From positions 558,001 through 622,000 of the forward strand of contig NZ_JAPWHB010000003.1 of the NCBI RefSeq assembly GCF_027214025.1: a stretch of DNA of 64,000 nucleotides. Direction: 5' to 3'. This document shows, in pieces, positions 1 to 64,000 of the stretch. The number at the start of each line of letters is the position of its first letter. Within the stretch, counting starts at the first letter, position 1. Below the pieces are notes generated by a model, which saw nothing but the letters and a program-made list of their open reading frames with translations, ran no database searches and was not told the DNA's origin. The translations under genes and the position numbers were made by a program. The DNA is from Parahoeflea alexandrii (GTDB taxonomy: Bacteria > Pseudomonadota > Alphaproteobacteria > Rhizobiales > Rhizobiaceae).

Positions 1-174
1 AAACGTGCCCCAGGTCAGGTTCTTGAGCTGGGCGAATATCATCAGGAACGAGCCGTTGATGAAATAGCTGCCGCCGATCCCGGTGATCAGCATGGCAAGG
101 CCGATCGGAATGCGCAGGAAGATCAGCAGCAGCAGAACGGGAAAGGAGAGGAGGGCGATGTCGATATTGGTCAA
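1..174 (-). CDS. dctM: TRAP transporter large permease, DctM family (N-terminal fragment)
   Basis: Only the first 58 codons lie in the window; the gene runs off the left edge. The reading starts LTNIDIALLSFPVLLLLIFL and continues with a hydrophobic stretch containing RIPIGLAM, which matches the first membrane segment and the conserved early motif of DctM-type 12-TM permeases. The likely start is a TTG that overlaps the TGA of the preceding small-subunit gene, the tight coupling usual for dctQ-dctM. DctM forms the sodium-driven channel of a tripartite ATP-independent periplasmic (TRAP) importer. The substrate cannot be read from this fragment. Confidence 0.8.
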   Translation of the reverse strand, partial: MTNIDIALLSFPVLLLLIFLRIPIGLAMLITGIGGSYFINGSFLMIFAQLKNLTWGTF

Positions 175-701
175 TGTACCGTCTCTCCATGGGACTGGCT
201 CTGGCCTGTCAGCAGCGCCCTGGCGCTCAGGATCACGCACCAGAAGCTGATCAGGACGAAGCCGAACGCGCCTATCAGGCCTGACGCATAGGCCCACCAG
301 ACCGGGTATTGAATGATGAAGGTGGTCTCGCCGTAGGCCAGTTTGTCAAGCGTGCCGTCCCAGTGCTTCCAGGCGAGCAGCAGCGCGATGGCGAACATCA
401 GCAGATCGGCGACAACATCGATCAGCCTGTTGGCGCTGTCGCCCAGATGCATGGTGAGGATCTCCACCGATGCATGCTGGCGGTTGATCTGAACCCAGGG
501 AAGAAAGGCGAAAACCGCAAAACCGGTGCCGAGTTCCACCAGTTCGAAATCACCGCGGATGGGCCCGAGCCCGATCCAGAGCAGGGCGCGTCCTGTCACC
601 GAGGCAACGGTCGACAGGATCACGGCGACCAGTACCAGGCCGCCCAATATGGCCAGGAAAGCTGCAAGCGACCGCATCAGTCGGTCAATCCGGTCAAACA
701 T
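171..701 (-). CDS. dctQ: TRAP transporter small permease, DctQ family
   Basis: This 176-residue protein has about four hydrophobic segments (roughly residues 15-35, 50-70, 95-110 and 135-160), the length and layout of DctQ small membrane subunits, which scaffold the large permease in TRAP importers. I chose the start at MFDRIDRLM because GGGAGG lies seven bases upstream; an ATG 45 bases further upstream lacks such a site. The stop overlaps the start of dctM, so the two are translationally coupled. The binding-protein gene dctP lies upstream in the same direction, separated by about 280 bases with hairpins. Confidence 0.85.
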   Translation of the reverse strand: MFDRIDRLMRSLAAFLAILGGLVLVAVILSTVASVTGRALLWIGLGPIRGDFELVELGTGFAVFAFLPWVQINRQHASVEILTMHLGDSANRLIDVVADLLMFAIALLLAWKHWDGTLDKLAYGETTFIIQYPVWWAYASGLIGAFGFVLISFWCVILSARALLTGQSQSHGETVH

Positions 702-776
702 TTCAAACCTCCCGGGCGGGCCACGGCCACGCGCCACTGCGGACATCTAATGACGGATACCAGTAAGTGCGTGTGA

Positions 777-822
777 CGGACCAGCCAAGGCTTTTAAAGA
801 GCTGATGCTTCCGGTTGGTCCG
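777..822 (-). other. Inverted repeat in the dctP-dctQ gap
   Basis: Two ten-base arms, CGGACCAGCC and GGTTGGTCCG, pair with one G-T wobble around a 26-base loop. The element sits about 75 bases upstream of the dctQ start. With the second hairpin closer to dctP it could set the ratio of binding protein to permease mRNA. This function is inference. Confidence 0.35.
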
Positions 823-928
823 CCCAAGATATCCTGGATGCCGTTCTGGTCGCCAATCAGCGCACACCTTGATCGGGCGAGCGCGGCAGGATTGGCTCTC
901 ATATCCCCCATTATTGGTCTTGATACGG

Positions 929-968
929 TTCCGGCGGGGTTGGTCTTCGCAGACAAGCCCCGCCGGAA
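929..968 (-). other. Strong intercistronic hairpin after dctP
   Basis: Perfect eleven-base arms, TTCCGGCGGGG and CCCCGCCGGAA, enclose an 18-base spacer that itself can pair further (GTCT with AGAC). It begins 16 bases after the dctP stop. There is no T-tract, so it looks more like an mRNA-stabilising or attenuating stem than a full terminator, fitting the usual excess of binding protein over permease in TRAP and ABC operons. Confidence 0.55.
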
Positions 969-984
969 GCCGAAGGTTTCCCTG

Positions 985-2034
985 TTACTTGGTGTACTTG
1001 GCGATCAGTGCCTGTGCCTTGTCGTAAAGCGCTTCGCCATCGATACCCTTGGCGTCCATTTCCTCGAACCAGTTGTCCCGAACGGTTTCGGCGATCGCCT
1101 TCCAGCGGGCTACCTCTGCTTCGTCCAGCACGACAATGTCATTGTCGGTGGCTTCGGCGATCTTGCGTCCTGGTGCGTCGAAATCGGCCATGGTCTTGCC
1201 GGCGTAGGCCGAGAATTCCGCACCGGTGTTGTCATCGAGCACCTTCTTGAGGTCGTCAGGAAGGCTGTCGTACTTGGCCTGGTTCATGGCCAGAACAAAG
1301 GCGGCGGTGTAAAGCGCCGTATCACCCGAAAACTCGGTGTGGGTGTCGACCAGTTCGGCAACCTTGAGTGCCGGTGTGACTTCCCAGGGAATAACGGTGC
1401 CGTCAATCACGCCCTTGGAAAGGGCTTCCGGAATTGCCGGGACCGGCATGCCCACAGGCTCGGCGCCGAGTTCGGCAAGCAGGCCGTTGATCACGCGGGT
1501 CGGGCCGCGCATCTTCTTGCCCTGCATGTCCTCGAGCTTGCGGATGCCTTCACCCTTGGAGTGAATGACGCCGGGTCCATGGACCCAGGTGGCGAGAATC
1601 TTGATGCCCTTGAATTCAGTGGCTTCCATGTCCGACTTGAACAGGTCCCAATAAGCCCGGGACGTTGCTTCCGCGTTGGTCATGGTGAAGGGAAGCTCGA
1701 ACACCTCGACGCTGGGGAAGCGGCCCGGGGTGTAGCCGGGAAGAGTCCAGACGATGTCGACAACGCCATCGCGGGCCTGGTCCATCAGCTGGGGAGGCGT
1801 GCCGCCGAGCGACATGGCCGAAAACACCTCGACCTTGATGCGGCCACCGGATTCGGTGCCGATCTTTTCCGCCCAGGGAATCAGCACGCCGGCCGGGATG
1901 TTCGCCTGGGCCGGCAGGAACTGGTGCATGCGAAGGGTGACTTCCTGCGCAGCCGCACCGATCGATGATGCGCCCATTGCGGACAGGGCGAGCGCTGCCA
2001 CGGCAGCGGATTTCAGGAAATTGCGTTTCTTCAT
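985..2034 (-). CDS. dctP: TRAP transporter periplasmic substrate-binding protein, DctP family
   Basis: The 349-residue product begins with a Sec signal peptide (MKKRN, a hydrophobic core, likely cleavage after SIGAAA before QEV). The mature part has DctP-family features: an early RMHQFLPA strand, a WAEKI..ESGGRIKVEVF segment and VDIVWTLPGY, and a later FAVLAMN-like region typical of these solute receptors. It captures an organic acid in the periplasm and hands it to DctQM. It is divergently placed from the cox-type hydroxylase operon, which suggests that the imported compound or its aldehyde may be the enzyme's substrate. That link is inference; the ligand is unknown. Confidence 0.88.
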   Translation of the reverse strand: MKKRNFLKSAAVAALALSAMGASSIGAAAQEVTLRMHQFLPAQANIPAGVLIPWAEKIGTESGGRIKVEVFSAMSLGGTPPQLMDQARDGVVDIVWTLPGYTPGRFPSVEVFELPFTMTNAEATSRAYWDLFKSDMEATEFKGIKILATWVHGPGVIHSKGEGIRKLEDMQGKKMRGPTRVINGLLAELGAEPVGMPVPAIPEALSKGVIDGTVIPWEVTPALKVAELVDTHTEFSGDTALYTAAFVLAMNQAKYDSLPDDLKKVLDDNTGAEFSAYAGKTMADFDAPGRKIAEATDNDIVVLDEAEVARWKAIAETVRDNWFEEMDAKGIDGEALYDKAQALIAKYTK

Positions 2035-2348
2035 GGTATCCTCCCAGAATGATTGTGCGGAGACAAGTCCGCGTCCCCCCGGAAACTAGGGGGATTTTAT
2101 GTAACTGCATAGGGCCTGATCCAGCTCCTGCGGGACCTGACCACAGCGGAACATCTTATTTCACGGCGCATATCGGAAGTCACTCCCGGTATTGCGGGGC
2201 AACCGCGCGATTGTCGGTCCGATGGCTCCTCCGGATCAAATTAGTTTCTTGCCCAGATAGTTTATAGAGGGAATTGTTCTGCAGCACAACAAATTTTAGC
2301 GCCCTTCATCGGCGTTCGAATCGACGGGCCGGGCGGGATATCACCGGC

Positions 2349-2364
2349 CACGACAGTTGTCGTG
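2349..2364. promoter_or_regulatory. Perfect 16-base palindrome, candidate operator
   Basis: CACGACAGTTGTCGTG is a perfect seven-base dyad with a two-base centre, in the middle of the divergent dctP/coxS region. Its size suits a dimeric repressor such as a GntR, LacI or TetR family member. The regulator is not encoded in the window, so the assignment is inference. Confidence 0.4.
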
Positions 2365-2489
2365 CCGGAGGCTGCCGACCGACTGGGCCGGCGGGTGCAA
2401 CGGCTGGCTCGCCTCCCGCCGTGACATGATCCCGGATGGTGTGGTTTTGCAGGTAGCGGTTGACGGATTATTCCAAGTTTAACTGTTGA

Positions 2490-2507
2490 TCCTTTTTGAA
2501 AAAAGGA
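2490..2507. promoter_or_regulatory. A/T-rich 18-base palindrome upstream of coxS
   Basis: TCCTTTTTGAAAAAAGGA is a perfect eight-base dyad with a GA centre, 52 bases upstream of the coxS start. It could be an operator close to the transcription start or a bent A/T element. There is no gene upstream on this strand for it to terminate. Confidence 0.35.
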
Positions 2508-2559
2508 AAATGATGGCCGGAGGGTGAGAGAGGTTTGCAACACCCCAGGGAGGAATTCT

Positions 2560-3051
2560 ATGGCGAATGTATCGATGACCGTGAACGGGCGAGCCGTTTC
2601 CGGCCAATGCGAGGATCGGACCCTTCTGGTCCAGTTCATCCGTGAAAATCTCGGACTTACCGGTACCCATGTCGGATGCGACACGTCCCAGTGCGGGGCG
2701 TGTGTGGTGCATGTCGACGGCAAGGCGGTCAAATCGTGCACCATGCTGGCTGCGCAGGCTGACGGCTCGGAGGTGGTGACAATCGAAGGCTTGTCTTCCG
2801 GTGGCGAGTTGCACCCGGTCCAGGCGGCATTCCGCGAGCATCATGGCCTGCAGTGCGGCTTCTGCACCCCCGGAATGATCATGTCGGCCGTCGACATGAT
2901 CCAGCGTCATGACGGCCAGCTCGATGAGAAGACTGTCAGGCAGGAGCTGGAAGGCAACATCTGCCGTTGCACCGGCTATCACAACATCGTCAAAGCAGTG
3001 CTCGATGCCGCGTCCAAGATGGGCGAGGGCGCCAAGGTCGCAGCTGAATAG
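2560..3051 (+). CDS. coxS: Molybdenum hydroxylase [2Fe-2S] subunit, CoxS-like
   Basis: This 163-residue protein carries the iron-sulfur centres of a xanthine dehydrogenase/CO dehydrogenase-family enzyme. The plant-ferredoxin cluster ligands are Cys40, 45, 48 and 60; the second, C-terminal cluster uses Cys99, 102, 135 and 137 (CGFC and CRC motifs). It passes electrons from the molybdenum site in CoxL to FAD in CoxM. The start follows GGGAGG at good spacing. It opens an S-L-M operon, the order reported for form II (putative) CO dehydrogenases, as opposed to M-S-L in form I. Confidence 0.93.
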
Positions 3052-3247
3052 GCAATGCCTGAACAGGCAATGGCGGAAAGCGGCGGATACCGGGAATGAA
3101 CGAGAGGTGGTCAGCGGACTGAAGATCCGAATTGCAGGGGCCGCAATACATCGGTTGCCCTTGCAGGTTCGAGATCGCGATCCGGCGCCACGACCCAGGA
3201 TTTCCGTACCGGCTTTTCTCCATCACCCAAACGGAGGAGTTTGAGAC

Positions 3248-5596
3248 ATGGGAATGGAAGGCATCGGCGCCCGCGTGGCGCGCAAGGAAGACAAGCGGTT
3301 TATCACCGGCAAGGGCCGCTATACCGATGACATGGTGGTACCGGGCATGAAGCATGCCCATTTCGTGCGTTCGCCGCACGCTCACGCGAAAATCAAGAGT
3401 ATCGACACATCGGCCGCTGAAAAGATGCCGGGCGTGATCGGCATTCTCAACGGAAACCAGCTGGCCGAGGATGCGGTCGGCAACCTGATCTGCGGCTGGA
3501 TGATCCATTCCAAGGACGGCAGTCCGATGAACATGGGCGTGTGGCGCCCGCTGGCCCAGGAGACGGTCCGCTATGTTGGTGACGCGGTCGCCATCGTGGT
3601 GGCCGACACCAAGGCGCAGGCGCGCGATGCGGCCGAGGCCGTCGTTGTCGACTACGAGACGCTGCCGGTGGTGACGACCGCGGTGGAAGCGCTCAAGGAC
3701 GGCGCGCCGCAGCTGCATCCGGTAGCCAAGAACAATCTGATCTACGATTGGGAGATCGGCGACGCTGCCGCCACGGATGCGGCGATTGCCTCGGCGGCGC
3801 ATGTCACCGAAATGAAGATCATCAACAACCGACTGGTCCCGAACCCGATGGAGCCGCGCGCGGCCCTTGGGGTCTATGACGCGGGGGACGATCACTACAC
3901 CGTCTGGACCACCTCGCAGAACCCGCATGTCGCCCGTCTGGTGATGAGCGCGTTCTACAATGTTGCGCCCGAAAACAAGCTCCGGGTGATCGCGCCCGAC
4001 GTGGGCGGCGGGTTCGGGTCGAAGATCTACATCTATCCCGAAGAGATCGTCTGCCTGTGGGCGTCCAAGCGCACCGGCGTTCCGGTCAAGTGGAACTCGG
4101 ACAGGACCGAAGCCTTCCTGACCGACGCGCATGGCCGTGACCATGTCTCGACCATCAAGATGGCGTTTGACGCCAACAACAAGATCACCGGTTTCAAGGT
4201 CGACACGATCGCCAATCTCGGCGCCTACATGTCGTTGTTCTCGAGCTCGGTGCCGACCTATCTCTACGCCACCTTGCTGTCCGGCCAGTACGACATTCCG
4301 GCGATTCACGCCAATGTGCGCACTGTCTATACCAACACCGTCCCGGTGGACGCCTATCGCGGCGCCGGTCGGCCGGAGGCGACCTACCTGCTCGAGCGGG
4401 TGATGGAGACGGCGGCGCGTGAACTGGGCGTGACGCCCGCGGAACTGAGGCAAAACAACTTCATCCGCGAGTTCCCGCACCAGACACCGGTGATCATGTG
4501 CTACGACGCGGGCGATTACGACGCTTCGCTCAACGCGGCGATGAAGGCGTCCGACTATGCCGGGTTCCCGGCCCGCAAGGCCGAGGCCAAGAGCCGCGGC
4601 AAGCTGCGCGGCATCGGCATGAGCTGCTACATCGAGGCCTGCGGCATTGCGCCATCGGCCGCGGTGGGGTCGCTCGGCGCAGGCGTCGGGCTCTGGGAAT
4701 CGGCTGAAGTGCGGGTCAACGCGGTCGGTACGATCGAGGTGCTGACCGGATCGCACAGCCATGGCCAGGGCCATGAAACCACCTTTGCCCAGCTCGTCGC
4801 CGAACGCTTCGGCGTCGGGATCGACACCGTCTCCATCGTCCATGGCGACACCGACAAGGTGCAGATGGGCATGGGCACCTACGGCTCACGTTCGGGCGCT
4901 GTCGGCATGTCGGCGGTCGTCAAGGCGCTCGACAAGGTCGAGCTCAAGGCCAAGAAGCTGGCCGCTCACCTGATGGAAGCCGACGAGAGCGACATCGTCA
5001 TCGAGAATGGCGAACTCAAGGTCGCAGGCACCGACAAGAGCGTGCCGTGGTTCCAGATGGCGCTGGCCGCCTACACCGCGCACAATATGCCCGAAGGCAT
5101 GGAGCCGGGGTTGAAGGAGGGCGCGTTTTACGATCCGTCCAACTTCACCTTCCCGGCCGGCTGCTACATCTGCGAGGTGGAAGTCGATCCGGAAACCGGA
5201 AAGACCGAGGTCATCCAGTTCGTCGCCGCCGACGATTTCGGCAAGATCATCAATCCGATGATCGTCGAAGGCCAGGTGCATGGCGGGCTGGCGCAGGGCA
5301 TCGGCCAGGCGCTGCTGGAAGGCGCGCACTACGATCCGGAAACCGGCCAGCTGCTGACGGCAAGCTACATGGACTACACCATGCCGCGCGCCGACGACCT
5401 GCCGTCGTTCCAGGTCTCGACCACGGAAACCGCCTGCCCGTCGAACCCGCTCGGGATCAAGGGCTGCGGCGAGGCCGGCGCCATCGGTTCGCCGCCGGCG
5501 TTGATCAACGCCATCACCGATGCAATCGGCAACAATGACCTGACGATGCCTGCGACCCCCCAGCGGGTCTGGGCGGCGCTCCGGTCGGCTCAGTAG
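3248..5596 (+). CDS. coxL: Molybdopterin-binding large subunit, form II CoxL-like (xanthine dehydrogenase family)
   Basis: At 782 residues this is the normal size for the catalytic subunit of the family. It has VGGGFGSK near residue 252 for cofactor contact, a GQGHETT stretch near 505, and KGCGEAGAIG with the likely catalytic Glu near 742. The active-site loop reads AYRGAGR at about 369-375. True CO-oxidising form I CoxL has AYXCSFR with the copper-binding Cys, which is absent here. Oxidation of CO is therefore doubtful; an aldehyde, purine or N-heterocycle substrate is as likely. About 196 bases separate it from coxS, without another clear gene. Confidence 0.92.
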   Translation: MGMEGIGARVARKEDKRFITGKGRYTDDMVVPGMKHAHFVRSPHAHAKIKSIDTSAAEKMPGVIGILNGNQLAEDAVGNLICGWMIHSKDGSPMNMGVWRPLAQETVRYVGDAVAIVVADTKAQARDAAEAVVVDYETLPVVTTAVEALKDGAPQLHPVAKNNLIYDWEIGDAAATDAAIASAAHVTEMKIINNRLVPNPMEPRAALGVYDAGDDHYTVWTTSQNPHVARLVMSAFYNVAPENKLRVIAPDVGGGFGSKIYIYPEEIVCLWASKRTGVPVKWNSDRTEAFLTDAHGRDHVSTIKMAFDANNKITGFKVDTIANLGAYMSLFSSSVPTYLYATLLSGQYDIPAIHANVRTVYTNTVPVDAYRGAGRPEATYLLERVMETAARELGVTPAELRQNNFIREFPHQTPVIMCYDAGDYDASLNAAMKASDYAGFPARKAEAKSRGKLRGIGMSCYIEACGIAPSAAVGSLGAGVGLWESAEVRVNAVGTIEVLTGSHSHGQGHETTFAQLVAERFGVGIDTVSIVHGDTDKVQMGMGTYGSRSGAVGMSAVVKALDKVELKAKKLAAHLMEADESDIVIENGELKVAGTDKSVPWFQMALAAYTAHNMPEGMEPGLKEGAFYDPSNFTFPAGCYICEVEVDPETGKTEVIQFVAADDFGKIINPMIVEGQVHGGLAQGIGQALLEGAHYDPETGQLLTASYMDYTMPRADDLPSFQVSTTETACPSNPLGIKGCGEAGAIGSPPALINAITDAIGNNDLTMPATPQRVWAALRSAQ

Positions 5597-5614
5597 GAAA
5601 GGGAGGCAGACACC

Positions 5615-6415
5615 ATGTATGCAACCAACTATCACCGCGCCTCCTCGGTCGAGGATGCAGTCAAGCTGGCCTCGGCGAATGACGAGGCCAAGTACCTCTC
5701 CGGCGGGCAGACGCTGCTGCCGACGATGAAGCAGCGGCTCGCCGCGCCCTCGGATCTCGTGGATCTTCGCCACGTTTCGGACCTGAAGGGGATCTCCGTC
5801 AGCGGCGGCTCCATCCGCATCGGGGCGGCGACAACCCATGCGGAAGTGGCAAACTCGGCCGAGATCGCTTCGGCCTGCCCTGCGCTCGCCCATCTGGCTG
5901 CCCATATCGGCGACCCGCATGTCAGGCACATGGGCACGATCGGCGGCTCGATCGCCAACAATGACCCGGCGGCGGACTATCCGGCGGGGCTGATGGCGCT
6001 CAACGCGACGATTGTCACCAACAAGCGCTCGATCGGCGCCGATGATTTCTTCACCGGCATGTTCGACACGGCGCTCGAGGATGGCGAACTGATCGTGGCG
6101 GTCGAAATCACCGCTCCGTTGAAGTCCGGATATGCCAAGTTCCCGAACCCCGCCTCGCGTTATGCGATGACCGGGGTGTTCGTCGCCAAGCATGGTGACG
6201 GATCGGTGCGGGTGGCGGTCACCGGCGCCGGGTCCGGTGGCGTGTTCCGGCAGTCAGACATGGAACAGGCCCTGGCATCGAACTTCTCGGCCGGTGCCCT
6301 CGACGGGATCACCGTCGATGATTCCGACCTGATGTCCGATATCCACGCTTCGTCGGCCTATCGCGCCAATCTGGTTAAGGTGATGGCCAAGCGGGCGGTC
6401 ACCGCCGCCGGATAA
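5615..6415 (+). CDS. coxM: Molybdenum hydroxylase FAD-binding subunit, CoxM-like
   Basis: This 266-residue flavoprotein subunit has the two FAD-pyrophosphate motifs of the vanillyl-alcohol-oxidase-type fold: SGGQTLLP near residue 30 and TIGGSIANNDPAADY near 110. It receives electrons from the CoxS clusters and passes them to an acceptor, probably quinone or NAD. It starts 18 bases after coxL behind GGGAGG, and the operon ends in a strong terminator just after it. The MoxR-like and VWA maturation genes (coxD/E) and coxG found near many CO dehydrogenases are not in the window. Confidence 0.93.
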   Translation: MYATNYHRASSVEDAVKLASANDEAKYLSGGQTLLPTMKQRLAAPSDLVDLRHVSDLKGISVSGGSIRIGAATTHAEVANSAEIASACPALAHLAAHIGDPHVRHMGTIGGSIANNDPAADYPAGLMALNATIVTNKRSIGADDFFTGMFDTALEDGELIVAVEITAPLKSGYAKFPNPASRYAMTGVFVAKHGDGSVRVAVTGAGSGGVFRQSDMEQALASNFSAGALDGITVDDSDLMSDIHASSAYRANLVKVMAKRAVTAAG

Positions 6416-6442
6416 GGCCGTTCAAGGCATCCAGAATGCAGG

Positions 6443-6472
6443 AAAGGGCGGGTCTTCGGATCCGCCCTTTTT
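6443..6472 (+). terminator. Rho-independent terminator of coxSLM
   Basis: A twelve-base stem (AAAGGGCGGGTC with GATCCGCCCTTT, one G-T pair) closed by a C(TTCG)G tetraloop runs into a short T-tract. It lies between the convergent coxM and dxr genes and orients best for coxSLM, with a possible weaker action on dxr. Confidence 0.85.
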
Positions 6473-6487
6473 CATTGCAGGGGCAAC

Positions 6488-7675
6488 TCAGGCTGATATT
6501 CGCATCAATTCCGCGGCGGTCCTGCGGGCTTCACGGTCGGCGGCATAGACATCGTCGATGCCGTGCGCCTGGCGGCCGTCATCGAGCCGGTCCATCGTGG
6601 CGGCGACGATGTCGGCGATGTCGAGAAAACCGGTCCGGCCGGCGATGAACGCCTCAAGCGCCGCTTCCTTGGCTCCGTTGAGCACCGCGCCCTGCAGGCC
6701 GCCGCGCTGCATGGCGGTGCGGGCGAGCGCCAGCGCGGGAAACCGGGTCTCGTCGGGTGCGAAGAAATCGAGGCGGGCAAGCTTGGCAAAATCCAGCCGT
6801 TCGAGTGGCAGGTTGGCACGGCGGGGATGGCTGATGGCGTAGCCGATGGCGTGACGCATATCGGGCGCTCCGAGTTGCGCCAGGACAGAGCCGTCGGAGT
6901 AGCCAACCATCGAATGGACGATCGACTGCGGGTGGACGATGACCTCGATCTGCTCGGGCTTCATTCCGAACAGATGCCGCGCCTCGATCATTTCCAGCGC
7001 CTTGTTGAACATCGATGCGCTGTCGATCGAGATCTTGAGGCCCATCGACCAGTTGGGATGGGCGGCGGCAATTTCGGGTGTGACCGTGGCCATCTGCTCC
7101 CGGGTGCAATCGCGGAACGGACCGCCCGAGGCCGTCAGGATGATGCGTTCGACGGCATGGCGCTGGTTTTCTTCCAGCACCTGGAAGATGGCGTTGTGCT
7201 CGCTGTCAACCGGCAACAGCCTGCCGCCGCCGTCGGCAACGGCGGCGGTGAACAGGTCACCGGCGGACACCAGGCATTCCTTGTTGGCAAGCGCAATGTC
7301 GGCACCGGTTGCTGCCCCCGCCAGCGTTGGTGCAAGACCGGCAATTCCGACGATGCCGGCAATCAGCAGATCGGTGTCCCGCGCGCCGGCTTCGATCAAT
7401 GCGGCGGGACCCGCGCCGGCCTCGATACCGGATCCGGCCAGCGCGGCCTTGAGATCGTGGTAGCGATCCGGGTCCGCAGTTACCGCAAATCCGGCGCCCG
7501 TCTGCCGAGCCTGCTCGGCCAGCAACTCGATGTTTCCCATTCCCGTGATCGCCGGTACCTCGAACGCGTCCTGACCTCCGAGATGGGTCATGATATCGAG
7601 CGTGTTGCGGCCGATGGAGCCTGTGGCGCCGAGGATTGAGATACGGCGCCTGCCGGTCGGGGAGCTAGTGTTCAT
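6488..7675 (-). CDS. dxr: 1-deoxy-D-xylulose 5-phosphate reductoisomerase
   Basis: This 395-residue enzyme makes 2-C-methyl-D-erythritol 4-phosphate from DXP with NADPH, the first committed step of the MEP isoprenoid pathway. The NADPH-binding GATGSIGRNTLDI is near residue 15, LANKECLVSAG near 130, and the metal-binding PVDSEHNAIFQ near 155, followed by ASGGPFRD. Length is normal. It stands outside the uppS/cdsA/rseP block where dxr sits in many other proteobacteria. The next gene upstream, a hydroxyacid dehydrogenase, is only 30 bases away on the same strand, so they may share a transcript. Confidence 0.95.
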   Translation of the reverse strand: MNTSSPTGRRRISILGATGSIGRNTLDIMTHLGGQDAFEVPAITGMGNIELLAEQARQTGAGFAVTADPDRYHDLKAALAGSGIEAGAGPAALIEAGARDTDLLIAGIVGIAGLAPTLAGAATGADIALANKECLVSAGDLFTAAVADGGGRLLPVDSEHNAIFQVLEENQRHAVERIILTASGGPFRDCTREQMATVTPEIAAAHPNWSMGLKISIDSASMFNKALEMIEARHLFGMKPEQIEVIVHPQSIVHSMVGYSDGSVLAQLGAPDMRHAIGYAISHPRRANLPLERLDFAKLARLDFFAPDETRFPALALARTAMQRGGLQGAVLNGAKEAALEAFIAGRTGFLDIADIVAATMDRLDDGRQAHGIDDVYAADREARRTAAELMRISA

Positions 7676-7705
7676 GCTTTACCATGGTTGGCTTGGGTCT
7701 TGCGG

Positions 7706-8599
7706 TCAAACGCGCGGCGACGGCTTGCGGCCATTGAGATCAAGCAGTTCGACGAAGAGGGCGGAATGGTCAAGATTGCCGCCGTCAAGTTCGTTCATCA
7801 GCCGGACGAAACGGTTGCGAACCGCCTCGACCAGCGGCAGCCTGATGCCAAGCGCGCGGGCTTCGATGAGGACGTTGTCGAGATCCTTGATCTGGACGGA
7901 GACGCGGCCGCGGGGGGCGAAATCATCGGCCTGCATGCGTTGTCCGTGCACCTGCAGGATGGTCGAATCGGCAAAGCCGCCGGCAAGCGCCGCACGGAAG
8001 GCCTCGAGATCGCCGCCGCCTTCCGAGACGAGCAAGGTGGCTTCCGCAACAGCCCCGATGGCGATGCCGACGATCGCCTGGTTGGCGAGCTTGGCGAGTT
8101 GGCCTGCGCCGCTGGGGCCGACCAGGATGGCGCGGCCCATGGCGCTCAGTACGGGGGATGCGTTGTCGAATACGTTCCGGTCTCCGCCGGCCATGATTGC
8201 CAGGGTCCCGGCTTCGGCTCCACCGGTGCCGCCGCTGACCGGCGCGTCAAGGTGAAAGATGCCGAGCTTTGAGAGACGCTCGGCATGGGCCCGTGCCTGG
8301 CTTGGCTGGATCGAGCTCATGTCGATGACGGTTGCGCCGGAATCGATGGCTTCTGCCACGCCGGTCTCGAACAGGACATGAGCGACGACAGAGCCGTCGG
8401 TCAGCATGGTGATGATGTGGGTGGCACCGTTGACGGCATCGGCGGGGCTGTCAGCCACGCGGGCGCCTTCGCCGGCCAGCGGCGCGGCTTTCGAACGGTC
8501 CCGGTTCCAGACTGTCAGCCGATGACCCGCGCCAAGCAGGCGCCGCGCCATTGGCAGGCCCATCAGGCCGGTCCCGAGCAGTGCAATAGATGTTGTCAT
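7706..8599 (-). CDS. NAD(P)-dependent beta-hydroxyacid dehydrogenase (3-hydroxyisobutyrate dehydrogenase family)
   Basis: This 297-residue protein has the family order: a Rossmann GTGLMGLPMARRLL motif at the N-terminus, the substrate-binding DAPVSGGTGGAEAGTLAIMAGG signature near residue 118, and the catalytic lysine in GQLAKLANQ near 170. Members oxidise 3-hydroxyisobutyrate or reduce tartronate semialdehyde or succinic semialdehyde; the exact substrate cannot be told from motifs. The start was set at MTTSIALLG because GGGAGGGG precedes it at about ten bases. No valine-degradation or glyoxylate genes lie beside it. Confidence 0.88.
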   Translation of the reverse strand: MTTSIALLGTGLMGLPMARRLLGAGHRLTVWNRDRSKAAPLAGEGARVADSPADAVNGATHIITMLTDGSVVAHVLFETGVAEAIDSGATVIDMSSIQPSQARAHAERLSKLGIFHLDAPVSGGTGGAEAGTLAIMAGGDRNVFDNASPVLSAMGRAILVGPSGAGQLAKLANQAIVGIAIGAVAEATLLVSEGGGDLEAFRAALAGGFADSTILQVHGQRMQADDFAPRGRVSVQIKDLDNVLIEARALGIRLPLVEAVRNRFVRLMNELDGGNLDHSALFVELLDLNGRKPSPRV

Positions 8600-8752
8600 G
8601 TCCGGCTTCCCCTCCCGCATCCGATTGTGCCTTGAAGCAGTACAGATGGGAGACGGAAGTGGCAATTTCCAATCGACCTTGCAGGCCAATAATGTCGGGT
8701 CCGCATCGGCCCCGGTCCGGAGCTGATGCGTTTTCCGGCCGACCGGCGGGTT

Positions 8753-9523
8753 TCAGGCTGCTTCGGCGATGCGGAACCTGGCCTGGTACAGCAGCGCGTT
8801 CCAGCTGTTCATGGACGCCAGGTGGCAATAGATCGCCGGCAGCGCATCGGCCTTGCGCAGCTTGATGAAATCCTCGTCGCTCATCGACAGGAGCCGTGTC
8901 TCGTCGATCAAATGGAAACCGGTGATATTGAAGCTCTGGCCATCAGCAAGGGTGAGCTTGCTGGTGCGTTCGGCGAGCAGGCCGCTGTCAGCGATCACCT
9001 TCATGATCTGCCGGGTCTTGAAATACATGCCCTGGTATTGCTCGCAGAACGCAAGGGCATTCCTGGTCGCCTCGCCCTGTTCGTTCTCGTCGAAGAAGGG
9101 TTTGGCGGTCTTCTTGCTCTTGGCGGTAAGGGACACCACGCGTGCGGGGTCGTTCTCCACGCAAAGCGCGAGCCGTTCATCGGTTTCGTCGCCCGCGAGA
9201 ATGAACGGATAGCGCCGGACATAGGCCGGCACGTAGTGCGGCTCCGCCCATTTGCCCTCGGAATCGATGAACAGGTTCTCTCCCTCACGGACGCCGGTGA
9301 CCATCATCGGCATGAAGTCCGGCCCCGAAAACACGATTGGGTAGGAGCGCATTGCCGCGGGCATCTCCGGCGCCATCAGCGGGATCACCATGGCGTTCGC
9401 GGCAAAGCCAAAATCCGTGCCCTGCACCAGGCCCTTCTTGCCATGCTGCTTGAGGCTGACGGGTTCGGGCGAATTGTAAAACATCGGTAAAACGGTGTCG
9501 TCTTGTGCTTTGTTGCTGGCCAA
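8753..9523 (-). CDS. SapC-family protein
   Basis: The 256-residue product resembles the SapC family (Pfam SapC), named after an S-layer-associated Campylobacter protein: an N-terminal F.FAANAMVIPLMAPEM-type segment, then VFSG and PAYVRRYPFIL followed by a Cys-containing strand. The role in alphaproteobacteria is not established. It has no signal peptide. A TTG preceded by GGGGGA at seven bases is the most likely start; another in-frame TTG five codons upstream has no ribosome binding site. It is divergent from the MFS gene, and no sapA or sapB partner is visible. Confidence 0.7.
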   Translation of the reverse strand: MASNKAQDDTVLPMFYNSPEPVSLKQHGKKGLVQGTDFGFAANAMVIPLMAPEMPAAMRSYPIVFSGPDFMPMMVTGVREGENLFIDSEGKWAEPHYVPAYVRRYPFILAGDETDERLALCVENDPARVVSLTAKSKKTAKPFFDENEQGEATRNALAFCEQYQGMYFKTRQIMKVIADSGLLAERTSKLTLADGQSFNITGFHLIDETRLLSMSDEDFIKLRKADALPAIYCHLASMNSWNALLYQARFRIAEAA

Positions 9524-9694
9524 TATCCTGTCCCCCAAATTGTTGTTGCACTGTCATGATCCGCATTTTCACGCACAACGTGCGGTCGTTTCAAGGGCAA
9601 TCCATCGTTGTCGTTAACGCGGGTGGCGAAGGCAAGCCGATCGCTGCAGCAAAATCGCCTATACAATGTTCATTCTGCCCAATATCGTGCCCGA

Positions 9695-10915
9695 ATGAGT
9701 GAGTCTCAAATCCTTGACAGCCGCTATTCCTGGACACGGCTGGGTATAACACTGGCCATCGCAGTTCTCGGCAATGTCGGGATGTGGTCGATCATTGTCA
9801 TCATGCCGGCGGTGCAGGCCGAATTCGCCACTGCCCGGGCCGATGCATCGCTTCCCTACACGCTGACCATGATCGGCTTTGCGCTCGGCAACCTGGCGAT
9901 CGGAAGGGCTGTCGACCGGTTTGGCGTGACAATTGCCCTCATCGGTTCGGCGCTGACCATGGCCGCGGGTTTTGGTCTTGCGGCAGTGAGCCATTCGGTG
10001 GTGATGCTGTCGGCGATGCAGTTCATTGTCGGTTTCGGCACGGCGGTGGGCTTCGGGCCGCTGATTGCGGATATCTCGCACTGGTTTTACCGGCGGCGCG
10101 GCATCGCCGTGGCGATCGCGGCCAGCGGCAACTACCTGTCCGGCGCGATCTGGCCGCTTCTGTTGAGCGGCGTGTTGACCGATTTCGGCTGGCGTGCGGC
10201 CTATACGGTGCTGGCGATCGTGCCGGTGGCGTTGATGATCCCGCTGTCGCTGCTGCTCAGGCGCCGGCTTCCGGAGGAAGCCACGGAACACGCCAACAGG
10301 ATGTCGATTGCCAATGCGCGGTCGGTCCGGTTTTCACCCACCGCGTTGCAATGGATGCTGGGATTGGCCGGCATCGGCTGCTGCGTGGCGATGTCGATGC
10401 CGCAGGTTCATATCGTGTCCTACTGCGCCGACCTCGGCTATGGCCCGACAGTCGGCGCCGAGATGCTGTCGCTGATGCTGATGGGCGGGGTGGTGTCGCG
10501 GCTGGTGTCGGGGCTGATCGCCGACAGGCTCGGCGGGGTGATGACGCTTCTCATCGGCTCGACGCTGCAATGCATCGCGCTGTTTCTCTACCTGCCGTTC
10601 GACGCGATGGTGCCGCTTTACATCGTCAGCCTGATCTTCGGCCTGTCGCAGGGCGGCATCGTGCCGAGCTATGCGCTGATCGTGCGTGAATATCTGCCGG
10701 CGAAAGAAGCCGGCGCCAGGGTGGGCTTCGTCATCATGGCCACCATCATCGGCATGGCGCTCGGCGGCTGGATGTCCGGCTGGATCTACGATCTGACCGG
10801 ATCCTACCAGGCGGCCTTCCTCAACGGGATCGCCTGGAACTTCCTCAATATCGGCATTATGACACTGATCCTGATCAAGTCGCGTGCAAGACGCCGGGAT
10901 GCGCTGCTGGCGTGA
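9695..10915 (+). CDS. Major facilitator superfamily transporter
   Basis: This 406-residue protein has about twelve hydrophobic segments. The loop between TM2 and TM3 holds the MFS A-motif variant GRAVDRFG, and SRLVSGLIADRLGG repeats it in the second half. The pattern fits the monocarboxylate or oxalate/formate-antiporter-like branch, which moves small organic acids, but the substrate is not readable. The start at MSESQILDS avoids a non-hydrophobic extension of 29 residues. It is flanked by the divergent SapC gene and the tRNA-Arg gene. Confidence 0.85.
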   Translation: MSESQILDSRYSWTRLGITLAIAVLGNVGMWSIIVIMPAVQAEFATARADASLPYTLTMIGFALGNLAIGRAVDRFGVTIALIGSALTMAAGFGLAAVSHSVVMLSAMQFIVGFGTAVGFGPLIADISHWFYRRRGIAVAIAASGNYLSGAIWPLLLSGVLTDFGWRAAYTVLAIVPVALMIPLSLLLRRRLPEEATEHANRMSIANARSVRFSPTALQWMLGLAGIGCCVAMSMPQVHIVSYCADLGYGPTVGAEMLSLMLMGGVVSRLVSGLIADRLGGVMTLLIGSTLQCIALFLYLPFDAMVPLYIVSLIFGLSQGGIVPSYALIVREYLPAKEAGARVGFVIMATIIGMALGGWMSGWIYDLTGSYQAAFLNGIAWNFLNIGIMTLILIKSRARRRDALLA

Positions 10916-10977
10916 GAGGACTGTCGGAGCGGATAAGATTCGGCCCAGACCTGATCGGCTACGGCCTTGAGCCAGTG

Positions 10978-11053
10978 TGGTGATCCCGGAAGGATTCGAA
11001 CCTTCGACCCCAGGATTAGGAATCCTGTGCTCTATCCCCTGAGCTACGGGACC
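10978..11053 (-). tRNA. tRNA-Arg (anticodon CCT)
   Basis: On the minus strand a complete cloverleaf can be drawn: acceptor GGTCCCG with CGGGATC, an anticodon stem CAGGA/TCCTG with loop TTCCTAA, a GGTTCGAATCC T-arm, discriminator A and an encoded CCA. The anticodon CCT reads AGG arginine codons, which are rare in this genome type. Confidence 0.95.
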
Positions 11054-11064
11054 ACGCGATCATC

Positions 11065-11093
11065 TGCATACAGAAACAGCAGCCCGACTTCAA
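11065..11093 (-). promoter_or_regulatory. Sigma-70-type promoter of tRNA-Arg
   Basis: On the minus strand TTGAAG and TATGCA are separated by exactly 17 bases, with the -10 box about 12 bases upstream of the tRNA 5' end. Spacing and position fit a tRNA promoter. Confidence 0.65.
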
Positions 11094-11171
11094 CAACGGA
11101 TGCGGGTGCCATTGTCAGGTTTTGCGAGGTCCGGCGGTTGGCGTGTTGACGCGCTCCGCCGGGCAACAGGT

Positions 11172-12338
11172 TCAGGCGGCAAGCGCCTTTTCAGCGAGCT
11201 TGACCCAGTAGGACACGCCGACCGGAATGGCTTCGTCGTTGAAGTCGTAGGCCGGGTGATGCAGGCCTGCGGTGTCGCCATTGCCCATGAAGATGAAGGC
11301 GCCGGGACGGGCCTCGAGCATGAAGGAGAAATCTTCACCGCCCATTGTCGGCGGCTGTTCGCGTTCGACCATTCCGGCGCCGGCGATGCTTTCGGCGATG
11401 TCGGCGGCGAAATCGGTCTCGTCGGCATGGTTGAAGGTGAGCGGGTAGTTGCGCAGGTAATTCACCGAGCCTTCGGCGCCATGGGCGGCGGCGACACCGC
11501 GGACGATCTCGTTGATCCGGGTTTCAGCCAGGTCGCGCATTTCGGGCGAAAGGGTGCGCACCGTGCCCGCCAGCTCAACGGTTTCCGGGATGATGTTGTA
11601 GGCCGATCCACCGATGAACTTGGTCACCGAGACCACCACCGATTCTAGCGGGTTGGCATTGCGCGAGGCGATCGACTGCAGCGAAGTTACAATCGCCGAG
11701 GCGGCGACGATCGGATCGATGGTCTGGTGCGGCATCGCGCCGTGGCCGCCGCGGCCCTTGATGGTGATGTCGAATATGTCGGTTGCCGCCATGATCGGAC
11801 CCTTGCGGATGGCGAACTGGCCGACGGGCAGGCCGGGCAGGTTGTGCATGCCGAACACCTTGGTGATGCCGAAGCGTTCCATCATGCCGTCCTTGACCAT
11901 CTCGCGTCCGCCGGCGCCGCCTTCTTCGGCGGGCTGGAAGATCACGGCCACCGAGCCGGTGAAGTTGCGGGTCGCGGCAAGGTGGCGGGCAGCGCCCAGC
12001 AGCATTGCGGTGTGGCCGTCGTGGCCGCAGGCATGCATCTTGCCGGGCGTACGGGATGCCCAGGGGAGACCGGTGATCTCGTTGATCGGCAGTGCGTCCA
12101 TGTCGGCGCGCAGGCCGATCGCGGGACCGTTGCCGCCGGGGCGGCCGTGAATGATGCCGACAACCCCGGTCCGGCCGATGCCGGTGACGACTTCGTCGCA
12201 GCCGAATGACCTGAGCTTGTCGGCGACGAAAGCGGCCGTGTTGTGCACGTCGTACAGCAATTCCGGATCGGCATGGAGCGTGCGGCGCCAGCCGGCGACT
12301 TCGTCCTTCATGGAAACTACATCCTCGACAAGCTGCAT
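11172..12338 (-). CDS. M20-family amidohydrolase (hippurate hydrolase/N-acyl-amino acid hydrolase type)
   Basis: This 388-residue metallopeptidase-family enzyme has the metal ligands in HACGHDGHTAML near residue 95 and PAEEGGAGG near 130, GMHNLPG near 155 and a dimerisation domain beginning around GRGGHGAMPH. It ends with TMGGEDFSFMLE, also conserved. Members cleave N-acyl amino acids or hippurate in the cytoplasm. AGAGGTG is seven bases before the start. It is divergent from the DD-carboxypeptidase gene. Substrate specificity cannot be assigned. Confidence 0.88.
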   Translation of the reverse strand: MQLVEDVVSMKDEVAGWRRTLHADPELLYDVHNTAAFVADKLRSFGCDEVVTGIGRTGVVGIIHGRPGGNGPAIGLRADMDALPINEITGLPWASRTPGKMHACGHDGHTAMLLGAARHLAATRNFTGSVAVIFQPAEEGGAGGREMVKDGMMERFGITKVFGMHNLPGLPVGQFAIRKGPIMAATDIFDITIKGRGGHGAMPHQTIDPIVAASAIVTSLQSIASRNANPLESVVVSVTKFIGGSAYNIIPETVELAGTVRTLSPEMRDLAETRINEIVRGVAAAHGAEGSVNYLRNYPLTFNHADETDFAADIAESIAGAGMVEREQPPTMGGEDFSFMLEARPGAFIFMGNGDTAGLHHPAYDFNDEAIPVGVSYWVKLAEKALAA

Positions 12339-12540
12339 TTTACACCTCTATTGCTTTGTGATCGTTGTGTCCGGCAAACAGGGAAACAGCCTCTCGCCCT
12401 TTGCCATCTGTCTGCCATATAGGCTAAGTAGGGGTTCATGACGAGTGAAAAGCGGTGGATCAGCGGTCGCGAAGATACCGTTGCCTGTCGTCAATCGCAT
12501 CGAAACGCCGTTTGAAACATTGCAAAATCGGAAGCCCGGA

Positions 12541-13743
12541 ATGAGCTTTTTGTCACAGTCGCGCCGGTTGGGCACAGTCCTGGCAGTCCTGGTGCTCGCA
12601 GCGGCGGCTTCAGGCGGCGCGTTGGCCAATCCGAAGATCGCCGTTGATGTCGCCTCCGGTCGTGTGGTCGAGCACGAGCAGGCCTTTCAGCGCTGGTATC
12701 CGGCCTCGCTGACGAAACTCATGACGATCTATGTCGCCTTCAAGGCGGTCAAGTCAGGCCAACTGACGATGCAGACGCCCGTGACCATGTCCGCTCATGC
12801 GGCCAAGGAACCGCCGAGCAAGATGTATTTCAAGCCGGGACAACGTTTCCCGCTGGATTCGGCGCTCAAATACCTGATGGTGAAGTCCGCCAATGATGTC
12901 GCAGTGGCAATTTCCGAGGCTGTCTCGGGGACAGAGGATGCTTTTGTCCGGGAAATGAATTCCGCCGCCCGAAGCTTGGGTATGACCGCGACGCGGTTCG
13001 TCAATCCCAACGGACTGCCGGGCGACGGCCAGTACACGACCGCTCACGACATGGCGGTGCTGGCGGTTGCGCTGCGGCGGGAATTTCCGGAGTTCGCGCA
13101 TTATTTCGGCTATGAAGGCTTCGCCTACGGCAAGAAGTCCTACACCAATTACAATCTGCTGATCGGCCGCTTCCCCGATGCCGACGGCATGAAAACCGGA
13201 TTCATCTGCGCGTCGGGCTTCAATCAGGTCTCCTCGGCGACCCGCAAGGGAAAAACCGTGGTCAGCGTGGTTCTCGGCGCGGCCTCGCAGGAGGAGAGGG
13301 CGGAGGAATCGGCGCGGCTTCTTCACAAGGCGCTGACGACCAGCGCGTTCGGCGGCTCCACCCTCGACACGCTGAGACCTTACGGCGAGGGCCGCGACCA
13401 GGTGGCGGACATTTCCGGCAGCATCTGCACGGCTGAAGCGCGCGCCGCGCGCTACGAGGGCCGCGATGTCGAAGGCAAGATGGTGCTCAATTCACCCTAT
13501 CTGGTGCCGATGACGCGCGAACCGCGCCTGGTGCAGGCTCCGGCCGGGCTGCCGCGCGGCAGTGTCGAGATTGCGTTGTCGCGGATTCCGATTCCCGTGC
13601 CGCGGCCTGGAGGCACGCTTTCCGGGCAGGTGGAGCCGTTTGCGGCCTCCCCATTTACCGCACCGGCCAAGGCCGCCGGGGCCACGGATGCGATGCCGCT
13701 CAGGCCGAGTGTGCCGGTTCCTGTTCCGCGTCCAGAAATCTGA
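12541..13743 (+). CDS. D-alanyl-D-alanine carboxypeptidase (penicillin-binding protein 5/6 family, S11)
   Basis: The 400-residue protein starts with a signal peptide (hydrophobic core around residues 12-30, cleavage near ALA before NPK). The three active-site motifs of DD-carboxypeptidases are present: SLTK at about 56-59, SAN at 116-118 and KTG at 218-220. It trims the terminal D-Ala of peptidoglycan stems in the periplasm. The C-terminal 100 residues are Pro-rich with repeated IPVPRP and VPVPRP, without the amphipathic membrane anchor of E. coli DacA. cobW-like follows after 18 bases, so they are probably cotranscribed. Confidence 0.9.
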   Translation: MSFLSQSRRLGTVLAVLVLAAAASGGALANPKIAVDVASGRVVEHEQAFQRWYPASLTKLMTIYVAFKAVKSGQLTMQTPVTMSAHAAKEPPSKMYFKPGQRFPLDSALKYLMVKSANDVAVAISEAVSGTEDAFVREMNSAARSLGMTATRFVNPNGLPGDGQYTTAHDMAVLAVALRREFPEFAHYFGYEGFAYGKKSYTNYNLLIGRFPDADGMKTGFICASGFNQVSSATRKGKTVVSVVLGAASQEERAEESARLLHKALTTSAFGGSTLDTLRPYGEGRDQVADISGSICTAEARAARYEGRDVEGKMVLNSPYLVPMTREPRLVQAPAGLPRGSVEIALSRIPIPVPRPGGTLSGQVEPFAASPFTAPAKAAGATDAMPLRPSVPVPVPRPEI

Positions 13744-13761
13744 TCCCGAGAGACCTTGCCG

Positions 13762-14922
13762 ATGACTGCTGAAACCCACCCAGCGCCGGCCTGGAGCGCG
13801 CCCAGCGGCGTGCCGGTATCGATCCTGACCGGTTTCCTGGGGGCAGGCAAGACGACGCTGCTCAACCGCCTGATCGGCGATCCGTGGCTCAGCGACGCGG
13901 CGCTGATCATCAATGAGTTCGGCGATGTCGGGATCGATCACCTGCTGGTCGAAAGCTCGGGCGATGGTGTCATCGAGCTGTCGGACGGATGCCTGTGCTG
14001 CACCGTGCGCGGCGAACTGGTTGATACGCTGGCCGACCTGATGGACCGGATGCAGACGGGCCAGATCCGGCCGTTCTCGCGGGTGGTGATCGAGACCACC
14101 GGGCTCGCCGATCCGGTGCCGGTGATGCAGTCGGTGATCGGACATCCGGCGCTTGGCCAGTCCTACCGGCTCGAGGGGCTGGTGACCGTGGTCGATGCCG
14201 TCAACGGCCTTGCGACGCTGGCCGGGCATGAGGAAGCGCGGCGGCAGGTTGCGGTAGCCGACACGATCGTGCTGTCGAAGGTATCCCTTGCCGGAGATTG
14301 CGGCGCGCTGCGGTCCGAACTCGTGACGCTCAATCCGCTGGCGCGGGTGATCAGCGCCGAGAATCCGGAGCTGACGGCGCAAGGCCTGTTTGACACCGGC
14401 GCCTATGATCCCGTTGCCCGCAGCCTGGATGTGGCGCGGTGGTTGAGCGAGGGACAGGACGATCACCATCATCATGGACATGGACATGGACATGGACATG
14501 GACACGGGCATGCCCATGCCCATGATGTGAACCGGCATGACCAGCATATCCGGGCGGACTCGATGGTGTTCGAGAAGCCGATTGCACCGGAGGCGCTGGC
14601 GATGTTTCTCGACCTGTTGCGCTCGGCGCACGGGCCGAACCTCTTGCGTATGAAGGGGATCGTCAAACTGGCGGATGATCCGTCACGACCGCTGGTGCTG
14701 CATGCTGTGCAGGCGCTGATGTCGGAGCCGGTGCGTTTGCAGGCCTGGCCGGAAGGGGCCCGACAGGAGACAAGGCTGGTGGTGATCACGCGGGATATGC
14801 CGAAGGGATTTATCGCGGAGCTGTTTTCAGCCTTCTCGGGTGAGCCCGGCATTGGAAGACCCGACCGCGATGCCCTGACAGACAATCCGCTTGCCATTCC
14901 CGGCATGCCGGCACGACGCTAG
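13762..14922 (+). CDS. COG0523 GTPase, CobW-like putative metal chaperone
   Basis: The 386-residue protein has a Walker A GFLGAGKTT at 24-32, the COG0523 metal-binding CLCC at 77-80, a Walker B-like VVIETTGLADP and the SKVSLAG guanine-recognition region. A His/Gly run near 235-254 (HHHHG, then alternating GH and AH) lies before the C-terminal CobW_C domain. Family members deliver zinc, cobalt or iron to client enzymes. CobW itself is tied to cobalamin synthesis, but no cobN lies here, and the upstream neighbour is a DD-carboxypeptidase, so zinc or another metal is equally possible. ATG was preferred over a TTG two codons upstream. Confidence 0.88.
   Translation: MTAETHPAPAWSAPSGVPVSILTGFLGAGKTTLLNRLIGDPWLSDAALIINEFGDVGIDHLLVESSGDGVIELSDGCLCCTVRGELVDTLADLMDRMQTGQIRPFSRVVIETTGLADPVPVMQSVIGHPALGQSYRLEGLVTVVDAVNGLATLAGHEEARRQVAVADTIVLSKVSLAGDCGALRSELVTLNPLARVISAENPELTAQGLFDTGAYDPVARSLDVARWLSEGQDDHHHHGHGHGHGHGHGHAHAHDVNRHDQHIRADSMVFEKPIAPEALAMFLDLLRSAHGPNLLRMKGIVKLADDPSRPLVLHAVQALMSEPVRLQAWPEGARQETRLVVITRDMPKGFIAELFSAFSGEPGIGRPDRDALTDNPLAIPGMPARR
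14476..14505 (+). repeat. Hexanucleotide tandem repeat GGACAT in the CobW-like gene
   Basis: Four perfect copies of GGACAT and one GGACAC encode the alternating Gly-His metal-binding tract. The unit keeps frame, so slippage would lengthen or shorten the His tract by two residues per step. Confidence 0.9.
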
Positions 14923-14957
14923 ATCAGCGCTGGCCGAAACACCGTGCTGACCGAAGC

Positions 14958-15191
14958 TCAGCCCTTCGCGATGACGAAGACATGCCCGCCCTCGACCGGA
15001 GCGCTCTCGAGCAACTGGTGTCCGTCCTCGCGGCAGTAATGCGGAATGTCGATCACCGCCAGCGGATCGGTGGTTTCGATGCGGATGAGCGTGCCGGCGG
15101 CCAGGTCACGCATGTGCCTGCGGGTCTTGAGAACGGGAAGCGGGCATTTGAGACCGCGAAGGTCCAGCGCGCTTTCGTTGCCGTCGTTCAA
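14958..15191 (-). CDS. TusA-family sulfur carrier/sulfurtransferase
   Basis: This 77-residue protein has the family signature DLRGLKCPLPVLKTRR, with the conserved CPxP cysteine near residue 17, and a C-terminal TTDPLAVIDIPHYCRE segment. TusA-like proteins carry a persulfide for tRNA thiolation, molybdenum cofactor or sulfur metabolism. Its start overlaps the stop of the L,D-transpeptidase gene by four bases (ATGA), so it is translationally coupled to an envelope gene, an unexpected partner. It converges on the CobW-like gene. Confidence 0.88.
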   Translation of the reverse strand: MNDGNESALDLRGLKCPLPVLKTRRHMRDLAAGTLIRIETTDPLAVIDIPHYCREDGHQLLESAPVEGGHVFVIAKG

Positions 15192-16417
15192 TTGCTGCTC
15201 CAGATTTTCCAGAACGGCTTGCTGGCCTGTGGCGCCGATCCCGCATTGGCGACCTGGGGCTCAACCGCCGGATTTGGCATGGGAACCGGCACACCCGCCG
15301 ACGTCGATGCCGGGGCCGGAGCGGCCTGAACGGCCGTCGTCTCTGTAGCGTCCGGGGCGGCGATAGCGCCGGCCGGAGCGGGTGGCGCCGAGTTCGGGCT
15401 CAGGGCCTTGAGAGGATTGCCGGTCGAAAACAGGCTGAGAACAGGAGCAGCAGGAGATTGCCCGCCATTGGCGGCAAGGCGCGCGGCCTTTTCGGCTTCG
15501 CGCTCGGCCCGTCTGGCCTCGGCTTCCGCCCGGGCTTCATTGGCAGCAATCTGGCTGGCTTCCTCGCGGTCATACTTGGCGACCGCCTTGACGAAGTCCT
15601 GGTTCCAGTTCTTCTGATAGGCGTAATAGGCTGACTCCAGCGTGCTCGGGACGCTCGCCGGAGGGCAGGTAGCGGTCGCCTGGAAGGAGGCGTTCTCGAT
15701 CTGCGGGAACTGATTGAACACGTATTTCCGCTCGCAGACATCGACCTTCGGCGGCCGCTTCGTCAGCTCGAAATGATCGTATCCGACCTTGAGCATTTTC
15801 CAGAATTCGAAATGTTCGCTGTCGCGATGCCGGGCCATGTTTTCCGCCGTCATGCGGAATGGCAGCGCCTCGACCAGGAAAAACTCCTGTCCACCCTTGA
15901 AGGCGTCGCGGGCGAAACCGTAGATTTCCAGGACCTGTTCGTCGGTCATCGAATAGCATCCGGCCGAGGAGCAGGCGCCATGCACCATCAGGTTGGAACC
16001 GGTGCGGCCGTAGGAACGGTCATAGCTGTTCGGGTAGCCCATGTTGAAGGACAGGTAATAGCTCGAATTCGGATTCATCTGGTATGGATAGATCCGGTAA
16101 TAGCCTTCGGGCGCCTGGCGGTCGCCTTCCTTGAATTTGGGGCCGAGCTTGCCCGACCATTTGCAGATCTCGTAGGAGGCAATGATGTCGAAGCGGCCAT
16201 TGCCCTTCTGCTTCCAGACCTCGAGGACGCCTTCTTCCTTGAAAATCCGCATCATGATCGGCGACCGCGTGCTCATGTCGTTCGCCTTCATCTTGTTGAC
16301 GAGCTTGGCGGGCAGCGGGTGTTCGACCTTGTTGGACACGGAATCGAGCGCGTCCTGGCAACCGGTCAGTCCCAGGAGTAGAATAGGCAGGAAGCGCAGC
16401 GTACGGATAGGTTTCAT
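15188..16417 (-). CDS. Murein L,D-transpeptidase, YafK-like lipoprotein
   Basis: The 409-residue product begins MKPIRTLRF and has a lipoprotein signal with the lipobox LTGC (acylated Cys at about residue 20). The catalytic region reads MVHGACSSAGCYSM near residue 145, the YafK/YkuD-type His and Cys arrangement; these enzymes form or cut 3-3 or lipoprotein cross-links in peptidoglycan. After the catalytic domain there is an Ala/Glu/Arg-rich helical segment (about 295-320) and a low-complexity Ala/Pro tail, both probably non-catalytic. The upstream in-frame start was rejected because it precedes the signal peptide. It shares four bases with the TusA-like gene. Confidence 0.88.
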   Translation of the reverse strand: MKPIRTLRFLPILLLGLTGCQDALDSVSNKVEHPLPAKLVNKMKANDMSTRSPIMMRIFKEEGVLEVWKQKGNGRFDIIASYEICKWSGKLGPKFKEGDRQAPEGYYRIYPYQMNPNSSYYLSFNMGYPNSYDRSYGRTGSNLMVHGACSSAGCYSMTDEQVLEIYGFARDAFKGGQEFFLVEALPFRMTAENMARHRDSEHFEFWKMLKVGYDHFELTKRPPKVDVCERKYVFNQFPQIENASFQATATCPPASVPSTLESAYYAYQKNWNQDFVKAVAKYDREEASQIAANEARAEAEARRAEREAEKAARLAANGGQSPAAPVLSLFSTGNPLKALSPNSAPPAPAGAIAAPDATETTAVQAAPAPASTSAGVPVPMPNPAVEPQVANAGSAPQASKPFWKIWSSN

Positions 16418-16734
16418 CGGGTCTCTTGGACTTTGCAGTTGCCAGTTCTGGGGCATTCGGACCGCTTTGGCGGCAATCTCGGGCCGGGCTCAGGCCGGGC
16501 ATTTCAACGCAATATTAGCACCAACATGGTTCATGAAGCATTACCGCTCAGGCTCCGGCAGGGCCGATGAGCTGTTTCTTCCGGGCCCGAAGTGGCCGTC
16601 TGACCACATCTCGTCCGGTAGGGAACCGCCAGCCCCAGGCGGTGCTGTTTCAATCGCCGGCTCCGTCATGACCGCGGGGCTTGCAACCTGATTGCTTTAT
16701 TGGCGTTCCAAATGTGGCCCGAATGGGGCGGCGG
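16418..16734. other. Intergenic region, nothing recognised
   Basis: The stretch between the accA 3' end and the L,D-transpeptidase start should hold that gene's promoter. I found no clear terminator, RNA or conserved short ORF in it. Confidence 0.5.
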
Positions 16735-17691
16735 TCAGCCGATATGACGACCGATCTCAAGGAATTTCTTACGGCGGTCGGCGCGCAGTTCGTCGCCGGA
16801 GTGGCCGGACATCTCTTCGAGCGCCGCGGAAATCATGTCGCCGGCGCGGGCGATCACGCTTTCGGGATCGCGATGGGCGCCGCCCACCGGCTCCGGAATG
16901 ATGCCGTCGATGACGCCCAGAGCGAGCAGGTCTTCGGCGGTGATTTTCATGGAGGTGGCCGCGTCGCGCGCCCGCGTCGAATCGCGCCAGAGGATCGAGG
17001 CCGCACCTTCAGGCGAGATCACCGAGTAGATTGCGTGTTCGAGCATATAGACCCGGTTGCCGGTGGCAATCGCTATCGCGCCGCCGGAGCCGCCTTCGCC
17101 GATGACGATCGACACCAGCGGTGCGCGGAGATTGAGGCAGGTCTCGGTCGAGCGCGCGATGGCTTCGGCCTGGCCGCGTTCTTCGGCGCCGACGCCGGGA
17201 TAGGCGCCAGCGGTGTCGACCAGCGTGATGACGGGAAGCTGGAAGCGGTCGGCCAGTTCCATGATGCGGATGGCCTTGCGGTAGCCTTCCGGCCGGGCGG
17301 AGCCGAAATTGTGGCGGATGCGGGTCTTGGTGTCGTGACCCTTCTCCTGACCGATGACGACGACCGGCTGGCCCCGGAACCGGGCAAACCCTGCCTGGAT
17401 CGCGGCGTCCTCGGCGAACTTGCGGTCGCCCGCAAGCGGCGTGAACTCATCGAACAGAGCCTTGGCATAGTCATTGAAATGTGGCCGGTCCGGATGGCGA
17501 GCAACCTGCGTCTTCTGCCAGGGATTGAGCTTGCCGTAGATCTCGGCCATGGCGTCACGGGCCCTGGTTTCGAGCCGGGCGATTTCATCGCCTGTGTCGA
17601 TGCTCTCATCCTCGCCGGCAAGCTTCCTCAATTCGAGGATCTTGCCTTCCAGGTCGGAGATCGGTTTTTCGAAATCAAGATAATTGTGCAT
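16735..17691 (-). CDS. accA: Acetyl-CoA carboxylase carboxyltransferase subunit alpha
   Basis: The 318-residue protein starts [18 protein letters not shown], the standard AccA N-terminus, with GGAAA eleven bases upstream. It holds the crotonase-fold carboxyltransferase core: [16 protein letters not shown]-type region near 95, [16 protein letters not shown] near 160 and EGGSGGA near 200. With AccD it transfers the carboxyl group from biotin to acetyl-CoA, making malonyl-CoA for fatty acid synthesis. As usual, accD is elsewhere. xerD lies 101 bases upstream on the same strand, a neighbourhood seen in rhizobia. Confidence 0.96.
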
Positions 17692-17792
17692 CGAGCTTTT
17701 CCACGCGGGCCATCGCATTTATCGTCGCCACGACCAGTCAAACCCAGTCCGGCATCTCTGTCACGCATTCTTTGGGCGTGCTGCGAGCGGGC

Positions 17793-18734
17793 TTAATCGC
17801 GACTTTTTGTGGCTTTTGCAAGGGGGTGGTGCTCATTGACCAATTGCCGCAGGCGCTCATCAAGCACATGCGTGTAGATTTGAGTGGTGGAAATGTCGGC
17901 ATGACCGAGCAATTCCTGAACCGCACGCAGATCGGCGCCGCCGGCCAGAAGGTGGCTGGCGAACGCATGACGCAGCACATGCGGCGAGATCTTCGCGACG
18001 GGGATGCCGGCGCGGGCGGCAACCTCCTTCAATTCACGGGCGAAAACCTGGCGCGAGAGGTGGCCTTCGGCGGAGTTCGCCGGAAACAGGAATCCGGATT
18101 CCTCGGCGGTGTCTCCGATCGCGGCCAGCCATGCATCGAGGGCAGCGCGTGAGGGGCGTGACATCGGCACCATGCGCTCCTTGGCGCCCTTTCCCTTGAC
18201 GACCAGAAACCGGCCCTCATCGGCCAGCACGCGGTAAGGCAGGCTCACCAGCTCGCTGACCCGCATTCCGGTGGCATAGAGCAGTTCCAGAAGCGCGCGA
18301 AAGCGGATGCGGCGCAAGGCTTCCTCCTTGTCCTGCGCCTTAGCGATGTCGGCTTCAGCCTGGGCGAGCAGCCGGGAGACGTCGTCAATGCTGAGCACCT
18401 TCGGCAGGGCGCGGGTCTTGCGCGGAGAATCGACGACGCCGGTCGGATCGTCATCGCGCAAGCCCTCGGCGTGCAGGAACTTGTAGAACTGGCGCAGCGC
18501 GGAGAGCCGCCGGGCCTGAGAGGCGGGCGAAAAGCCGCGGGCCGCCAGATCGCCGATCACGGCGCGGATGTCCTCCGCTTTTGCCTTGGCCAGGGACGTG
18601 CCGAGCGATCTGAGCACAGCGGAGGCGTCGTCAAGATCGCGGCGGTAGGCTTCAAGCGTGTTGTCGGCCGCGCCGCGCTCCGCGCTCATCATCTCGAGAA
18701 AGGCTTCGGCGTTTGCGGCGCTGAGATCGCGCAT
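17793..18734 (-). CDS. xerD: Site-specific tyrosine recombinase XerD
   Basis: The 313-residue protein has an N-terminal SAM-like core-binding domain (to about 100) and a C-terminal catalytic domain with Arg158 (ATGMRVSEL), a Lys in the KGKGAKER turn, the HVLRH box, [15 protein letters not shown] with His and the nucleophilic Tyr. XerD acts with XerC at dif to resolve chromosome dimers at division, activated by FtsK. Length and neighbours (accA downstream, aroK divergent) indicate the chromosomal housekeeping copy, not a phage or integron integrase. Confidence 0.94.
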
Positions 18735-18751
18735 GAGCTGGAAGCGTCCTG

Positions 18752-18895
18752 TCAGTTGTTGAGTTTTTCGGTCGGGACGCGCACGGTGACTTCGCGGTCT
18801 ACGGGTTCAACATAGATGACCAACGCGAACATGGCGCCATAGACGATGCCGGCAAGCACAGCGCACAGGAACAGGAACCGAAACAGGGAAGGCAT
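18752..18895 (-). CDS. Small single-pass membrane protein (47 residues), unknown function
   Basis: A short ORF reads [20 protein letters not shown] and ends PTEKLNN. It has one membrane segment (about residues 5-28) and a charged tail rich in Val, Glu and Arg. It ends 17 bases before the xerD start on the same strand, so it probably leads the xerD transcript, and it is divergent from aroK. The third codon positions are GC-rich and the layout is that of a real protein. Similar short ORFs between aroK and xerD are, as far as I recall, common in rhizobia; no function is known to me. Confidence 0.65.
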
Positions 18896-19020
18896 GGGCA
18901 CTCCGGCGATCTGGTGATGAAGGTGTTATGCGGCAGCGGGCGCTTGGTTTCAAGGCCGGCAGGCGAAGCCGGGCATGCTTGACGCGCCGACGGACATGGC
19001 CAATAGAAGGCTCGGGATCA

Positions 19021-19644
19021 ATGACCCGAGGTCGGGGGAGAGAGTTGACGCAACCGGAAGCTATCGCGCTGGAACAGGATATTGCGAAGGCGCGACGCGT
19101 GCTCGGCCGCCGCAATCTGGTGTTCGTGGGCCTGATGGGCGCCGGAAAATCGGCCATCGGAAGGCTGGTGGCACAGATGCTCGAAATCCCCTTCGTCGAT
19201 TCAGATCACGAGATCGAGCGGGTTTCCCGCATGACGATTCCGGAGCTGTTCGAGGCCTATGGCGAGCCGGAGTTCAGGGCGCTGGAAGCGCGGGTGATCA
19301 AGCGGCTTTTGAAAACCGGGCCTCGGGTTCTTTCGACCGGAGGCGGGGCATTCATGAATGACACCACCCGTGCGATGGTGCTGGCCAACGGATTGTCGGT
19401 CTGGCTGAAAGCGGATCTCGACGTGTTGTGGATGCGGGTTTCGAAACGGGACTCACGGCCGCTGCTGAAGACCGCCAATCCCAGGCAAACGCTTTCGGAC
19501 CTCTTGGACCTGAGATACCCGATCTATGCCAAGGCTGACGTGACCGTTCAGTCGCGGGATGACGACAAGGACATTATTGCCGCTGAAACGGTCATGGCCA
19601 TTGCGCGGCTGGACAGCGGCCAGGAAACGGTGCCGAGAACATGA
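19021..19644 (+). CDS. aroK: Shikimate kinase
   Basis: The enzyme phosphorylates shikimate at the 3-hydroxyl with ATP, step five of the shikimate pathway. The sequence has Walker A GLMGAGKSAIGRL, the substrate-binding DSDHEIE, LSTGGGAF and the lid-region RPLL. About 30 residues precede the kinase core, usual in rhizobia. Two starts are plausible: the ATG used here, and a TTG eight codons downstream that has the better ribosome binding site GGGGGAGAG. The stop overlaps aroB by four bases, giving a coupled aroK-aroB-CNNM operon. Confidence 0.93.
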   Translation: MTRGRGRELTQPEAIALEQDIAKARRVLGRRNLVFVGLMGAGKSAIGRLVAQMLEIPFVDSDHEIERVSRMTIPELFEAYGEPEFRALEARVIKRLLKTGPRVLSTGGGAFMNDTTRAMVLANGLSVWLKADLDVLWMRVSKRDSRPLLKTANPRQTLSDLLDLRYPIYAKADVTVQSRDDDKDIIAAETVMAIARLDSGQETVPRT

Positions 19645-20765
19645 CCCATACCCTTCCCCGAGAAACCGTTCGCGTCGAGCTCGGCGAGCGCGGCTATGAC
19701 ATCGTGATCGGTCCCGGATTGATTGCCCGGGCGGGCGCCGAGATCGCGGCGCGCAAGCCTGGCGTCCGGTGTGCCGTCATAACAGACCGCAATGTGGCCG
19801 AGGCGCATCTCGACGCGTTGCTCGAGAGCCTTGCCGCCAGCGGCATCGAGGCGGCTTCGCTGGTGCTGGAGCCGGGGGAAAAAACCAAGAGGTTCGACGA
19901 ACTCATAAGGGTTTGCGACCATGTGCTGGGTGCGCGGCTGGAGCGCGGCGATGCAGTGCTGGCGCTGGGCGGCGGCGTGATCGGCGACCTTTCCGGATTC
20001 GCGGCTGGGATCGTCCGGCGCGGCATGGGCTTCATTCAGGTGCCGACCAGCCTGCTGGCGCAGGTGGATTCCTCGGTTGGTGGCAAGACCGGGATCAATT
20101 CCTCTCACGGCAAGAACCTGATTGGGGTGTTTCACCAGCCCGACCTGGTGCTGGCCGATACCGACGTGCTCGATACCTTGCCGATCAGGGAGTTCCGGGC
20201 AGGCTATGCCGAGGTGGCAAAGTACGGGCTGATCGACCGGCCGGAGTTCTTTGCCTGGCTCGAACAGAACTGGCGTGAGGTGTTTTCCGGCGGGCCGGCG
20301 CGGATCAGGGCAATCGCCACCGGCTGCCAGGCGAAAGCCGACGTGGTGGCCGCGGATGAACGCGAACACGGCGCGCGGGCCTTGCTCAATCTGGGCCATA
20401 CGTTCGGTCACGCGCTGGAGGCTGTGACCGGTTACGACGGACGGCGGCTGGTGCATGGCGAGGGCGTGGCGATCGGCATGGTTCTGGCGCATGAGTTCTC
20501 GGCCCGGATGAACCTTGCGAGCCCTGATGACGCTGCGCGGGTTCGGCGCCATCTCCACGAGGTAGGCTTACCGACACGCATGTCGGATATTGAAGGCGAG
20601 CTGCCGGCGACCGATATACTGATGAAACACATCGCCCAGGACAAGAAGGTCCGGCGCGGTGCGTTGACCTTTATCCTGACGCGCGGCATCGGCCAGTCCT
20701 TTGTTGCCGACGACGTGCCGGCGGATGAAGTGTTTCGGTTCCTTGAGGAAAAGCGGGCATCATGA
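19641..20765 (+). CDS. aroB: 3-dehydroquinate synthase
   Basis: This 374-residue enzyme converts DAHP to 3-dehydroquinate with NAD and zinc. It has the NAD-binding LALGGGVIGDLSGFAAG near residue 110, the PTSLLAQVDSSVGGKTGIN motif near 135, and the zinc ligands in GYAEVAKYG, LNLGHTFGHALE and HGEGVAIGM. It is coupled to aroK upstream and to the CNNM-type gene downstream by ATGA overlaps, the usual order in Hyphomicrobiales. Confidence 0.97.
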   Translation: MTHTLPRETVRVELGERGYDIVIGPGLIARAGAEIAARKPGVRCAVITDRNVAEAHLDALLESLAASGIEAASLVLEPGEKTKRFDELIRVCDHVLGARLERGDAVLALGGGVIGDLSGFAAGIVRRGMGFIQVPTSLLAQVDSSVGGKTGINSSHGKNLIGVFHQPDLVLADTDVLDTLPIREFRAGYAEVAKYGLIDRPEFFAWLEQNWREVFSGGPARIRAIATGCQAKADVVAADEREHGARALLNLGHTFGHALEAVTGYDGRRLVHGEGVAIGMVLAHEFSARMNLASPDDAARVRRHLHEVGLPTRMSDIEGELPATDILMKHIAQDKKVRRGALTFILTRGIGQSFVADDVPADEVFRFLEEKRAS

Positions 20766-22057
20766 TCCTTCAAACAATAGGCGCAATCGTTAGCGAGCAT
20801 GGGCTGACCATCCTGGCTATCCTGGCACTGATCGGATTGTCGGGTTTCTTTTCGGGATCCGAAACGGCCCTGACCGCGGCATCGCGCGCGCGAATGCATT
20901 CGCTCGAGACCAATGGCGATGCGCGGGCGGCCACTGTCAATACGCTGATCGAGCGCAAGGACAGGCTGATCGGGGCGCTGCTGATCGGCAACAACCTGGT
21001 CAACATTCTGGCTTCGGCGCTGGCGACCAGCGTGCTGTTGTCGATCTTCGGCGATTCGGGCGTTGCGGTCGCGACGCTGACCATGACGCTGCTGCTGGTG
21101 ATCTTCGCCGAAGTGCTGCCGAAGAGCTGGGCGATCTCGACCCCCGACCGGTTTGCGATGGCAGTTTCGGGCGTGGTCAAGGTCTTCGTCGTGGTGGTCG
21201 GTCCGCTGTCGAGCTTCGTCAACTGGATCGTGCGCCACATCATGTCACTGTTCGGCGTCACCTTTGCGTCGGAAACCTCGATGCTGTCGGCACATGAAGA
21301 AATCCGCGGCGCGGTCGATTTGCTGCACCGCGAGGGATCGGTGGTCAAGGCGGATCGCGACCGGCTGGGCGGCGTGCTGGATCTGGGCGAACTGGAAGTG
21401 TCGGATGTGATGATTCACCGCACCTCGATGCGGATGCTCAATGCTGACGAGACACCGGAAGCCAATGTCCGGGCGGTGCTCGAGAGCCCGTATACGAGAA
21501 TGCCGATCTGGCGCGGTTCGACGGACAACATCATCGGCATTGTCCATGCCAAGGATGTGCTGAGGGTGCTTGCGGAAGTCTCCAACGAGCCGCACCGCAT
21601 GGATGTGGTCAAGATCGCCCAGAAGCCCTGGTTCGTGCCCGATACGACCAGTGTGCCGGACCAGCTCAACGCCTTTCTGAGGCGGAAGGCCCACATAGCG
21701 ATCGTCGTGGATGAATATGGCGAGGTCGAAGGGCTGGTGACGCTCGAGGATATCCTGGAAGAGATCGTCGGCGACATTGCCGACGAGCATGACACCGAGG
21801 TCCAGGGCGTGAGGCAGGAGGCCGACGGCTCGATCGTCGTTGACGGATCGGTGCCGATTCGCGATCTCAACCGGGCGCTCGATTGGTCACTGCCGGATGA
21901 CGAGGCGACGACCGTGGCGGGTCTTGTGATTCATGAATCGCAGACGATCCCCGAGGAGAAGCAGGCGTTCACCTTCCATGGCAAGCGTTTCATCGTGATG
22001 AAGCGGGAGCGCAACAGGGTCACCCGGCTGAGAATCCGGCCGATGGACAAGGCATGA
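20762..22057 (+). CDS. CNNM/CorC (HlyC) family membrane protein with CBS domains
   Basis: The 431-residue protein has an N-terminal DUF21/CNNM membrane domain with about four segments (to about 170; note GFFSGSETALTAASRARM), two CBS domains (about 210-330, with RMPIWRG and IAIVVDEYGEVEGLVTLEDILEEIVGDI) and a C-terminal CorC_HlyC domain. Family members mediate or regulate magnesium or cobalt efflux; the haemolysin name is historical. It starts four bases inside aroB, so its expression is tied to the aro genes, a conserved but unexplained linkage. Confidence 0.9.
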   Translation: MILQTIGAIVSEHGLTILAILALIGLSGFFSGSETALTAASRARMHSLETNGDARAATVNTLIERKDRLIGALLIGNNLVNILASALATSVLLSIFGDSGVAVATLTMTLLLVIFAEVLPKSWAISTPDRFAMAVSGVVKVFVVVVGPLSSFVNWIVRHIMSLFGVTFASETSMLSAHEEIRGAVDLLHREGSVVKADRDRLGGVLDLGELEVSDVMIHRTSMRMLNADETPEANVRAVLESPYTRMPIWRGSTDNIIGIVHAKDVLRVLAEVSNEPHRMDVVKIAQKPWFVPDTTSVPDQLNAFLRRKAHIAIVVDEYGEVEGLVTLEDILEEIVGDIADEHDTEVQGVRQEADGSIVVDGSVPIRDLNRALDWSLPDDEATTVAGLVIHESQTIPEEKQAFTFHGKRFIVMKRERNRVTRLRIRPMDKA

Positions 22058-22066
22058 TGCCTTCCA

Positions 22067-22098
22067 TCTCTCGCCGCCGGCAGACTGGCAGCGAGAGA
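22067..22098. terminator. Possible bidirectional hairpin between the CNNM gene and bolA
   Basis: Eight-base arms TCTCTCGC and GCGAGAGA lie between two convergent genes. No T-tract follows on either strand, so a terminator role is tentative. Confidence 0.35.
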
Positions 22099-22108
22099 GC
22101 CAGAGGGG

Positions 22109-22411
22109 CTACCAGCGGGTCGGTTCGCCCGGGGCTGAGGCTTCGACCGCCATGGCATGCAGCCCGCCATCGAGTTCGTCCTTGAGCAATGCATTGACGG
22201 CACGGTGGCGCTCGATGCGGCTCATGCCCGAGAATGCCGGCGAGACGATGCGGATGCGGAAATGGGTTTCGCCGGTGCCGTCGAAAGCATCATGATGATC
22301 GCTGCCTGAATGGTGATGCCCGGCGTGCAGGTGGCTTTCATTGATCACCACCAGCCGTTCAGGCGCGAATTTTTCTGTCAGAGCGGTTTCGATGCGGTTC
22401 TGGCGGGACAT
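22109..22411 (-). CDS. BolA-family protein
   Basis: The 100-residue protein has the BolA fold signature: NRIETALTEKFAPERLVVINESHLHAGH, then THFRIRIVSPAFSGMSRIERHRAVNALLKDEL. His residues in the HAGHHHSGSDHH loop can bind a [2Fe-2S] cluster shared with a monothiol glutaredoxin; BolA proteins act in iron homeostasis and stress morphology. The His-rich loop is longer than in E. coli BolA. It is divergent from the J-domain gene, a standing arrangement in rhizobia. Confidence 0.92.
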   Translation of the reverse strand: MSRQNRIETALTEKFAPERLVVINESHLHAGHHHSGSDHHDAFDGTGETHFRIRIVSPAFSGMSRIERHRAVNALLKDELDGGLHAMAVEASAPGEPTRW

Positions 22412-22558
22412 GAAGGTGCTCCTGGGGTATCGTGCGCGGTCACAAATTTCGGCTGCTGCGATTTGCGTGGTGGCATTCGAAGTCGAGACGGGGTACGCAG
22501 CTTGAATCACCCCTGTCAATCCTTGTTCGGTAACCTGTAGAGCACCATAATTGTCGAT

Positions 22559-23176
22559 ATGAAACTGGATTCCAAATATTTTGACCGCATCCGGGTCCGC
22601 CGCAAGGGCGCACGACCGGCCGAGCCCACGGCGCCGGAATGCCAGTGGGACGGGTGCACCAAGCCCGGCACACACCGCGCCCCGGTCGGCCGCGATGCCG
22701 AAGGGCAGTACTTCATGTTCTGCGTTGACCACGCGCGCGAGTACAACAAGGGCTACAATTACTTTTCGGGTCTCTCCGACGGCGAGATCGCGCGCTACCA
22801 GAAGGAAGCGCTGACCGGCCACAGGCCGACCTGGAAGATGGGCGTCGACCGTTCGGCGGCGAGCGGGCCGACGCAGTCGACCGCGAAATCCGGCTCCGCC
22901 GGAGCCCAGGCGCGGATGCGCGATCCGCACGGCTTCTTCAACGAAACCCGTCCCAACCGGCCAGTTCGCGCCCGCAAGGTCAAGTCGCTCGAGTCGAAGG
23001 CGTTCGATACGCTTGGCCTGGCCGCAAATGCGACATCGGCCGAGATCAAGACCCGTTACAAGGACCTGGTCAAACAACACCACCCCGACGCCAATGGCGG
23101 CGACCGCGGTTCGGAAGACCGTTTTCGCGCTGTCATCCAGGCCTACCAATTGTTAAAGCAGTCTGGTTTCTGCTAA
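22559..23176 (+). CDS. J-domain (DnaJ-like) protein with N-terminal Cys/His motif
   Basis: The C-terminal 60 residues of this 205-residue protein form a J domain: ALETLG-type start (AFDTLGLAAN), then KTRYKDLVKQHHPDANGG with the HPD tripeptide needed to stimulate DnaK ATPase. The N-terminal half carries CQWDGC followed by a His and a distal FCVDH, which could form a zinc site, then GYNYF; the middle is a Ser/Arg-rich linker. It lies between bolA and cobS. The client is unknown. It lacks the G/F-rich and zinc-finger regions of true DnaJ. Confidence 0.88.
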   Translation: MKLDSKYFDRIRVRRKGARPAEPTAPECQWDGCTKPGTHRAPVGRDAEGQYFMFCVDHAREYNKGYNYFSGLSDGEIARYQKEALTGHRPTWKMGVDRSAASGPTQSTAKSGSAGAQARMRDPHGFFNETRPNRPVRARKVKSLESKAFDTLGLAANATSAEIKTRYKDLVKQHHPDANGGDRGSEDRFRAVIQAYQLLKQSGFC

Positions 23177-23245
23177 GCGAACAGTCTAAAGCAGGATCGG
23201 ACAGGAGAGACGGCCCGCGGGCTTTTTGAGCCAGGCCTTGGAGAC

Positions 23246-24244
23246 ATGATGAGCAAGATCGACCTCGACATCACCAACCTGCCAGACACCACCGTGAACG
23301 TGCGTGAGGTGTTTGGCATCGATTCGGACATCGCTGTCCCGGCCTACAAGGAGCGGGACGCCTATGTGCCTGACCTTGATCCGGACTATCTGTTCGACCG
23401 AGACACCACGCTCGCAATCCTGGCTGGCTTTGCCCACAACCGCCGCGTGATGGTGTCGGGCTACCATGGAACCGGCAAATCGACCCATATCGAACAGGTC
23501 GCGGCGCGGCTCAACTGGCCCTGCGTGCGCGTCAACCTCGACAGCCATGTCAGCCGAATCGACCTCGTCGGCAAGGACGCGATCGTTGTCCGCGAAGGCA
23601 TGCAGGTTACCGAATTCAAGGACGGTATCCTGCCCTGGGCGTACCAGCACAATGTGGCGCTGGTGTTCGACGAGTACGACGCCGGCCGTCCGGACGTGAT
23701 GTTCGTGATCCAGCGGGTGCTCGAATCATCCGGCCGCCTGACGTTGCTCGACCAGAGCCGCGTCATCAGGCCGCACCCGGCCTTCCGCCTGTTCGCAACC
23801 GCCAACACCGTCGGTCTTGGCGATACCACCGGGCTCTATCACGGCACCCAGCAGATCAACCAGGCGCAGATGGACCGCTGGTCGATCGTGACCACGCTGA
23901 ACTATCTGCCGCATGACCAGGAAGTTGATATCGTCGCCTCCAAGGTCAAGGGATTTGCCAAGGGCGAGGGCCGCGAAACAATCTCGCGCATGGTGCGGGT
24001 TGCCGACATGACCCGTTCGTCGTTCATCAATGGCGATCTTTCCACCGTGATGAGCCCGCGTACGGTGATCACCTGGGCGGAAAACGCCGAAATCTTTGGC
24101 GATGTGGCGATGGCGTTCCGCCTGACCTTCCTCAACAAGTGCGATGAGCTGGAACGGGCGCTGGTGGCCGAACACTATCAACGGGCGTTTGGCGTCGAGT
24201 TGAAGGAAAGTGCCGCCAACATCGTTCTCAGCGCAACCGCCTGA
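23246..24244 (+). CDS. cobS: Cobaltochelatase AAA+ subunit CobS
   Basis: This 332-residue MoxR/BchI-type ATPase has Walker [10 protein letters not shown] near 70 and Walker [11 protein letters not shown] near 137, and is strongly like Pseudomonas denitrificans CobS from the first residues ([26 protein letters not shown]). With CobT it drives insertion of cobalt by CobN into hydrogenobyrinic acid a,c-diamide in the aerobic cobalamin pathway. A second ATG one codon later has better spacing to GGAG. cobT follows after 11 bases. cobN is not in the window. Confidence 0.96.
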
Positions 24245-24255
24245 CGGATAGTTCC

Positions 24256-26157
24256 ATGGCCGGACGCGGCGACAATTCCCGAGCAAAGCCAACCGGCACC
24301 GTTGACGCCGAGCCGTTCCGGCGGGCGCTGACCGGCTGCGTGCGGGCGATCGCCGGCGATCATGATCTCGAGGTTGTCTTCGGGACTGACCGGCCGGGCA
24401 TTTCCGGCGAGCGGGCGCGGCTGCCCGATCTGCCGAAGCGGCCGACAAAGAACGATTTCTCCGTCACACGCGGCATCGGCGATTCCATGGCGCTGCGCAA
24501 GGCCTGCCACGATGACACGGTCCACGCCCGCATGGCGCCGCAGGGACCCGATGCCCGCGCGGTCTATGATGCTGTTGAGCAGGCCCGGGTCGAGGCGATC
24601 GGGGCGCGGCGGATGACCGGAGTCGGCGACAACCTGACCTCGATGCTCGAGGACAAGTATCAGCGCGCCAACTACCAGGGGATCGTCAGCCGCGAGGATG
24701 CGCCGCTTGAGGAAGCGCTGGCGCTGATGGTCCGCGAGAAGCTGACCGGCCGCAAGCCGCCGCAATCGGCCGGCCAGGTGGTCGAGCTGTGGCGCGATTT
24801 CGTCGAGGACAAGGCCGGCAGCGTGCTCGATACGCTCGAGGGCTCGGTCGAGGACCAGCAGGCCTTTGCCCGCGTCGTGCGCGAAATGCTCTCGGCCATG
24901 GAGATGGCCGAGGATTACGGCGAGGACGACAGCGAGCAGGACGACCAGGACGAGGTCTCGGACGAGGATCAGCCGCGCAGCGACGAGGAGAACGACCAGT
25001 CTTCGCAGGAAGAGGCCGGATCGGATGCCGCGCCGGCGGAGGAAAGCGAGACCTCGGAAGAGCAGATGGATTCCGGCGAGATGGACGGCGCCGAAGCGGG
25101 CGACGATGACACCATCGACGACAGCGACGAGGATGCCGACACGCCGGGCGAGACGCGCAAGTCCAGCGACCCGTTCGATGAACTCAACGTGAAGATCGAC
25201 TACAAGGTCTTCACCACCGAGTTCGATGAGGAGATTTCGGCGGAAGAACTCTGCGACGAGGCTGAACTCGACCGGCTGCGGGCCTTCCTCGACAAACAGC
25301 TGGCGCATCTGCAGGGCGTGGTCGGACGGCTCGCCAACCGGCTTCAGCGCCGGCTGATGGCGCAACAGAACCGCGCCTGGGACTTCGATCTCGAAGAGGG
25401 TTACCTCGACAGCGCGCGGCTGACCCGGATGATCATCGACCCGATGCAGCCGCTGTCGTTCAAGATGGAGCGCGATACCAACTTCCGCGACACCGTGGTG
25501 ACGCTGCTGATCGACAATTCCGGCTCGATGCGCGGCCGGCCGATCACGGTGGCCGCAACCTGCGCCGACATTCTGGCGCGCACGCTCGAGCGCTGCGGCG
25601 TCAAGGTGGAATTGCTGGGCTTCACCACGAAAGCCTGGAAGGGCGGCCAGAGCCGCGAGAAGTGGCTCACCGGCGGCAAGCCGGCGGCGCCCGGCCGGCT
25701 CAACGACTTGCGCCACATCATCTACAAGTCCGCGGATGCGCCATGGCGCCGCGCCCGGCGCAATCTCGGGCTGATGATGCGGGAAGGCCTGCTCAAGGAA
25801 AATATCGACGGCGAAGCGCTGATCTGGGCGCACTCGCGGCTGACGAGACGGCCTGAACAGCGGAAAATCCTGATGATGATTTCCGATGGTGCGCCGGTCG
25901 ACGATTCCACGCTTTCGGTCAATCCGGGCAATTATCTCGAGCGGCATCTGCGCGCGGTCATCGAGGAGATCGAAACCCGTTCGCCGGTTGAATTGCTGGC
26001 CATCGGTATCGGCCACGACGTCACCCGCTACTACCGGCGTGCGGTGACGATCGTCGATGCGGAAGAACTGGCCGGCGCGATGACCGAGCAATTGGCAGCG
26101 CTGTTTGCCGATGAAGCCGGCGGGCCGCAATCCCGCCGCGGACGCAAGCGGGCGTGA
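24256..26157 (+). CDS. cobT: Cobaltochelatase subunit CobT
   Basis: The 633-residue protein has an N-terminal CobT domain (from [14 protein letters not shown] to about 210), a very acidic linker (about 215-310, runs of Asp, Glu and Ser) and a C-terminal von Willebrand A domain with the MIDAS motif DNSGSMRG near 420 and SDGAPVDD near 550. It is the BchD-like partner of CobS in the CobNST chelatase. Base composition of the acidic segment creates long spurious reading frames on the other strand. The stop overlaps the next gene's GTG start. Confidence 0.96.
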
Positions 26158-27179
26158 TCCGGCTGCGCACCATGGCGCGGCTGTCGGTCCTTGGCTCCGT
26201 CCTTGCCCTGTTGACGGCTTCGGCCATCTTCCCGCTCCGCGCCGATGATGAGAGCATCCAGATCAATTCACGGCTGATCCCCAATTTCAGGGTCGGCTCG
26301 GATCAGACCCGCTTTGGCGATTTCGAATTTATTGGCGGGCTGGAACTGAGTTCGTCGAGCGCGGCGCTCGGCGCGATGTCGGGGATCCGGCTGTCTGCCG
26401 ACAGGAACCGGTTCCTAGGCGTGATGGACACCGGGTACTGGTATGCCGGGCGTTTCGAGCGCGATGCAGACGGCAAACTGATCGGGATTGCGGATTTTAC
26501 GGTCTCGCCGATTCTCGATGCCGAGGGCGAGTCCTCGGAGGAAAAGTGGCGGGTTGATGCCGAAGGCCTGGCGGTGCGGGGCGACGAGGTACTGGTCAGT
26601 TTCGAGCGGCGCAGCCGGGTCGATGTCTATCCGGCCAAGGCGCCGGGCAGTTCCCGGCCGTCGGGATCGCTGCCGCTGCAGATTCCGCTCACGGAGCTGC
26701 GCAACAACCGTGGCCTGGAAGCGATCATGGTTGCGCCGGAGGCCTCCGCTCTCGCCGGGGAGGCGGTTGTCGTCTCGGAGAAGAGCCTCAATGCCAGTGG
26801 CGATATCTACGCGGCCGTGCTGACCGGGCCGTCGAAGGGCGTGTTCTTCGTCAAGCGGCATCCGCCCTATGATGTGACTGACGGTGATTTCCTGCCCAAT
26901 GGCGACCTGTTGCTGCTGGAGCGGCGCTTCTCGATCGCCGAGGGCATCGGCATGCGCATTCGCCGTATCGACGGCAGCCGGCTTGGAGCCGGAAACCTGG
27001 TTGACGGACCGGTTCTGCTGGAAGCCGATTTCGGCGAGCAGATCGACAATATGGAAGGCCTGGACGTGAGCACCGACGATGCCGGGCAGATATTCGTCAC
27101 GCTGGTATCGGACGACAACCATTCGATCCTGCAGCGGAACCTGGTGCTTGAGTTCCGCTATCTCGGCGACGACAGGTAA
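26154..27179 (+). CDS. Secreted esterase-like/phytase-like beta-propeller protein
   Basis: The 341-residue protein has a signal peptide (hydrophobic residues about 10-28, ending PLRA before DDE) and the pattern of the phytase-like domain family: [11 protein letters not shown] near the N-terminus, a [13 protein letters not shown] strand, [39 protein letters not shown] and a final [24 protein letters not shown]. Members are annotated as esterase-like activity of phytase; the substrate is not proven. GTG start overlaps cobT by four bases, so it is coexpressed with the chelatase without an obvious role in it. Confidence 0.78.
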
Positions 27180-27212
27180 TCGGTTTTCCGGGAGGGCGAC
27201 CGCAGAAGCTTT

Positions 27213-27839
27213 TCAGGCGCGGCCTTGCGGCGCCAGGACCGGGATCAGAACGCCGTAGGGCAGCAGCATCGACAGTCCTACGATCAGCTTGACGGCGAGA
27301 TCTCCGAGCGCCCACGACACCCAGCGCGGCAGTTCCATGGCAAACACGCCCAGCAGGGGTGCGGCTTCACTCGCAAATGCATCGCCCGGGCCGATGATGT
27401 TGGCCGCCTGCGAAAAGGCGAGGCCGAAGAAGACCAGGGTGTCGAGGCCGGAGCCGATGATGGTGGAGACCAGCGGAGGCAGCCACCAGATCCGGTTGCG
27501 CAGCCGGTCGAAGATCGAGACGTCGAGGAGCTGGGCCAGCAGGAATGCCGATCCCGAGGCTATGGCGATGCGCGGTGTTGCAAGCCAGACCGACAAGGCG
27601 ACGGCGATCACGAAGCCACAGAACACCACCAGGCGGGCAGTGCCGGGGCCAAAGCGGCGATTGGCGAGATCGGTGACCAGAAACGCCACCGGGTAGGTGA
27701 ACGCCCCCCAGGTCAGGAGATCGGCGAGATTGAGCGCGCCAAGAGCGTAATCGACCGGGAATTGAACCAGGAAGTTCGATGCCACGACGACGGCGGCCAT
27801 GAGGGCCATGAACGGCAAGACAGAGGGGATCGTTCGCAT
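27213..27839 (-). CDS. yhhQ: Queuosine precursor transporter, YhhQ/VUT family
   Basis: This 208-residue membrane protein has about six hydrophobic segments and the family motifs NFLVQFP, LTWGAFTYPVAFLVTDLANRRFG and GSGLDTLVFF. YhhQ imports preQ0/preQ1 for queuosine tRNA modification. The start was set at MRTIPSVLP because AGGA lies at proper distance; the GTG eight codons upstream lacks one. It is downstream of rpmB on the same strand but separated by a hairpin. I looked for a preQ1 riboswitch in the short leader and saw none. Confidence 0.88.
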   Translation of the reverse strand: MRTIPSVLPFMALMAAVVVASNFLVQFPVDYALGALNLADLLTWGAFTYPVAFLVTDLANRRFGPGTARLVVFCGFVIAVALSVWLATPRIAIASGSAFLLAQLLDVSIFDRLRNRIWWLPPLVSTIIGSGLDTLVFFGLAFSQAANIIGPGDAFASEAAPLLGVFAMELPRWVSWALGDLAVKLIVGLSMLLPYGVLIPVLAPQGRA

Positions 27840-27880
27840 TTTTTTATCCTGGGTTGATGCCACCAGTTGAAAACGATGAA

Positions 27881-27899
27881 GGCGGGCATGAAGCCCGCC
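27881..27899 (-). terminator. Terminator hairpin of rpmB
   Basis: GGCGGGC and GCCCGCC form a seven-base stem with a five-base loop, 29 bases after the rpmB stop, followed on the minus strand by a T-rich TTCATCGTTTT stretch. Confidence 0.65.
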
Positions 27900-27927
27900 A
27901 TCATAATCGAGAAGCCTTCAGCCTGGT

Positions 27928-28224
27928 TCAGGCAGCGGCTTTTTCGTCGAGCTTCTTGGCGATCTGACGCTTGAGCAGACGCGCGCGCATGGACAGCTCG
28001 GCATCCTTGGCCTTGGCCAGGAATGCGTCGAGACCGCCGCGATGCTCAACCGTGCGCAGGGCGTTTGCGGAAATCCGCAGACGGTAACGCTGGCCGAGTG
28101 CATCGGAAATCAGCGTGACGTTGCACAGGTTCGGCAGAAACCGGCGACGGGTCCGGTTGTTGGCGTGGCTGACATTGTTTCCGGACTGTACAGCCTTGCC
28201 GGTCAATTCACAGCTGCGTGACAT
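27928..28224 (-). CDS. rpmB: 50S ribosomal protein L28
   Basis: The 98-residue protein starts [24 protein letters not shown]-like, the classical bL28 N-terminus, followed by [19 protein letters not shown] and an alphaproteobacterial C-terminal extension rich in Lys and Ala. It is a structural protein of the large ribosomal subunit. A near-consensus sigma-70 promoter sits about 90 bases upstream and a hairpin follows the stop, so it is probably monocistronic. Confidence 0.97.
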
Positions 28225-28313
28225 TTTGCACCTATATCTCTTCGCCAGCGGACGGGCGGAGCCAAACAGGAGGCTCACCCAAAGGACCGCAGGCCTTTAT
28301 CGGAAGTCGCGTG

Positions 28314-28342
28314 TCTATAGTCAGACCAGCAAGCCGCGTCAA
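28314..28342 (-). promoter_or_regulatory. Sigma-70 promoter of rpmB
   Basis: On the minus strand TTGACG and TATAGA are exactly 17 bases apart. Transcription would begin about 80 bases upstream of the L28 start codon. The match is close to consensus, as expected for a ribosomal protein gene. Confidence 0.8.
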
Positions 28343-28495
28343 GCCGCCAATGACCGCAAACCCGCAATCCCGGTCGCCAAACCTCAATAAAACCGATTCT
28401 CGGCGTTGCAGTCGGCGGATGGCTGCGTGTTCAGTCTGGGTTCAGGATGGGAATTGGATAAACGTGGCAGATGAGATGAAGGGAAAGGAACCCCT

Positions 28496-29275
28496 ATGGC
28501 ACGTGTAAAGATGTTTCTGACAGGTCTGATCGTGGCTGCTGGTCTGGGAGCAGCGCAGCAAGCCTCGGCCGAGCCGGTGCAGGTAAAGACCGATTACAAG
28601 GTTTCGCTGGTCGGCTTCCCCGTGGCATCGGCCAATTTCGTCACCGAACTTGACGGCACGTCCTACAAGATATCGGGCGATATGCGATCATCGGCCTTCT
28701 CGGATCTTTTCTCCAAGGTCCGTGGCAATGCCAGCGTCTCGGGAACCGTCGCCGCGGACAAGCTGATGGCATCGGATTATCTCGTCAATTACACGAGCGG
28801 CAAGAACAAACACCGCACCGCGGTCACGTTCGTGAACGGCGCCGTCCGCTCGGCCACCAACGAGCCGGAGGAGAAGACAAAGCCGGATGACTGGGTGCCG
28901 TTGCTCGAAGGCGATTTGCGCGCAGTGCTCGATCCGCTCTCGGGCCTGCTGTTCCCGGCCGGAACTTCGGTCTGCCCGCGCAGCCTGCCGATTTTTGACG
29001 GTGAATCGCGGGCCACGCTGCATCTGAGCCCGAAAAGCGTGCGTCCCTTCCGGACGAAAGGCTTCAAAGGCGATGCAATCGTCTGCAGCGTCCGGTTCGA
29101 GCCGAATTCCGGCTACCGGAAGAACTCGTCCGGCATCAAGTATCTTGAAGGCGTAAAGGGCATGGAAGTCTGGTTTGCCAAGCACGAGAGCCTGGGGCTG
29201 TACGGACCGGTCTATGCCCAGGTGCCGACAAAGATCGGCAAGGTGATTGTTGCGGCCACGAGAATTGGCGGATAG
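28496..29275 (+). CDS. DUF3108 domain-containing periplasmic protein
   Basis: The 259-residue product has a cleavable signal peptide (hydrophobic about 5-22, cleavage near ASA before EPV). The mature part starts with TDYKVSLVGFPVASANF and contains GDMRSSAFSDLFSKVRG, the pattern of DUF3108 proteins, probably a beta-rich periplasmic fold. Function is not known to me. GAAAGGAA precedes the start. A fifteen-base perfect hairpin follows the stop, making it a single-gene unit divergent from rpmB. Confidence 0.8.
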   Translation: MARVKMFLTGLIVAAGLGAAQQASAEPVQVKTDYKVSLVGFPVASANFVTELDGTSYKISGDMRSSAFSDLFSKVRGNASVSGTVAADKLMASDYLVNYTSGKNKHRTAVTFVNGAVRSATNEPEEKTKPDDWVPLLEGDLRAVLDPLSGLLFPAGTSVCPRSLPIFDGESRATLHLSPKSVRPFRTKGFKGDAIVCSVRFEPNSGYRKNSSGIKYLEGVKGMEVWFAKHESLGLYGPVYAQVPTKIGKVIVAATRIGG

Positions 29276-29281
29276 GATTTG

Positions 29282-29320
29282 GAAATCCCCTGGGCGTGAG
29301 GATCGCGCCCAGGGGATTTC
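29282..29320 (+). terminator. Terminator of the DUF3108 gene
   Basis: Perfect fifteen-base arms, GAAATCCCCTGGGCG and CGCCCAGGGGATTTC, surround a nine-base loop starting seven bases after the stop. Short T runs end the stem. It is one of the strongest hairpins in the window. Confidence 0.85.
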
Positions 29321-29389
29321 TTCGATTGCCTGAGAGCCATCGTTGCGCAAGCCGTTCAGATGCGGTGCAACGTGCGTGGTGGGAGTGAC

Positions 29390-30286
29390 ATGATGCGAAA
29401 CATTCCCACGCTTGTCGGGTTCTCCGCCATCGTGATGTGGTCGGCGCTGGCGGTGTTGACGGCTGCCTCGGGCACAATGCCGCCTTTCCAGCTCTCGGCG
29501 ATCTGTTTCCTGATCGGGTCGCTGATCGGACTTGCCGCGATGCTGAGGGATCCGAAGCGGTTCCGGGCCTTCAGGCAACCGGCCAAGGTCTGGGCGCTGG
29601 GGCTGTTCGGACTGTTCGGCTATCATTTTCTCTATTTTACCGCGCTCAGAAACGCGCCTGCGGTCGAAGCAGGCCTCATCGCCTATCTCTGGCCCTTGCT
29701 GATCGTTGTCGGATCGGCGCTGCTGCCGGGCGAGCGGCTGGGTTGGCATCATGTCGCCGGCGCCCTGATGGGCCTGGCGGGGACGGCGCTGATCCTGGTT
29801 CGCGGCGCCGAGGGCGGCTTCGGCGGCGGCAACCTGATCGGCTATGGCGCCGCGGGCCTCTGCGCGCTGACATGGTCGGGCTATTCGCTTATGTCGCGGC
29901 GGTTTGGCGCAACCCCGACCGATGTGATTGCCGGGTTCTGCGTGATTTCCGCGGTGTTGTCGGCGGTCTGCCACGTGCTTCTCGAAACCACGGTCTGGCC
30001 GGAAACCTCCGGTCAATGGCTGGCCGTCATCGGTCTCGGTCTCGGGCCGGTCGGGTTGGCCTTCTATGCCTGGGACTACGGGGTCAAGAAGGGCGACATC
30101 CAGGTGCTGGGCGTGGCGAGCTACGCCGCGCCGCTCTTGTCGACGCTGATCCTGATCCTGTTCGGGCATGGCAAGGCGAGCATCGGTATTGCGGTCGCCT
30201 GTCTGCTGATTACCGGTGGCGCCTTTCTGGCGGCCAAGGATCTGCTCAAGGGCAAGGTGCCTGCCAGAGGAAAGATTTCGGCGTGA
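29390..30286 (+). CDS. DMT-superfamily (EamA) exporter, YddG-like
   Basis: This 298-residue protein has about ten membrane segments in two EamA repeats. The N-terminus TLVGFSAIVMWSALAVLTA with PPFQLSAICFLIG resembles the aromatic amino acid exporter YddG more than generic EamA proteins. GGGAG precedes the start. The stop overlaps the GTG of the following YhhN-family gene. Substrate assignment to aromatic amino acids is inference. Confidence 0.83.
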   Translation: MMRNIPTLVGFSAIVMWSALAVLTAASGTMPPFQLSAICFLIGSLIGLAAMLRDPKRFRAFRQPAKVWALGLFGLFGYHFLYFTALRNAPAVEAGLIAYLWPLLIVVGSALLPGERLGWHHVAGALMGLAGTALILVRGAEGGFGGGNLIGYGAAGLCALTWSGYSLMSRRFGATPTDVIAGFCVISAVLSAVCHVLLETTVWPETSGQWLAVIGLGLGPVGLAFYAWDYGVKKGDIQVLGVASYAAPLLSTLILILFGHGKASIGIAVACLLITGGAFLAAKDLLKGKVPARGKISA

Positions 30287-30930
30287 CCTGGCCGCTTGGC
30301 ACCATAGGCCTCGTCGGAGCCGGGCTGTCGGCGATTTCGATGCTGGGTTTCGTGGTCTACCTGTTCATGCTCGGTCGGCCGTCGTCGCTGACACGGACCA
30401 TTGCCAAGACGGTGGCTGTCGGGGCGCTGGCGGCTCTGGCGCTGCACCTGGGCGGTTCGTGGCTGCTGGTGCTGGCGCTGATCCTGTCGGCGCTTGGCGA
30501 TGCGTTCCTGGCGCATGAGGGCGACGTGGCCTTTCTGGGCGGGCTGGGCAGCTTCCTCGCCGCCCATATCGCCTATGCGGTGCTGTTTCTCACCATTGGA
30601 CCGGGATTTGCCGATGCGTCGCTGCCCGGGCTGCTGGCGGTCATCGCATTCGGCGCCGGCATGGGAACGCTGATGGTTCGCAAGGCCGGGCCGCTCGCCT
30701 TGCCGGTGGCGGCCTATGTTCTGGCGATTGCCGTGATGGGGCTTGGCGGGGTGACGCTCGGCGGGCTGGTTCTGCTCGGCGCGGCGCTGTTCATGGCGTC
30801 CGACGCCATTCTCGGATCGGAGAAGTTCCTCATGCCCGAAGGCAGCCGGCTGCGGCGGCTGACGAGCCCGGCGGTGTGGGTCCTCTACTACGCCGGACAG
30901 GTGCTGATCACGCTTGGCCTTTTGGCCTGA
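30283..30930 (+). CDS. YhhN/TMEM86-family membrane protein (putative lysoplasmalogenase)
   Basis: This 215-residue protein has about eight hydrophobic helices. The pattern matches the YhhN family: LILSALGDAFLAHEG with the conserved Gly-Asp, a middle FLGGLGSFLAAHIAYAVLF and a later ASDAILGSEKF. TMEM86 members cleave the vinyl ether of lysoplasmalogen; activity in aerobic bacteria is unproven. The GTG start is coupled to the DMT gene by a four-base overlap. The 3' end overlaps the convergent cupin gene by 23 bases. Confidence 0.8.
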   Translation: MTWPLGTIGLVGAGLSAISMLGFVVYLFMLGRPSSLTRTIAKTVAVGALAALALHLGGSWLLVLALILSALGDAFLAHEGDVAFLGGLGSFLAAHIAYAVLFLTIGPGFADASLPGLLAVIAFGAGMGTLMVRKAGPLALPVAAYVLAIAVMGLGGVTLGGLVLLGAALFMASDAILGSEKFLMPEGSRLRRLTSPAVWVLYYAGQVLITLGLLA

Positions 30931-31378
30931 CCGGGGCGCCTTCGAAAGGCGAGGGACGCCAGTCGGGCGGCGCCATCTCGAAGCTTGCGAATTCAAAGCC
31001 CGGCGCCACCGTGCAGCCGACCAGCGTCCAGGCGCCGAGCGAGGCCGCCGACTGCCAGCAATTGGCGGGCACGACGATCTGCGGCCGCTCGCCGGACGCC
31101 AGGTTCATGCCGAGCCGGTGGGATTGAGCATTGCATCCATCAGCCGAGAGCGTGAGAGCCAGCGGTCCGCCGCCGTACCAGTGCCAGATTTCCACCGCGT
31201 CGGTGACGCGATGCCAGTGCGAACAGTCGCCGCCTTCAAGCAGATAGTAGATCGCCGTCGAATTGCCGCGCTCGCCGCCGGCGCTGTCGCGGAAGGTTTC
31301 GCGATACCAGCCGCCTTCCGGATGCTCTCGCATGCCGAGAAGGGCGATGATCTCGCGGGCCGACATCGACGCATGCAT
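30908..31378 (-). CDS. Cupin_5 (DUF985) family protein
   Basis: The 156-residue protein has the DUF985 cupin pattern: HPEGGWYRETFRD, STAIYYLLEGGDCSHWHRV and DAVEIWHWYGGGPLALTL, then GERPQIVVPANCWQSA and WTLVGCTVAPGFEF. The two His of SHWHRV and a Glu/His in VEIWH could bind metal. Enzymatic role unknown. It starts two bases after the gloB stop, so it is translated from the gloB transcript. Confidence 0.85.
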   Translation of the reverse strand: MHASMSAREIIALLGMREHPEGGWYRETFRDSAGGERGNSTAIYYLLEGGDCSHWHRVTDAVEIWHWYGGGPLALTLSADGCNAQSHRLGMNLASGERPQIVVPANCWQSAASLGAWTLVGCTVAPGFEFASFEMAPPDWRPSPFEGAPVRPKGQA

Positions 31379-31380
31379 GG

Positions 31381-32151
31381 TCAGAAACTGTCCTTGCGCC
31401 GGCGCAGTTCCGCAAAGACCTCGACATCGCTGGCGCTCTCCATGCCAAGCTGCTTGCGAATGGCCGGGTCGCCTGTCCGCATGAAAGGATTGGTGCGCTT
31501 TTCGAAGCCGATCGTGGTCGGAAGCGTCGGCAGCCGCTTCGACCTCAGTTCGTCGATTTCCTTTGCGCGCTTGGCAAGGGTCTCGTTGTCCGGATCGACC
31601 GAGACGGCGAAGCGGGCGTTCGACTGGGTGTATTCGTGGCCGCAATAGACGCGGGTTTCGTCGGGAAGCTCTGCGAGACGTGAAAGGGAGCCGTACATAT
31701 CCTGGGGCGAGCCTTCGAAGAGCCGGCCGCAACCGAGCGCGAAAAGCGTGTCGCCGGCAAACAGCAATGCCTCATCGGGAATGTAGAAACAGACATGGCC
31801 CGCGGTATGGCCCGGCGTCGATATGACTTTCACGGTCCTGCCCGCGAAATCGAAGGTGTCGCCATCATTCACGGTCTGGGTCAGCCCGGAGATCTTTGCC
31901 GCCTCTGCAGCCGGTCCGATGATCTTTGGCGACCAGGTTTCGGCAAGGGCCGGGATGCCCTCGACATGATCGGGGTGGTGATGGGTGATGAACAGGTGCG
32001 TGAGCTTCCATCCATCCTGGCCCAGACGACCGGCGATCCGCGACCCGTCCGGGGCGTCGATGCTTGCAGTCTCGCCGGTCAGCGGATCATGCAGGATGAC
32101 ACCGAAATTGTCCTGCCTGCAGGTAAATTGCTCGATCAAGAGGCTGGTCAT
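31381..32151 (-). CDS. gloB: Hydroxyacylglutathione hydrolase (glyoxalase II)
   Basis: This 256-residue metallo-beta-lactamase-fold enzyme hydrolyses S-D-lactoylglutathione, the second step of methylglyoxal detoxification. It has the binuclear metal motif THHHPDH near 55, TPGHTAGH near 112, FAGDTLFALGCGR near 130 and YCGHEYT near 170; the C-terminal RTNPFMR matches the substrate-binding domain. The start lies seven bases after GGAG. Length is normal. The cupin gene follows directly. Confidence 0.95.
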   Translation of the reverse strand: MTSLLIEQFTCRQDNFGVILHDPLTGETASIDAPDGSRIAGRLGQDGWKLTHLFITHHHPDHVEGIPALAETWSPKIIGPAAEAAKISGLTQTVNDGDTFDFAGRTVKVISTPGHTAGHVCFYIPDEALLFAGDTLFALGCGRLFEGSPQDMYGSLSRLAELPDETRVYCGHEYTQSNARFAVSVDPDNETLAKRAKEIDELRSKRLPTLPTTIGFEKRTNPFMRTGDPAIRKQLGMESASDVEVFAELRRRKDSF

Positions 32152-32330
32152 TGCATTTCTCCGGCAATCGTTTGAATCATCTTCTGCAGCATAGCCGTCG
32201 GGCCGTGCTGCGTCACCTTCGGATAGGCGAGACCTTTTCCAGCTCAAACATGGAATTGATTTTGTCATCATAAGGGCAGAGCTTGATCGCCACTTGCCAG
32301 TCATGAACCACCAAGGATGTGAGCTGACCG

Positions 32331-32969
32331 ATGAAACTCTATTTCAGCAGAAATCCAAATCCTCGATTGGCGGTTGCGGTGGCGCGATATCTCAATGCGC
32401 CAGTGGAGTTCGAGTTCGCCGCACCGTTCGCAGAAGGGCAAGCCGAGCGCTTCTCCAGATTGAACCCTAATCTGAGCATTCCAATTCTGGAGGAAAACGG
32501 GACCACCCTCTGGGAGGCTGATGCCATTGCCTGCAGACTTTCCCGCTTCATGGGATCCAACTTCTGGCGCACCGGCGATGACGAACCGGACATGATCCGC
32601 TGGATCAGTTGGGGAAAGGCCAATTTTGTCCATGCCTGCGACATGGTCCATTTCGAGCGGGGGACAAAGCAGCGCTACGGAATGGGTCCTGTCGATGAAG
32701 GCAATGTCGAAGATGGATTGAGCCAGTTTCAAACTGCCTGCGCCATTCTTGAGGCGCATCTCTCGTCAAGAGAATGGCTTTCCGGTGACGCGCCCTCCTA
32801 CGCAGACTTCCGCATGGCGACGTTCCTGCCCTTCAATGACATTGCCAAATTGCCATTGGACGGGCTGGATGCCATCATCCGCTGGTATGGTCGGCTGGAA
32901 GGGTTTCCGTCCTGGCGGGACCCGTTCGATGGACTGCAGGCTCGTGAACTGCCACCCATACCGGCCTGA
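32331..32969 (+). CDS. Glutathione S-transferase family protein
   Basis: The 212-residue protein has a thioredoxin-fold N-terminal domain (MKLYFSRNPNPRLA, NPNLSIPILEENG, EADAIACRLSRF) and an all-helical C-terminal domain with the N-capping-type motif APSYADFRMATFLPF. It probably conjugates or carries glutathione; the substrate is unknown. It sits between gloB and a methyltransferase gene and its codon use is slightly more A/T-rich than its neighbours, which could mean later insertion. Confidence 0.83.
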   Translation: MKLYFSRNPNPRLAVAVARYLNAPVEFEFAAPFAEGQAERFSRLNPNLSIPILEENGTTLWEADAIACRLSRFMGSNFWRTGDDEPDMIRWISWGKANFVHACDMVHFERGTKQRYGMGPVDEGNVEDGLSQFQTACAILEAHLSSREWLSGDAPSYADFRMATFLPFNDIAKLPLDGLDAIIRWYGRLEGFPSWRDPFDGLQARELPPIPA

Positions 32970-33095
32970 ACGAAGCCGGCACCAATCCAGGCTATGTGGT
33001 TCCGTTTGCGAAATGAGGGCTTTGCTGGTGTTCGGTCCGGGCGGAACGTGTAAGGTTCCGGTCTGTACCCGTTCGATCCAATCAGGCCTACAGTC

Positions 33096-33860
33096 ATGCA
33101 TGCCGACATCGTTGATTTGAGACAGTTCTATCATTCGCGGCTCGGCATGATTGCCGAGCACTCGGTCGCCATGGCGTTGTCATCGATCTGGGTGAACCTG
33201 CCCGGGGAGCGATTGATGGGCCTGGGCTACGCGACGCCTTACCTTGACAGATTCCGGCCCGATGCGGAGCGGACGTTTGCGTTCATGCCCGCAGGCCAGG
33301 GCGCAGTGAACTGGCCTGTCGGCGGGCCCTCCGCCACGGCGCTGGTGTTCGATGAGGAGCTGCCGTTGCCGGACGCGTCGATGGATCGCGTGCTGATGGT
33401 GCATTCGCTGGAATTTGCCGAGAACCCGCGCGAAACGCTGAAGGAGCTGTGGCGGGTGCTGGCGCCCGGTGGGCGGCTGGTGATCGTTGCGCCAAACCGG
33501 CGAGGCATGTGGGCGAGGTTCGAGCACACGCCGTTCGGCGCCGGACGCCCCTATTCGCGCGGACAGCTTGTGACGATCCTGCGTGAAAGCAATTTCACGC
33601 CCGGCGCCTTCGCCGAGGCGCTGTTCTTCCCACCCTCGAAACGCGGTGTGGTGCTTCGCATGCAACGTATCCTTGAACGGCTTGGCCGCAGACTGTGGCC
33701 CGTGTTTTCCGGTGTGATCATCGTTGAGGCGCAGAAGCGGCTTTACCAGGGCCTGCCGGTCGCCGCACGCGCTTCACGCCGGGTGTTCGTGCCGGTGCTA
33801 TCTCCACAAACCTCGCGCGCCGCGCATCGTCAGGCCAAAATGCCCAAGTCACCGGTCTGA
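33096..33860 (+). CDS. Class I SAM-dependent methyltransferase
   Basis: The 254-residue protein has an unusual N-terminus, then a Methyltransf_11-like core: motif I is degenerate (LMGLGYATPYLD), followed by LPLPDASMDRVLMVHSLEFAENP and LWRVLAPGGRLVIVAPNRRGMWARFEHTPFG, the typical motif III region, then GRPYSRGQL. Substrate unknown. It lies upstream of hisC in the same direction and close to the divergent gloB, a pairing found in rhizobia, where an RNA or small thiol substrate has not been shown. Confidence 0.82.
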   Translation: MHADIVDLRQFYHSRLGMIAEHSVAMALSSIWVNLPGERLMGLGYATPYLDRFRPDAERTFAFMPAGQGAVNWPVGGPSATALVFDEELPLPDASMDRVLMVHSLEFAENPRETLKELWRVLAPGGRLVIVAPNRRGMWARFEHTPFGAGRPYSRGQLVTILRESNFTPGAFAEALFFPPSKRGVVLRMQRILERLGRRLWPVFSGVIIVEAQKRLYQGLPVAARASRRVFVPVLSPQTSRAAHRQAKMPKSPV

Positions 33861-33941
33861 GGGACGCTCTCGACAAGATCGCTGCAAGAGGCTATTTCCG
33901 CCGTCTCAGCCTTGGTTTTCAGCTTGCAAGGAACTTTCTTC

Positions 33942-35042
33942 ATGAGCAGCACCGACATGCCCCGCCCGAAACCGGGCGTAATGGATATCGCCGCCTACGT
34001 GCCCGGGCGCGAGACCGCCCATGGCGTTGCCAAGGTCTACAAGCTTTCCTCCAATGAATCGCCGCTGGGGCCAAGCCCCAAGGTCGCCGAGGCGCTGGCT
34101 GCAAAGAATGCCAACCTGGCCCTCTACCCGGACGGTTCCGCGCATGTGCTGCGCGATGCGATCAGCCGTACCTACGGGCTCAATCCGGACAACATCATGT
34201 GCGGCAACGGTTCGGACGAACTGCTCGGCCTGTTGTGCCAGACCTATCTGGCGCCCGGTGACGAGGGCCTGTTCACCGATCACGGTTTCCTCGTCTACAG
34301 GATCCAGATCCTGGCTGCGGGCGCCACTCCGGTTTCCGTTCCTGACACCGATGACCTGGTGGCCGATGTCGACCGCATCCTGGGTGCGGTGACTGAGCGG
34401 ACCAAGCTGGTTTTCCTGGCCAATCCGAACAATCCGACCGGGACTTACTTGCCGGTCAGCGAAGTCCGCAGGCTGCATGCCGGTTTGCCCGGTCACGTGA
34501 TCCTGGTGCTGGATGCGGCCTATGCCGAGTATGTGCGGCGCAATGACTACGAGGCCGGCATCGAGCTGGTTTCGGCCAATCCCAACGTGGTGATGACGCG
34601 GACATTCTCGAAGATCCACGGGCTTGCGGGCCTTAGGATCGGCTGGATGTATGCGCATGAAGCGATCATCTACGCCTGCAACCGGGTGCGTGGGCCGTTC
34701 AATGTCAACGCCCTGGCGATCACCGCCGGTGCGGCCGCGATTAGCGACCGGACCCATGTCGAACGGGCCGTCGAGCACAATGAAAAATGGCTAGGCCGCG
34801 TCGTCGAGGCCATCGAGGCCATAGGGCTGTCGGTGACGCCGTCGGTCGGCAATTTCGTGCTGATTCATTTCCCCACCACACCGGGCAAGACAGCAGCGGA
34901 AGCGGACGAGTATCTCTCGTCCCGCGGATACGTGCTGCGGCGGGTGGCGGGCTATGGCCTGCCGGATGCGCTCCGACTGACAATCGGCAGCGAGGAAGCC
35001 AATCTCGGCGTGATCGAAGCGCTGAAGAGCTTTATGGCCTGA
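33942..35042 (+). CDS. hisC: Histidinol-phosphate aminotransferase
   Basis: This 366-residue fold-type I PLP enzyme has [14 protein letters not shown] near the N-terminus, [15 protein letters not shown] near 165, LDAAYAEY with the PLP-contact Asp, and [15 protein letters not shown] with the Schiff-base Lys near 225. It converts imidazole acetol phosphate to histidinol phosphate and in this group may also transaminate aromatic precursors, which suits its coupling to tyrC five bases downstream. The start follows AAGGAA at good spacing. Confidence 0.92.
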
Positions 35043-35047
35043 ATATC

Positions 35048-35983
35048 ATGACCAAACCCATGTTCGAGACTGTTGCCCTGATCGGCATTGGCCTTATCGG
35101 CTCGTCGCTGGCGCGGGTGATCCGCGCCAAGGGGCTGGCCGGTCATGTTGCGATCGCCACGCGAAGCGAAGTGACACTGGAGGCGGCACGCAGGCTCGGG
35201 CTGGGAGACAGCTATTTCAATTCGAACGCGGAAGCCGTCGCCGATGCTGACCTGGTGATCGTCTCGGTTCCGGTCGGTGCTTCGGAGGCGGTGGCCCGGG
35301 AAATCGGGCCGCATCTGAAACCCGGCGCAATCGTCACCGACGTGGGCTCGACCAAGGCGTCGGTGGTGCGGCAGATGCAGCCGCACATGCCCGGCAACGT
35401 TCATTTTGTCCCCGGGCACCCGATCGCGGGTACCGAGCAAAGCGGTCCGGAGGCAGGCTTTGCCGAATTGTTCGAGGGACGATGGTGCATCCTGACGCCG
35501 CCGGCGGGCACCGATGCCGAAGCAATCGCAAGGCTGGCGGAATTCTGGGAAGCCTGCGGTTCGACGGTCGAGCAGATGGATCCCGATCACCATGACCTGG
35601 TGCTGGCGATCGTGTCGCATCTTCCGCATATCATCGCCTACAACATCGTCGGCACCGCCGATGATCTGGAAGCGGTGACGAAATCCGAAGTGATCAAGTA
35701 CTCGGCCTCGGGTTTCCGCGACTTCACCCGCCTGGCCGCGTCCGATCCGGTGATGTGGCGCGATGTCTGCCTGCACAACAAGGATGCGATCCTTGAAATG
35801 CTGGCGCGGTTTTCCGAGGATCTGTCCTCGCTACAGCGGGCGATCCGGTGGAGCGACGGCGACAAGCTGTTCGAACTGTTCACCCGGACCCGCGGCATCC
35901 GCCGCTCGATCATCGAGGCCGGCCAGGACACCGATGCCCCCAACTTCGGCCGCAACGCGGCGAAGACGGACGCGGCCGAGTAG
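35048..35983 (+). CDS. tyrC: Prephenate/arogenate dehydrogenase (cyclohexadienyl dehydrogenase)
   Basis: The 311-residue protein begins with an NAD(P)-binding GIGLIGSSLARVIR loop, continues with VSVPVGASE, GAIVTDVGSTKASV near 98, and PGHPIAGTEQSGPEAGFAELFEG near 120, all TyrA-family marks, and ends with the helical dimerisation domain (SHLPHIIAYN, ASGFRDFTRLAASDPVMWRDV). It oxidises prephenate or arogenate for tyrosine synthesis. No ACT or chorismate mutase domain is fused. It shares an operon with hisC and converges on the DUF2125 gene with a three-base gap. Confidence 0.93.
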   Translation: MTKPMFETVALIGIGLIGSSLARVIRAKGLAGHVAIATRSEVTLEAARRLGLGDSYFNSNAEAVADADLVIVSVPVGASEAVAREIGPHLKPGAIVTDVGSTKASVVRQMQPHMPGNVHFVPGHPIAGTEQSGPEAGFAELFEGRWCILTPPAGTDAEAIARLAEFWEACGSTVEQMDPDHHDLVLAIVSHLPHIIAYNIVGTADDLEAVTKSEVIKYSASGFRDFTRLAASDPVMWRDVCLHNKDAILEMLARFSEDLSSLQRAIRWSDGDKLFELFTRTRGIRRSIIEAGQDTDAPNFGRNAAKTDAAE

Positions 35984-35986
35984 GCC

Positions 35987-36985
35987 TCAGAAAGCGGGCA
36001 ATTCACCGAGCGGGATGATCCCGAGCGTGACCTGGCTGTTGCTGATGGTCAGGGGCAGGGTCGTGGCGTCGTCGCCCGGCCTTGTGTCCAGCGCCGCAAT
36101 CATCGGACCAAAGCGCCGGATCAGATCGGCGCTGTCGGGATTGAAGCCTGCGACGAGATCGGACAACCGCTGCACGTTGCCGATGGTCAGTTCGAGATTG
36201 CCGGAGATGCGTCCGTCAGCCCCGACTTGAACCGGGCCAGCCAGCTCAAGCGAGGATGTTGCGTCGAACTCGATCTCCACACGGTGTAGCACTGCAGCAA
36301 AGGGGCCATGCAGCGGCGTGAAGGGAACCCGCAACATGTCGGACTTTCCTGACAGGGTCGCTTCAAAGGCAAAGGCCTTTGCGTTCAGTCCGGCAAAAAG
36401 CGTGTTGCGCAGGTTTTCGCTGTAGGCAGCCACATCGAGATCGGCGCCGTTTCGCCGGGCGTGTGCCGTGATCCGGTCCGCCTGCAGGGCGAGCCGCTGG
36501 GTCAATCCGGTACCATCGATATCGAAACTGGTGTTGCGTGCATCGATCGATCCGCGATCGAGCCCGTCGGAAACCGCCTGAATACTGGCCTGCAGCAGCT
36601 GCCAGTCGGCGCGCAGGATCAGGCCGGAGGCATCCAGAACCAGGGGGCCGTCAACCTCGGCGACGGCATGTTGCGGGCGGTAGACTTGCGCGGCCGAGCG
36701 GAATGCCCCGGCGGTGGTGGTGATGCCTTCGGCGGCGTTGGCGTAGGATAGCGCCTCGCAAAACAGGCCAACGCGGAAAGGGTATCCGCGGACATCCGCA
36801 TTGGTGCATTCGGCTGTGGCGCCCGGGCCGACGATCTGCGCCAGGGTCGAGGGAAGGTGCTCCTCGATTTTCGCGGCGAAGAAGTACCAGCCGCCAGTCC
36901 AGAGCAGCCCTGCGGCGACAATCGCCCCGACAAGCCAGGCGAATTTGCGCGATACCGGAGACGAGACATTGGCGGATGATGGCAT
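35987..36985 (-). CDS. DUF2125 domain-containing membrane-anchored protein
   Basis: The 332-residue protein has one N-terminal membrane helix (about 18-38), then a large domain with CTNADVRGYPFRVGLFCEAL near 70 and repeated beta-type segments, as in DUF2125 proteins of rhizobia. The fold looks AsmA-like, which would put it in the envelope, but no function is established. The start is preceded by GGAG at six bases. It sits between convergent tyrC and divergent chaC, as in many relatives. Confidence 0.83.
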   Translation of the reverse strand: MPSSANVSSPVSRKFAWLVGAIVAAGLLWTGGWYFFAAKIEEHLPSTLAQIVGPGATAECTNADVRGYPFRVGLFCEALSYANAAEGITTTAGAFRSAAQVYRPQHAVAEVDGPLVLDASGLILRADWQLLQASIQAVSDGLDRGSIDARNTSFDIDGTGLTQRLALQADRITAHARRNGADLDVAAYSENLRNTLFAGLNAKAFAFEATLSGKSDMLRVPFTPLHGPFAAVLHRVEIEFDATSSLELAGPVQVGADGRISGNLELTIGNVQRLSDLVAGFNPDSADLIRRFGPMIAALDTRPGDDATTLPLTISNSQVTLGIIPLGELPAF

Positions 36986-37082
36986 TGCGTTCTCCGTGCG
37001 TGGCCTGCAATAAGGGCCGACATGGCGGTTAAGCTTGAAACAGATGTTATTACGGCTTCCGGCCGGCAACATGGGCTGCGAT

Positions 37083-37622
37083 ATGGACGATTTTTGGGTG
37101 TTTGGCTATGGATCGCTGATGTGGCGGCCAGGTTTCGATCATGAAGAAACGCGCCAGGCGCAGCTGTTCGGTTATCACCGGGCGCTTTGCGTGCGTTCCT
37201 TCGTGCATCGCGGCACGCCGGAACGGCCGGGACTGGTGCTGGGGCTGGATCGCGGCGGATCCTGTCACGGGGTGGCGTTCAAGGTTCGGGCGGATTACCG
37301 CGACGCGGTCACCGGCTACCTGCGCGAACGCGAACTGGTGACCAATGTCTATCTCGAGACTACCCGCAGGGTGCGGCTGGATGACGGGCGGGATGTCCGG
37401 GCGCTGACCTATGTCGTTGACCGTGGACACAGGCAATATGCGGGCGCGCTGTCTGTGGACGAAGCGTTTTCACAGGTCTCGGGCGCTGTCGGGCAGTCGG
37501 GCCCCAACGAGGACTACGTGATCAATACCGTCGAGCATCTGCGGACACTGCGCATTCGCGACCATCATCTCGAGGCGGTCGCACATGCCCTCGACTTCCC
37601 GGGGCGCCTCGCCGGTCACTAA
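37083..37622 (+). CDS. chaC: ChaC-family gamma-glutamylcyclotransferase
   Basis: The 179-residue protein starts MDDFWVFGYGSLMWRPGF, carrying the YGSL substrate loop of the cyclotransferase fold, followed by RALCVRSFVHRGTPERPGL and YLRERELVTNVY, where the catalytic Glu resides. ChaC enzymes cleave glutathione to 5-oxoproline and Cys-Gly. ATGs 12 and 48 bases upstream are possible, but the family begins at this residue. The stop overlaps the convergent plsC gene. Confidence 0.88.
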   Translation: MDDFWVFGYGSLMWRPGFDHEETRQAQLFGYHRALCVRSFVHRGTPERPGLVLGLDRGGSCHGVAFKVRADYRDAVTGYLRERELVTNVYLETTRRVRLDDGRDVRALTYVVDRGHRQYAGALSVDEAFSQVSGAVGQSGPNEDYVINTVEHLRTLRIRDHHLEAVAHALDFPGRLAGH

Positions 37623-38419
37623 AGCCGCGGATCCGAGGGCAATGCCCCGAGTTCCTTGAGCCTGCGCCGGGCATCCTCGCGCAATGGAACCTGCGGGTTG
37701 GCTTTCACCGTCTCGACAAGCAGCTTGTCGCTGGCGGTTTCCATGACCTCGACCAGCTCGTCCATGAAGGCGTCGGGATCCATGCCCGGAGCAATCGGCG
37801 GCAGGATCTGCACCTTGAAATGACCGGGAAAGCGGAGAAACTTGCGCCTTGGCCAGAACAGGCCGGGATGCATGACCACGGGGACGACCGGCACGTCGAG
37901 GTCACGGTACAGCCGTGCGATACCGTATTTGTAGTCCGGCGGAGCGCCTGCCGGGCGGCGGGTGCCTTCGGGGTAGATGATGAGCTGGCGGCCGTTCTTG
38001 ATCTCCCGCTTGGTGCGCTCGAGCACTTCGGCCATGACCTTGCCGCGGGCGCCGCGATTGACCGGAATCATCTTCATCTTGGAAACATACTGGCCGAACA
38101 GCGGAATCCACATCAACTCGCGCTTGAGGATGTAGAATGGATCGTCAAGCCACGGCAGCAACGCATAGGCATCCCAGAAAGACTGATGCTTGGGGGCAAA
38201 GATGTAGCCGCCTTCCGGGATGTTCTCGAGGCCTTCGATCTCGAATGTTGTGCCGACAATCTTTGCCTGAAGCCAGTGATTGGCCCTGACCCAGTTCTTG
38301 GGCACGCTCCATGCGGCCTTCCTTTCGGCAAGAAAGTAGTAGGGCGAGAACACGATCATGCGACCGATCAGGTTCAGGTAGAACGCGAGATTGAAGAGTA
38401 TCGACCGAAGGGCAATCAT
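37619..38419 (-). CDS. plsC: 1-acyl-sn-glycerol-3-phosphate acyltransferase
   Basis: This 266-residue membrane-associated enzyme adds an acyl chain to lysophosphatidic acid to give phosphatidate. It has an N-terminal hydrophobic segment (about 5-27), the catalytic HQSFWD (H-x4-D) near 78, VNRGARGK near 120 and the YPEGTRRPAG substrate motif near 150. Length and motifs are normal. It is alone on its strand between chaC and the YdcF gene, 104 bases downstream of the latter. Confidence 0.9.
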   Translation of the reverse strand: MIALRSILFNLAFYLNLIGRMIVFSPYYFLAERKAAWSVPKNWVRANHWLQAKIVGTTFEIEGLENIPEGGYIFAPKHQSFWDAYALLPWLDDPFYILKRELMWIPLFGQYVSKMKMIPVNRGARGKVMAEVLERTKREIKNGRQLIIYPEGTRRPAGAPPDYKYGIARLYRDLDVPVVPVVMHPGLFWPRRKFLRFPGHFKVQILPPIAPGMDPDAFMDELVEVMETASDKLLVETVKANPQVPLREDARRRLKELGALPSDPRL

Positions 38420-38523
38420 CGAGGCATCCGGATTAGCATCTGGCTCCGCCAGCCAACCGGGCAGAACCTTTCGTCCGGGTTACACTATCGGGGATCAGCC
38501 GAAAACCTGTGGCGGGTGAAAAA

Positions 38524-39255
38524 TCACTGCAGTTGAGCCGACACCGGAGCCTTGCCGCCTGCATCCGCCCGCAAGCCACTTGCAGGCTTGGCGCCGCTCC
38601 AGTAGCGCAGCCGGGCCAGCGAATACTTGGTGTATTCGACGAAAAGCGTGCGCAGCGCGATCGGGTCTTCCAGCCAGGTCTCGGTCTTGAGGTCGGTATG
38701 CGTCACCGGATAGGCCAGGAAGGTCACGTCAGGGCTGGCCTGGGACAGTTCGAGCAGGCTGCGCGGCATGTGATAATTGTTGGTGACCACCAGGATGCGG
38801 CTGTAGCCGCGCTGGCGGATCCAGCCTGCTGTCTCATTGGCGTTGCCGATGGTGTCGAGGGCTTCGTAGCCAATATCGACACAGCAGGCAAAGGTCGCCA
38901 TTTTCGTGCCGGTGGCTCGCCGCAGTGCCGCGCCGCTTGTGGACGGGTTGACGCCGGAAATCAGCAGACGGTTGCCGACGCCCTTTTCAAGCAGCGCCAG
39001 GGCCTGGTCAATGCGCTGATACCCGCCCGTCAGCGCGACGATCGCATCGACTTGACCGGGCGTTTCCGTGGCTTTCAATTCCGCGATGGTGTCGGTGAAC
39101 CGGAAGAAGCCCATTGCAATCAATGCTATGCCAATGATGATCGCAACCGTCAGGATGCGCAGGCCATGATGGCCCACGCGCCGGATGCGCCGGAGCGCGC
39201 CGGTCTTGGCGGTACCGGACGTCGCCGGTTCAGATTGTGCGGTTTCCAAGCTCAT
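38524..39255 (-). CDS. YdcF/SanA-family (DUF218) membrane-anchored protein
   Basis: The 243-residue protein has a single N-terminal membrane helix (about 30-52) and a DUF218 domain: DAIVALTGGYQRIDQALALLEKG, LLISGV near 105, NANETAGWIRQRGYSRILVVTNNYHMPRS near 155, and a final TYSLARL-like end. SanA and ElyC relatives act in envelope integrity and lipid carrier metabolism. It lies 62 bases downstream of ftsX, in the same direction, and may share the ftsEX transcript. An upstream ATG gives a basic extension with no ribosome binding site, so it was not used. Confidence 0.83.
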   Translation of the reverse strand: MSLETAQSEPATSGTAKTGALRRIRRVGHHGLRILTVAIIIGIALIAMGFFRFTDTIAELKATETPGQVDAIVALTGGYQRIDQALALLEKGVGNRLLISGVNPSTSGAALRRATGTKMATFACCVDIGYEALDTIGNANETAGWIRQRGYSRILVVTNNYHMPRSLLELSQASPDVTFLAYPVTHTDLKTETWLEDPIALRTLFVEYTKYSLARLRYWSGAKPASGLRADAGGKAPVSAQLQ

Positions 39256-39317
39256 GAACCATGAATACCTTGAGATTCCGGCAAGGACCAGTCGGATTTG
39301 CGGCAAAAGCCGGGCAG

Positions 39318-40307
39318 TTAACCTATTTCCGCAAGTGACGGATCGGCCCGCTGGCGGTCGATTTCACGGATCGTGCGGGTGACAGTCAAGCGGGTGGTCA
39401 CCGCCGTCATTGCAGATATCAGCACGACGATGCCGACGATGCCGAAGTAGCCGGCGCCGCTCAAGGTGAAGCGGCCGAACAGGGCGGTGACCTGGTCATT
39501 GAGCGCCGTTGCCATGGAGTTGGATTGCCATGCGCCAAGCAGAAGGAACCCGAGAGCGGCAATGCAGCCGCCAAAGGCTGCGCCCTTGAGGCCGATCAGC
39601 AGAAAGCGCTTCTGGAACTCGGCCGCGATGAACCTCGTTTCGGCGCCGACGAAGTGCAGCACTTCGACGATATGGCGGTTGCCGGCCATTGCGCCGCGGG
39701 TGGCGAAGATGACGGTCAACATGGTTGTGGCGAACATCAGCGTCAGGATGCCGACCCCGATCAGAACGGTGATGCGCGCCATCGAGATCAGCCGGTTGGC
39801 CCAGGCGCGATGATCATCCAGTGTTGCCGTGGGCACGCTTTCGGCAAGGTTTGCCCGGATGGCGTCGAAATCAGGCGGCGCCGCCTCGTCGATGGTGACG
39901 ATGACCAGCCGGGGTACCGGCAGCTCGTCCATGTCGAAACCCTCACCAAGCCAAGGCTCCAGCAGTCTTGCGGTTGAGGCGCGATCGACGATCTCGGCGG
40001 TCAGTGTGCCAGGGAAGGCCAGGGCGATGGTCTTGACCTCGGTGAGCGCGGCTTCCATGTCGACGCCATCATCGGGTTTGACCTGGATGGTGATCTCGCG
40101 GGAGACGTCGCCCTGCCAGGCCTCGGCCTTCTCCTGCACCATCGTCACGGCGCCAAGGGTCATGGAGCAGAGAAATGACATGATGGCGATGACCACCATC
40201 AGGGCATGGCCGGAGACGTTGACCGGCGGCACGATCGGCGCCATCGGCCTGAGCGTGACCAGGCGTTCTCGCTTCTGATTGTCGCTGGGATCGGCGCGCT
40301 CAGTCAT
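39318..40307 (-). CDS. ftsX: Cell division protein FtsX
   Basis: This 329-residue membrane protein has a first helix at about 28-52, a periplasmic loop to about 175, then three helices (about 180-205, 230-255, 285-310), the FtsX topology. With FtsE it forms a non-transporting ABC complex which activates peptidoglycan amidases at the septum through the periplasmic loop. It overlaps ftsE by eight bases. The N-terminus is extended and polar, as in other alphaproteobacteria. Confidence 0.92.
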   Translation of the reverse strand: MTERADPSDNQKRERLVTLRPMAPIVPPVNVSGHALMVVIAIMSFLCSMTLGAVTMVQEKAEAWQGDVSREITIQVKPDDGVDMEAALTEVKTIALAFPGTLTAEIVDRASTARLLEPWLGEGFDMDELPVPRLVIVTIDEAAPPDFDAIRANLAESVPTATLDDHRAWANRLISMARITVLIGVGILTLMFATTMLTVIFATRGAMAGNRHIVEVLHFVGAETRFIAAEFQKRFLLIGLKGAAFGGCIAALGFLLLGAWQSNSMATALNDQVTALFGRFTLSGAGYFGIVGIVVLISAMTAVTTRLTVTRTIREIDRQRADPSLAEIG

Positions 40308-40959
40308 AGATGTCGAGCCGTCCTTCCGACAGGATCATCCGGCGCGCATCGACACGGTCCATCAGGGTGAGGTCGTGGGTGGCGATGACAACGGCGGTGC
40401 CGAGCCGGTTGAGTTCGGTGAACAGGTTGAGCAGGCGCTGCGCCATCGGCGGATCGACATTGCCGGTGGGCTCGTCGGCGAGCAGAACCTCGGGCTGGTC
40501 GATCAGGGCGCGGGCGATGGCGACGCGTTGCTTTTCCCCGCCCGAAAGCACCGGCGGCAGCACGTTGATGCGTTCGCCCAGGCCGACCCATTTCAACAAT
40601 TCGATCACATCGGACCGGTAGCTCGCCTCTTCCTTGCCGCGCACCCGCAAGGGCAGGGCGACGTTCTCATAGGTGGTCATGTGATCGAGCAGCCGGAAAT
40701 CTTGGAAGACGATGCCGATCCGGCGCCTGAGCAGCGGCAGATCCTCACCCGGGATCATCGAAATATCGCGATCGAACATGCGGATCAGCCCGCGCGTGGG
40801 CTTAAGTGACATGAACAGAAGCCTCATCAGCGTGGTCTTGCCCGCACCCGACGGCCCGGTCAGGAACTGGAAGGATCTCTTGGGGATGTCGAAGGTCAGG
40901 TCACGCAGGACCTCGGGCCCCATGCCGTAACGCAAACCGACATTTTCGAAATGGATCAA
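40300..40959 (-). CDS. ftsE: Cell division ATP-binding protein FtsE
   Basis: This 219-residue ABC ATPase has Walker A GPSGAGKTT near 38, the LSGGEKQRV signature near 140 and Walker B VLLADEPTGNVD near 162. It starts MIHFENVGLRYG, the normal FtsE beginning, and powers the FtsX-dependent activation of septal cell wall hydrolysis. A consensus CtrA site lies about 65 bases upstream of the start codon, so cell-cycle regulation is likely. Confidence 0.95.
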   Translation of the reverse strand: MIHFENVGLRYGMGPEVLRDLTFDIPKRSFQFLTGPSGAGKTTLMRLLFMSLKPTRGLIRMFDRDISMIPGEDLPLLRRRIGIVFQDFRLLDHMTTYENVALPLRVRGKEEASYRSDVIELLKWVGLGERINVLPPVLSGGEKQRVAIARALIDQPEVLLADEPTGNVDPPMAQRLLNLFTELNRLGTAVVIATHDLTLMDRVDARRMILSEGRLDIYD

Positions 40960-41022
40960 CGGTCACTTCCTGTCCCGGTGGTCTTTGGGCGCAACGGCTG
41001 GCCGCAGAGTCGCCGGGCATGG

Positions 41023-41038
41023 TTAATGCAGAGTTAAC
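41023..41038. promoter_or_regulatory. CtrA binding site (TTAA-N7-TTAAC)
   Basis: TTAATGCAGAGTTAAC matches the full CtrA consensus with exactly seven bases between the half-sites. It lies between divergent ftsE (start 64 bases away) and the hypothetical gene to the right (about 120 bases away), so CtrA may control one or both. Confidence 0.75.
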
Positions 41039-41159
41039 ACACCTGCTCAGACGGGTGGTATACGCGGCTTGTTCGCCAAGCGTTAATCATTTCCATTTAC
41101 GGTTCGGTAAGGGATGTTTCAATGCCTTCTGCAGGGCAGGGGTGGAAAAGGGGTGCCTC

Positions 41160-41774
41160 ATGGGCGTTTCGAGCCGTGCGACACATGCGATCGAGCCGGG
41201 AGCAGGCGATCTTCTGATGCCGGACCGGAACCGGAGGCTGGATGGTGCGCCGAGACGTGACGTCGAGGACGCCTGCTTCGAGCCGGTTTCCGCTCCGCGC
41301 GATGTGTTTTCGAACAAACCGCGCGGCGGTGCCGCAGGCGGAGTGTTCAAATCCCGGATCACGCAGCCCGAGGCCGATGGCCCAATCCCGCGCGATTTCG
41401 CCAGCGGACCCACGGCGCGCAGCGAGCGGCTGGGAGTGTTCGCAGCCAGCCGAACCGCAGTTGCCTCAGGTGGATTGATGTCGCCCAGGGTGGCGCTGGC
41501 GGTGTGCGCGATAGCGGCGGCGGCAGCCTTCTGGATGGTCGGCGGTCACGCGCTGGTCCGGTCGTCCGGGACCGAGCAGCCGGTCTCGAAAATCAGCCCG
41601 CCGGCTGCCTCGATTACCGGGCGGGCCGCCCTGTCCCCCGATCCGGTGGTAACGGCGTCGATTCCGGTCGAGACGGCAAAGCCTGCGGCAGCCGGGTTCA
41701 CGGCTCCCATGCCACGCCCCGCCCGGATCGAACGTGCGGGATCAATCCTGATGATCCGCCCGGCAGGCGATTGA
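41160..41774 (+). CDS. Hypothetical protein with one membrane segment
   Basis: The 204-residue product has a polar N-terminal half rich in Arg, Ala and Gly, one hydrophobic helix at about 107-127 (ALAVCAIAAAAAFWMVGGHAL) and a Pro/Ala-rich tail, presumably periplasmic. I recognise no domain. AAAGGGG at good distance supports the start; an in-frame ATG 47 codons upstream would overlap the CtrA site. Its position opposite ftsE, with the CtrA box between, suggests an envelope or cell-cycle role, but that is inference only. Confidence 0.6.
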   Translation: MGVSSRATHAIEPGAGDLLMPDRNRRLDGAPRRDVEDACFEPVSAPRDVFSNKPRGGAAGGVFKSRITQPEADGPIPRDFASGPTARSERLGVFAASRTAVASGGLMSPRVALAVCAIAAAAAFWMVGGHALVRSSGTEQPVSKISPPAASITGRAALSPDPVVTASIPVETAKPAAAGFTAPMPRPARIERAGSILMIRPAGD

Positions 41775-41943
41775 GCCGACCCCGTTTCGACCGGGAATCC
41801 GGAAACCTGACCTTTCGCAACCGTGGCGGCGCGTGCGGCAGAGCGTTGCATGACACATTGCGGGATCAAATTGCTTTCAATTGACGGCGAAGACCTCTAG
41901 GAGTGGGCGCTAATAACTGACCGAACTGTCCTGGAGAGCGCGA

Positions 41944-42486
41944 ATGCCGGTTGTGCGCGGAAAAATCATCGAGCCCCTGTTTACACCGGAGATGATTGCG
42001 GCGCGCAATCGCGCAATGGCTGCGGAAATCGCCGCCAGCCCGAAGAAGGACCTGCTGGTCATTTCGATCCTCAAGGGCTCCTTCATCTTTGCCGCCGATC
42101 TGATCCGGGCGTTGCACGATGCCGGACTTGAGCCGGAAGTCGAGTTCATCACGCTCTCGAGCTACGGACGGGGCACCACCAGCCAGGGCGTCAAGATCAT
42201 CAAGGACATCGACAGCGATGTGCGCGGACGCGACGTGCTTTTAATCGACGACATCCTCGAATCGGGCCGGACGCTGAGATTTGCCCGCGACCTGATGTAT
42301 GAGCGCGGCGCCAACGATGTCGATATCGCGGTGCTGCTCGACAAGCGCTCCCGGCGCGAAGGCAGCCTCGACGCGGATTATGTCGGTTTCGAATGTCCGG
42401 ATTATTTTGTCGTCGGCTACGGCATGGACGTGGCCTATGCCTTCCGCGAACTGCCGTTTGTCGGGGTGGTCAAGGGCGACGCCTGA
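41944..42486 (+). CDS. hpt: Hypoxanthine phosphoribosyltransferase
   Basis: The 180-residue enzyme salvages hypoxanthine or guanine with PRPP. It has the flexible loop SSYGRGTTSQG near 75, the PRPP-binding VLLIDDILESGRTL near 98, LLDKRSRRE, and the base-contact VGFECPDYFVVGYGMDVA near 150. Length is normal. A ribosome binding site is seen at GGAGAG upstream. No other purine genes are adjacent. Confidence 0.95.
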   Translation: MPVVRGKIIEPLFTPEMIAARNRAMAAEIAASPKKDLLVISILKGSFIFAADLIRALHDAGLEPEVEFITLSSYGRGTTSQGVKIIKDIDSDVRGRDVLLIDDILESGRTLRFARDLMYERGANDVDIAVLLDKRSRREGSLDADYVGFECPDYFVVGYGMDVAYAFRELPFVGVVKGDA

Positions 42487-42570
42487 TCCGACGTCTGCGA
42501 TCCGCATCCGGCGCCTCGACGTGACGAACGCGCCAGACGTTCACCTTGCGGCAAGTTTTGCGCCGTAGGT

Positions 42571-42589
42571 TCCCCTGACCAACAGGGGA
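42571..42589 (+). promoter_or_regulatory. Hairpin enclosing the cpdR ribosome binding site
   Basis: TCCCCTG pairs perfectly with CAGGGGA across a five-base loop. The second arm contains the AGGGGA Shine-Dalgarno sequence, six bases before the cpdR ATG, so folding would hide it. A translational control element is inferred; no known riboswitch class is recognised. Confidence 0.5.
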
Positions 42590-42595
42590 AAAGAC

Positions 42596-42964
42596 ATGGC
42601 CAGAATCCTGATCGCAGAAGACGAAGATTCTCTCAGGCGCTTTGTGGCGCGGGCGCTTGTCATGGACGGGCACGAGATTGTCGAAGCCGGCGATGGCGCC
42701 GAGGCGCTGGATCATGTGATCGAAGGCGGTTTCGATCTGCTTCTGTCCGATATCCGGATGCCGGTGATGGATGGCATCGCGCTTGCGACCGCGACGGCCG
42801 AACACAGCCCCGGCATGCCGATCCTGTTGATGACCGGCTATGCGGAGCAGCGCGAGCGCGCCGAACCGTTGATGCGGATCGTGGTCGACGTCGTGCCGAA
42901 GCCGTTCACGCTTCCGGATATCCGCCAGGCGGTCGCGGATGCGCTGACACCGCAGGCCGCCTGA
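42596..42964 (+). CDS. cpdR: Single-domain response regulator CpdR
   Basis: The 122-residue receiver-only protein has the acidic pocket in LIAEDEDSLRR, the phosphoacceptor Asp in LLLSDIRMPVMDG near 51, the Thr/Ser-equivalent at LLMTGYAEQRERAE and the Lys in VPKPFTLPDI near 101. This matches CpdR, which when unphosphorylated helps bring CtrA and other substrates to ClpXP; phosphorylation by the CckA-ChpT relay blocks it. It is monocistronic, convergent with the TIGR02302 gene. Confidence 0.9.
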   Translation: MARILIAEDEDSLRRFVARALVMDGHEIVEAGDGAEALDHVIEGGFDLLLSDIRMPVMDGIALATATAEHSPGMPILLMTGYAEQRERAEPLMRIVVDVVPKPFTLPDIRQAVADALTPQAA

Positions 42965-42979
42965 GTTTCACACCAAGCC

Positions 42980-45571
42980 CTATTGCAGGTCGAGCAGGCG
43001 CTCCAGATAGCGTTTCTCCAGATCCGGCGACAGTTGGTCGCCGAGCCGCTTGCGGATGGCGTCGAGGATCTCGCGGGCGCGCTGGATGTCGATCTCGTCG
43101 GGAACCTTGACCCGGCTGCCGAAATCCGGACCGGTGGTCGCGCGCGGGCGGCCGAGTGGATCGCGGTCATCGGCCGAGCGGTTGCCGTTGCGGTCCGGCC
43201 CTTCGCCTTCGGCCTCGCCCTGCTCATTGCCCATGGCTTGCATCATCTGGTTCATCATGTCCTCGGCGCCCTGCCTGAGCGCCTGCAAGGCCCGCCCCTG
43301 ATTGCTGAGCGCCTGGCCGGTTTCACCGCCTTCAAGATTGCCGGCGGCATCGCCCATGGCTTCTCCGGCCTCGCCGAAGCCTTCCGACGGCTGGATGCCA
43401 AGGCCTTCGAGATCGCTCTGCAACTGCCCCAGCGCATCGCGCAGCTGCTGCTGGCTGCGGCCGAGCGCCCCGAGCATGTCCTCAAGTGACTGGTCGCCCT
43501 GCCCCTGCTGGCCCTGATCCTGTCCCTGGCCTGGCTGCTGCTGGCCCTGCTGCTGGCGGTCACGGCCCTGGCCTGACTGGCTCTGGCGCTCCCTGTCGGC
43601 GCGCATGGTCTCATCCATCAGCTGCTGCTGCTGGCGCATCAGTTCGCCGAGCTTGTCCATCTGCTGGCGCATCGGACCGCCCTGCTGTTGCTGGCGCTGC
43701 TGCCGGCCTGCCTGCAGGTTGTTCATCATGCGCTGCAGTTCCTGCAGCATCTGCTGGGCCTGATCCCGGGCGCCGGAGCGGGCGAGGTTTTCGATCTGGT
43801 CGAGCATGTTGTCGAGATCGCGCTGGCGCAGCATGTTTTCGGGCATGGCCTGCTGGTTCTCGCCATTCTGGTTGGCGGGGTTCTGGCGGGCCATTTCCCG
43901 CAGGTACTCCTGCATGGCCTCGCGCAATTCATCCATCAGCCGGGCGATCTCTTCATCCGTGGCGCCGTTTTCCAGCGCTTCGGAAAGCGCGTTCTGGGCG
44001 TCGCGCAGCCGGCGCTCGGCGAGGGACAGGTTGCCGTCCTCCATCTGCAGCGCCACGCCCCACATGTAGTCGATCGCCGCGCGCAGATCGTCGTCCGAAC
44101 GGGCATTCTCCAGCCTGCCCCTGACCGACTGCAGCAGCAGGTAATGGGTGAGGTTGGGTATGGTTTCATCCGGGGCGATCGTCAGCGCGTCATGAAGGTC
44201 GAACACCCGCTGCAGATTGTTCGCATCGAGCGCCAGCACGCCGCGCTGCTCGACGACCGCCGCGGCCAGCGGTTCGGAAAAGCGCCGTCCGGGCAGCACG
44301 GTCTCGAGCGTCTCGCTGCGTCCCTCCTGTCCCGCTCCGTCGGTGGCGACGAGGGTGATGCGGACCTTCTGGCCGGCGAGCGGATGTTCGGTCAGATCGT
44401 GGCTTGCGACAGCGCGGTTGTCGGCAGACGACCGCCGGGGCAGGGTCAGCCGGTATTTCGGTGGATCAAACAGCGGCCGGGCGTCGGGCGCGGGTTCGCT
44501 TGCGGGAACGATTTCGGCTTCCGCCGTTGCTATCCCGTGGTCGTCGGAGAGCGTGTAGTCGAGTTCCAGCGCGCCATTTGCGGCACGGCGCGGCGATTCG
44601 ACGAAGGCTGCGACCGGCGGTTCGTCGGGGATCAGGCGAATGGCGAAAACCGCCTCGGACCTGCCGGCGCTGATCTTGAGTTCGCCATCGGTGTCCGGCT
44701 TGACCGTCCAGGTTGACGCAGTTGCCGGTGCCGACTGGCTCGCGGATGCGGCACTGGCCGGTTCAACCGGGTTCAGGGCATTTTCGTCTGCGCCCCACAG
44801 CACCTGCGCATCCGCGGCGCTGCCGCCAATCCTGACGGTGATTTCACTGCCCTCGACGGCCGCGACAGGTTCTCCCTCCGGACGCGCCACGCCGGTGAGG
44901 AAGACCGGAGCCTGGTTGACGTAGGACGGCGGCGTGATCCAGGCGTCGATGCGGACATCGGGCAGCTGGGTGCCGGAATGGCTGACAAAGGCATCGGCTG
45001 GCTTGCCGGCGTTTCCGGAGAAGGAATAGCCGAAGGACACGAACAGCAGCAGGGCGATCGCGACGCGGATACCCCAGGGATCGCGTTCAGGCAGGCTGGA
45101 TCGCGGAATGCCGGTTTCGAGCGTTCCGATCTTCCCGGCCATCCGGCGGCGATGTTCGTCCCAGAGCGCGCGGGCGAATGGATCGGATGCGGATATGGTG
45201 TCGTCCTGGGTGGCAATTGCCTGATTGGCGATGCGGTTTTCGGCTTCCAGCCGTTCATCGATCTCCGCGCGGGTCGGCGGTGTGAAGCGGAGCAGCGGCC
45301 AGAGCGAAGCGAGCAAGCCAAGGCCGAACATGCCGAGAAGCAGCAGCCGCAGCGAATCCGGGACGATGCGGAAAATCCCGAGCCAGGAGAAACTGAAATA
45401 GAGCGCCACGATCGCAAGAAGCGGGGCGGACAGGGTAAGAATGCGGCCGAGCGCCAGGTTGCCCCGCATGCGCAGGCGACCGAAGGCGACCACGCGGCCA
45501 ACCTCGTTGTCCGGGATATGCGCCTTCCGGCTTTCGGAGTGCGTCTGGCTGCTGTCAGGCTTGGCTGCCAT
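42980..45571 (-). CDS. TIGR02302-family (DUF4175) large membrane-anchored protein
   Basis: The 863-residue protein has three membrane helices in the first 190 residues (about 42-62, 72-92, 165-183), a region with Ig- or Y_Y_Y-like repeats, then long helices and a Gln/Met/Gly-rich stretch (about 600-720, repeated QQQ and MRQQM) followed by the family's C-terminal PLGRPRATTGPDFGSRVKVP and IPD-type ending that stops at ERLLDLQ. It is typical of rhizobia, next to lysA and argH; function unknown. The start is set at MAAKPDSSQ after AAGGA; an upstream start would add 22 non-conserved residues. Confidence 0.88.
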   Translation of the reverse strand: MAAKPDSSQTHSESRKAHIPDNEVGRVVAFGRLRMRGNLALGRILTLSAPLLAIVALYFSFSWLGIFRIVPDSLRLLLLGMFGLGLLASLWPLLRFTPPTRAEIDERLEAENRIANQAIATQDDTISASDPFARALWDEHRRRMAGKIGTLETGIPRSSLPERDPWGIRVAIALLLFVSFGYSFSGNAGKPADAFVSHSGTQLPDVRIDAWITPPSYVNQAPVFLTGVARPEGEPVAAVEGSEITVRIGGSAADAQVLWGADENALNPVEPASAASASQSAPATASTWTVKPDTDGELKISAGRSEAVFAIRLIPDEPPVAAFVESPRRAANGALELDYTLSDDHGIATAEAEIVPASEPAPDARPLFDPPKYRLTLPRRSSADNRAVASHDLTEHPLAGQKVRITLVATDGAGQEGRSETLETVLPGRRFSEPLAAAVVEQRGVLALDANNLQRVFDLHDALTIAPDETIPNLTHYLLLQSVRGRLENARSDDDLRAAIDYMWGVALQMEDGNLSLAERRLRDAQNALSEALENGATDEEIARLMDELREAMQEYLREMARQNPANQNGENQQAMPENMLRQRDLDNMLDQIENLARSGARDQAQQMLQELQRMMNNLQAGRQQRQQQQGGPMRQQMDKLGELMRQQQQLMDETMRADRERQSQSGQGRDRQQQGQQQPGQGQDQGQQGQGDQSLEDMLGALGRSQQQLRDALGQLQSDLEGLGIQPSEGFGEAGEAMGDAAGNLEGGETGQALSNQGRALQALRQGAEDMMNQMMQAMGNEQGEAEGEGPDRNGNRSADDRDPLGRPRATTGPDFGSRVKVPDEIDIQRAREILDAIRKRLGDQLSPDLEKRYLERLLDLQ

Positions 45572-45695
45572 CTGATTTTCCTTCAGCGTCGGAAACGAAG
45601 ATAGCAGTCTTTGCGGCCAAGGCGAGGCCTGTGCCAAAAAAGTGAAGCCGGATTACCGCCGTGACGGAAAATATCCGTGACGTCTCCCGACGGCG

Positions 45696-46973
45696 TCACA
45701 AAGCTGATTCGAGCCAGTCCGGAATCGAATCCAGCCCGATCAGATCGTCATAGGACGGGCGCGGGCGGACGGCGTGGAACTTGTCGCCATTGACCAGCAC
45801 TTCGGGAACGAGCAGCCGGGTATTGTAGGTTCCGGACTGGACTGCCCCGTAGGCGCCTGCCGAGCCGATGGCGATCAGGTCGCCGGCCTTCAGCGCCGAC
45901 ATTTCCCTGTCCTTGGCGATGTAGTCGCCGCTCTCGCACACCGGGCCGACGATATCGGCACGAATGCGCGGCGCACTGGCAGCCGACAGCTTCACCGGCC
46001 GGATCTCGTGCCAGGCCTCATACAACGTCGGCCGGATCAGGTCGTTCATGGCGGCATCGACGATGACGAAGGTCTTGTCGCCGCCATCCTTGATGTAGAT
46101 GACTTCCGACACCAGCACGCCGGCATTGGCGACAATCAGGCGGCCGGGCTCGAGGATGACCTTGCAGCCCACGTCACGCAGCCGCGCCTTGACCATCTCG
46201 GCATAGGCGTCGGGATCGGGCGGCGTGGCATTGTCGTCGCGGTAGGGCACGCCAAGGCCGCCGCCGATGTCGAAATGATCGATTGCGTGGCCGTCGGCGC
46301 GCAACAGGCCGATCAGCTCGACCATCAGTTTCAAGGCGTCGTCAAACGGCTGCAGGTCGGTGATCTGGCTGCCGATATGCATGTCGATGCCGGTGACACG
46401 GACACCTTCAAGACTGGCTGCATGACGGTAGACCGCTTGCGCCCGCTGCCAGGAAATGCCGAACTTGTCTTCCTTCTTGCCGGTCGAAATCTTCGCGTGG
46501 GTCCTGGCGTCGACATCCGGATTGATGCGGAAGGAGATTGGCGCGACCTTGCCCATGGCAAGCGCGCGGGCGTTGAGAACCTCAAGTTCGGGTTCGGATT
46601 CAATGTTGAAGCAATAGATGTCGGCGGCGAGCGCCGCATCCATCTCGCGCACGGTCTTGCCGACGCCGGAAAACATGATCTTCGAGGCCGGAATGCCCGC
46701 GGCAAGGGCGCGGCGCAATTCGCCCTCGGAGACAACGTCGACACCGGATCCCAGCCGGGCCAGGGTCTTGAGCACCGCCTGGTTGGAATTGGCCTTCATG
46801 GCGTAGCAGACCATCGAATCGATGTCGGCGAACGCGCCCGAAAACACCTTGTAGTGGCGGCTCAGCGTGGCGGTGGAATAGCAATAGAACGGGGTGCCGA
46901 CCTGGGCCGCAATGTCGGGCAGGCTGACGTCTTCGGCATGCAGAATGCCATCGCGATATTCAAAGTGGTTCAC
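45696..46973 (-). CDS. lysA: Diaminopimelate decarboxylase
   Basis: The 425-residue fold-type III PLP enzyme makes L-lysine from meso-diaminopimelate. It has the PLP Lys in CYAMKANSNQAVL near 58, the HIGSQITD motif near 195, GGGLGVPY near 240, EPGRLIVANAG near 280 and the catalytic Cys in GPVCESGDYIAKDR near 345. A small lipoprotein gene ends nine bases upstream of it, so lptM-lysA-TIGR02302 probably form one operon. Confidence 0.96.
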   Translation of the reverse strand: MNHFEYRDGILHAEDVSLPDIAAQVGTPFYCYSTATLSRHYKVFSGAFADIDSMVCYAMKANSNQAVLKTLARLGSGVDVVSEGELRRALAAGIPASKIMFSGVGKTVREMDAALAADIYCFNIESEPELEVLNARALAMGKVAPISFRINPDVDARTHAKISTGKKEDKFGISWQRAQAVYRHAASLEGVRVTGIDMHIGSQITDLQPFDDALKLMVELIGLLRADGHAIDHFDIGGGLGVPYRDDNATPPDPDAYAEMVKARLRDVGCKVILEPGRLIVANAGVLVSEVIYIKDGGDKTFVIVDAAMNDLIRPTLYEAWHEIRPVKLSAASAPRIRADIVGPVCESGDYIAKDREMSALKAGDLIAIGSAGAYGAVQSGTYNTRLLVPEVLVNGDKFHAVRPRPSYDDLIGLDSIPDWLESAL

Positions 46974-46982
46974 GTTTTGCGC

Positions 46983-47171
46983 CTAATCGAGAAGACCGTC
47001 GAGGATAAAGGGCCGTTCCCTGACCGCGGGGGCCGAGGCCTCGCCCGCAGCGGCTTCCGGGACGGGTGTGACGTTGGGCCGCTCAAGATCGCCCCTGCGG
47101 CCGCATCCGGTCAGGACCGCGCCCAGCAGGGCCACCGCGCATATCGTTTTGATCCAGACGCCGGTCGTCAT
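46983..47171 (-). CDS. Small lipoprotein (LptM-like)
   Basis: A 62-residue protein with a lipoprotein signal (hydrophobic residues 8-20, lipobox LTGC with Cys near 22) followed by GRRGDLERP, the short CGxxGxL..P pattern of LptM (YifL) proteins that sit between argH- and lysA-type genes. In E. coli LptM helps disulfide maturation of LptD. Family placement rests on this short motif and gene order. Confidence 0.72.
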   Translation of the reverse strand: MTTGVWIKTICAVALLGAVLTGCGRRGDLERPNVTPVPEAAAGEASAPAVRERPFILDGLLD

Positions 47172-47292
47172 TCGCTGTTCCTCATCCTTGCCTGGCAAAA
47201 TTCGTTGCGCAGGGCTTGAACATTCGGTTTTGGCATACAGGTTTTTGGCGCGATGTGCACCCGGTTTGTCCTCGCGACCCGCGCTCGCCGCG

Positions 47293-48693
47293 CTAGTTGC
47301 GTGCGCGCCACCAGGCAATCTGCTTGCGGACCTGGGACGGCGCCGTGCCGCCATAGCTCTGCCGGCTGGCGACCGAGGCCTCAACCGTCAGCACATCGAA
47401 GATCCCTTCGGTGATCGCGGGGTTGATGGTCTGCAGATCGGCAAGCGACAGTTCGGCCAGTTCGCAGCGTTTTCCCTCCGCCATGGCCACAGCGCGGCCG
47501 GTGGCGTGATGGGCGTCGCGGAACGGCAGGCCCGCCTCGCGCACCAGCCAGTCGGCAAGATCGGTCGCCGTCGAGTATCCGGATCCGGCGGCCTTGCGCA
47601 TCTGGTCGGCACGGATTTCCATGTCCCTGACCATGCCGGTCATGGCGGCAATCGACAGTTCCAGGCTTTCCGCAGCGTCGAAGACCTGTTCCTTGTCTTC
47701 CTGCATGTCCTTGGAATAGGCCAGCGGAAGCCCCTTCATGATGGTCAAGAGCGCAATCAACGAGCCGTTGATGCGGCCGGTCTTGGCGCGCACCAGTTCG
47801 GCGGCATCCGGGTTCTTCTTCTGCGGCATGATCGAGGAGCCGGTGGAAAAGGCATCCGAAAGCCGGACAAAACCGAATTGCGGCGTTGACCAGATGACGA
47901 TTTCCTCGGCCAGGCGCGACAGGTGAACGGCACAAATCGAGGCGAGCGACAGGAATTCGAGGGCGAAATCGCGGTCGGAGACGGTGTCGATCGAGTTGCG
48001 GGTGGGTTCGCGGAAGCCCAGCGCCTTTGCGGTCATCTCGCGGTCGATGGGAAAGCCGGTGCCGGCAAGGGCGGCCGCGCCGATCGGGCTCTCGTCCATG
48101 TGCTCGATGGCGTGGCGGACGCGCTGGCGGTCGCGGCCGAACATCTCGACGTAAGCCATGCAGTGATGGCCGAAGGTGACAGGCTGCGCCGACTGCAGGT
48201 GAGTGAAGCCCGGCATGACCGTGTCGGCATGCTGTTCGGCCTTGTCGAGAAAGGCGGTGATCAGCCTTGTCAGTGCCGCTTCGGTGCGGCCAAGCTCTTC
48301 CTTGACCCAGAGGCGGAAGTCGAGCGCTACCTGGTCGTTGCGCGAACGGGCGGTGTGCAGGCGTCCCGCGGCCGGGCCGATCAGTTCTGCAAGCCGGGAC
48401 TCGATGTTCATGTGGATGTCTTCGAGCTGGCGCGAGAAGACAAACCGGCCTTCCTCGATCTCTGACAGGATCGTGTTCAGTCCGTGAGTAATCTTGTCGC
48501 AGTCGTCGGCCGAAATTATGCCAGTCTTGGCAAGCATGGCCGCATGTGCGAGGGAACCGCGGATGTCCTGGGCATAGAGCTTGCGGTCGAAATCGATACT
48601 GGCGTTGATTTCCTCCATGATGGCGTCTGGTCCGGAGGCAAATCGGCCGCCCCACATCTGGTTTGACGCCTGTTTGTCCTTATCTGTCGACAT
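47293..48693 (-). CDS. argH: Argininosuccinate lyase
   Basis: This 466-residue enzyme splits argininosuccinate into arginine and fumarate. It has the [11 protein letters not shown] motif near 105, [19 protein letters not shown] near 150 and the fumarase/aspartase signature [12 protein letters not shown] near 275 with the mobile catalytic Ser. An upstream in-frame ATG adds ten residues but lacks conservation; MSTDKDKQ was used. The small lipoprotein and lysA lie downstream on the same strand, and tlpA is divergent with a 21-base gap between starts. Confidence 0.96.
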
Positions 48694-48714
48694 GAGCCTG
48701 CCTTGGAGTTTGTC

Positions 48715-49389
48715 ATGAGCCAATCGCGCAAAAGCCTTTCCACCGGAGCCCTGGTTGCAATCGCGATTGCCCTGGGCGCCGTTGTCGGGGCTGCCGGGAT
48801 ATACTGGAAAGCATCGCCCTCTGGCAATGCGCCAGCCACGGAAAGTCTCGCGGCTGCCGGTGGCGCTGCCTGCAAGGCAGACCCGGAGACGCTGGCTACG
48901 CTGAAACCGCTGGCCAAGGGCGAGGTGGCGGCGATGGCCGTCCGGGAGGAAGCAATCGGGCTTCCGGAGCTGGGCTTTGTGTCCGCGGAAGGCGAGGCGC
49001 TGACTCTGGCCGATTTTGCTGGCCAGGCCCTGCTGGTCAACCTGTGGGCGACATGGTGCGCACCCTGCCGGGCGGAAATGCCGGCGCTGGCCGAGCTGCA
49101 GGCGGAACTGGGCGGCGATGATTTCAAGGTGCTGGCGATCAACATCGACACCGGCGACGTGGCCAAGCCGAAGGCGTTTCTCGACGAGATCGGCGTCTCC
49201 AACCTGGGTCTTTACCGCGACGCCAGCATGGGCGTGTTCAACACGCTGAAGAAGGAAGGATTGGCCTTCGGGCTTCCGGTGACGCTGATGATCGGCAAGG
49301 ACGGCTGCATGCTGGGCGCCATGAACGGCCCGGCTGAATGGGCCAGTGCGGATGCCAAGGCCCTGGCCGGAGCTCTCAAGGGGCTGTGA
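48715..49389 (+). CDS. tlpA: TlpA-family thioredoxin-like disulfide reductase
   Basis: The 224-residue protein has an N-terminal membrane anchor (about 10-30), an Ala-rich linker with one free Cys, and a thioredoxin fold with [19 protein letters not shown], the WCxxC active site near 119. TlpA reduces periplasmic thiols, in rhizobia including cytochrome oxidase assembly factors such as ScoI and CoxB. GGAG lies six bases before the ATG; the TTG four codons upstream is unlikely. Divergent from argH. Confidence 0.9.
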
Positions 49390-49397
49390 TAAAAAAC

Positions 49398-49427
49398 GGG
49401 CGCAGACGGAGATGTCCGTCGGCGCCC
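49398..49427. terminator. Bidirectional terminator between tlpA and the DUF2892 gene
   Basis: Nested arms GGGCGC/GCGCCC and GACGGA/TCCGTC form a long stem with a four-base loop. On the minus strand six T residues follow, so it best ends the DUF2892 gene; on the plus strand it may also end tlpA. Confidence 0.75.
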
Positions 49428-49455
49428 TTGCTGCTCGTCCTGAGAGGTCGAAGTC

Positions 49456-49659
49456 TTAGTTGAAGGCGCAGCCCGGCTTGACGCCCAATTTCTTGAAGAT
49501 GATGGCCGCCGGGCAGAATCCGGTGAAGGCGGACTGGATCAGGTTGAGACCGACAAAGACGGTCAGGAAGAACCAGTAGGGCGACACATAGACGCCCAGA
49601 GCCACCGACAAGAGAACCATGAAGCCGGCGAATGCCAGAATAATGCGATCAAGCGCCAT
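49456..49659 (-). CDS. DUF2892 (YgaP-type) small membrane protein
   Basis: The 67-residue protein has two membrane helices (about 6-24 and 28-48) and ends FTGFCPAAIIFKKLGVKPGCAFN, with a CP motif and a final Cys as in YgaP transmembrane domains linked to rhodanese and sulfide metabolism. In several alphaproteobacteria and Xylella such genes belong to the BigR regulon for hydrogen sulfide detoxification. A strong promoter with a palindrome inside lies upstream. AAGGAAA precedes the start. Confidence 0.8.
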   Translation of the reverse strand: MALDRIILAFAGFMVLLSVALGVYVSPYWFFLTVFVGLNLIQSAFTGFCPAAIIFKKLGVKPGCAFN

Positions 49660-49729
49660 TTCGATTTCCTTCGTTTGCAATCTCGGGCATCGCCCGCGCC
49701 GCTGGGCTTCCAGCGGCCTCCATGGCAGA

Positions 49730-49758
49730 TATATAGCAATTAAAAATGCTATATTCAA
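49730..49758 (-). promoter_or_regulatory. Sigma-70 promoter of the DUF2892 gene with internal operator-like palindrome
   Basis: On the minus strand TTGAAT and TATATA are 17 bases apart. Between and over them lies the eight-base dyad ATATAGCA/TGCTATAT (49731-49754) with an eight-base A/T-rich centre, and a second palindrome ATATTGAATAT covers the -35 box. A dimeric ArsR/BigR-type repressor would block RNA polymerase here. No such regulator gene is in the window. Confidence 0.68.
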
Positions 49759-49837
49759 TATGTTTTATATAAATGATTCGACATTTTGGCGATGGCGACC
49801 GAAGACGCGGCACAGGCATCATGATGGATGAAGGATA

Positions 49838-50308
49838 TCAGCCGCCGATCCGCGTGCGGGTGTCGGGCTTGCGCCGGATGTGCAGGGTCTTGACCACGCG
49901 GGCAACGGGTTCGCCGTTGCTGTTGACGATCTCGACCGGGAACGGCCGGAGATAGACATCGCCTTCGGACCGGGTGTTGGCTCGAATGTCGTCGAGATCG
50001 GCTTCCGTCAGCCTGAAGCTGGCGGAGACGGTTCCCCGGCCTGGTTTCAGGAAGTCTATCTCGGCGGACTTGTCCCAGACGGTGTAGCTGCGATCGAGAT
50101 TGCGCATCACCATCATCATCCAGAACGGGTCCGTCATGGCAAACAGCGAGCCGCCGAAATGACAGCCGACATAGTTCCTGTTGTAGAACCGCTCGCGCAG
50201 TTCGACATCGACCGAGCGGAAATCGTCGCCGATATGGCGGATCCGGATGCCGGAAAACAGCAGGGGCGGCCACAGGTTCATGCCGCGGCGGAGGGTTCTG
50301 GCATTCAT
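49838..50308 (-). CDS. DUF4442/hotdog-fold thioesterase-like protein
   Basis: The 156-residue protein has the hotdog-fold pattern of DUF4442: an N-terminal RHIGDDFRSVDVELRERF strand, YVGCHFGGSLFAMTDPFWMMMVM helix and KSAEIDFLKPGRGTVSASFRL. It is followed by a strand VARVVKTLHIRRK. It probably hydrolyses acyl-CoA thioesters. It is eight bases downstream of hbdA on the same strand, which links it to acyl-CoA or polyhydroxybutyrate metabolism. Confidence 0.82.
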   Translation of the reverse strand: MNARTLRRGMNLWPPLLFSGIRIRHIGDDFRSVDVELRERFYNRNYVGCHFGGSLFAMTDPFWMMMVMRNLDRSYTVWDKSAEIDFLKPGRGTVSASFRLTEADLDDIRANTRSEGDVYLRPFPVEIVNSNGEPVARVVKTLHIRRKPDTRTRIGG

Positions 50309-50316
50309 AGGAAGAT

Positions 50317-51198
50317 CTAGCGTGTCGGGACGGGCGTATCGCCGCGATAGTCATAAAACCCGCGGCCCGACTTGCGGCCGAGCCAGCCGGCCTCGACATA
50401 TTTAACCAGCAGCGGGCAAGGCCGGTACTTCGAATCCGACAGTCCGTCATGCAGGACCTGCATGATCGACAGGCAGGTATCCAGCCCGATGAAATCGGCC
50501 AGTTGCAGCGGTCCCATCGGATGGTTGGCCCCGAGCTTCATGGCCGTATCGATGGCTTCCACCGAGCCGACGCCCTCATAGAGCGTATAGATCGCCTCGT
50601 TGATCATCGGCAGCAGGATCCGGTTGACGATGAAAGCCGGGAAGTCCTCGGCAACGGTGATCGTCTTGTCGAGCGAATCGATGAAGGCGCGTGCGGTCCG
50701 GAAGGTGGTTTCCTCGGTGGCGATGCCGCGCACCAGTTCGACCAGTTTCATCACCGGAACCGGGTTCATGAAATGGATGCCGATGAAGCGCTCCGGGCGG
50801 TCGGTTGCCGAGGCCAGGCGGGTGATCGACAGGGACGAGGTGTTGGTGGCGAGAATGGCTTCCGGATTGAGCAGCGGGCAAAGCTGCTGGTAGATCTTGC
50901 GCTTGACGGTCTCGTCCTCGGTGGCGGCCTCGATGACGAGGTCCATCGCCGCAAGGCCGCTCATGTCGGGTGCGAACTGGATCCGTCCCAGTGCGGCTTC
51001 GCGTTCGGCTTCCGTGGTCTTGCCGGATGCGACCTGGCGGGCCAGGTTGCCGCTGATGGTGGCCAGCATCTCCTGAAGCGTGTCGGCGGAGACGTCATGA
51101 ACATAAACGTCGTAGCCCGCCATGGCGCAGACATGGGCAATGCCGCCGCCCATCTGACCCGCGCCGATAATGCCCACACTCTTGATCTGGTTGCCCAT
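50317..51198 (-). CDS. hbdA: 3-hydroxybutyryl-CoA dehydrogenase
   Basis: This 293-residue enzyme interconverts acetoacetyl-CoA and 3-hydroxybutyryl-CoA with NAD(P). The Rossmann motif is VGIIGAGQMGGGIAHVC; ASNTSSLSIT-type ATNTSSLSITRLA near 120 and FIGIHFMNPVPVMKLVELVRG near 137 follow, with the catalytic His, and the C-terminal domain has NHPMGPLQLADFIGLD. Length is normal. The etfBA genes lie upstream with a terminator between. Confidence 0.94.
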   Translation of the reverse strand: MGNQIKSVGIIGAGQMGGGIAHVCAMAGYDVYVHDVSADTLQEMLATISGNLARQVASGKTTEAEREAALGRIQFAPDMSGLAAMDLVIEAATEDETVKRKIYQQLCPLLNPEAILATNTSSLSITRLASATDRPERFIGIHFMNPVPVMKLVELVRGIATEETTFRTARAFIDSLDKTITVAEDFPAFIVNRILLPMINEAIYTLYEGVGSVEAIDTAMKLGANHPMGPLQLADFIGLDTCLSIMQVLHDGLSDSKYRPCPLLVKYVEAGWLGRKSGRGFYDYRGDTPVPTR

Positions 51199-51267
51199 GT
51201 GTCCCGCCTGACTGATTTAGGATGCTGCCGGGTGCATTGATGTGAGCCTGCCCGGATCTCCAACGTA

Positions 51268-51301
51268 AATGGCCGGGTTGGAGACGTCCAGCCCGGCCAT
51301 T
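51268..51301 (-). terminator. Terminator of etfBA
   Basis: A fifteen-base stem (AATGGCCGGG with CCCGGCCATT, continuing inward with one G-T pair) is closed by a four-base loop, 26 bases after the etfA stop, followed by TTTA on the minus strand. It separates etfA from hbdA. Confidence 0.8.
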
Positions 51302-51326
51302 GATCATGCCGTCAAATTGTGACGGT

Positions 51327-52256
51327 TCAAAGCGCTTTTTCGAGCTCCGGCAGGGCTTCGAACAGGTCGGCGACCAGCCCGTAGTCGGCGACCTGGAAGA
51401 TCGGCGCCTCCTCGTCCTTGTTGATGGCGACGATGACCTTCGAGTCCTTCATGCCGGCGAGGTGCTGGATGGCGCCGGAAATGCCGCAGGCGATGTAGAG
51501 ATCGGGAGCGACAACCTTGCCGGTCTGTCCGACCTGCCAGTCGTTCGGGGCGTAGCCGGCGTCGACAGCCGCGCGGGACGCGCCAACCGCGGCGCCGAGC
51601 TTGTCGGCAACCGGCAGGATGACTTCCTGGAACTTCTCCGACGAGCCGAGCGCGCGGCCACCCGAGATGATGATCTTGGCGGAAGTCAGTTCCGGGCGGT
51701 CGCTTGCGGCAATCGCGTCCTTGACGAAGGACGAGAGACCCGGATCGCCTGCCGAGGAAACGCTCTCGACCGAGGCCGAACCGCCTTCGCCGGTCGCCGA
51801 GAAGGAGGCGGTGCGCACGGTGATGACGCGCTTGGCGTCGGACGACTTCACCGTCTGCAGGGCGTTGCCGGCATAGATCGGACGCTTGAAGGTGTCGGCT
51901 GCGATGACTTCGATGATATCGGAGATCTGCATGACATCGAGAAGCGCCGCAACCCGCGGCATGACGTTCTTGCCCGACGTGGTGGCAGGCGCCATCAGCG
52001 TGTCGTAGCTGCCGGCGAGCGAGACCACCAGCGCTGCAAGCGGCTCGGCAAGCCGGTTGGCAAATTCGTCGCCTTCGGCGTGAAGCACCTTGGAGACGCC
52101 GTCGAGCTTGGCTGCCGCGTCGGCGGCGGCCTTGGCGTTCTTGCCGGCAACCAGCACGTGGACGTCGCCGCCGATCTGGGATGCGGCGCTGACGGCCTTT
52201 GCGGTCTGGTCGGACAGCGAAGCGTGGTCGTGTTCGGCTACAATGAGAATGGCCAT
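51327..52256 (-). CDS. etfA: Electron transfer flavoprotein subunit alpha
   Basis: The 309-residue FAD-binding subunit begins [11 protein letters not shown] and carries the family FAD motif: [55 protein letters not shown] at the C-terminus. With EtfB it accepts electrons from acyl-CoA dehydrogenases and passes them to ETF:quinone oxidoreductase. It lies 23 bases downstream of etfB in the same operon. Confidence 0.96.
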
Positions 52257-52279
52257 GATAGTGTCTTCCTTTCCCGCGC

Positions 52280-53029
52280 TTACAGCACGCCTGCTTCGTT
52301 CTTGAGCTTGTCGACGAGTTCGGCAACAGAGCCGACCTTGACGCCGGCCTTGCGGCCGCCCGGTTCCTCGGTCTTGATCACCTCGAGGCGCGGGGCGATG
52401 TCGACGCCGTAATCAGCGGCGGTCTTCTTGTCGAGCGGCTTCTTCTTGGCCTTCATGATGTTGGGCAGAGAAGCATAGCGCGGCTCGTTGAGGCGCAAAT
52501 CGGTGGTGACGATCGCCGGCAGCTTGACCGAAATGGTCTGCAGGCCGCCATCGACCTCGCGGGTGACGTTGGCCGAGCCATCGCCGATTTCGACCTTGGA
52601 GGCGAACGTGGCCTGGCTCCAGCCGAGCAGGGCCGAGAGCATCTGGCCGGTCTGGTTGGCGTCGTCGTCGATGGCCTGCTTGCCGAGGATCACCAGGTCC
52701 GGGCTTTCCTCGCCGACAACACCCTTGAGGATCTTGGCGACGGCAAGCGGCTCGACCAGCGTGTCGGCCTCAACCAGGATTGCCCGGTCGGCGCCCATGG
52801 CCAGCGCGGTGCGCAAGGTTTCCTCGGCCTTGGCCGGTCCGATGGAGACGGCAATCACTTCGGTGGCCTTGCCGGCTTCCTTGAGCCGCAGGGCTTCTTC
52901 GATGGCGATTTCGTCAAACGGATTCATCGACATCTTCACATTGGCGAGATCGACGCCGCTGCCATCTGGCTTGACCCGGATCTTGACGTTGTAGTCAACA
53001 ACCCGCTTGACCGGCACGAGAATTTTCAT
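52280..53029 (-). CDS. etfB: Electron transfer flavoprotein subunit beta
   Basis: The 249-residue AMP-binding subunit starts [20 protein letters not shown] and has the beta-subunit signature around [35 protein letters not shown] near 175-210. It pairs with EtfA to form the electron-transferring heterodimer for fatty and amino acid oxidation. It is the first gene of the etfBA operon. An ACGT-repeat palindrome lies about 200 bases upstream. Confidence 0.96.
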
Positions 53030-53226
53030 CGGTTTGCCTTCCTCACTTTGCTAGGCCTCACTTTTCGGCCGCGTCCTGACCTTGCCGGAGAGTCCCGGTA
53101 TCAGGTCATTTATCCCGATTTTGCCTGTGTGGCCGCCACCCGGATAGCCGATTGGCGACATGGATACGCGATTTTTCTCCAAATTCAATCGCAACCGCAC
53201 AGGAGATTTTGCAACGCGAAATAAAT

Positions 53227-53238
53227 GACGTTTACGTC
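53227..53238. promoter_or_regulatory. Palindrome GACGT-TT-ACGTC upstream of etfB
   Basis: A perfect twelve-base dyad with two ACGT cores sits in the leader between the rhomboid and etfB genes. It resembles the ACGT-centred operators described for LiuR-type regulators of branched-chain and fatty acid oxidation, but the match is short and the assignment is inference. Confidence 0.3.
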
Positions 53239-53263
53239 CGCGTCAATTCCGGTACCCCTGCAG

Positions 53264-54043
53264 CTACCTTCCCCACTTCGGCGGCGGTGTCTGCGACGCG
53301 GTTTTCTCGGGAATGATTTGCGGGTTTTTGTGCACAACCGCCCGCGGACTGTCGATGGTGCGATCGAACAACGGCACGCCGGACCGCCTGAAGAACAGTA
53401 CCAGCACGGCGCCGCAGAGGATGCCGCCGACATGGGCGGCCCACGATACCTCGCCGCCCAGATCGGTCACGACCATGACGAACTGGAAAACCACCCAGAA
53501 CAGCAGGGGTATGAAAGCGGGCAGTGGCAGCGGAATCCGGCCGAGCACCAGCACCCAGACCCTGACCTTCGGATGCAGCATGAGATAGGCGGCGACGATG
53601 CCGGCCACGGCGCCGGACGCGCCAATGAGCGGGCTTTCGGAATCAGGCAGCAGCAGCCCATGGGCGAAGGCGCCGGCGGCGGCGCAGGCGAAATAGAAGA
53701 TCAGGAACTTGATATGCCCCATGGCGTCTTCGACATTGTCGCCGAAAACCCAGAGGAAGATCATGTTGGAGCCCAGGTGAAGCAGGTTTCCGTGCAGGAA
53801 GCTGTAGGTCACATAGGTCGCGTCTTCCGGCACCAGCACCAGTGAAGGCTGCAATTCGGCGATGTCATTGACCACGGAGGGAATGAAGCCCAGGCCGAGA
53901 ACGGCGGCCGTGGTGAAGTCGCTGTCCGCGCCTGCGAGTTCGGTGATAACCCAGACCAGTGCATTTATGATGATCAGTGACCATGTCACCCATTGCAGCT
54001 TGATGTGTTTGAGGTCGTTGGAATCATGCAGGGGTATGAACAT
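53264..54043 (-). CDS. Rhomboid-family intramembrane serine protease
   Basis: This 259-residue protein has about six hydrophobic helices and the rhomboid catalytic elements: HGNLLHLGSNMIFLWVFGDNVED near 85, the active-site serine in LIGASGAVAGIVAAYL near 143, and the catalytic His in AAHVGGILCGAVL near 205. It cleaves membrane proteins within the bilayer; substrates are unknown. The C-terminal tail is polar and Arg-rich. The adenosyltransferase gene ends 50 bases upstream on the same strand. Confidence 0.9.
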   Translation of the reverse strand: MFIPLHDSNDLKHIKLQWVTWSLIIINALVWVITELAGADSDFTTAAVLGLGFIPSVVNDIAELQPSLVLVPEDATYVTYSFLHGNLLHLGSNMIFLWVFGDNVEDAMGHIKFLIFYFACAAAGAFAHGLLLPDSESPLIGASGAVAGIVAAYLMLHPKVRVWVLVLGRIPLPLPAFIPLLFWVVFQFVMVVTDLGGEVSWAAHVGGILCGAVLVLFFRRSGVPLFDRTIDSPRAVVHKNPQIIPEKTASQTPPPKWGR

Positions 54044-54093
54044 CGCGGGGTTCCCGTTTGGCCGGTCCGGCTCTCAGGCCATGATGGCGGAGA

Positions 54094-54672
54094 CTATCGG
54101 TTTTTGCCGGGAACCCAAAGCACATCCGTCCGCCCGTGATCGTTGACCCAGCGCGCGGCGACGAAAAAGAAATCCGACAACCGGTTGGCAAAGCGGATGG
54201 CGGCGGGGTTTACAGTTTCATTCTCCCGGGTGGCAAGCTCCACGATCAGCCGTTCGGCGCGGCGCGACACGGTGCGGGCAAGGTGCAGATGCGCCGAAGC
54301 CGGAGTTCCGCCCGGCAGGACAAAGGAGCGCAGCGGCTCGAGATCGGCGTTGAGGCGATCGATATCGGCCTCGATGCGTTCCACCTGCGCATCGACGATC
54401 CGCAAGGGTTCGTAGTCGAGCTTCTCGCCGGTGTCGGGCGTGGCCAGATCGGCGCCGAGATCGAAACAGTCGTTCTGGATCCGCATCAGCATGGCGTCGA
54501 GGTCGGGATGGTCGCTGGTGTGAAGCCGCGCCATTCCGATGACGGCGTTGGTTTCATCAACCGTTCCGTAAGCTTCGATCCGCAGATCGTATTTCGGCCG
54601 CCGCTCTCCCGCCACCAGGCCCGTGGTGCCGTCATCGCCGGTTCTGGTGTAGATCTTGTTGAGTTTGACCAT
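54094..54672 (-). CDS. Cob(I)alamin adenosyltransferase, PduO type
   Basis: The 192-residue helical protein has MVKLNKIYTRTGDDGTTGLVAG, the ATP-binding N-terminus of PduO-type adenosyltransferases, then AYGTVDETNAVIGMAR, LPGGTPASAHLHLARTVSRRAERL near 120 and a NRLSDFFFVAARW ending. It transfers adenosyl from ATP to cob(I)alamin (or corrinoid precursors), giving the coenzyme form. It is distinct from CobA/CobO. The HIG1-domain gene precedes it by 54 bases. Confidence 0.94.
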   Translation of the reverse strand: MVKLNKIYTRTGDDGTTGLVAGERRPKYDLRIEAYGTVDETNAVIGMARLHTSDHPDLDAMLMRIQNDCFDLGADLATPDTGEKLDYEPLRIVDAQVERIEADIDRLNADLEPLRSFVLPGGTPASAHLHLARTVSRRAERLIVELATRENETVNPAAIRFANRLSDFFFVAARWVNDHGRTDVLWVPGKNR

Positions 54673-54726
54673 TGCGCAAGCCTTCCGGGTTGAAGTGCGG
54701 GTGGACCGATGCGGAAGCCGGCGGTA

Positions 54727-54924
54727 TCAGCGGCCGCCGCCGGTGAGCCACAGCGTGGCGACGATCAGCACCACAGCGACAAATTGCAGCAGCACGCGCA
54801 TCTGCATCAGCTTGTTGGACAGGTTGCCGGAACCGCCGCGCGCCATGTTGACGAGGCCGCGCACCAGAACGGCGGCCACGGCCAGCATGACGATGATGGA
54901 CAGGACATAGGTTACGGACGACAT
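54727..54924 (-). CDS. HIG1-domain (twin transmembrane) small protein
   Basis: The 65-residue protein has two membrane helices (about 5-24 and 44-61) joined by a basic loop with RGLVNMARGGSGNLSNKLMQMRVLLQ, which matches the HIG1 (hypoxia-induced protein) domain. In mitochondria and some alphaproteobacteria such proteins bind respiratory supercomplexes. Its pairing with the adenosyltransferase gene is common in rhizobia but unexplained. Confidence 0.85.
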   Translation of the reverse strand: MSSVTYVLSIIVMLAVAAVLVRGLVNMARGGSGNLSNKLMQMRVLLQFVAVVLIVATLWLTGGGR

Positions 54925-54998
54925 CGGGTGACTTCCTTGTGATGAGTTCGGGGTGGAACATAGGGTTTTCTGCTGGCAAGTCCATCGGAGCGGGATGT

Positions 54999-55841
54999 TC
55001 AGTCCTTTGTGGCGAGCCAGGGGTAGAACAGTCTTGCCGGCAGCAGCCTGCGTGCAATGACGCCCAGTCTTGCCTCGCGCGTCACGGCGTAATGATAGCG
55101 CGGGCGCGGCGATGTGAGAGCGTGGCGCAGCACCTCGTGGACGGCGTCAGGCCCGAGTTTGCCGCTGTTTGACAGTTCCTGTTTTTCGAGACGGTGCAAT
55201 TGTGCCTGGTAATCCTGCCGGTGCAGGGAGTTTTCAATGTCTATGTTGCTGTAGAAATGTGTCAGCGCATTGGCCCTGAACCTGCTCTTGATCGCGCCGG
55301 GCTCGATCAGGCTTATGTGAATGTCGGTGCCTTCAAGCTCCATGGCCAGCGTCACGGACAGGCCTTCAAGCGCATGCTTGGAGGCGTTGTAGGCGCCGCG
55401 GAAGCGCATCGGAACGAGGCCCAGGATCGAGGAGCACTGGACGATGCGGCCATGGCCCTGCGCCCGCATCACCGGGATCACCCGCCGTGTCAGATCATGC
55501 CAGCCGAAGAAGTTGGCTTCGAACTGGGCCCTGAGCGCATCGACCGGGAGATCCTCGACCGCACCGACCTGGCCGTAGCCGCCATTGTTGAACAGCGCGT
55601 CGCAGCGTCCGCCGGTGGCCGTCATAGCCGCGTCGAAGAATGCGGCGATGCTGCCGGGGTCGGCGTAGTCGAGCCGAAAGGCTTCGATGCCGTCGTTGCG
55701 GAGCGCTGCAATGCCTTCTTCGGTGCGGGCGGAGGCTATGACATGCCAGCCCTCGGCCTTGAGCGCGCGGGCACAGTAAGCACCAATCCCGCTTGAGCAG
55801 CCCGTCACCAGAATGCTCTTTTGTTGGTTATTGCCGCTCAT
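54999..55841 (-). CDS. Short-chain dehydrogenase/reductase (SDR)
   Basis: The 280-residue protein has the classical SDR motifs: ILVTGCSSGIGAYCARAL near 12, NNGGYGQVGAVEDLP near 90, catalytic Ser in VQCSSILGLVPMRF near 138 and YNASKHALEGLS with Tyr-Lys near 157. It oxidises or reduces an alcohol or ketone with NAD(P); the substrate is unknown. MSGNNQQKS was chosen as start over an ATG eleven codons upstream. It is divergent from the YihY gene. Confidence 0.88.
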   Translation of the reverse strand: MSGNNQQKSILVTGCSSGIGAYCARALKAEGWHVIASARTEEGIAALRNDGIEAFRLDYADPGSIAAFFDAAMTATGGRCDALFNNGGYGQVGAVEDLPVDALRAQFEANFFGWHDLTRRVIPVMRAQGHGRIVQCSSILGLVPMRFRGAYNASKHALEGLSVTLAMELEGTDIHISLIEPGAIKSRFRANALTHFYSNIDIENSLHRQDYQAQLHRLEKQELSNSGKLGPDAVHEVLRHALTSPRPRYHYAVTREARLGVIARRLLPARLFYPWLATKD

Positions 55842-55941
55842 TGCGTTATCTGCCCTGTTCCGGAAGCGTTTCAAATCCCATAATCATTGAACGCTGACAA
55901 TGCCGGTTTGGTTTGAACATCGGTCAGGCAAGGAGCAAACA

Positions 55942-56799
55942 TTGCGACGCATCCGCGCAGTCATCCTCGATGCGGTCACCCACTTCAACAATGATGACGG
56001 CTGGGCAATGGCCAGCCATGTTGCCTTGTCGATCCTGATGGCGCTGTTTCCGTTCATGATCTTCGGAACGGCGCTGGCCAGTTTTCTGGGCGCCCACGCC
56101 TATGCGGAAACGGCTTCTCACCTGATCTTCGACACCTGGCCCGAATCGATCGCGGCACCGATCTCGCGCGAGGTCATCAACGTGCTTACGATCGAACGCG
56201 GCGGGTTGCTGACCCTGTCGGTGCTGGCGGCGGCCTTCTTTTCGGCCAACGGCGTGGAGGCGCTCAGGGTCTCGCTCAATCGGGCCTACCGGATGACGGA
56301 GACCCGGGCCTGGTACGTGACCCGTGCGCAGAGCCTCGGCTTCGTGGTAATCGCGGTGATGGTGATCATGGCGATCAGCTTCCTGCTGGTGCTGGCGCCG
56401 CTGGCGCTGAAACTGGCGCGGCAGTTCGCGCCATGGATGGAGACGCTTATCTCGGCGGTCGATAACTGGCGCATTCTCATTGCCGTGTCGGTGCTGGTCT
56501 TCGGGCTGGTGATGTCCCACATGTGGCTGCCGGCGGGCAAACGCAGGCTCATCGACGTGATGCCGGGTATCGGGGTGACGCTTGTGGCCTGGGTGGCCGG
56601 CGCGCTGGCGTTCGCCAGCTACCTCCAGGAATTCGCCACCTATGTGTCGACCTATGCCGGGCTTGCATCGATCATGGTGGCGCTGGTGTTTCTCTACATC
56701 ATCGCCGCGATCTTCATTCTCGGCGCGGAGATCAACGCCGCCATCCTCAAGGCGCGCGCCGCCGTTGAGATGAGGAAAGAGAAGCCGACAGAGGCCTGA
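55942..56799 (+). CDS. YihY/virulence factor BrkB family membrane protein
   Basis: The protein of about 285 residues has around six membrane helices and the YihY family marks: HFNNDDGWAMASHVALSILMALFPFMIF at the N-terminus, NGVEALRVSLNRAYRMTETRAWYVTRAQ near 105 and YVSTYAGLASIMVALVFLYIIAAIFILGAEINA near 235. Older naming as RNase BN is wrong; it may be a transporter or lipid handler. The best start is a TTG with AAGGAG six bases upstream; an ATG fourteen codons earlier lacks a binding site. Confidence 0.85.
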   Translation: MRRIRAVILDAVTHFNNDDGWAMASHVALSILMALFPFMIFGTALASFLGAHAYAETASHLIFDTWPESIAAPISREVINVLTIERGGLLTLSVLAAAFFSANGVEALRVSLNRAYRMTETRAWYVTRAQSLGFVVIAVMVIMAISFLLVLAPLALKLARQFAPWMETLISAVDNWRILIAVSVLVFGLVMSHMWLPAGKRRLIDVMPGIGVTLVAWVAGALAFASYLQEFATYVSTYAGLASIMVALVFLYIIAAIFILGAEINAAILKARAAVEMRKEKPTEA

Positions 56800-56809
56800 G
56801 CGGATCTGG

Positions 56810-57730
56810 CTAGCCGGACGGAGGCAGTCCCGCGAGCGTCAGGATTTCGCCCTGCGTGGCGCCCTGCTGCCGCAGGGACGCGATGGACGTCGCTCCGTCG
56901 CTCTTGGACAGCTTGCGGCCCCGGGAATCGCGCACCAGCCCGTGATGATGATAGAGCGGCGCGGGCAAACCGAGCAATTGCTGCAGCAGGCGATGAACCG
57001 AGGTGGCCGCGAACAGATCCTCGCCGCGAATCACGTCGGTGACGGTCTGGAGTGCGTCATCGACAGTCACCGAGAGGTGATAGCTTGCCGGGACATCGCG
57101 GCGTGCGAGGATGACATCGCCCCATGCGCCGGGATCGGCCTTGATTTGACCGGTTTCGCCAGCCGGGCCGGACCCGAGCTCACTCCAAGTGAGTTCTGCG
57201 CCGAGACCTTCGAGTGCCGCCTGCATGTCGAGCCGCCAGGCGTGGGGGGCGCCGCTCGCGATCTTCCGGTCGCGCTCGGACGAGGAGAGCAAGCGGTCAT
57301 TGCCGGGATAGTGCGGCGCGCCGTCGGGATCGCGCGGCCAGGCCTTTCCGGATTTCTCGATGTCCGCCATCCGTGCTGCGATTTCCGCGCGGCTGAGGAA
57401 GGCGGGATAGAGCAGGCCGAGCTTGCGCAGTTCGGACAGGGCTGCCTCATAGTCGGCAAAGTGCTCCGACTGCCGGCGGACCGGCTTCGGCCAACTGATC
57501 CCAAGCCATTCCAGATCCCCCATGATGGCAGCTTCGAACTCGGGTCGGGCGCGGGTCGTGTCGATATCCTCGATCCGCAGCAGAAACGTGCCGCCATGGG
57601 CTTTCGCGAAGCGCCAGTTGAGCATGGCCGACTTCGCATGCCCGATGTGAAGCAGGCCGTTCGGGCTGGGGGCGAAGCGGACGATCGGGGCGCTGAAATG
57701 CGGTTCGGCGGTGGCGTTGTCGTTTGGCAT
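56810..57730 (-). CDS. gluQRS: Glutamyl-Q tRNA(Asp) synthetase
   Basis: The 306-residue protein is a truncated glutamyl-tRNA synthetase with HIGHAKSAMLNW near 27 and KLSKSDGATS near 270, lacking the anticodon-binding domain, as in GluQ-RS. It attaches glutamate to queuosine at position 34 of tRNA(Asp). The queuosine precursor importer YhhQ is encoded elsewhere in this window. It is divergent from the glycosylase gene. Confidence 0.93.
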   Translation of the reverse strand: MPNDNATAEPHFSAPIVRFAPSPNGLLHIGHAKSAMLNWRFAKAHGGTFLLRIEDIDTTRARPEFEAAIMGDLEWLGISWPKPVRRQSEHFADYEAALSELRKLGLLYPAFLSRAEIAARMADIEKSGKAWPRDPDGAPHYPGNDRLLSSSERDRKIASGAPHAWRLDMQAALEGLGAELTWSELGSGPAGETGQIKADPGAWGDVILARRDVPASYHLSVTVDDALQTVTDVIRGEDLFAATSVHRLLQQLLGLPAPLYHHHGLVRDSRGRKLSKSDGATSIASLRQQGATQGEILTLAGLPPSG

Positions 57731-57819
57731 GGTGTTTCATGTCATTTTTCGCGGGCGCCGTCATCGGCTTCATGGCCGGGGCTGATCCCCGGTTTTACAC
57801 CAAGCGCAGGAAATCCGGC

Positions 57820-58467
57820 ATGCGCCGTATCGACAGCACCGACGATATCGCCGAGGGCCTGCTGGCGCTGGGGCAAATCGACGGCCGGCTAACCCGGGTG
57901 ATCGAACTGGCCGGGCCGGTGCCGCTCAGGCGAAAGCCGCCCGGCTATGCGGCATTGGCCGAGATCATCCTGTCGCAGATGGTCTCGAAGGCGAGCGCCA
58001 GCGCACTGTGGCGCAAGCTGGAGCAAGCAACAGGCGGGATCAGCCCGGAGACGATCCTCGGGCTCAGCCCGGAGGCGCTGCGAGAGGCAGGATTGTCGCG
58101 GACCAAGGCGGAAACCCTGTGCCGGGTCGGGGAAGCCGTGCTTGCCGGCGATCTCGATCTCGAACATCTGTGCAATCTCGAAGCACGCGCCGCGGTGCGG
58201 TCGATGACGGCGATCAAGGGCGTCGGGCCATGGACCGCGGAGGTTTATCTCTTGTTCTGCGCCGGGCATCCGGATGTGTTTCCCGCCGGCGACGTGGCAT
58301 TGCAGAGCGCCACCGGCCATGCCCTGAGTATGGAGACGCGGCCCAGTCAGCGAGATCTGGCAATCCTGTCAGAGGGTTGGAGCCCGTGGCGCGGTGTGGC
58401 CGCAAGGCTGTTCTGGGCCTATTATGCCACGGTGATGCGCCGGGACGCGACCCCCGTCGACGCTTGA
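57820..58467 (+). CDS. DNA-3-methyladenine glycosylase II (AlkA-like)
   Basis: The 215-residue protein has the helix-hairpin-helix glycosylase fold: ALAEIILSQMVSKASASALWRKLEQ near 50, then a hairpin SMTAIKGVGPWTAEVYLLFCAGHPDVFPAGDVALQ near 130 with the catalytic Asp. It removes alkylated bases in base excision repair. AGGAAA precedes the start. Upstream in-frame ATGs would add a hydrophobic extension without family support. Confidence 0.88.
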   Translation: MRRIDSTDDIAEGLLALGQIDGRLTRVIELAGPVPLRRKPPGYAALAEIILSQMVSKASASALWRKLEQATGGISPETILGLSPEALREAGLSRTKAETLCRVGEAVLAGDLDLEHLCNLEARAAVRSMTAIKGVGPWTAEVYLLFCAGHPDVFPAGDVALQSATGHALSMETRPSQRDLAILSEGWSPWRGVAARLFWAYYATVMRRDATPVDA

Positions 58468-58577
58468 AACCGGCCGCCCGGAGGGAGAAAAAGGTTTCGA
58501 GAATCTGGAGCTTCACAATCCTGACATGTCCGGCCTAATATGGTCCTTGCAGATGGAGAATCGCTCGGGAGAGTCGC

Positions 58578-59135
58578 TTGACGATTTTTGTATCCCCGCA
58601 GTCCTTACCGGCGCTCGTACTGAACGCTGATTACAGGCCGCTGAGTTATTACCCGTTGTCGCTGTGGTCCTGGCAGGATGCTGTCAAGGCGGTGTTTCTC
58701 GACCGCGTCCAGATCGTTGCCGAATATGATCACGCGGTGTCGTCGCCGACATTCTCGATGCGGCTGCCCAGCGTCGTCTGCCTCAAGACCTACATCAAGC
58801 CATCCAGGTCCCCGGCGTTCACGCGGTTCAACGTTTTCTTGCGCGACCGTTTCGAATGCCAGTATTGCGGATCCCCCCACGAGCTGACCTTCGACCACGT
58901 CATTCCACGCCGCTGCGGCGGCCAGACCACGTGGGAAAACGTGGTGGCGGCCTGTTCGCCCTGCAACCTGAAGAAGGGCGGGCTGATGCCCAGGCAGGCG
59001 GGGATGATCCCGCAGCAGAAACCCTATCGTCCGAGCGTGCAGGATCTGCACAACAATGGCCGGATGTTCCCGCCGAACTTCCTGCATGAAAGCTGGATGG
59101 ACTATCTCTACTGGGATGTCGAGTTGCAGCCGTAA
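58578..59135 (+). CDS. HNH endonuclease family protein
   Basis: The 185-residue protein, typical of alphaproteobacteria, opens with LVLNADYRPLSYYPLSLWSWQDA and holds an HNH core: RDRFECQYCGS, LTFDHVIPRRCGGQTTWENVVAACSPCNLKKGG near 95-140, with four Cys for zinc and the catalytic DH. It ends with WMDYLYWDVEL. It is a chromosomal family member of unknown role, not adjacent to restriction or phage genes. The start is TTG after GGGAGAG. Confidence 0.87.
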   Translation: MTIFVSPQSLPALVLNADYRPLSYYPLSLWSWQDAVKAVFLDRVQIVAEYDHAVSSPTFSMRLPSVVCLKTYIKPSRSPAFTRFNVFLRDRFECQYCGSPHELTFDHVIPRRCGGQTTWENVVAACSPCNLKKGGLMPRQAGMIPQQKPYRPSVQDLHNNGRMFPPNFLHESWMDYLYWDVELQP

Positions 59136-59142
59136 GCTGAAT

Positions 59143-59664
59143 TCAGCCCTTCGCGGCGCCGCGGAAAGCGATGGCCGCAAGTGCGGCGCTGGCGAGCACG
59201 TTCCAGCCGGCGAAGGAAAGACCCAGCACGCGCAGGGCGGCCGCATCGCAGGATGGTGGCTTCTTCGAGCTGAGATCCCCGAGCAATGACCCGGCATCCT
59301 TGGTCACGGCATCGGCGGATGTCGCGCAGGAGGCGGGGCCTTCCCACCAGTGCCATTCGACGCCGGAATGATAGACGCCGAGCACGAGGCCATAGAGCAT
59401 CAGCAATCCGCCGACGGCCAGAAGACCGCGGACGGCCCAGGCGGGGCCGCCGGCGCGCGAAACGATGGCCGCGACCAGCATCAAGGGAGCGCCGATGTAA
59501 TAGGGAATCCGCTGTTCAAGGCACAACGCGCAGGGGATATAGCCGCCGATATGCTCGAAGCCGAGTGCCGAGCCTACGACCGCTGCCATCGCGACCGCCA
59601 GGAATAGCGCGGTCATGGTCCGGGTGCGGTTGGCGGAAGGCGCGGTCAGGTCAGAAGCGGTCAT
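59143..59664 (-). CDS. DsbB-like disulfide bond formation protein
   Basis: The 173-residue membrane protein has four helices and the DsbB cysteines: CALCLEQRIPYY near 40 (CxxC) and a periplasmic loop with two Cys, one in GPASCATS and one in PPSCDAAA. DsbB reoxidises DsbA using quinone. It is preceded by a yqaA-like gene with a two-base gap, so they form an operon. Relative to E. coli the loop is longer and Ser-rich. Confidence 0.86.
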   Translation of the reverse strand: MTASDLTAPSANRTRTMTALFLAVAMAAVVGSALGFEHIGGYIPCALCLEQRIPYYIGAPLMLVAAIVSRAGGPAWAVRGLLAVGGLLMLYGLVLGVYHSGVEWHWWEGPASCATSADAVTKDAGSLLGDLSSKKPPSCDAAALRVLGLSFAGWNVLASAALAAIAFRGAAKG

Positions 59665-59666
59665 GG

Positions 59667-60248
59667 TCAGAACACATACTTGATTGCGTAAAATCCACCC
59701 AGCAGGAGGACCATAAACAGGGTGAAAAGAAGGCCGAGATACTTTTCGATGAAGAGCCGGATCGGTTCACCGAATTTCGACAGCAGCCAGGTCACCAGGA
59801 AGAACCGGAAGGCGCGGCCGACGACGCTGACGGCGGCAAAGACAACCAGGTTGAGCCCGGTGACGCCGGAAAAGATGGTCAGCACCTTGTAGGGGAACGG
59901 GGTGATTGCGGCGAACAGCACGCCCCAGCCGCCCCAGGTGTTGTACCACTCCGAAATCCTTTCGAACTTGTCCGCCGCACCGTAGGTCTCGAGAATCCAG
60001 ACGCCGATGCTCTCGTAGAGAAACATGCCGATCGCGTAGCCGAGGAATGCGCCAATGACCGAGGCAATGGTGCAGATCAGCGCAAGCCGGACCCAGCTGC
60101 GCGGCTTGGCCAGCGTCATCGGGATCAGCAGCACATCGGGGGGAATGGGAAAGAACGAGCTTTCCGCAAAGGACACGCCGAAAAGCGCTTTCTCCGCATG
60201 ACGGGTGGCCGCCAGCGACATGGTCCAGTCATAGAGTCTGCGAAGCAT
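59667..60248 (-). CDS. YqaA-family (DedA-like VTT domain) membrane protein
   Basis: The 193-residue protein has about four to five hydrophobic segments and the VTT/SNARE-associated pattern: AEKALFGVSFAESSFFPIPPDVLLIPM near the N-terminus, with FESS/PIPPD conserved in YqaA, then GAFLGYAIGMFLYESIG and TPFPYKVLTIFSGVTG. DedA-superfamily proteins flip lipid carriers or phospholipids; this one is uncharacterised. It is coupled to the dsbB-like gene. Confidence 0.86.
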   Translation of the reverse strand: MLRRLYDWTMSLAATRHAEKALFGVSFAESSFFPIPPDVLLIPMTLAKPRSWVRLALICTIASVIGAFLGYAIGMFLYESIGVWILETYGAADKFERISEWYNTWGGWGVLFAAITPFPYKVLTIFSGVTGLNLVVFAAVSVVGRAFRFFLVTWLLSKFGEPIRLFIEKYLGLLFTLFMVLLLGGFYAIKYVF

Positions 60249-60371
60249 GCGATGCCTTCCAATCCAAGCAGCGATGCCAGCCTTCTAGGGTGAAAGCGGT
60301 GCAGCGTAAACCGCACAATGGCGTTACCGCAGCCAATATCCTTGTAACTGGCCCGGATGTTGAAAAAGCGT

Positions 60372-60399
60372 TTGACCGCAGAAAATCGCCGACTATAGT
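60372..60399 (+). promoter_or_regulatory. Sigma-70 promoter of tRNA-Leu
   Basis: TTGACC and TATAGT are separated by 16 bases, with the -10 box about 32 bases upstream of the tRNA. The match and place fit a tRNA promoter. Confidence 0.72.
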
Positions 60400-60431
60400 C
60401 CCGCCGTCCGCACCGGTCCGACCGGCAGGAT

Positions 60432-60516
60432 GCCCCTTTGGCGGAATTGGTAGACGCGCCGCACTCAAAATGCGGTTCCGAAAGGAGTTCCGGTTCGAGT
60501 CCGGAAGGGGGCACCA
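60432..60516 (+). tRNA. tRNA-Leu (anticodon CAA)
   Basis: The 85-base class II tRNA folds with acceptor GCCCCTT/AGGGGGC, anticodon stem CCGCA/TGCGG with loop CTCAAAA (anticodon CAA, reading TTG codons), a long variable arm, a GGTTCGAGTCC T-arm and an encoded CCA. It borders a short accessory-looking stretch to the right. Confidence 0.95.
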
Positions 60517-60652
60517 CCACTCCTTTGACGATCACTTTATTTGATATCAGCCTGTGCCCACGGGTTGCCCTTCAGTGCGTCCGGCCTTGGGGCGACGGGT
60601 TCCACCGGCTGGTCCAGCTTTGGTGCCAGGCATTGGTTGGGGCGGCTGCTTT

Positions 60653-61366
60653 CTAATCCTTGTAGTGCTCGTCGAGATATTGAATCCAGTGCTCAAAATC
60701 ACCTTCGAGAGCATGCAGATCGCGGTTCACTTCGTCCTTTACCCCCGCCCACACGGAGCTTTGCTTTTCAGCCAGTTTCCTCGTGAGGTCAGTTGATTTG
60801 CTGCGGATCGCATCGGCTTTGTCCGAGACATCGGGCGCGGGTGCATTGGCGCCAAAGATCGAGCGGAGCTTGTCCGCCAATTGTTTTTCGACGGTCTGCA
60901 CTCTTTGCAACGTTTCCGAAATGTCCTTGCTTTCGTTCATCGGTTGGAACTCCTCTAGTGATTGTGAGATTTTCGGCCTTGGGCTGGCCGTTTTTTCGGA
61001 GGTTGAAGTCCGGATCCACTTCCAGGCTTGATCCAATTGCTCGGGAGGAAAGACCTTGATCTCGCCCTTCATCAGGAACCCACCCAGCTTGATGCACCAG
61101 CCTACCCAGTCAGGGCCGCCGACGACGGCCAGTTTATTGAAATCGGCGCGGTGCATGAGGCCGTAAGAGGCGTCGTCCCACGCCGCCTCAAGGTCCCAGC
61201 CTTCAAATGCACCATCCATGCAGAAGACGACGTTGAGCTGTCCGCAGGTCTTGAACAACTCGGTCAATCGCGGAATCAGGACAGTGTCATAATCGGTCTT
61301 GGTCAGCTTGCCGCTGGCACGAATGCCGATGACGTTGCCGCTGCTTTCATTCATGAACTCGATCAT
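60653..61366 (-). CDS. STAS/SEC14-like (SpoIIAA-like) protein with C-terminal helical extension
   Basis: Residues 1-120 of this 237-residue protein match the SpoIIAA-like/STAS-SEC14 family: MIEFMNESSGNVIGIRASGKL, DYDTVLIPRL near 32, WDDASYGLMHRADFNKLAVVGGPDWVGWCIKL near 70, and GEIKVFPPEQLDQAWKWI. A Ser/Thr/Pro-rich linker (125-145) leads to a helical, probably coiled-coil domain (about 145-237) not usual in the family. An in-frame ATG at the start of this domain, at 60940, follows AGAGGAG at nine bases, so a separate 95-residue product may be made. Function unknown. It lies close to tRNA-Leu. Confidence 0.72.
   Translation of the reverse strand: MIEFMNESSGNVIGIRASGKLTKTDYDTVLIPRLTELFKTCGQLNVVFCMDGAFEGWDLEAAWDDASYGLMHRADFNKLAVVGGPDWVGWCIKLGGFLMKGEIKVFPPEQLDQAWKWIRTSTSEKTASPRPKISQSLEEFQPMNESKDISETLQRVQTVEKQLADKLRSIFGANAPAPDVSDKADAIRSKSTDLTRKLAEKQSSVWAGVKDEVNRDLHALEGDFEHWIQYLDEHYKD
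60950..60956 (-). promoter_or_regulatory. Internal ribosome binding site in the STAS/SEC14-like gene
   Basis: AGAGGAG on the minus strand sits nine bases before an in-frame internal ATG, at the border between the linker and the helical domain. It could direct a second, 95-residue product. Confidence 0.4.
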
Positions 61367-61405
61367 TGGCCGATATCCTTTCCAGCCCAAGAGCGCATCT
61401 GTCTC

Positions 61406-61714
61406 TCAATCGCCCGACCGCGGATGCGAAGTGGCAGATTGGCTCTCAAGTTTGGCAATGATGTGGAAGATACCGTGGTCTATGTCTGCCGCCTTGACGG
61501 CCATCAATTCCGATTGGCAGACCGGCTCCCAATCGCCGTTCTCCAGTTCGGTCATGATGGTGTTCGCGCCGAATCCGGCGTACTGCAAAAGCGCCGCGCC
61601 CCTTCTATCCAGATCGAACGCCTGATAGGAATTTGCCGGGTCTGCGGCTGCGTCGCCAACAAGGGCGAGCGGCGGCGGATGGCTTGAGGCCTGTTTACAA
61701 GGATTTCCGATCAT
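61406..61714 (-). CDS. Hypothetical small protein (102 residues)
   Basis: An ORF reading MIGNPCKQASS near the start and containing FDLDRRGAALLQYAGFG and a C-terminal HIIAKLESQ is oriented like the STAS/SEC14-like gene and 39 bases upstream of it. Codon third positions are GC-rich, which suggests real coding, but no clear ribosome binding site precedes its ATG, and this ATG overlaps the start of the divergent acyl-CoA synthetase. I recognise no domain. It may be a real partner gene or a chance ORF. Confidence 0.35.
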   Translation of the reverse strand: MIGNPCKQASSHPPPLALVGDAAADPANSYQAFDLDRRGAALLQYAGFGANTIMTELENGDWEPVCQSELMAVKAADIDHGIFHIIAKLESQSATSHPRSGD

Positions 61715-63395
61715 GTTGTTGCCAGCCGGTGAAACCATTGAAGACATAGCCTCCCGGTTTTCCTGGGACGTGCCGGAAATCTTCAACATCGGCAGCGCGG
61801 TGTCGGATGACTGGGCGGCGCGCGATCCGGACCGGATCTGTCTCGAGCACTTCAATCCCGATGGCGAGCCCGACCGGCTGACCTATGCAGGCCTCGCCCT
61901 GCGTTCCAATGCGTTTGCCCGGAGCCTGCGGTCGCTTGGCGTCGAACCCGGCGACCGGGTGGCGCTGATGCTGCCGCAGGGGTTCGAGACGGCAATCGCG
62001 CATGTCGCCATCTACAAACTTGGTGCCATCGCGGTGCCGCTGGCGCTGCTGTTCGGGGTCGAAGCCGTCGATCACCGGCTGTCGGCTTCCGGGGCGAAGG
62101 TCCTGGTGACGACGCCCGGAGGGCGCGACAAGGTTTCGGCAATCCGCGAACGGCTGACAGAGCTAAAGTCCATCGTTGTTGCCGGGGACGAAATTGAAGA
62201 ATCGACGGGCGTCGATACTGTCGTCGGTTTCGACAGGCTGGAAAACGGCCATCCCGATGCGCCGGTTGCCGTCGAGACGCGGGCCGACGATCCGGCGCTG
62301 ATGATCTTCACCTCGGGGACAACCGGCCCGCCCAAGGGTGCGCTGCACGGGCACCGCGTGCTGATCGGCCACATACCCGGAGTACAGACCCATCATGAAT
62401 TCATGCCGCAGCCCGGAGACAAGCTGTGGACGCCGGCCGACTGGGCCTGGGCCGGCGGGTTGCTCAACGTGCTGTTGCCGGGATTGCTGCTCGGGGTGCC
62501 GGTGGTGTCGTCACAGGCGCAGAAGTTCGATCCGGAGCTGGCCTACCGGATCATGGCCGAGATGAAGGTCCGCAATGCCTTCATTCCGCCGACGGCCCTG
62601 AGGATCATGCGCACGGTCAAGGATCCGCTGTCGCGTCACCGGCTCGATCTGCGCACCGTCGGCTCAGGCGGCGAGGCGCTGGGGCGCGAAACCTACGAGT
62701 GGGCGCAGAAGGTGCTGGGGCTGACCATCAATGAATTCTATGGCCAGACCGAATGCAACCTGGTGCTGTCGTCGAGCGCGATGCTCGGCGTCAGCCGCGG
62801 AGGGGCGATCGGCAAGCCGGTGCCGGGCCACGAGGTGGCGGTCATCGACGATCAGGGCAACGTGGTACCGGACGGCACTTCAGGCCAGATTGCGGTCAGG
62901 CGCCCCGACCCGGTGATGTTTCTCGGCTACTGGCAAAACGAGGCGGCGACAAAAGCCAAGTTCATCGGCGACTGGATGGTCACCGGCGATCAGGGGGTGC
63001 GTGACGCAGAGGGCTATTTCTCGTTCTTCGGACGCGACGACGATGTCATCACGTCGTCGGGTTACCGGATCGGACCGGGCGAGATCGAGGATTGCCTGAC
63101 CGGCCATCCGGCGGTGGCGCTGGCGGCCGTCGTGGGCAAACCGGACCCGATGCGGACCGAAATCGTCAAGGCCTATATCGTGGTGGCACCCGGGATCGAG
63201 CCCGATGCGGAGCTGACGGAGTCGGTGCGCGAATGGGTCAAGACCCGGCTGTCGGCGCATGAGTATCCAAGGGAGATCGAATTCGTCGACAGCCTGCCGC
63301 TGACCACGACCGGCAAGGTGATCCGGCGGGTCCTGCGAGATCAGGCGATTGCCGAGGCAAATACAGACACAGGCACCGGCGCCAGGCTTGGCTGA
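61713..63395 (+). CDS. Acyl-CoA synthetase (AMP-binding family)
   Basis: The 560-residue enzyme activates a carboxylate through an acyl-adenylate. The P-loop motif is MIFTSGTTGPPKGALHGH near 210, followed by TPADWAWAGGLLN, EFYGQTECN near 345, GDWMVTGDQG near 425, the hinge FGRDDDVITSSGYRIGPGEIED near 450 and the C-terminal catalytic Lys in TTTGKVIRR near 540. It resembles medium-chain (ACSM-like) or benzoate-type synthetases; the substrate is open. AAGGA lies nine bases before the ATG. It converges on the truncated acyltransferase gene. Confidence 0.9.
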   Translation: MLLPAGETIEDIASRFSWDVPEIFNIGSAVSDDWAARDPDRICLEHFNPDGEPDRLTYAGLALRSNAFARSLRSLGVEPGDRVALMLPQGFETAIAHVAIYKLGAIAVPLALLFGVEAVDHRLSASGAKVLVTTPGGRDKVSAIRERLTELKSIVVAGDEIEESTGVDTVVGFDRLENGHPDAPVAVETRADDPALMIFTSGTTGPPKGALHGHRVLIGHIPGVQTHHEFMPQPGDKLWTPADWAWAGGLLNVLLPGLLLGVPVVSSQAQKFDPELAYRIMAEMKVRNAFIPPTALRIMRTVKDPLSRHRLDLRTVGSGGEALGRETYEWAQKVLGLTINEFYGQTECNLVLSSSAMLGVSRGGAIGKPVPGHEVAVIDDQGNVVPDGTSGQIAVRRPDPVMFLGYWQNEAATKAKFIGDWMVTGDQGVRDAEGYFSFFGRDDDVITSSGYRIGPGEIEDCLTGHPAVALAAVVGKPDPMRTEIVKAYIVVAPGIEPDAELTESVREWVKTRLSAHEYPREIEFVDSLPLTTTGKVIRRVLRDQAIAEANTDTGTGARLG

Positions 63396-63402
63396 GTCCT
63401 TG

Positions 63403-64000
63403 TCACCGCCGGGCCATGCCGCGGATTTTTTCCCTCAGCAGCCGGGCAATGTTGCGGGTGTTGCGGTAGATGTGGAGCTGAGTCGCCACCTGACGGACGT
63501 CGCGATCATGGCTGGGGTCGAGTCCGATGACCATCGTGCCCATGGTCTCACGCTCCGACCACATGCGGCTCATGATCGGATGGTCGGGAACGGCGCAGGA
63601 ATCGGTCCGGCGGATGTTGAGGTCGTCGAGATGCCATTCGGTCAGCCTGTCGACCAGAAGCTTGCCGGGTGAATAGCGGGCCCATTCTTCATTGTAGGCG
63701 GTTTTCCAGGTCCAGGCTTCGCCGGAGGCGACGAACACGATCATGGAGGCGATGGCCTCGCCGTTGAGCGCCAGCGAATGGATGCGGACACTGTCGGTCT
63801 CGGCCAGGCTGTTGATGGCTTCGCGGGCAAATGCCGCACGGTAGCGGTCGGAGACCATTGACGATTTCCGCCGGCCTTTCCAGCCGGTGTCCTCGAGCGT
63901 CAGGAACTCCTCGAGGTGATAGCGGATTTCTTCCGGCTGGCGGGCGACCATGTAGCTCAGTTCACCATGCTCGGACAAGCGCCGCCACTGCCGGCGCATT
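63403..64000 (-). CDS. GNAT/CelD-like acetyltransferase (N-terminally truncated by window edge)
   Basis: The C-terminal 198 or so residues are seen; the start lies beyond the right edge. The part shows the Acetyltransf_6 (BioF2/CelD) pattern: FLTLEDTGWKGRRKSS, RIHSLALNGEAIASMIVFVASGEAWTWKTAYNEEWARYSPGKLLVDRLTEW and DLNIRRTDSCAVPDHPIMSRMWSERE, as in proteins tied to exopolysaccharide or cellulose synthesis in rhizobia. It ends with a basic tail (LLREKIRGMARR). The exact role is not known. Confidence 0.75.
   Translation of the reverse strand, partial: MRRQWRRLSEHGELSYMVARQPEEIRYHLEEFLTLEDTGWKGRRKSSMVSDRYRAAFAREAINSLAETDSVRIHSLALNGEAIASMIVFVASGEAWTWKTAYNEEWARYSPGKLLVDRLTEWHLDDLNIRRTDSCAVPDHPIMSRMWSERETMGTMVIGLDPSHDRDVRQVATQLHIYRNTRNIARLLREKIRGMARR

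Follow-up and report, generated by a model that had tools for sequence, protein, structure and literature searches.

In the window, the 64,000-nt stretch of DNA analysed here, ftsE (40300–40959, minus strand; TTG start codon at 40959–40957) encodes the cell-division ABC ATPase FtsE, which matches TIGR02673 at 288.1 bits against a cut-off of 264.85. The next gene on this strand, at 39318–40307, overlaps the end of ftsE; its product scores 56.1 bits for TIGR00439, under the cut-off of 255, and we refer to it as ftsX from its position after ftsE. The two genes probably form an operon. An earlier sequence-only reading of this DNA had placed septal hydrolysis under cell-cycle control here, the part on septal hydrolysis deriving from what FtsEX does in general. 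Across a 200-nt gap, which extends from the ftsE start codon to an ATG at 41160, a gene for a 204-residue protein with a single predicted transmembrane (TM) stretch is transcribed divergently (41160–41774, plus strand). It is followed on the same strand by hpt (41944–42486; hypoxanthine phosphoribosyltransferase, TIGR01203, 165.3 bits, cut-off 150) and a gene for a CpdR-like single-domain response regulator (42596–42964). The latter had been read as cpdR, 1.6 kb from the motif in the gap. The distance is correct, but the identity is not: the product is the second-best NF046022 match in the genome at about 100 bits (101.4; 100.4 in the genome search), well short of the 180-bit cut-off, and curated-level CpdR is encoded on a different contig from the window (C41:592090; 198.2 bits), hence the window gene is a paralogue. 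A response-regulator pattern was present within 3 kb on the hpt side at 76 of 80 loci, with L059, L076 and L077 lacking it and L022 short. Positions 42983–45637 encode a large low-complexity TIGR02302/DUF4175 protein (943.1 bits), to which no function was assigned.

A conserved direct repeat upstream of ftsE

The motif that drew attention to the gap, an exact TTAA-N7-TTAAC between ftsE and the hypothetical gene, was confirmed as TTAATGCAGAGTTAAC at 41023–41038 of the plus strand, nested in GTTAATGCAGAGTTAAC (41022–41038). Read on the minus strand, the same element (box 1, 41022–41037) is a direct repeat, TTAAC-TCTGCA-TTAAC, with an 11-bp period that separates two TTAA half-sites as in a CtrA site, and it lies 63–78 nt upstream of the ftsE start codon. 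An E. coli-type sigma-70 promoter scan did not recognise a -10 element for ftsE. TTAA-N7-TTAA occurs only once in the window and in none of 100 dinucleotide shuffles, while TTAA-N7-TTAAC gives 2 strand-matches in the window (shuffle mean 0.03; 1 of 100 shuffles reaches 2). Genome-wide (5.54 Mb), the latter motif yields 37 strand-matches at 29 distinct places versus 21 for a backward-read control, and TTAAC-N6-TTAAC yields 16 versus 7. This is a mild enrichment, which alone is poor evidence for the box; the strong evidence is conservation.

The 27 Hoeflea rows were reduced to 18 distinct sequences, those of the genome studied here and 17 genus-mates, and ftsE upstream regions of relatives were taken from the best 80 of at least 586 matches in a public genome set. 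After duplicate removal the box test comprised the 18 Hoeflea sequences and 68 others from these best 80 of at least 586 matches, nearly all of them from Rhizobiaceae and one from Aquamicrobium (L090). Isolate SAT27 (L076), titled Hoeflea sp., was grouped with the non-Hoeflea sequences, since by its FtsE (88%) and its promoter it goes with Pseudohoeflea (L077). GTTAA-N6-GTTAA was perfect in 16 of the 18 distinct Hoeflea sequences and one base off in each of the other two (L011 and L018), so that all 18 scored at least 9/10, against a shuffle average of 0.04 rows. Conservation in relatives, the check that had been proposed for the box, therefore bore it out within Hoeflea; the box was absent from L076 (7/10), L059 (7/10) and L077 (8/10). 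All 18 box sequences come from one genus, and mere recent common ancestry might be invoked for their likeness, but we give this explanation next to no weight: the half-site columns are conserved at 98–100%, versus 69% for the box spacer and 64% for the 32 bases that follow (41039–41070), and the near edge of the box lies anywhere from 45 to 80 nt from ftsE, a variation of up to 35 nt.

The orientation of the site required revision. The terminal C of the plus-strand match (41038), on which the exact TTAA-N7-TTAAC depends, is present in 2 of the 18 Hoeflea sequences. Since this base is rare and the minus-strand consensus is kept, the conserved site is the minus-strand TTAAC-N6-TTAAC, which points to ftsE; the plus-strand match exists in this genome but is not the conserved form.

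Outside Hoeflea the site is looser. Among the 68 other sequences (best 80 of at least 586 matches), 17 scored at least 9/10 (0.17 in shuffles) and 42 at least 8/10 (2.2 in shuffles), and at the lower threshold a 13-bp spacing was found in 51, the 11-bp spacing in 42 and a 10-bp spacing in 37. The 13- and 10-bp spacings fit extra half-sites and weaken a strict single-box reading for these genomes. In an order-level sample, the strict box was found nowhere but at our own locus, at L161, which is from a genome of the same family, and at L169.

The CtrA circuit and the link to ftsE in relatives

The genome encodes CtrA on contig C41 near 462150–462830 (NF045991, 423.7 bits, cut-off 350) and CckA (1465 bits, cut-off 1000), so that through these two proteins it has both the regulator and a phosphorelay that could act on it. 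The 600 bp upstream of ctrA itself gave no score above 8/10 by our crude box score, and the published autoregulatory pattern is therefore no clean yardstick here. The stretches around the 28 other TTAA-N7-TTAAC places were inspected, giving a qualitative list only. Flagellin genes and rpoD were among the neighbours, both below curated cut-offs and rpoD clipped by the locus end, and one place fronts a gene that we named rem by eye and that has no NCBIfam match. Genes of these three kinds are known targets of CtrA. The motif was also found near genes for a GNAT enzyme, a porin and an L,D-transpeptidase. Three repA genes, all above cut-off, have CtrA-type boxes 56–71 bp ahead of their called starts (L113 ~1494, L114 ~1471 and L134 ~1473, on contigs C1, C3 and C66), which hints at cell-cycle control of repABC replicons. 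Boxes upstream of L,D-transpeptidase and N-acyl amino acid synthase (FeeM-like) genes were at L118 ~1529 and L135 ~1529 and 1572.

To our knowledge, neither the GNAT enzyme, the porin nor the three repA genes are known as CtrA targets, and OmpR-type DNA-binding domains are matched 14 times in the genome. Both observations would suit a regulator other than CtrA, either of the OmpR family or a nucleoid regulator, that recognises a similar TTAA-rich site at the box. We regard this as improbable, as the motif of two TTAA half-sites is the published CtrA site of S. meliloti and has also been applied to Agrobacterium (excerpts of PMC7003649), and in a relative, Brucella abortus, binding of CtrA at the ftsE promoter is reported (PMC2877005 and PMC3616915, in part).

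CtrA thus remains the best candidate for box 1, and its connection to ftsE has precedents. S. meliloti ftsE also has a predicted CtrA motif upstream of it (PMC3616915, in part). For A. tumefaciens, the available text of PMC7003649 gives ftsE as up in a pdhS2 mutant (log2 1.63) and lists a putative CtrA site at ftsE by a loose 7-base criterion. Caulobacter ftsE carries a GANTC motif, and its level drops when CcrM is missing (excerpts of PMC3973325). On the other side, ChIP-seq and depletion in S. meliloti led to minCD being named as the only division genes already characterised that CtrA controls directly, and the main text of that paper, as far as it was available, does not mention ftsE (PMC4433202); these data speak in part against the link. 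A search of open-licence literature found no paper treating CtrA together with Hoeflea. The CtrA–ftsE connection has already been reported or predicted in relatives; what is new here is the genus. The B. abortus, S. meliloti and A. tumefaciens sites share with box 1 the regulator, the target gene and the type of site with two TTAA half-sites. The Hoeflea candidate site differs in being near-perfect, genus-wide and oriented with ftsE, and in being sequence-based, whereas most other genera examined have a degenerate site, with extra half-sites in some Rhizobium sequences. The proposed cell-cycle control at ftsE is accordingly favoured by the conserved box, by the presence of CtrA, CckA and CpdR and by the sites of relatives, and the S. 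meliloti ChIP-seq and depletion data count in part against it.

A separate promoter for the divergent gene

About 60 bp to the right of box 1, which ends ~58 bp upstream of the -35 element, a second conserved region was recognised from conservation as the promoter of the divergent gene (41096–41123, plus strand). It consists of TTTACG (41096–41101), a 16-bp spacer and TTCAAT (41118–41123), and the E. coli-type sigma-70 scan found nothing there. At a score of at least 10/12, TTTACG-N16-TTCAAT was present in all 18 Hoeflea sequences and in 62 of 71 others (best 80 of at least 586 matches), and the spacer was 16 in all 80 sequences that carry it. The fixed promoter was missing in L059, L067, L076, L077, L078, L079, L080, L084 and L090. 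Directly upstream lies a degenerate CtrA-like element (element 2, 41072–41090, plus strand), TTCGC-N6-TTAATCAT, which again has an 11-bp period. Its pattern, TTNNC-N6-TTAAY, matched 14 of the 18 Hoeflea sequences and 65 of the 71 others (from the best 80 of at least 586 matches), compared with 0–9 rows for other spacings, and element 2 may be a weak CtrA site. As a repeated regulatory motif element 2 was rejected, TTAAYCATT-N4-TTTAC occurring once in the genome. The conserved ATGTTTCAATG was likewise dismissed as an ORF start codon: neither of its ATGs shares the reading frame of 41160, and there are small indels nearby.

Outside Hoeflea the promoter commonly holds a CcrM site. GANTC lay wholly inside the promoter spacer in 45 of the 62 non-Hoeflea promoters (best 80 of at least 586 matches), rows which are related and do not represent independent events, against a background of 4% of 28-bp segments. 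GANTC was found inside none of the 18 Hoeflea promoters, which thus lack the sign of ZitP-type GcrA/CcrM input.

Since the divergent gene is served by a conserved promoter of its own, with a closer CtrA-like element, box 1 alone does not show CtrA control of this gene. Box 1 is stronger than any other site in the 200 bp that the two genes share, and it might nonetheless mainly control the divergent gene, or both genes. This is unlikely in our view, given the conserved orientation to ftsE, the plus-strand C that is not kept, and a conserved -35/-10 pair that has its own, closer element, box 1 ending ~58 bp upstream of that -35. For the earlier suggestion that the neighbour is a candidate cell-cycle envelope protein, box 1 alone is insufficient.

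Taken together, the 200-bp gap is probably a two-promoter cell-cycle control region, in which a CtrA box serves ftsEX and a separate promoter serves a reduced ZitP-type neighbour. To the left, phosphorylated CtrA would bind the minus-strand TTAAC-N6-TTAAC and set the timing of ftsEX transcription, as activator or as repressor; the occupancy of box 1 by CtrA and any effect there are what we infer from the DNA. To the right, a sigma-70-type promoter with the weaker CtrA-like element upstream of it would drive the single-pass membrane protein, which would be the Hoeflea form of a gene that is divergent from ftsE in much of the Alphaproteobacteria. The Rhizobiaceae form of this gene is without a zinc ribbon and that of the Hoeflea group without a DUF3426 domain as well; what the Hoeflea form keeps is a short motif conserved at the N-terminus, the TM stretch and a C-terminal tail that does not vary. 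If the two-promoter reading is correct, a single small conserved region links the cell-cycle circuit both to a division gene and to one of polarity type.

The divergent gene and its resemblance to zitP

The window protein had no Pfam or NCBIfam match, and its best PDB match had an E of 0.52. Its structure was predicted as one low-confidence helix (residues 109–127) with the remainder unstructured or disordered (mean pLDDT 53.5); there is also a hydropathy peak, and the protein appears to be bitopic. CXXC-X19-CXXC is missing from it, the zinc ribbon PF13719 had no match across its genome, and DUF3426 (PF11906) was found in 0 of 16 Hoeflea genomes examined. The gene is under purifying selection (dN/dS 0.23 versus sister L002), and the C-terminal tail of the protein, RPARIERAGSILMIRP (41715–41762), is identical in all 15 Hoeflea proteins aligned, unlike the variable middle. 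A single-sequence search recovered the gene in 18 of 41 genomes, all of the same genus. Confinement to the genus is contradicted by synteny, as the slot is filled in relatives: at the non-Hoeflea loci (best 80 of at least 586 matches), the hpt signature, used as a synteny marker, was present in 71 of 71, and an ORF with a strong hydrophobic stretch lay divergent from ftsE and before hpt in 68 of 71, the exceptions being L078, L080 and L084. At the order and class level, a gene that is divergent from ftsE and encodes CXXC...CXXC together with a hydrophobic stretch was found at 37 of 58 best-scoring ftsE loci, a set that includes our own locus, four loci without a recognised ftsE and some clipped at contig ends. 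Many of these zinc-ribbon neighbours have the ZitP architecture of zinc ribbon, TM and DUF3426.

Profiles were built from 65 Rhizobiaceae-form sequences, of which 63 have a DAxF motif (the hpt proteins at L078 and L080 were excluded), from 17 Hoeflea-form sequences, namely 14 from Hoeflea plus L059, L076 and L077 (the Hoeflea loci L003, L007, L009 and L015 are absent), and from 20 zinc-ribbon sequences taken from 30 order-level loci. The Rhizobiaceae form matched the zinc-ribbon neighbours at 98.1% (E 6.7e-14 as a single comparison) over 96 columns in DUF3426, and the Hoeflea form matched the Rhizobiaceae form at 97.4% (E 1.2e-11, likewise for a single comparison) over 124 columns that extend from the N-terminus to include the TM. 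By profile comparison, the Hoeflea form showed no direct similarity to the zinc-ribbon proteins; the Hoeflea-to-zinc-ribbon link passes through the Rhizobiaceae form and synteny. Individual DUF3426 hits to such proteins were under the Pfam cut-off (best E 0.029). For L047, a representative of the Rhizobiaceae form, the C-terminal part was predicted with high confidence as six strands, and a Foldseek comparison of this form with the PDB returned one match with E <0.001, the others being weak and mixed. The zinc ribbon of L143 matched PDB entry 2nb9 (E 9.8e-10), labelled 'Uncharacterized protein'. The available part of PMC5182065 gives the ZitP ribbon residues as C5, C8, K18, R24, R27, C28, C31, R34 and W35, and since the 2nb9 chain carries these residues at these positions, we infer that 2nb9 is the ZitP ribbon. 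W35, which is required for ZitP–PopZ binding according to the same excerpts (PMC5182065), was found in 45 of 46 recovered ribbons. That zinc-ribbon proteins form a broad family speaks against the ZitP reading.

The gene that had been listed as an unknown membrane protein is therefore no orphan; by synteny and profiles, it represents in Hoeflea a partner of ftsE that occurs throughout the family. On the strength of this synteny and of the profile bridges it looks like a domain-reduced zitP-type gene, with common descent from such a gene as a probable and a function with FtsEX or at the pole as a possible implication. We consider this partner a more interesting result than the box. An unrelated, lineage-specific membrane protein that came to sit in the ZitP-type slot would also account for the missing direct similarity to zinc-ribbon proteins and for the very low predicted order. 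It is not a likely explanation, as the Rhizobiaceae form shares DUF3426 with the zinc-ribbon set and its N-terminal half with the Hoeflea form, and this bridging form occupies the same ftsE–hpt slot.

Descent from a zitP-type gene would bear on a stated gap, as PMC5182065, in the passages available, describes Rhizobiales as encoding no ZitP orthologues and as having a unipolar PopZ whose control is unknown. The ftsE-neighbour locus is a concrete candidate for what became of ZitP in this order. It is possible, though we put it forward with some doubt, that ZitP persists beside Rhizobiaceae ftsE in domain-reduced form, its PopZ-binding ribbon swapped for a novel motif at the N-terminus, DLLxP...DvxDAxF, and its cell-cycle promoter kept, and that it takes part in polar growth and division either with FtsEX or as the factor that controls PopZ; the Hoeflea form would have had its periplasmic domain replaced as well, by the invariant RPARIERAGSILMIRP tail. 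Searches of open-licence literature found no paper combining zitP with ftsE, or ftsE with DUF3426.

ZitP of Caulobacter crescentus is a bitopic membrane protein, as the available text of PMC5182063 and PMC5182065 describes it, and the predicted product of the divergent gene is alike in this respect. Its zinc ribbon with W35, TM and DUF3426 are common to the ftsE-divergent genes of other families. Compared with ZitP, the Hoeflea form has neither the zinc ribbon nor DUF3426, and its promoter is without the GANTC site, whereas the Rhizobiaceae form is without the zinc ribbon and, by profile comparison, keeps DUF3426. Caulobacter zitP depends on GcrA and CcrM (PMC5182063, in part), and the CcrM site in the Rhizobiaceae-form promoter fits this dependence.
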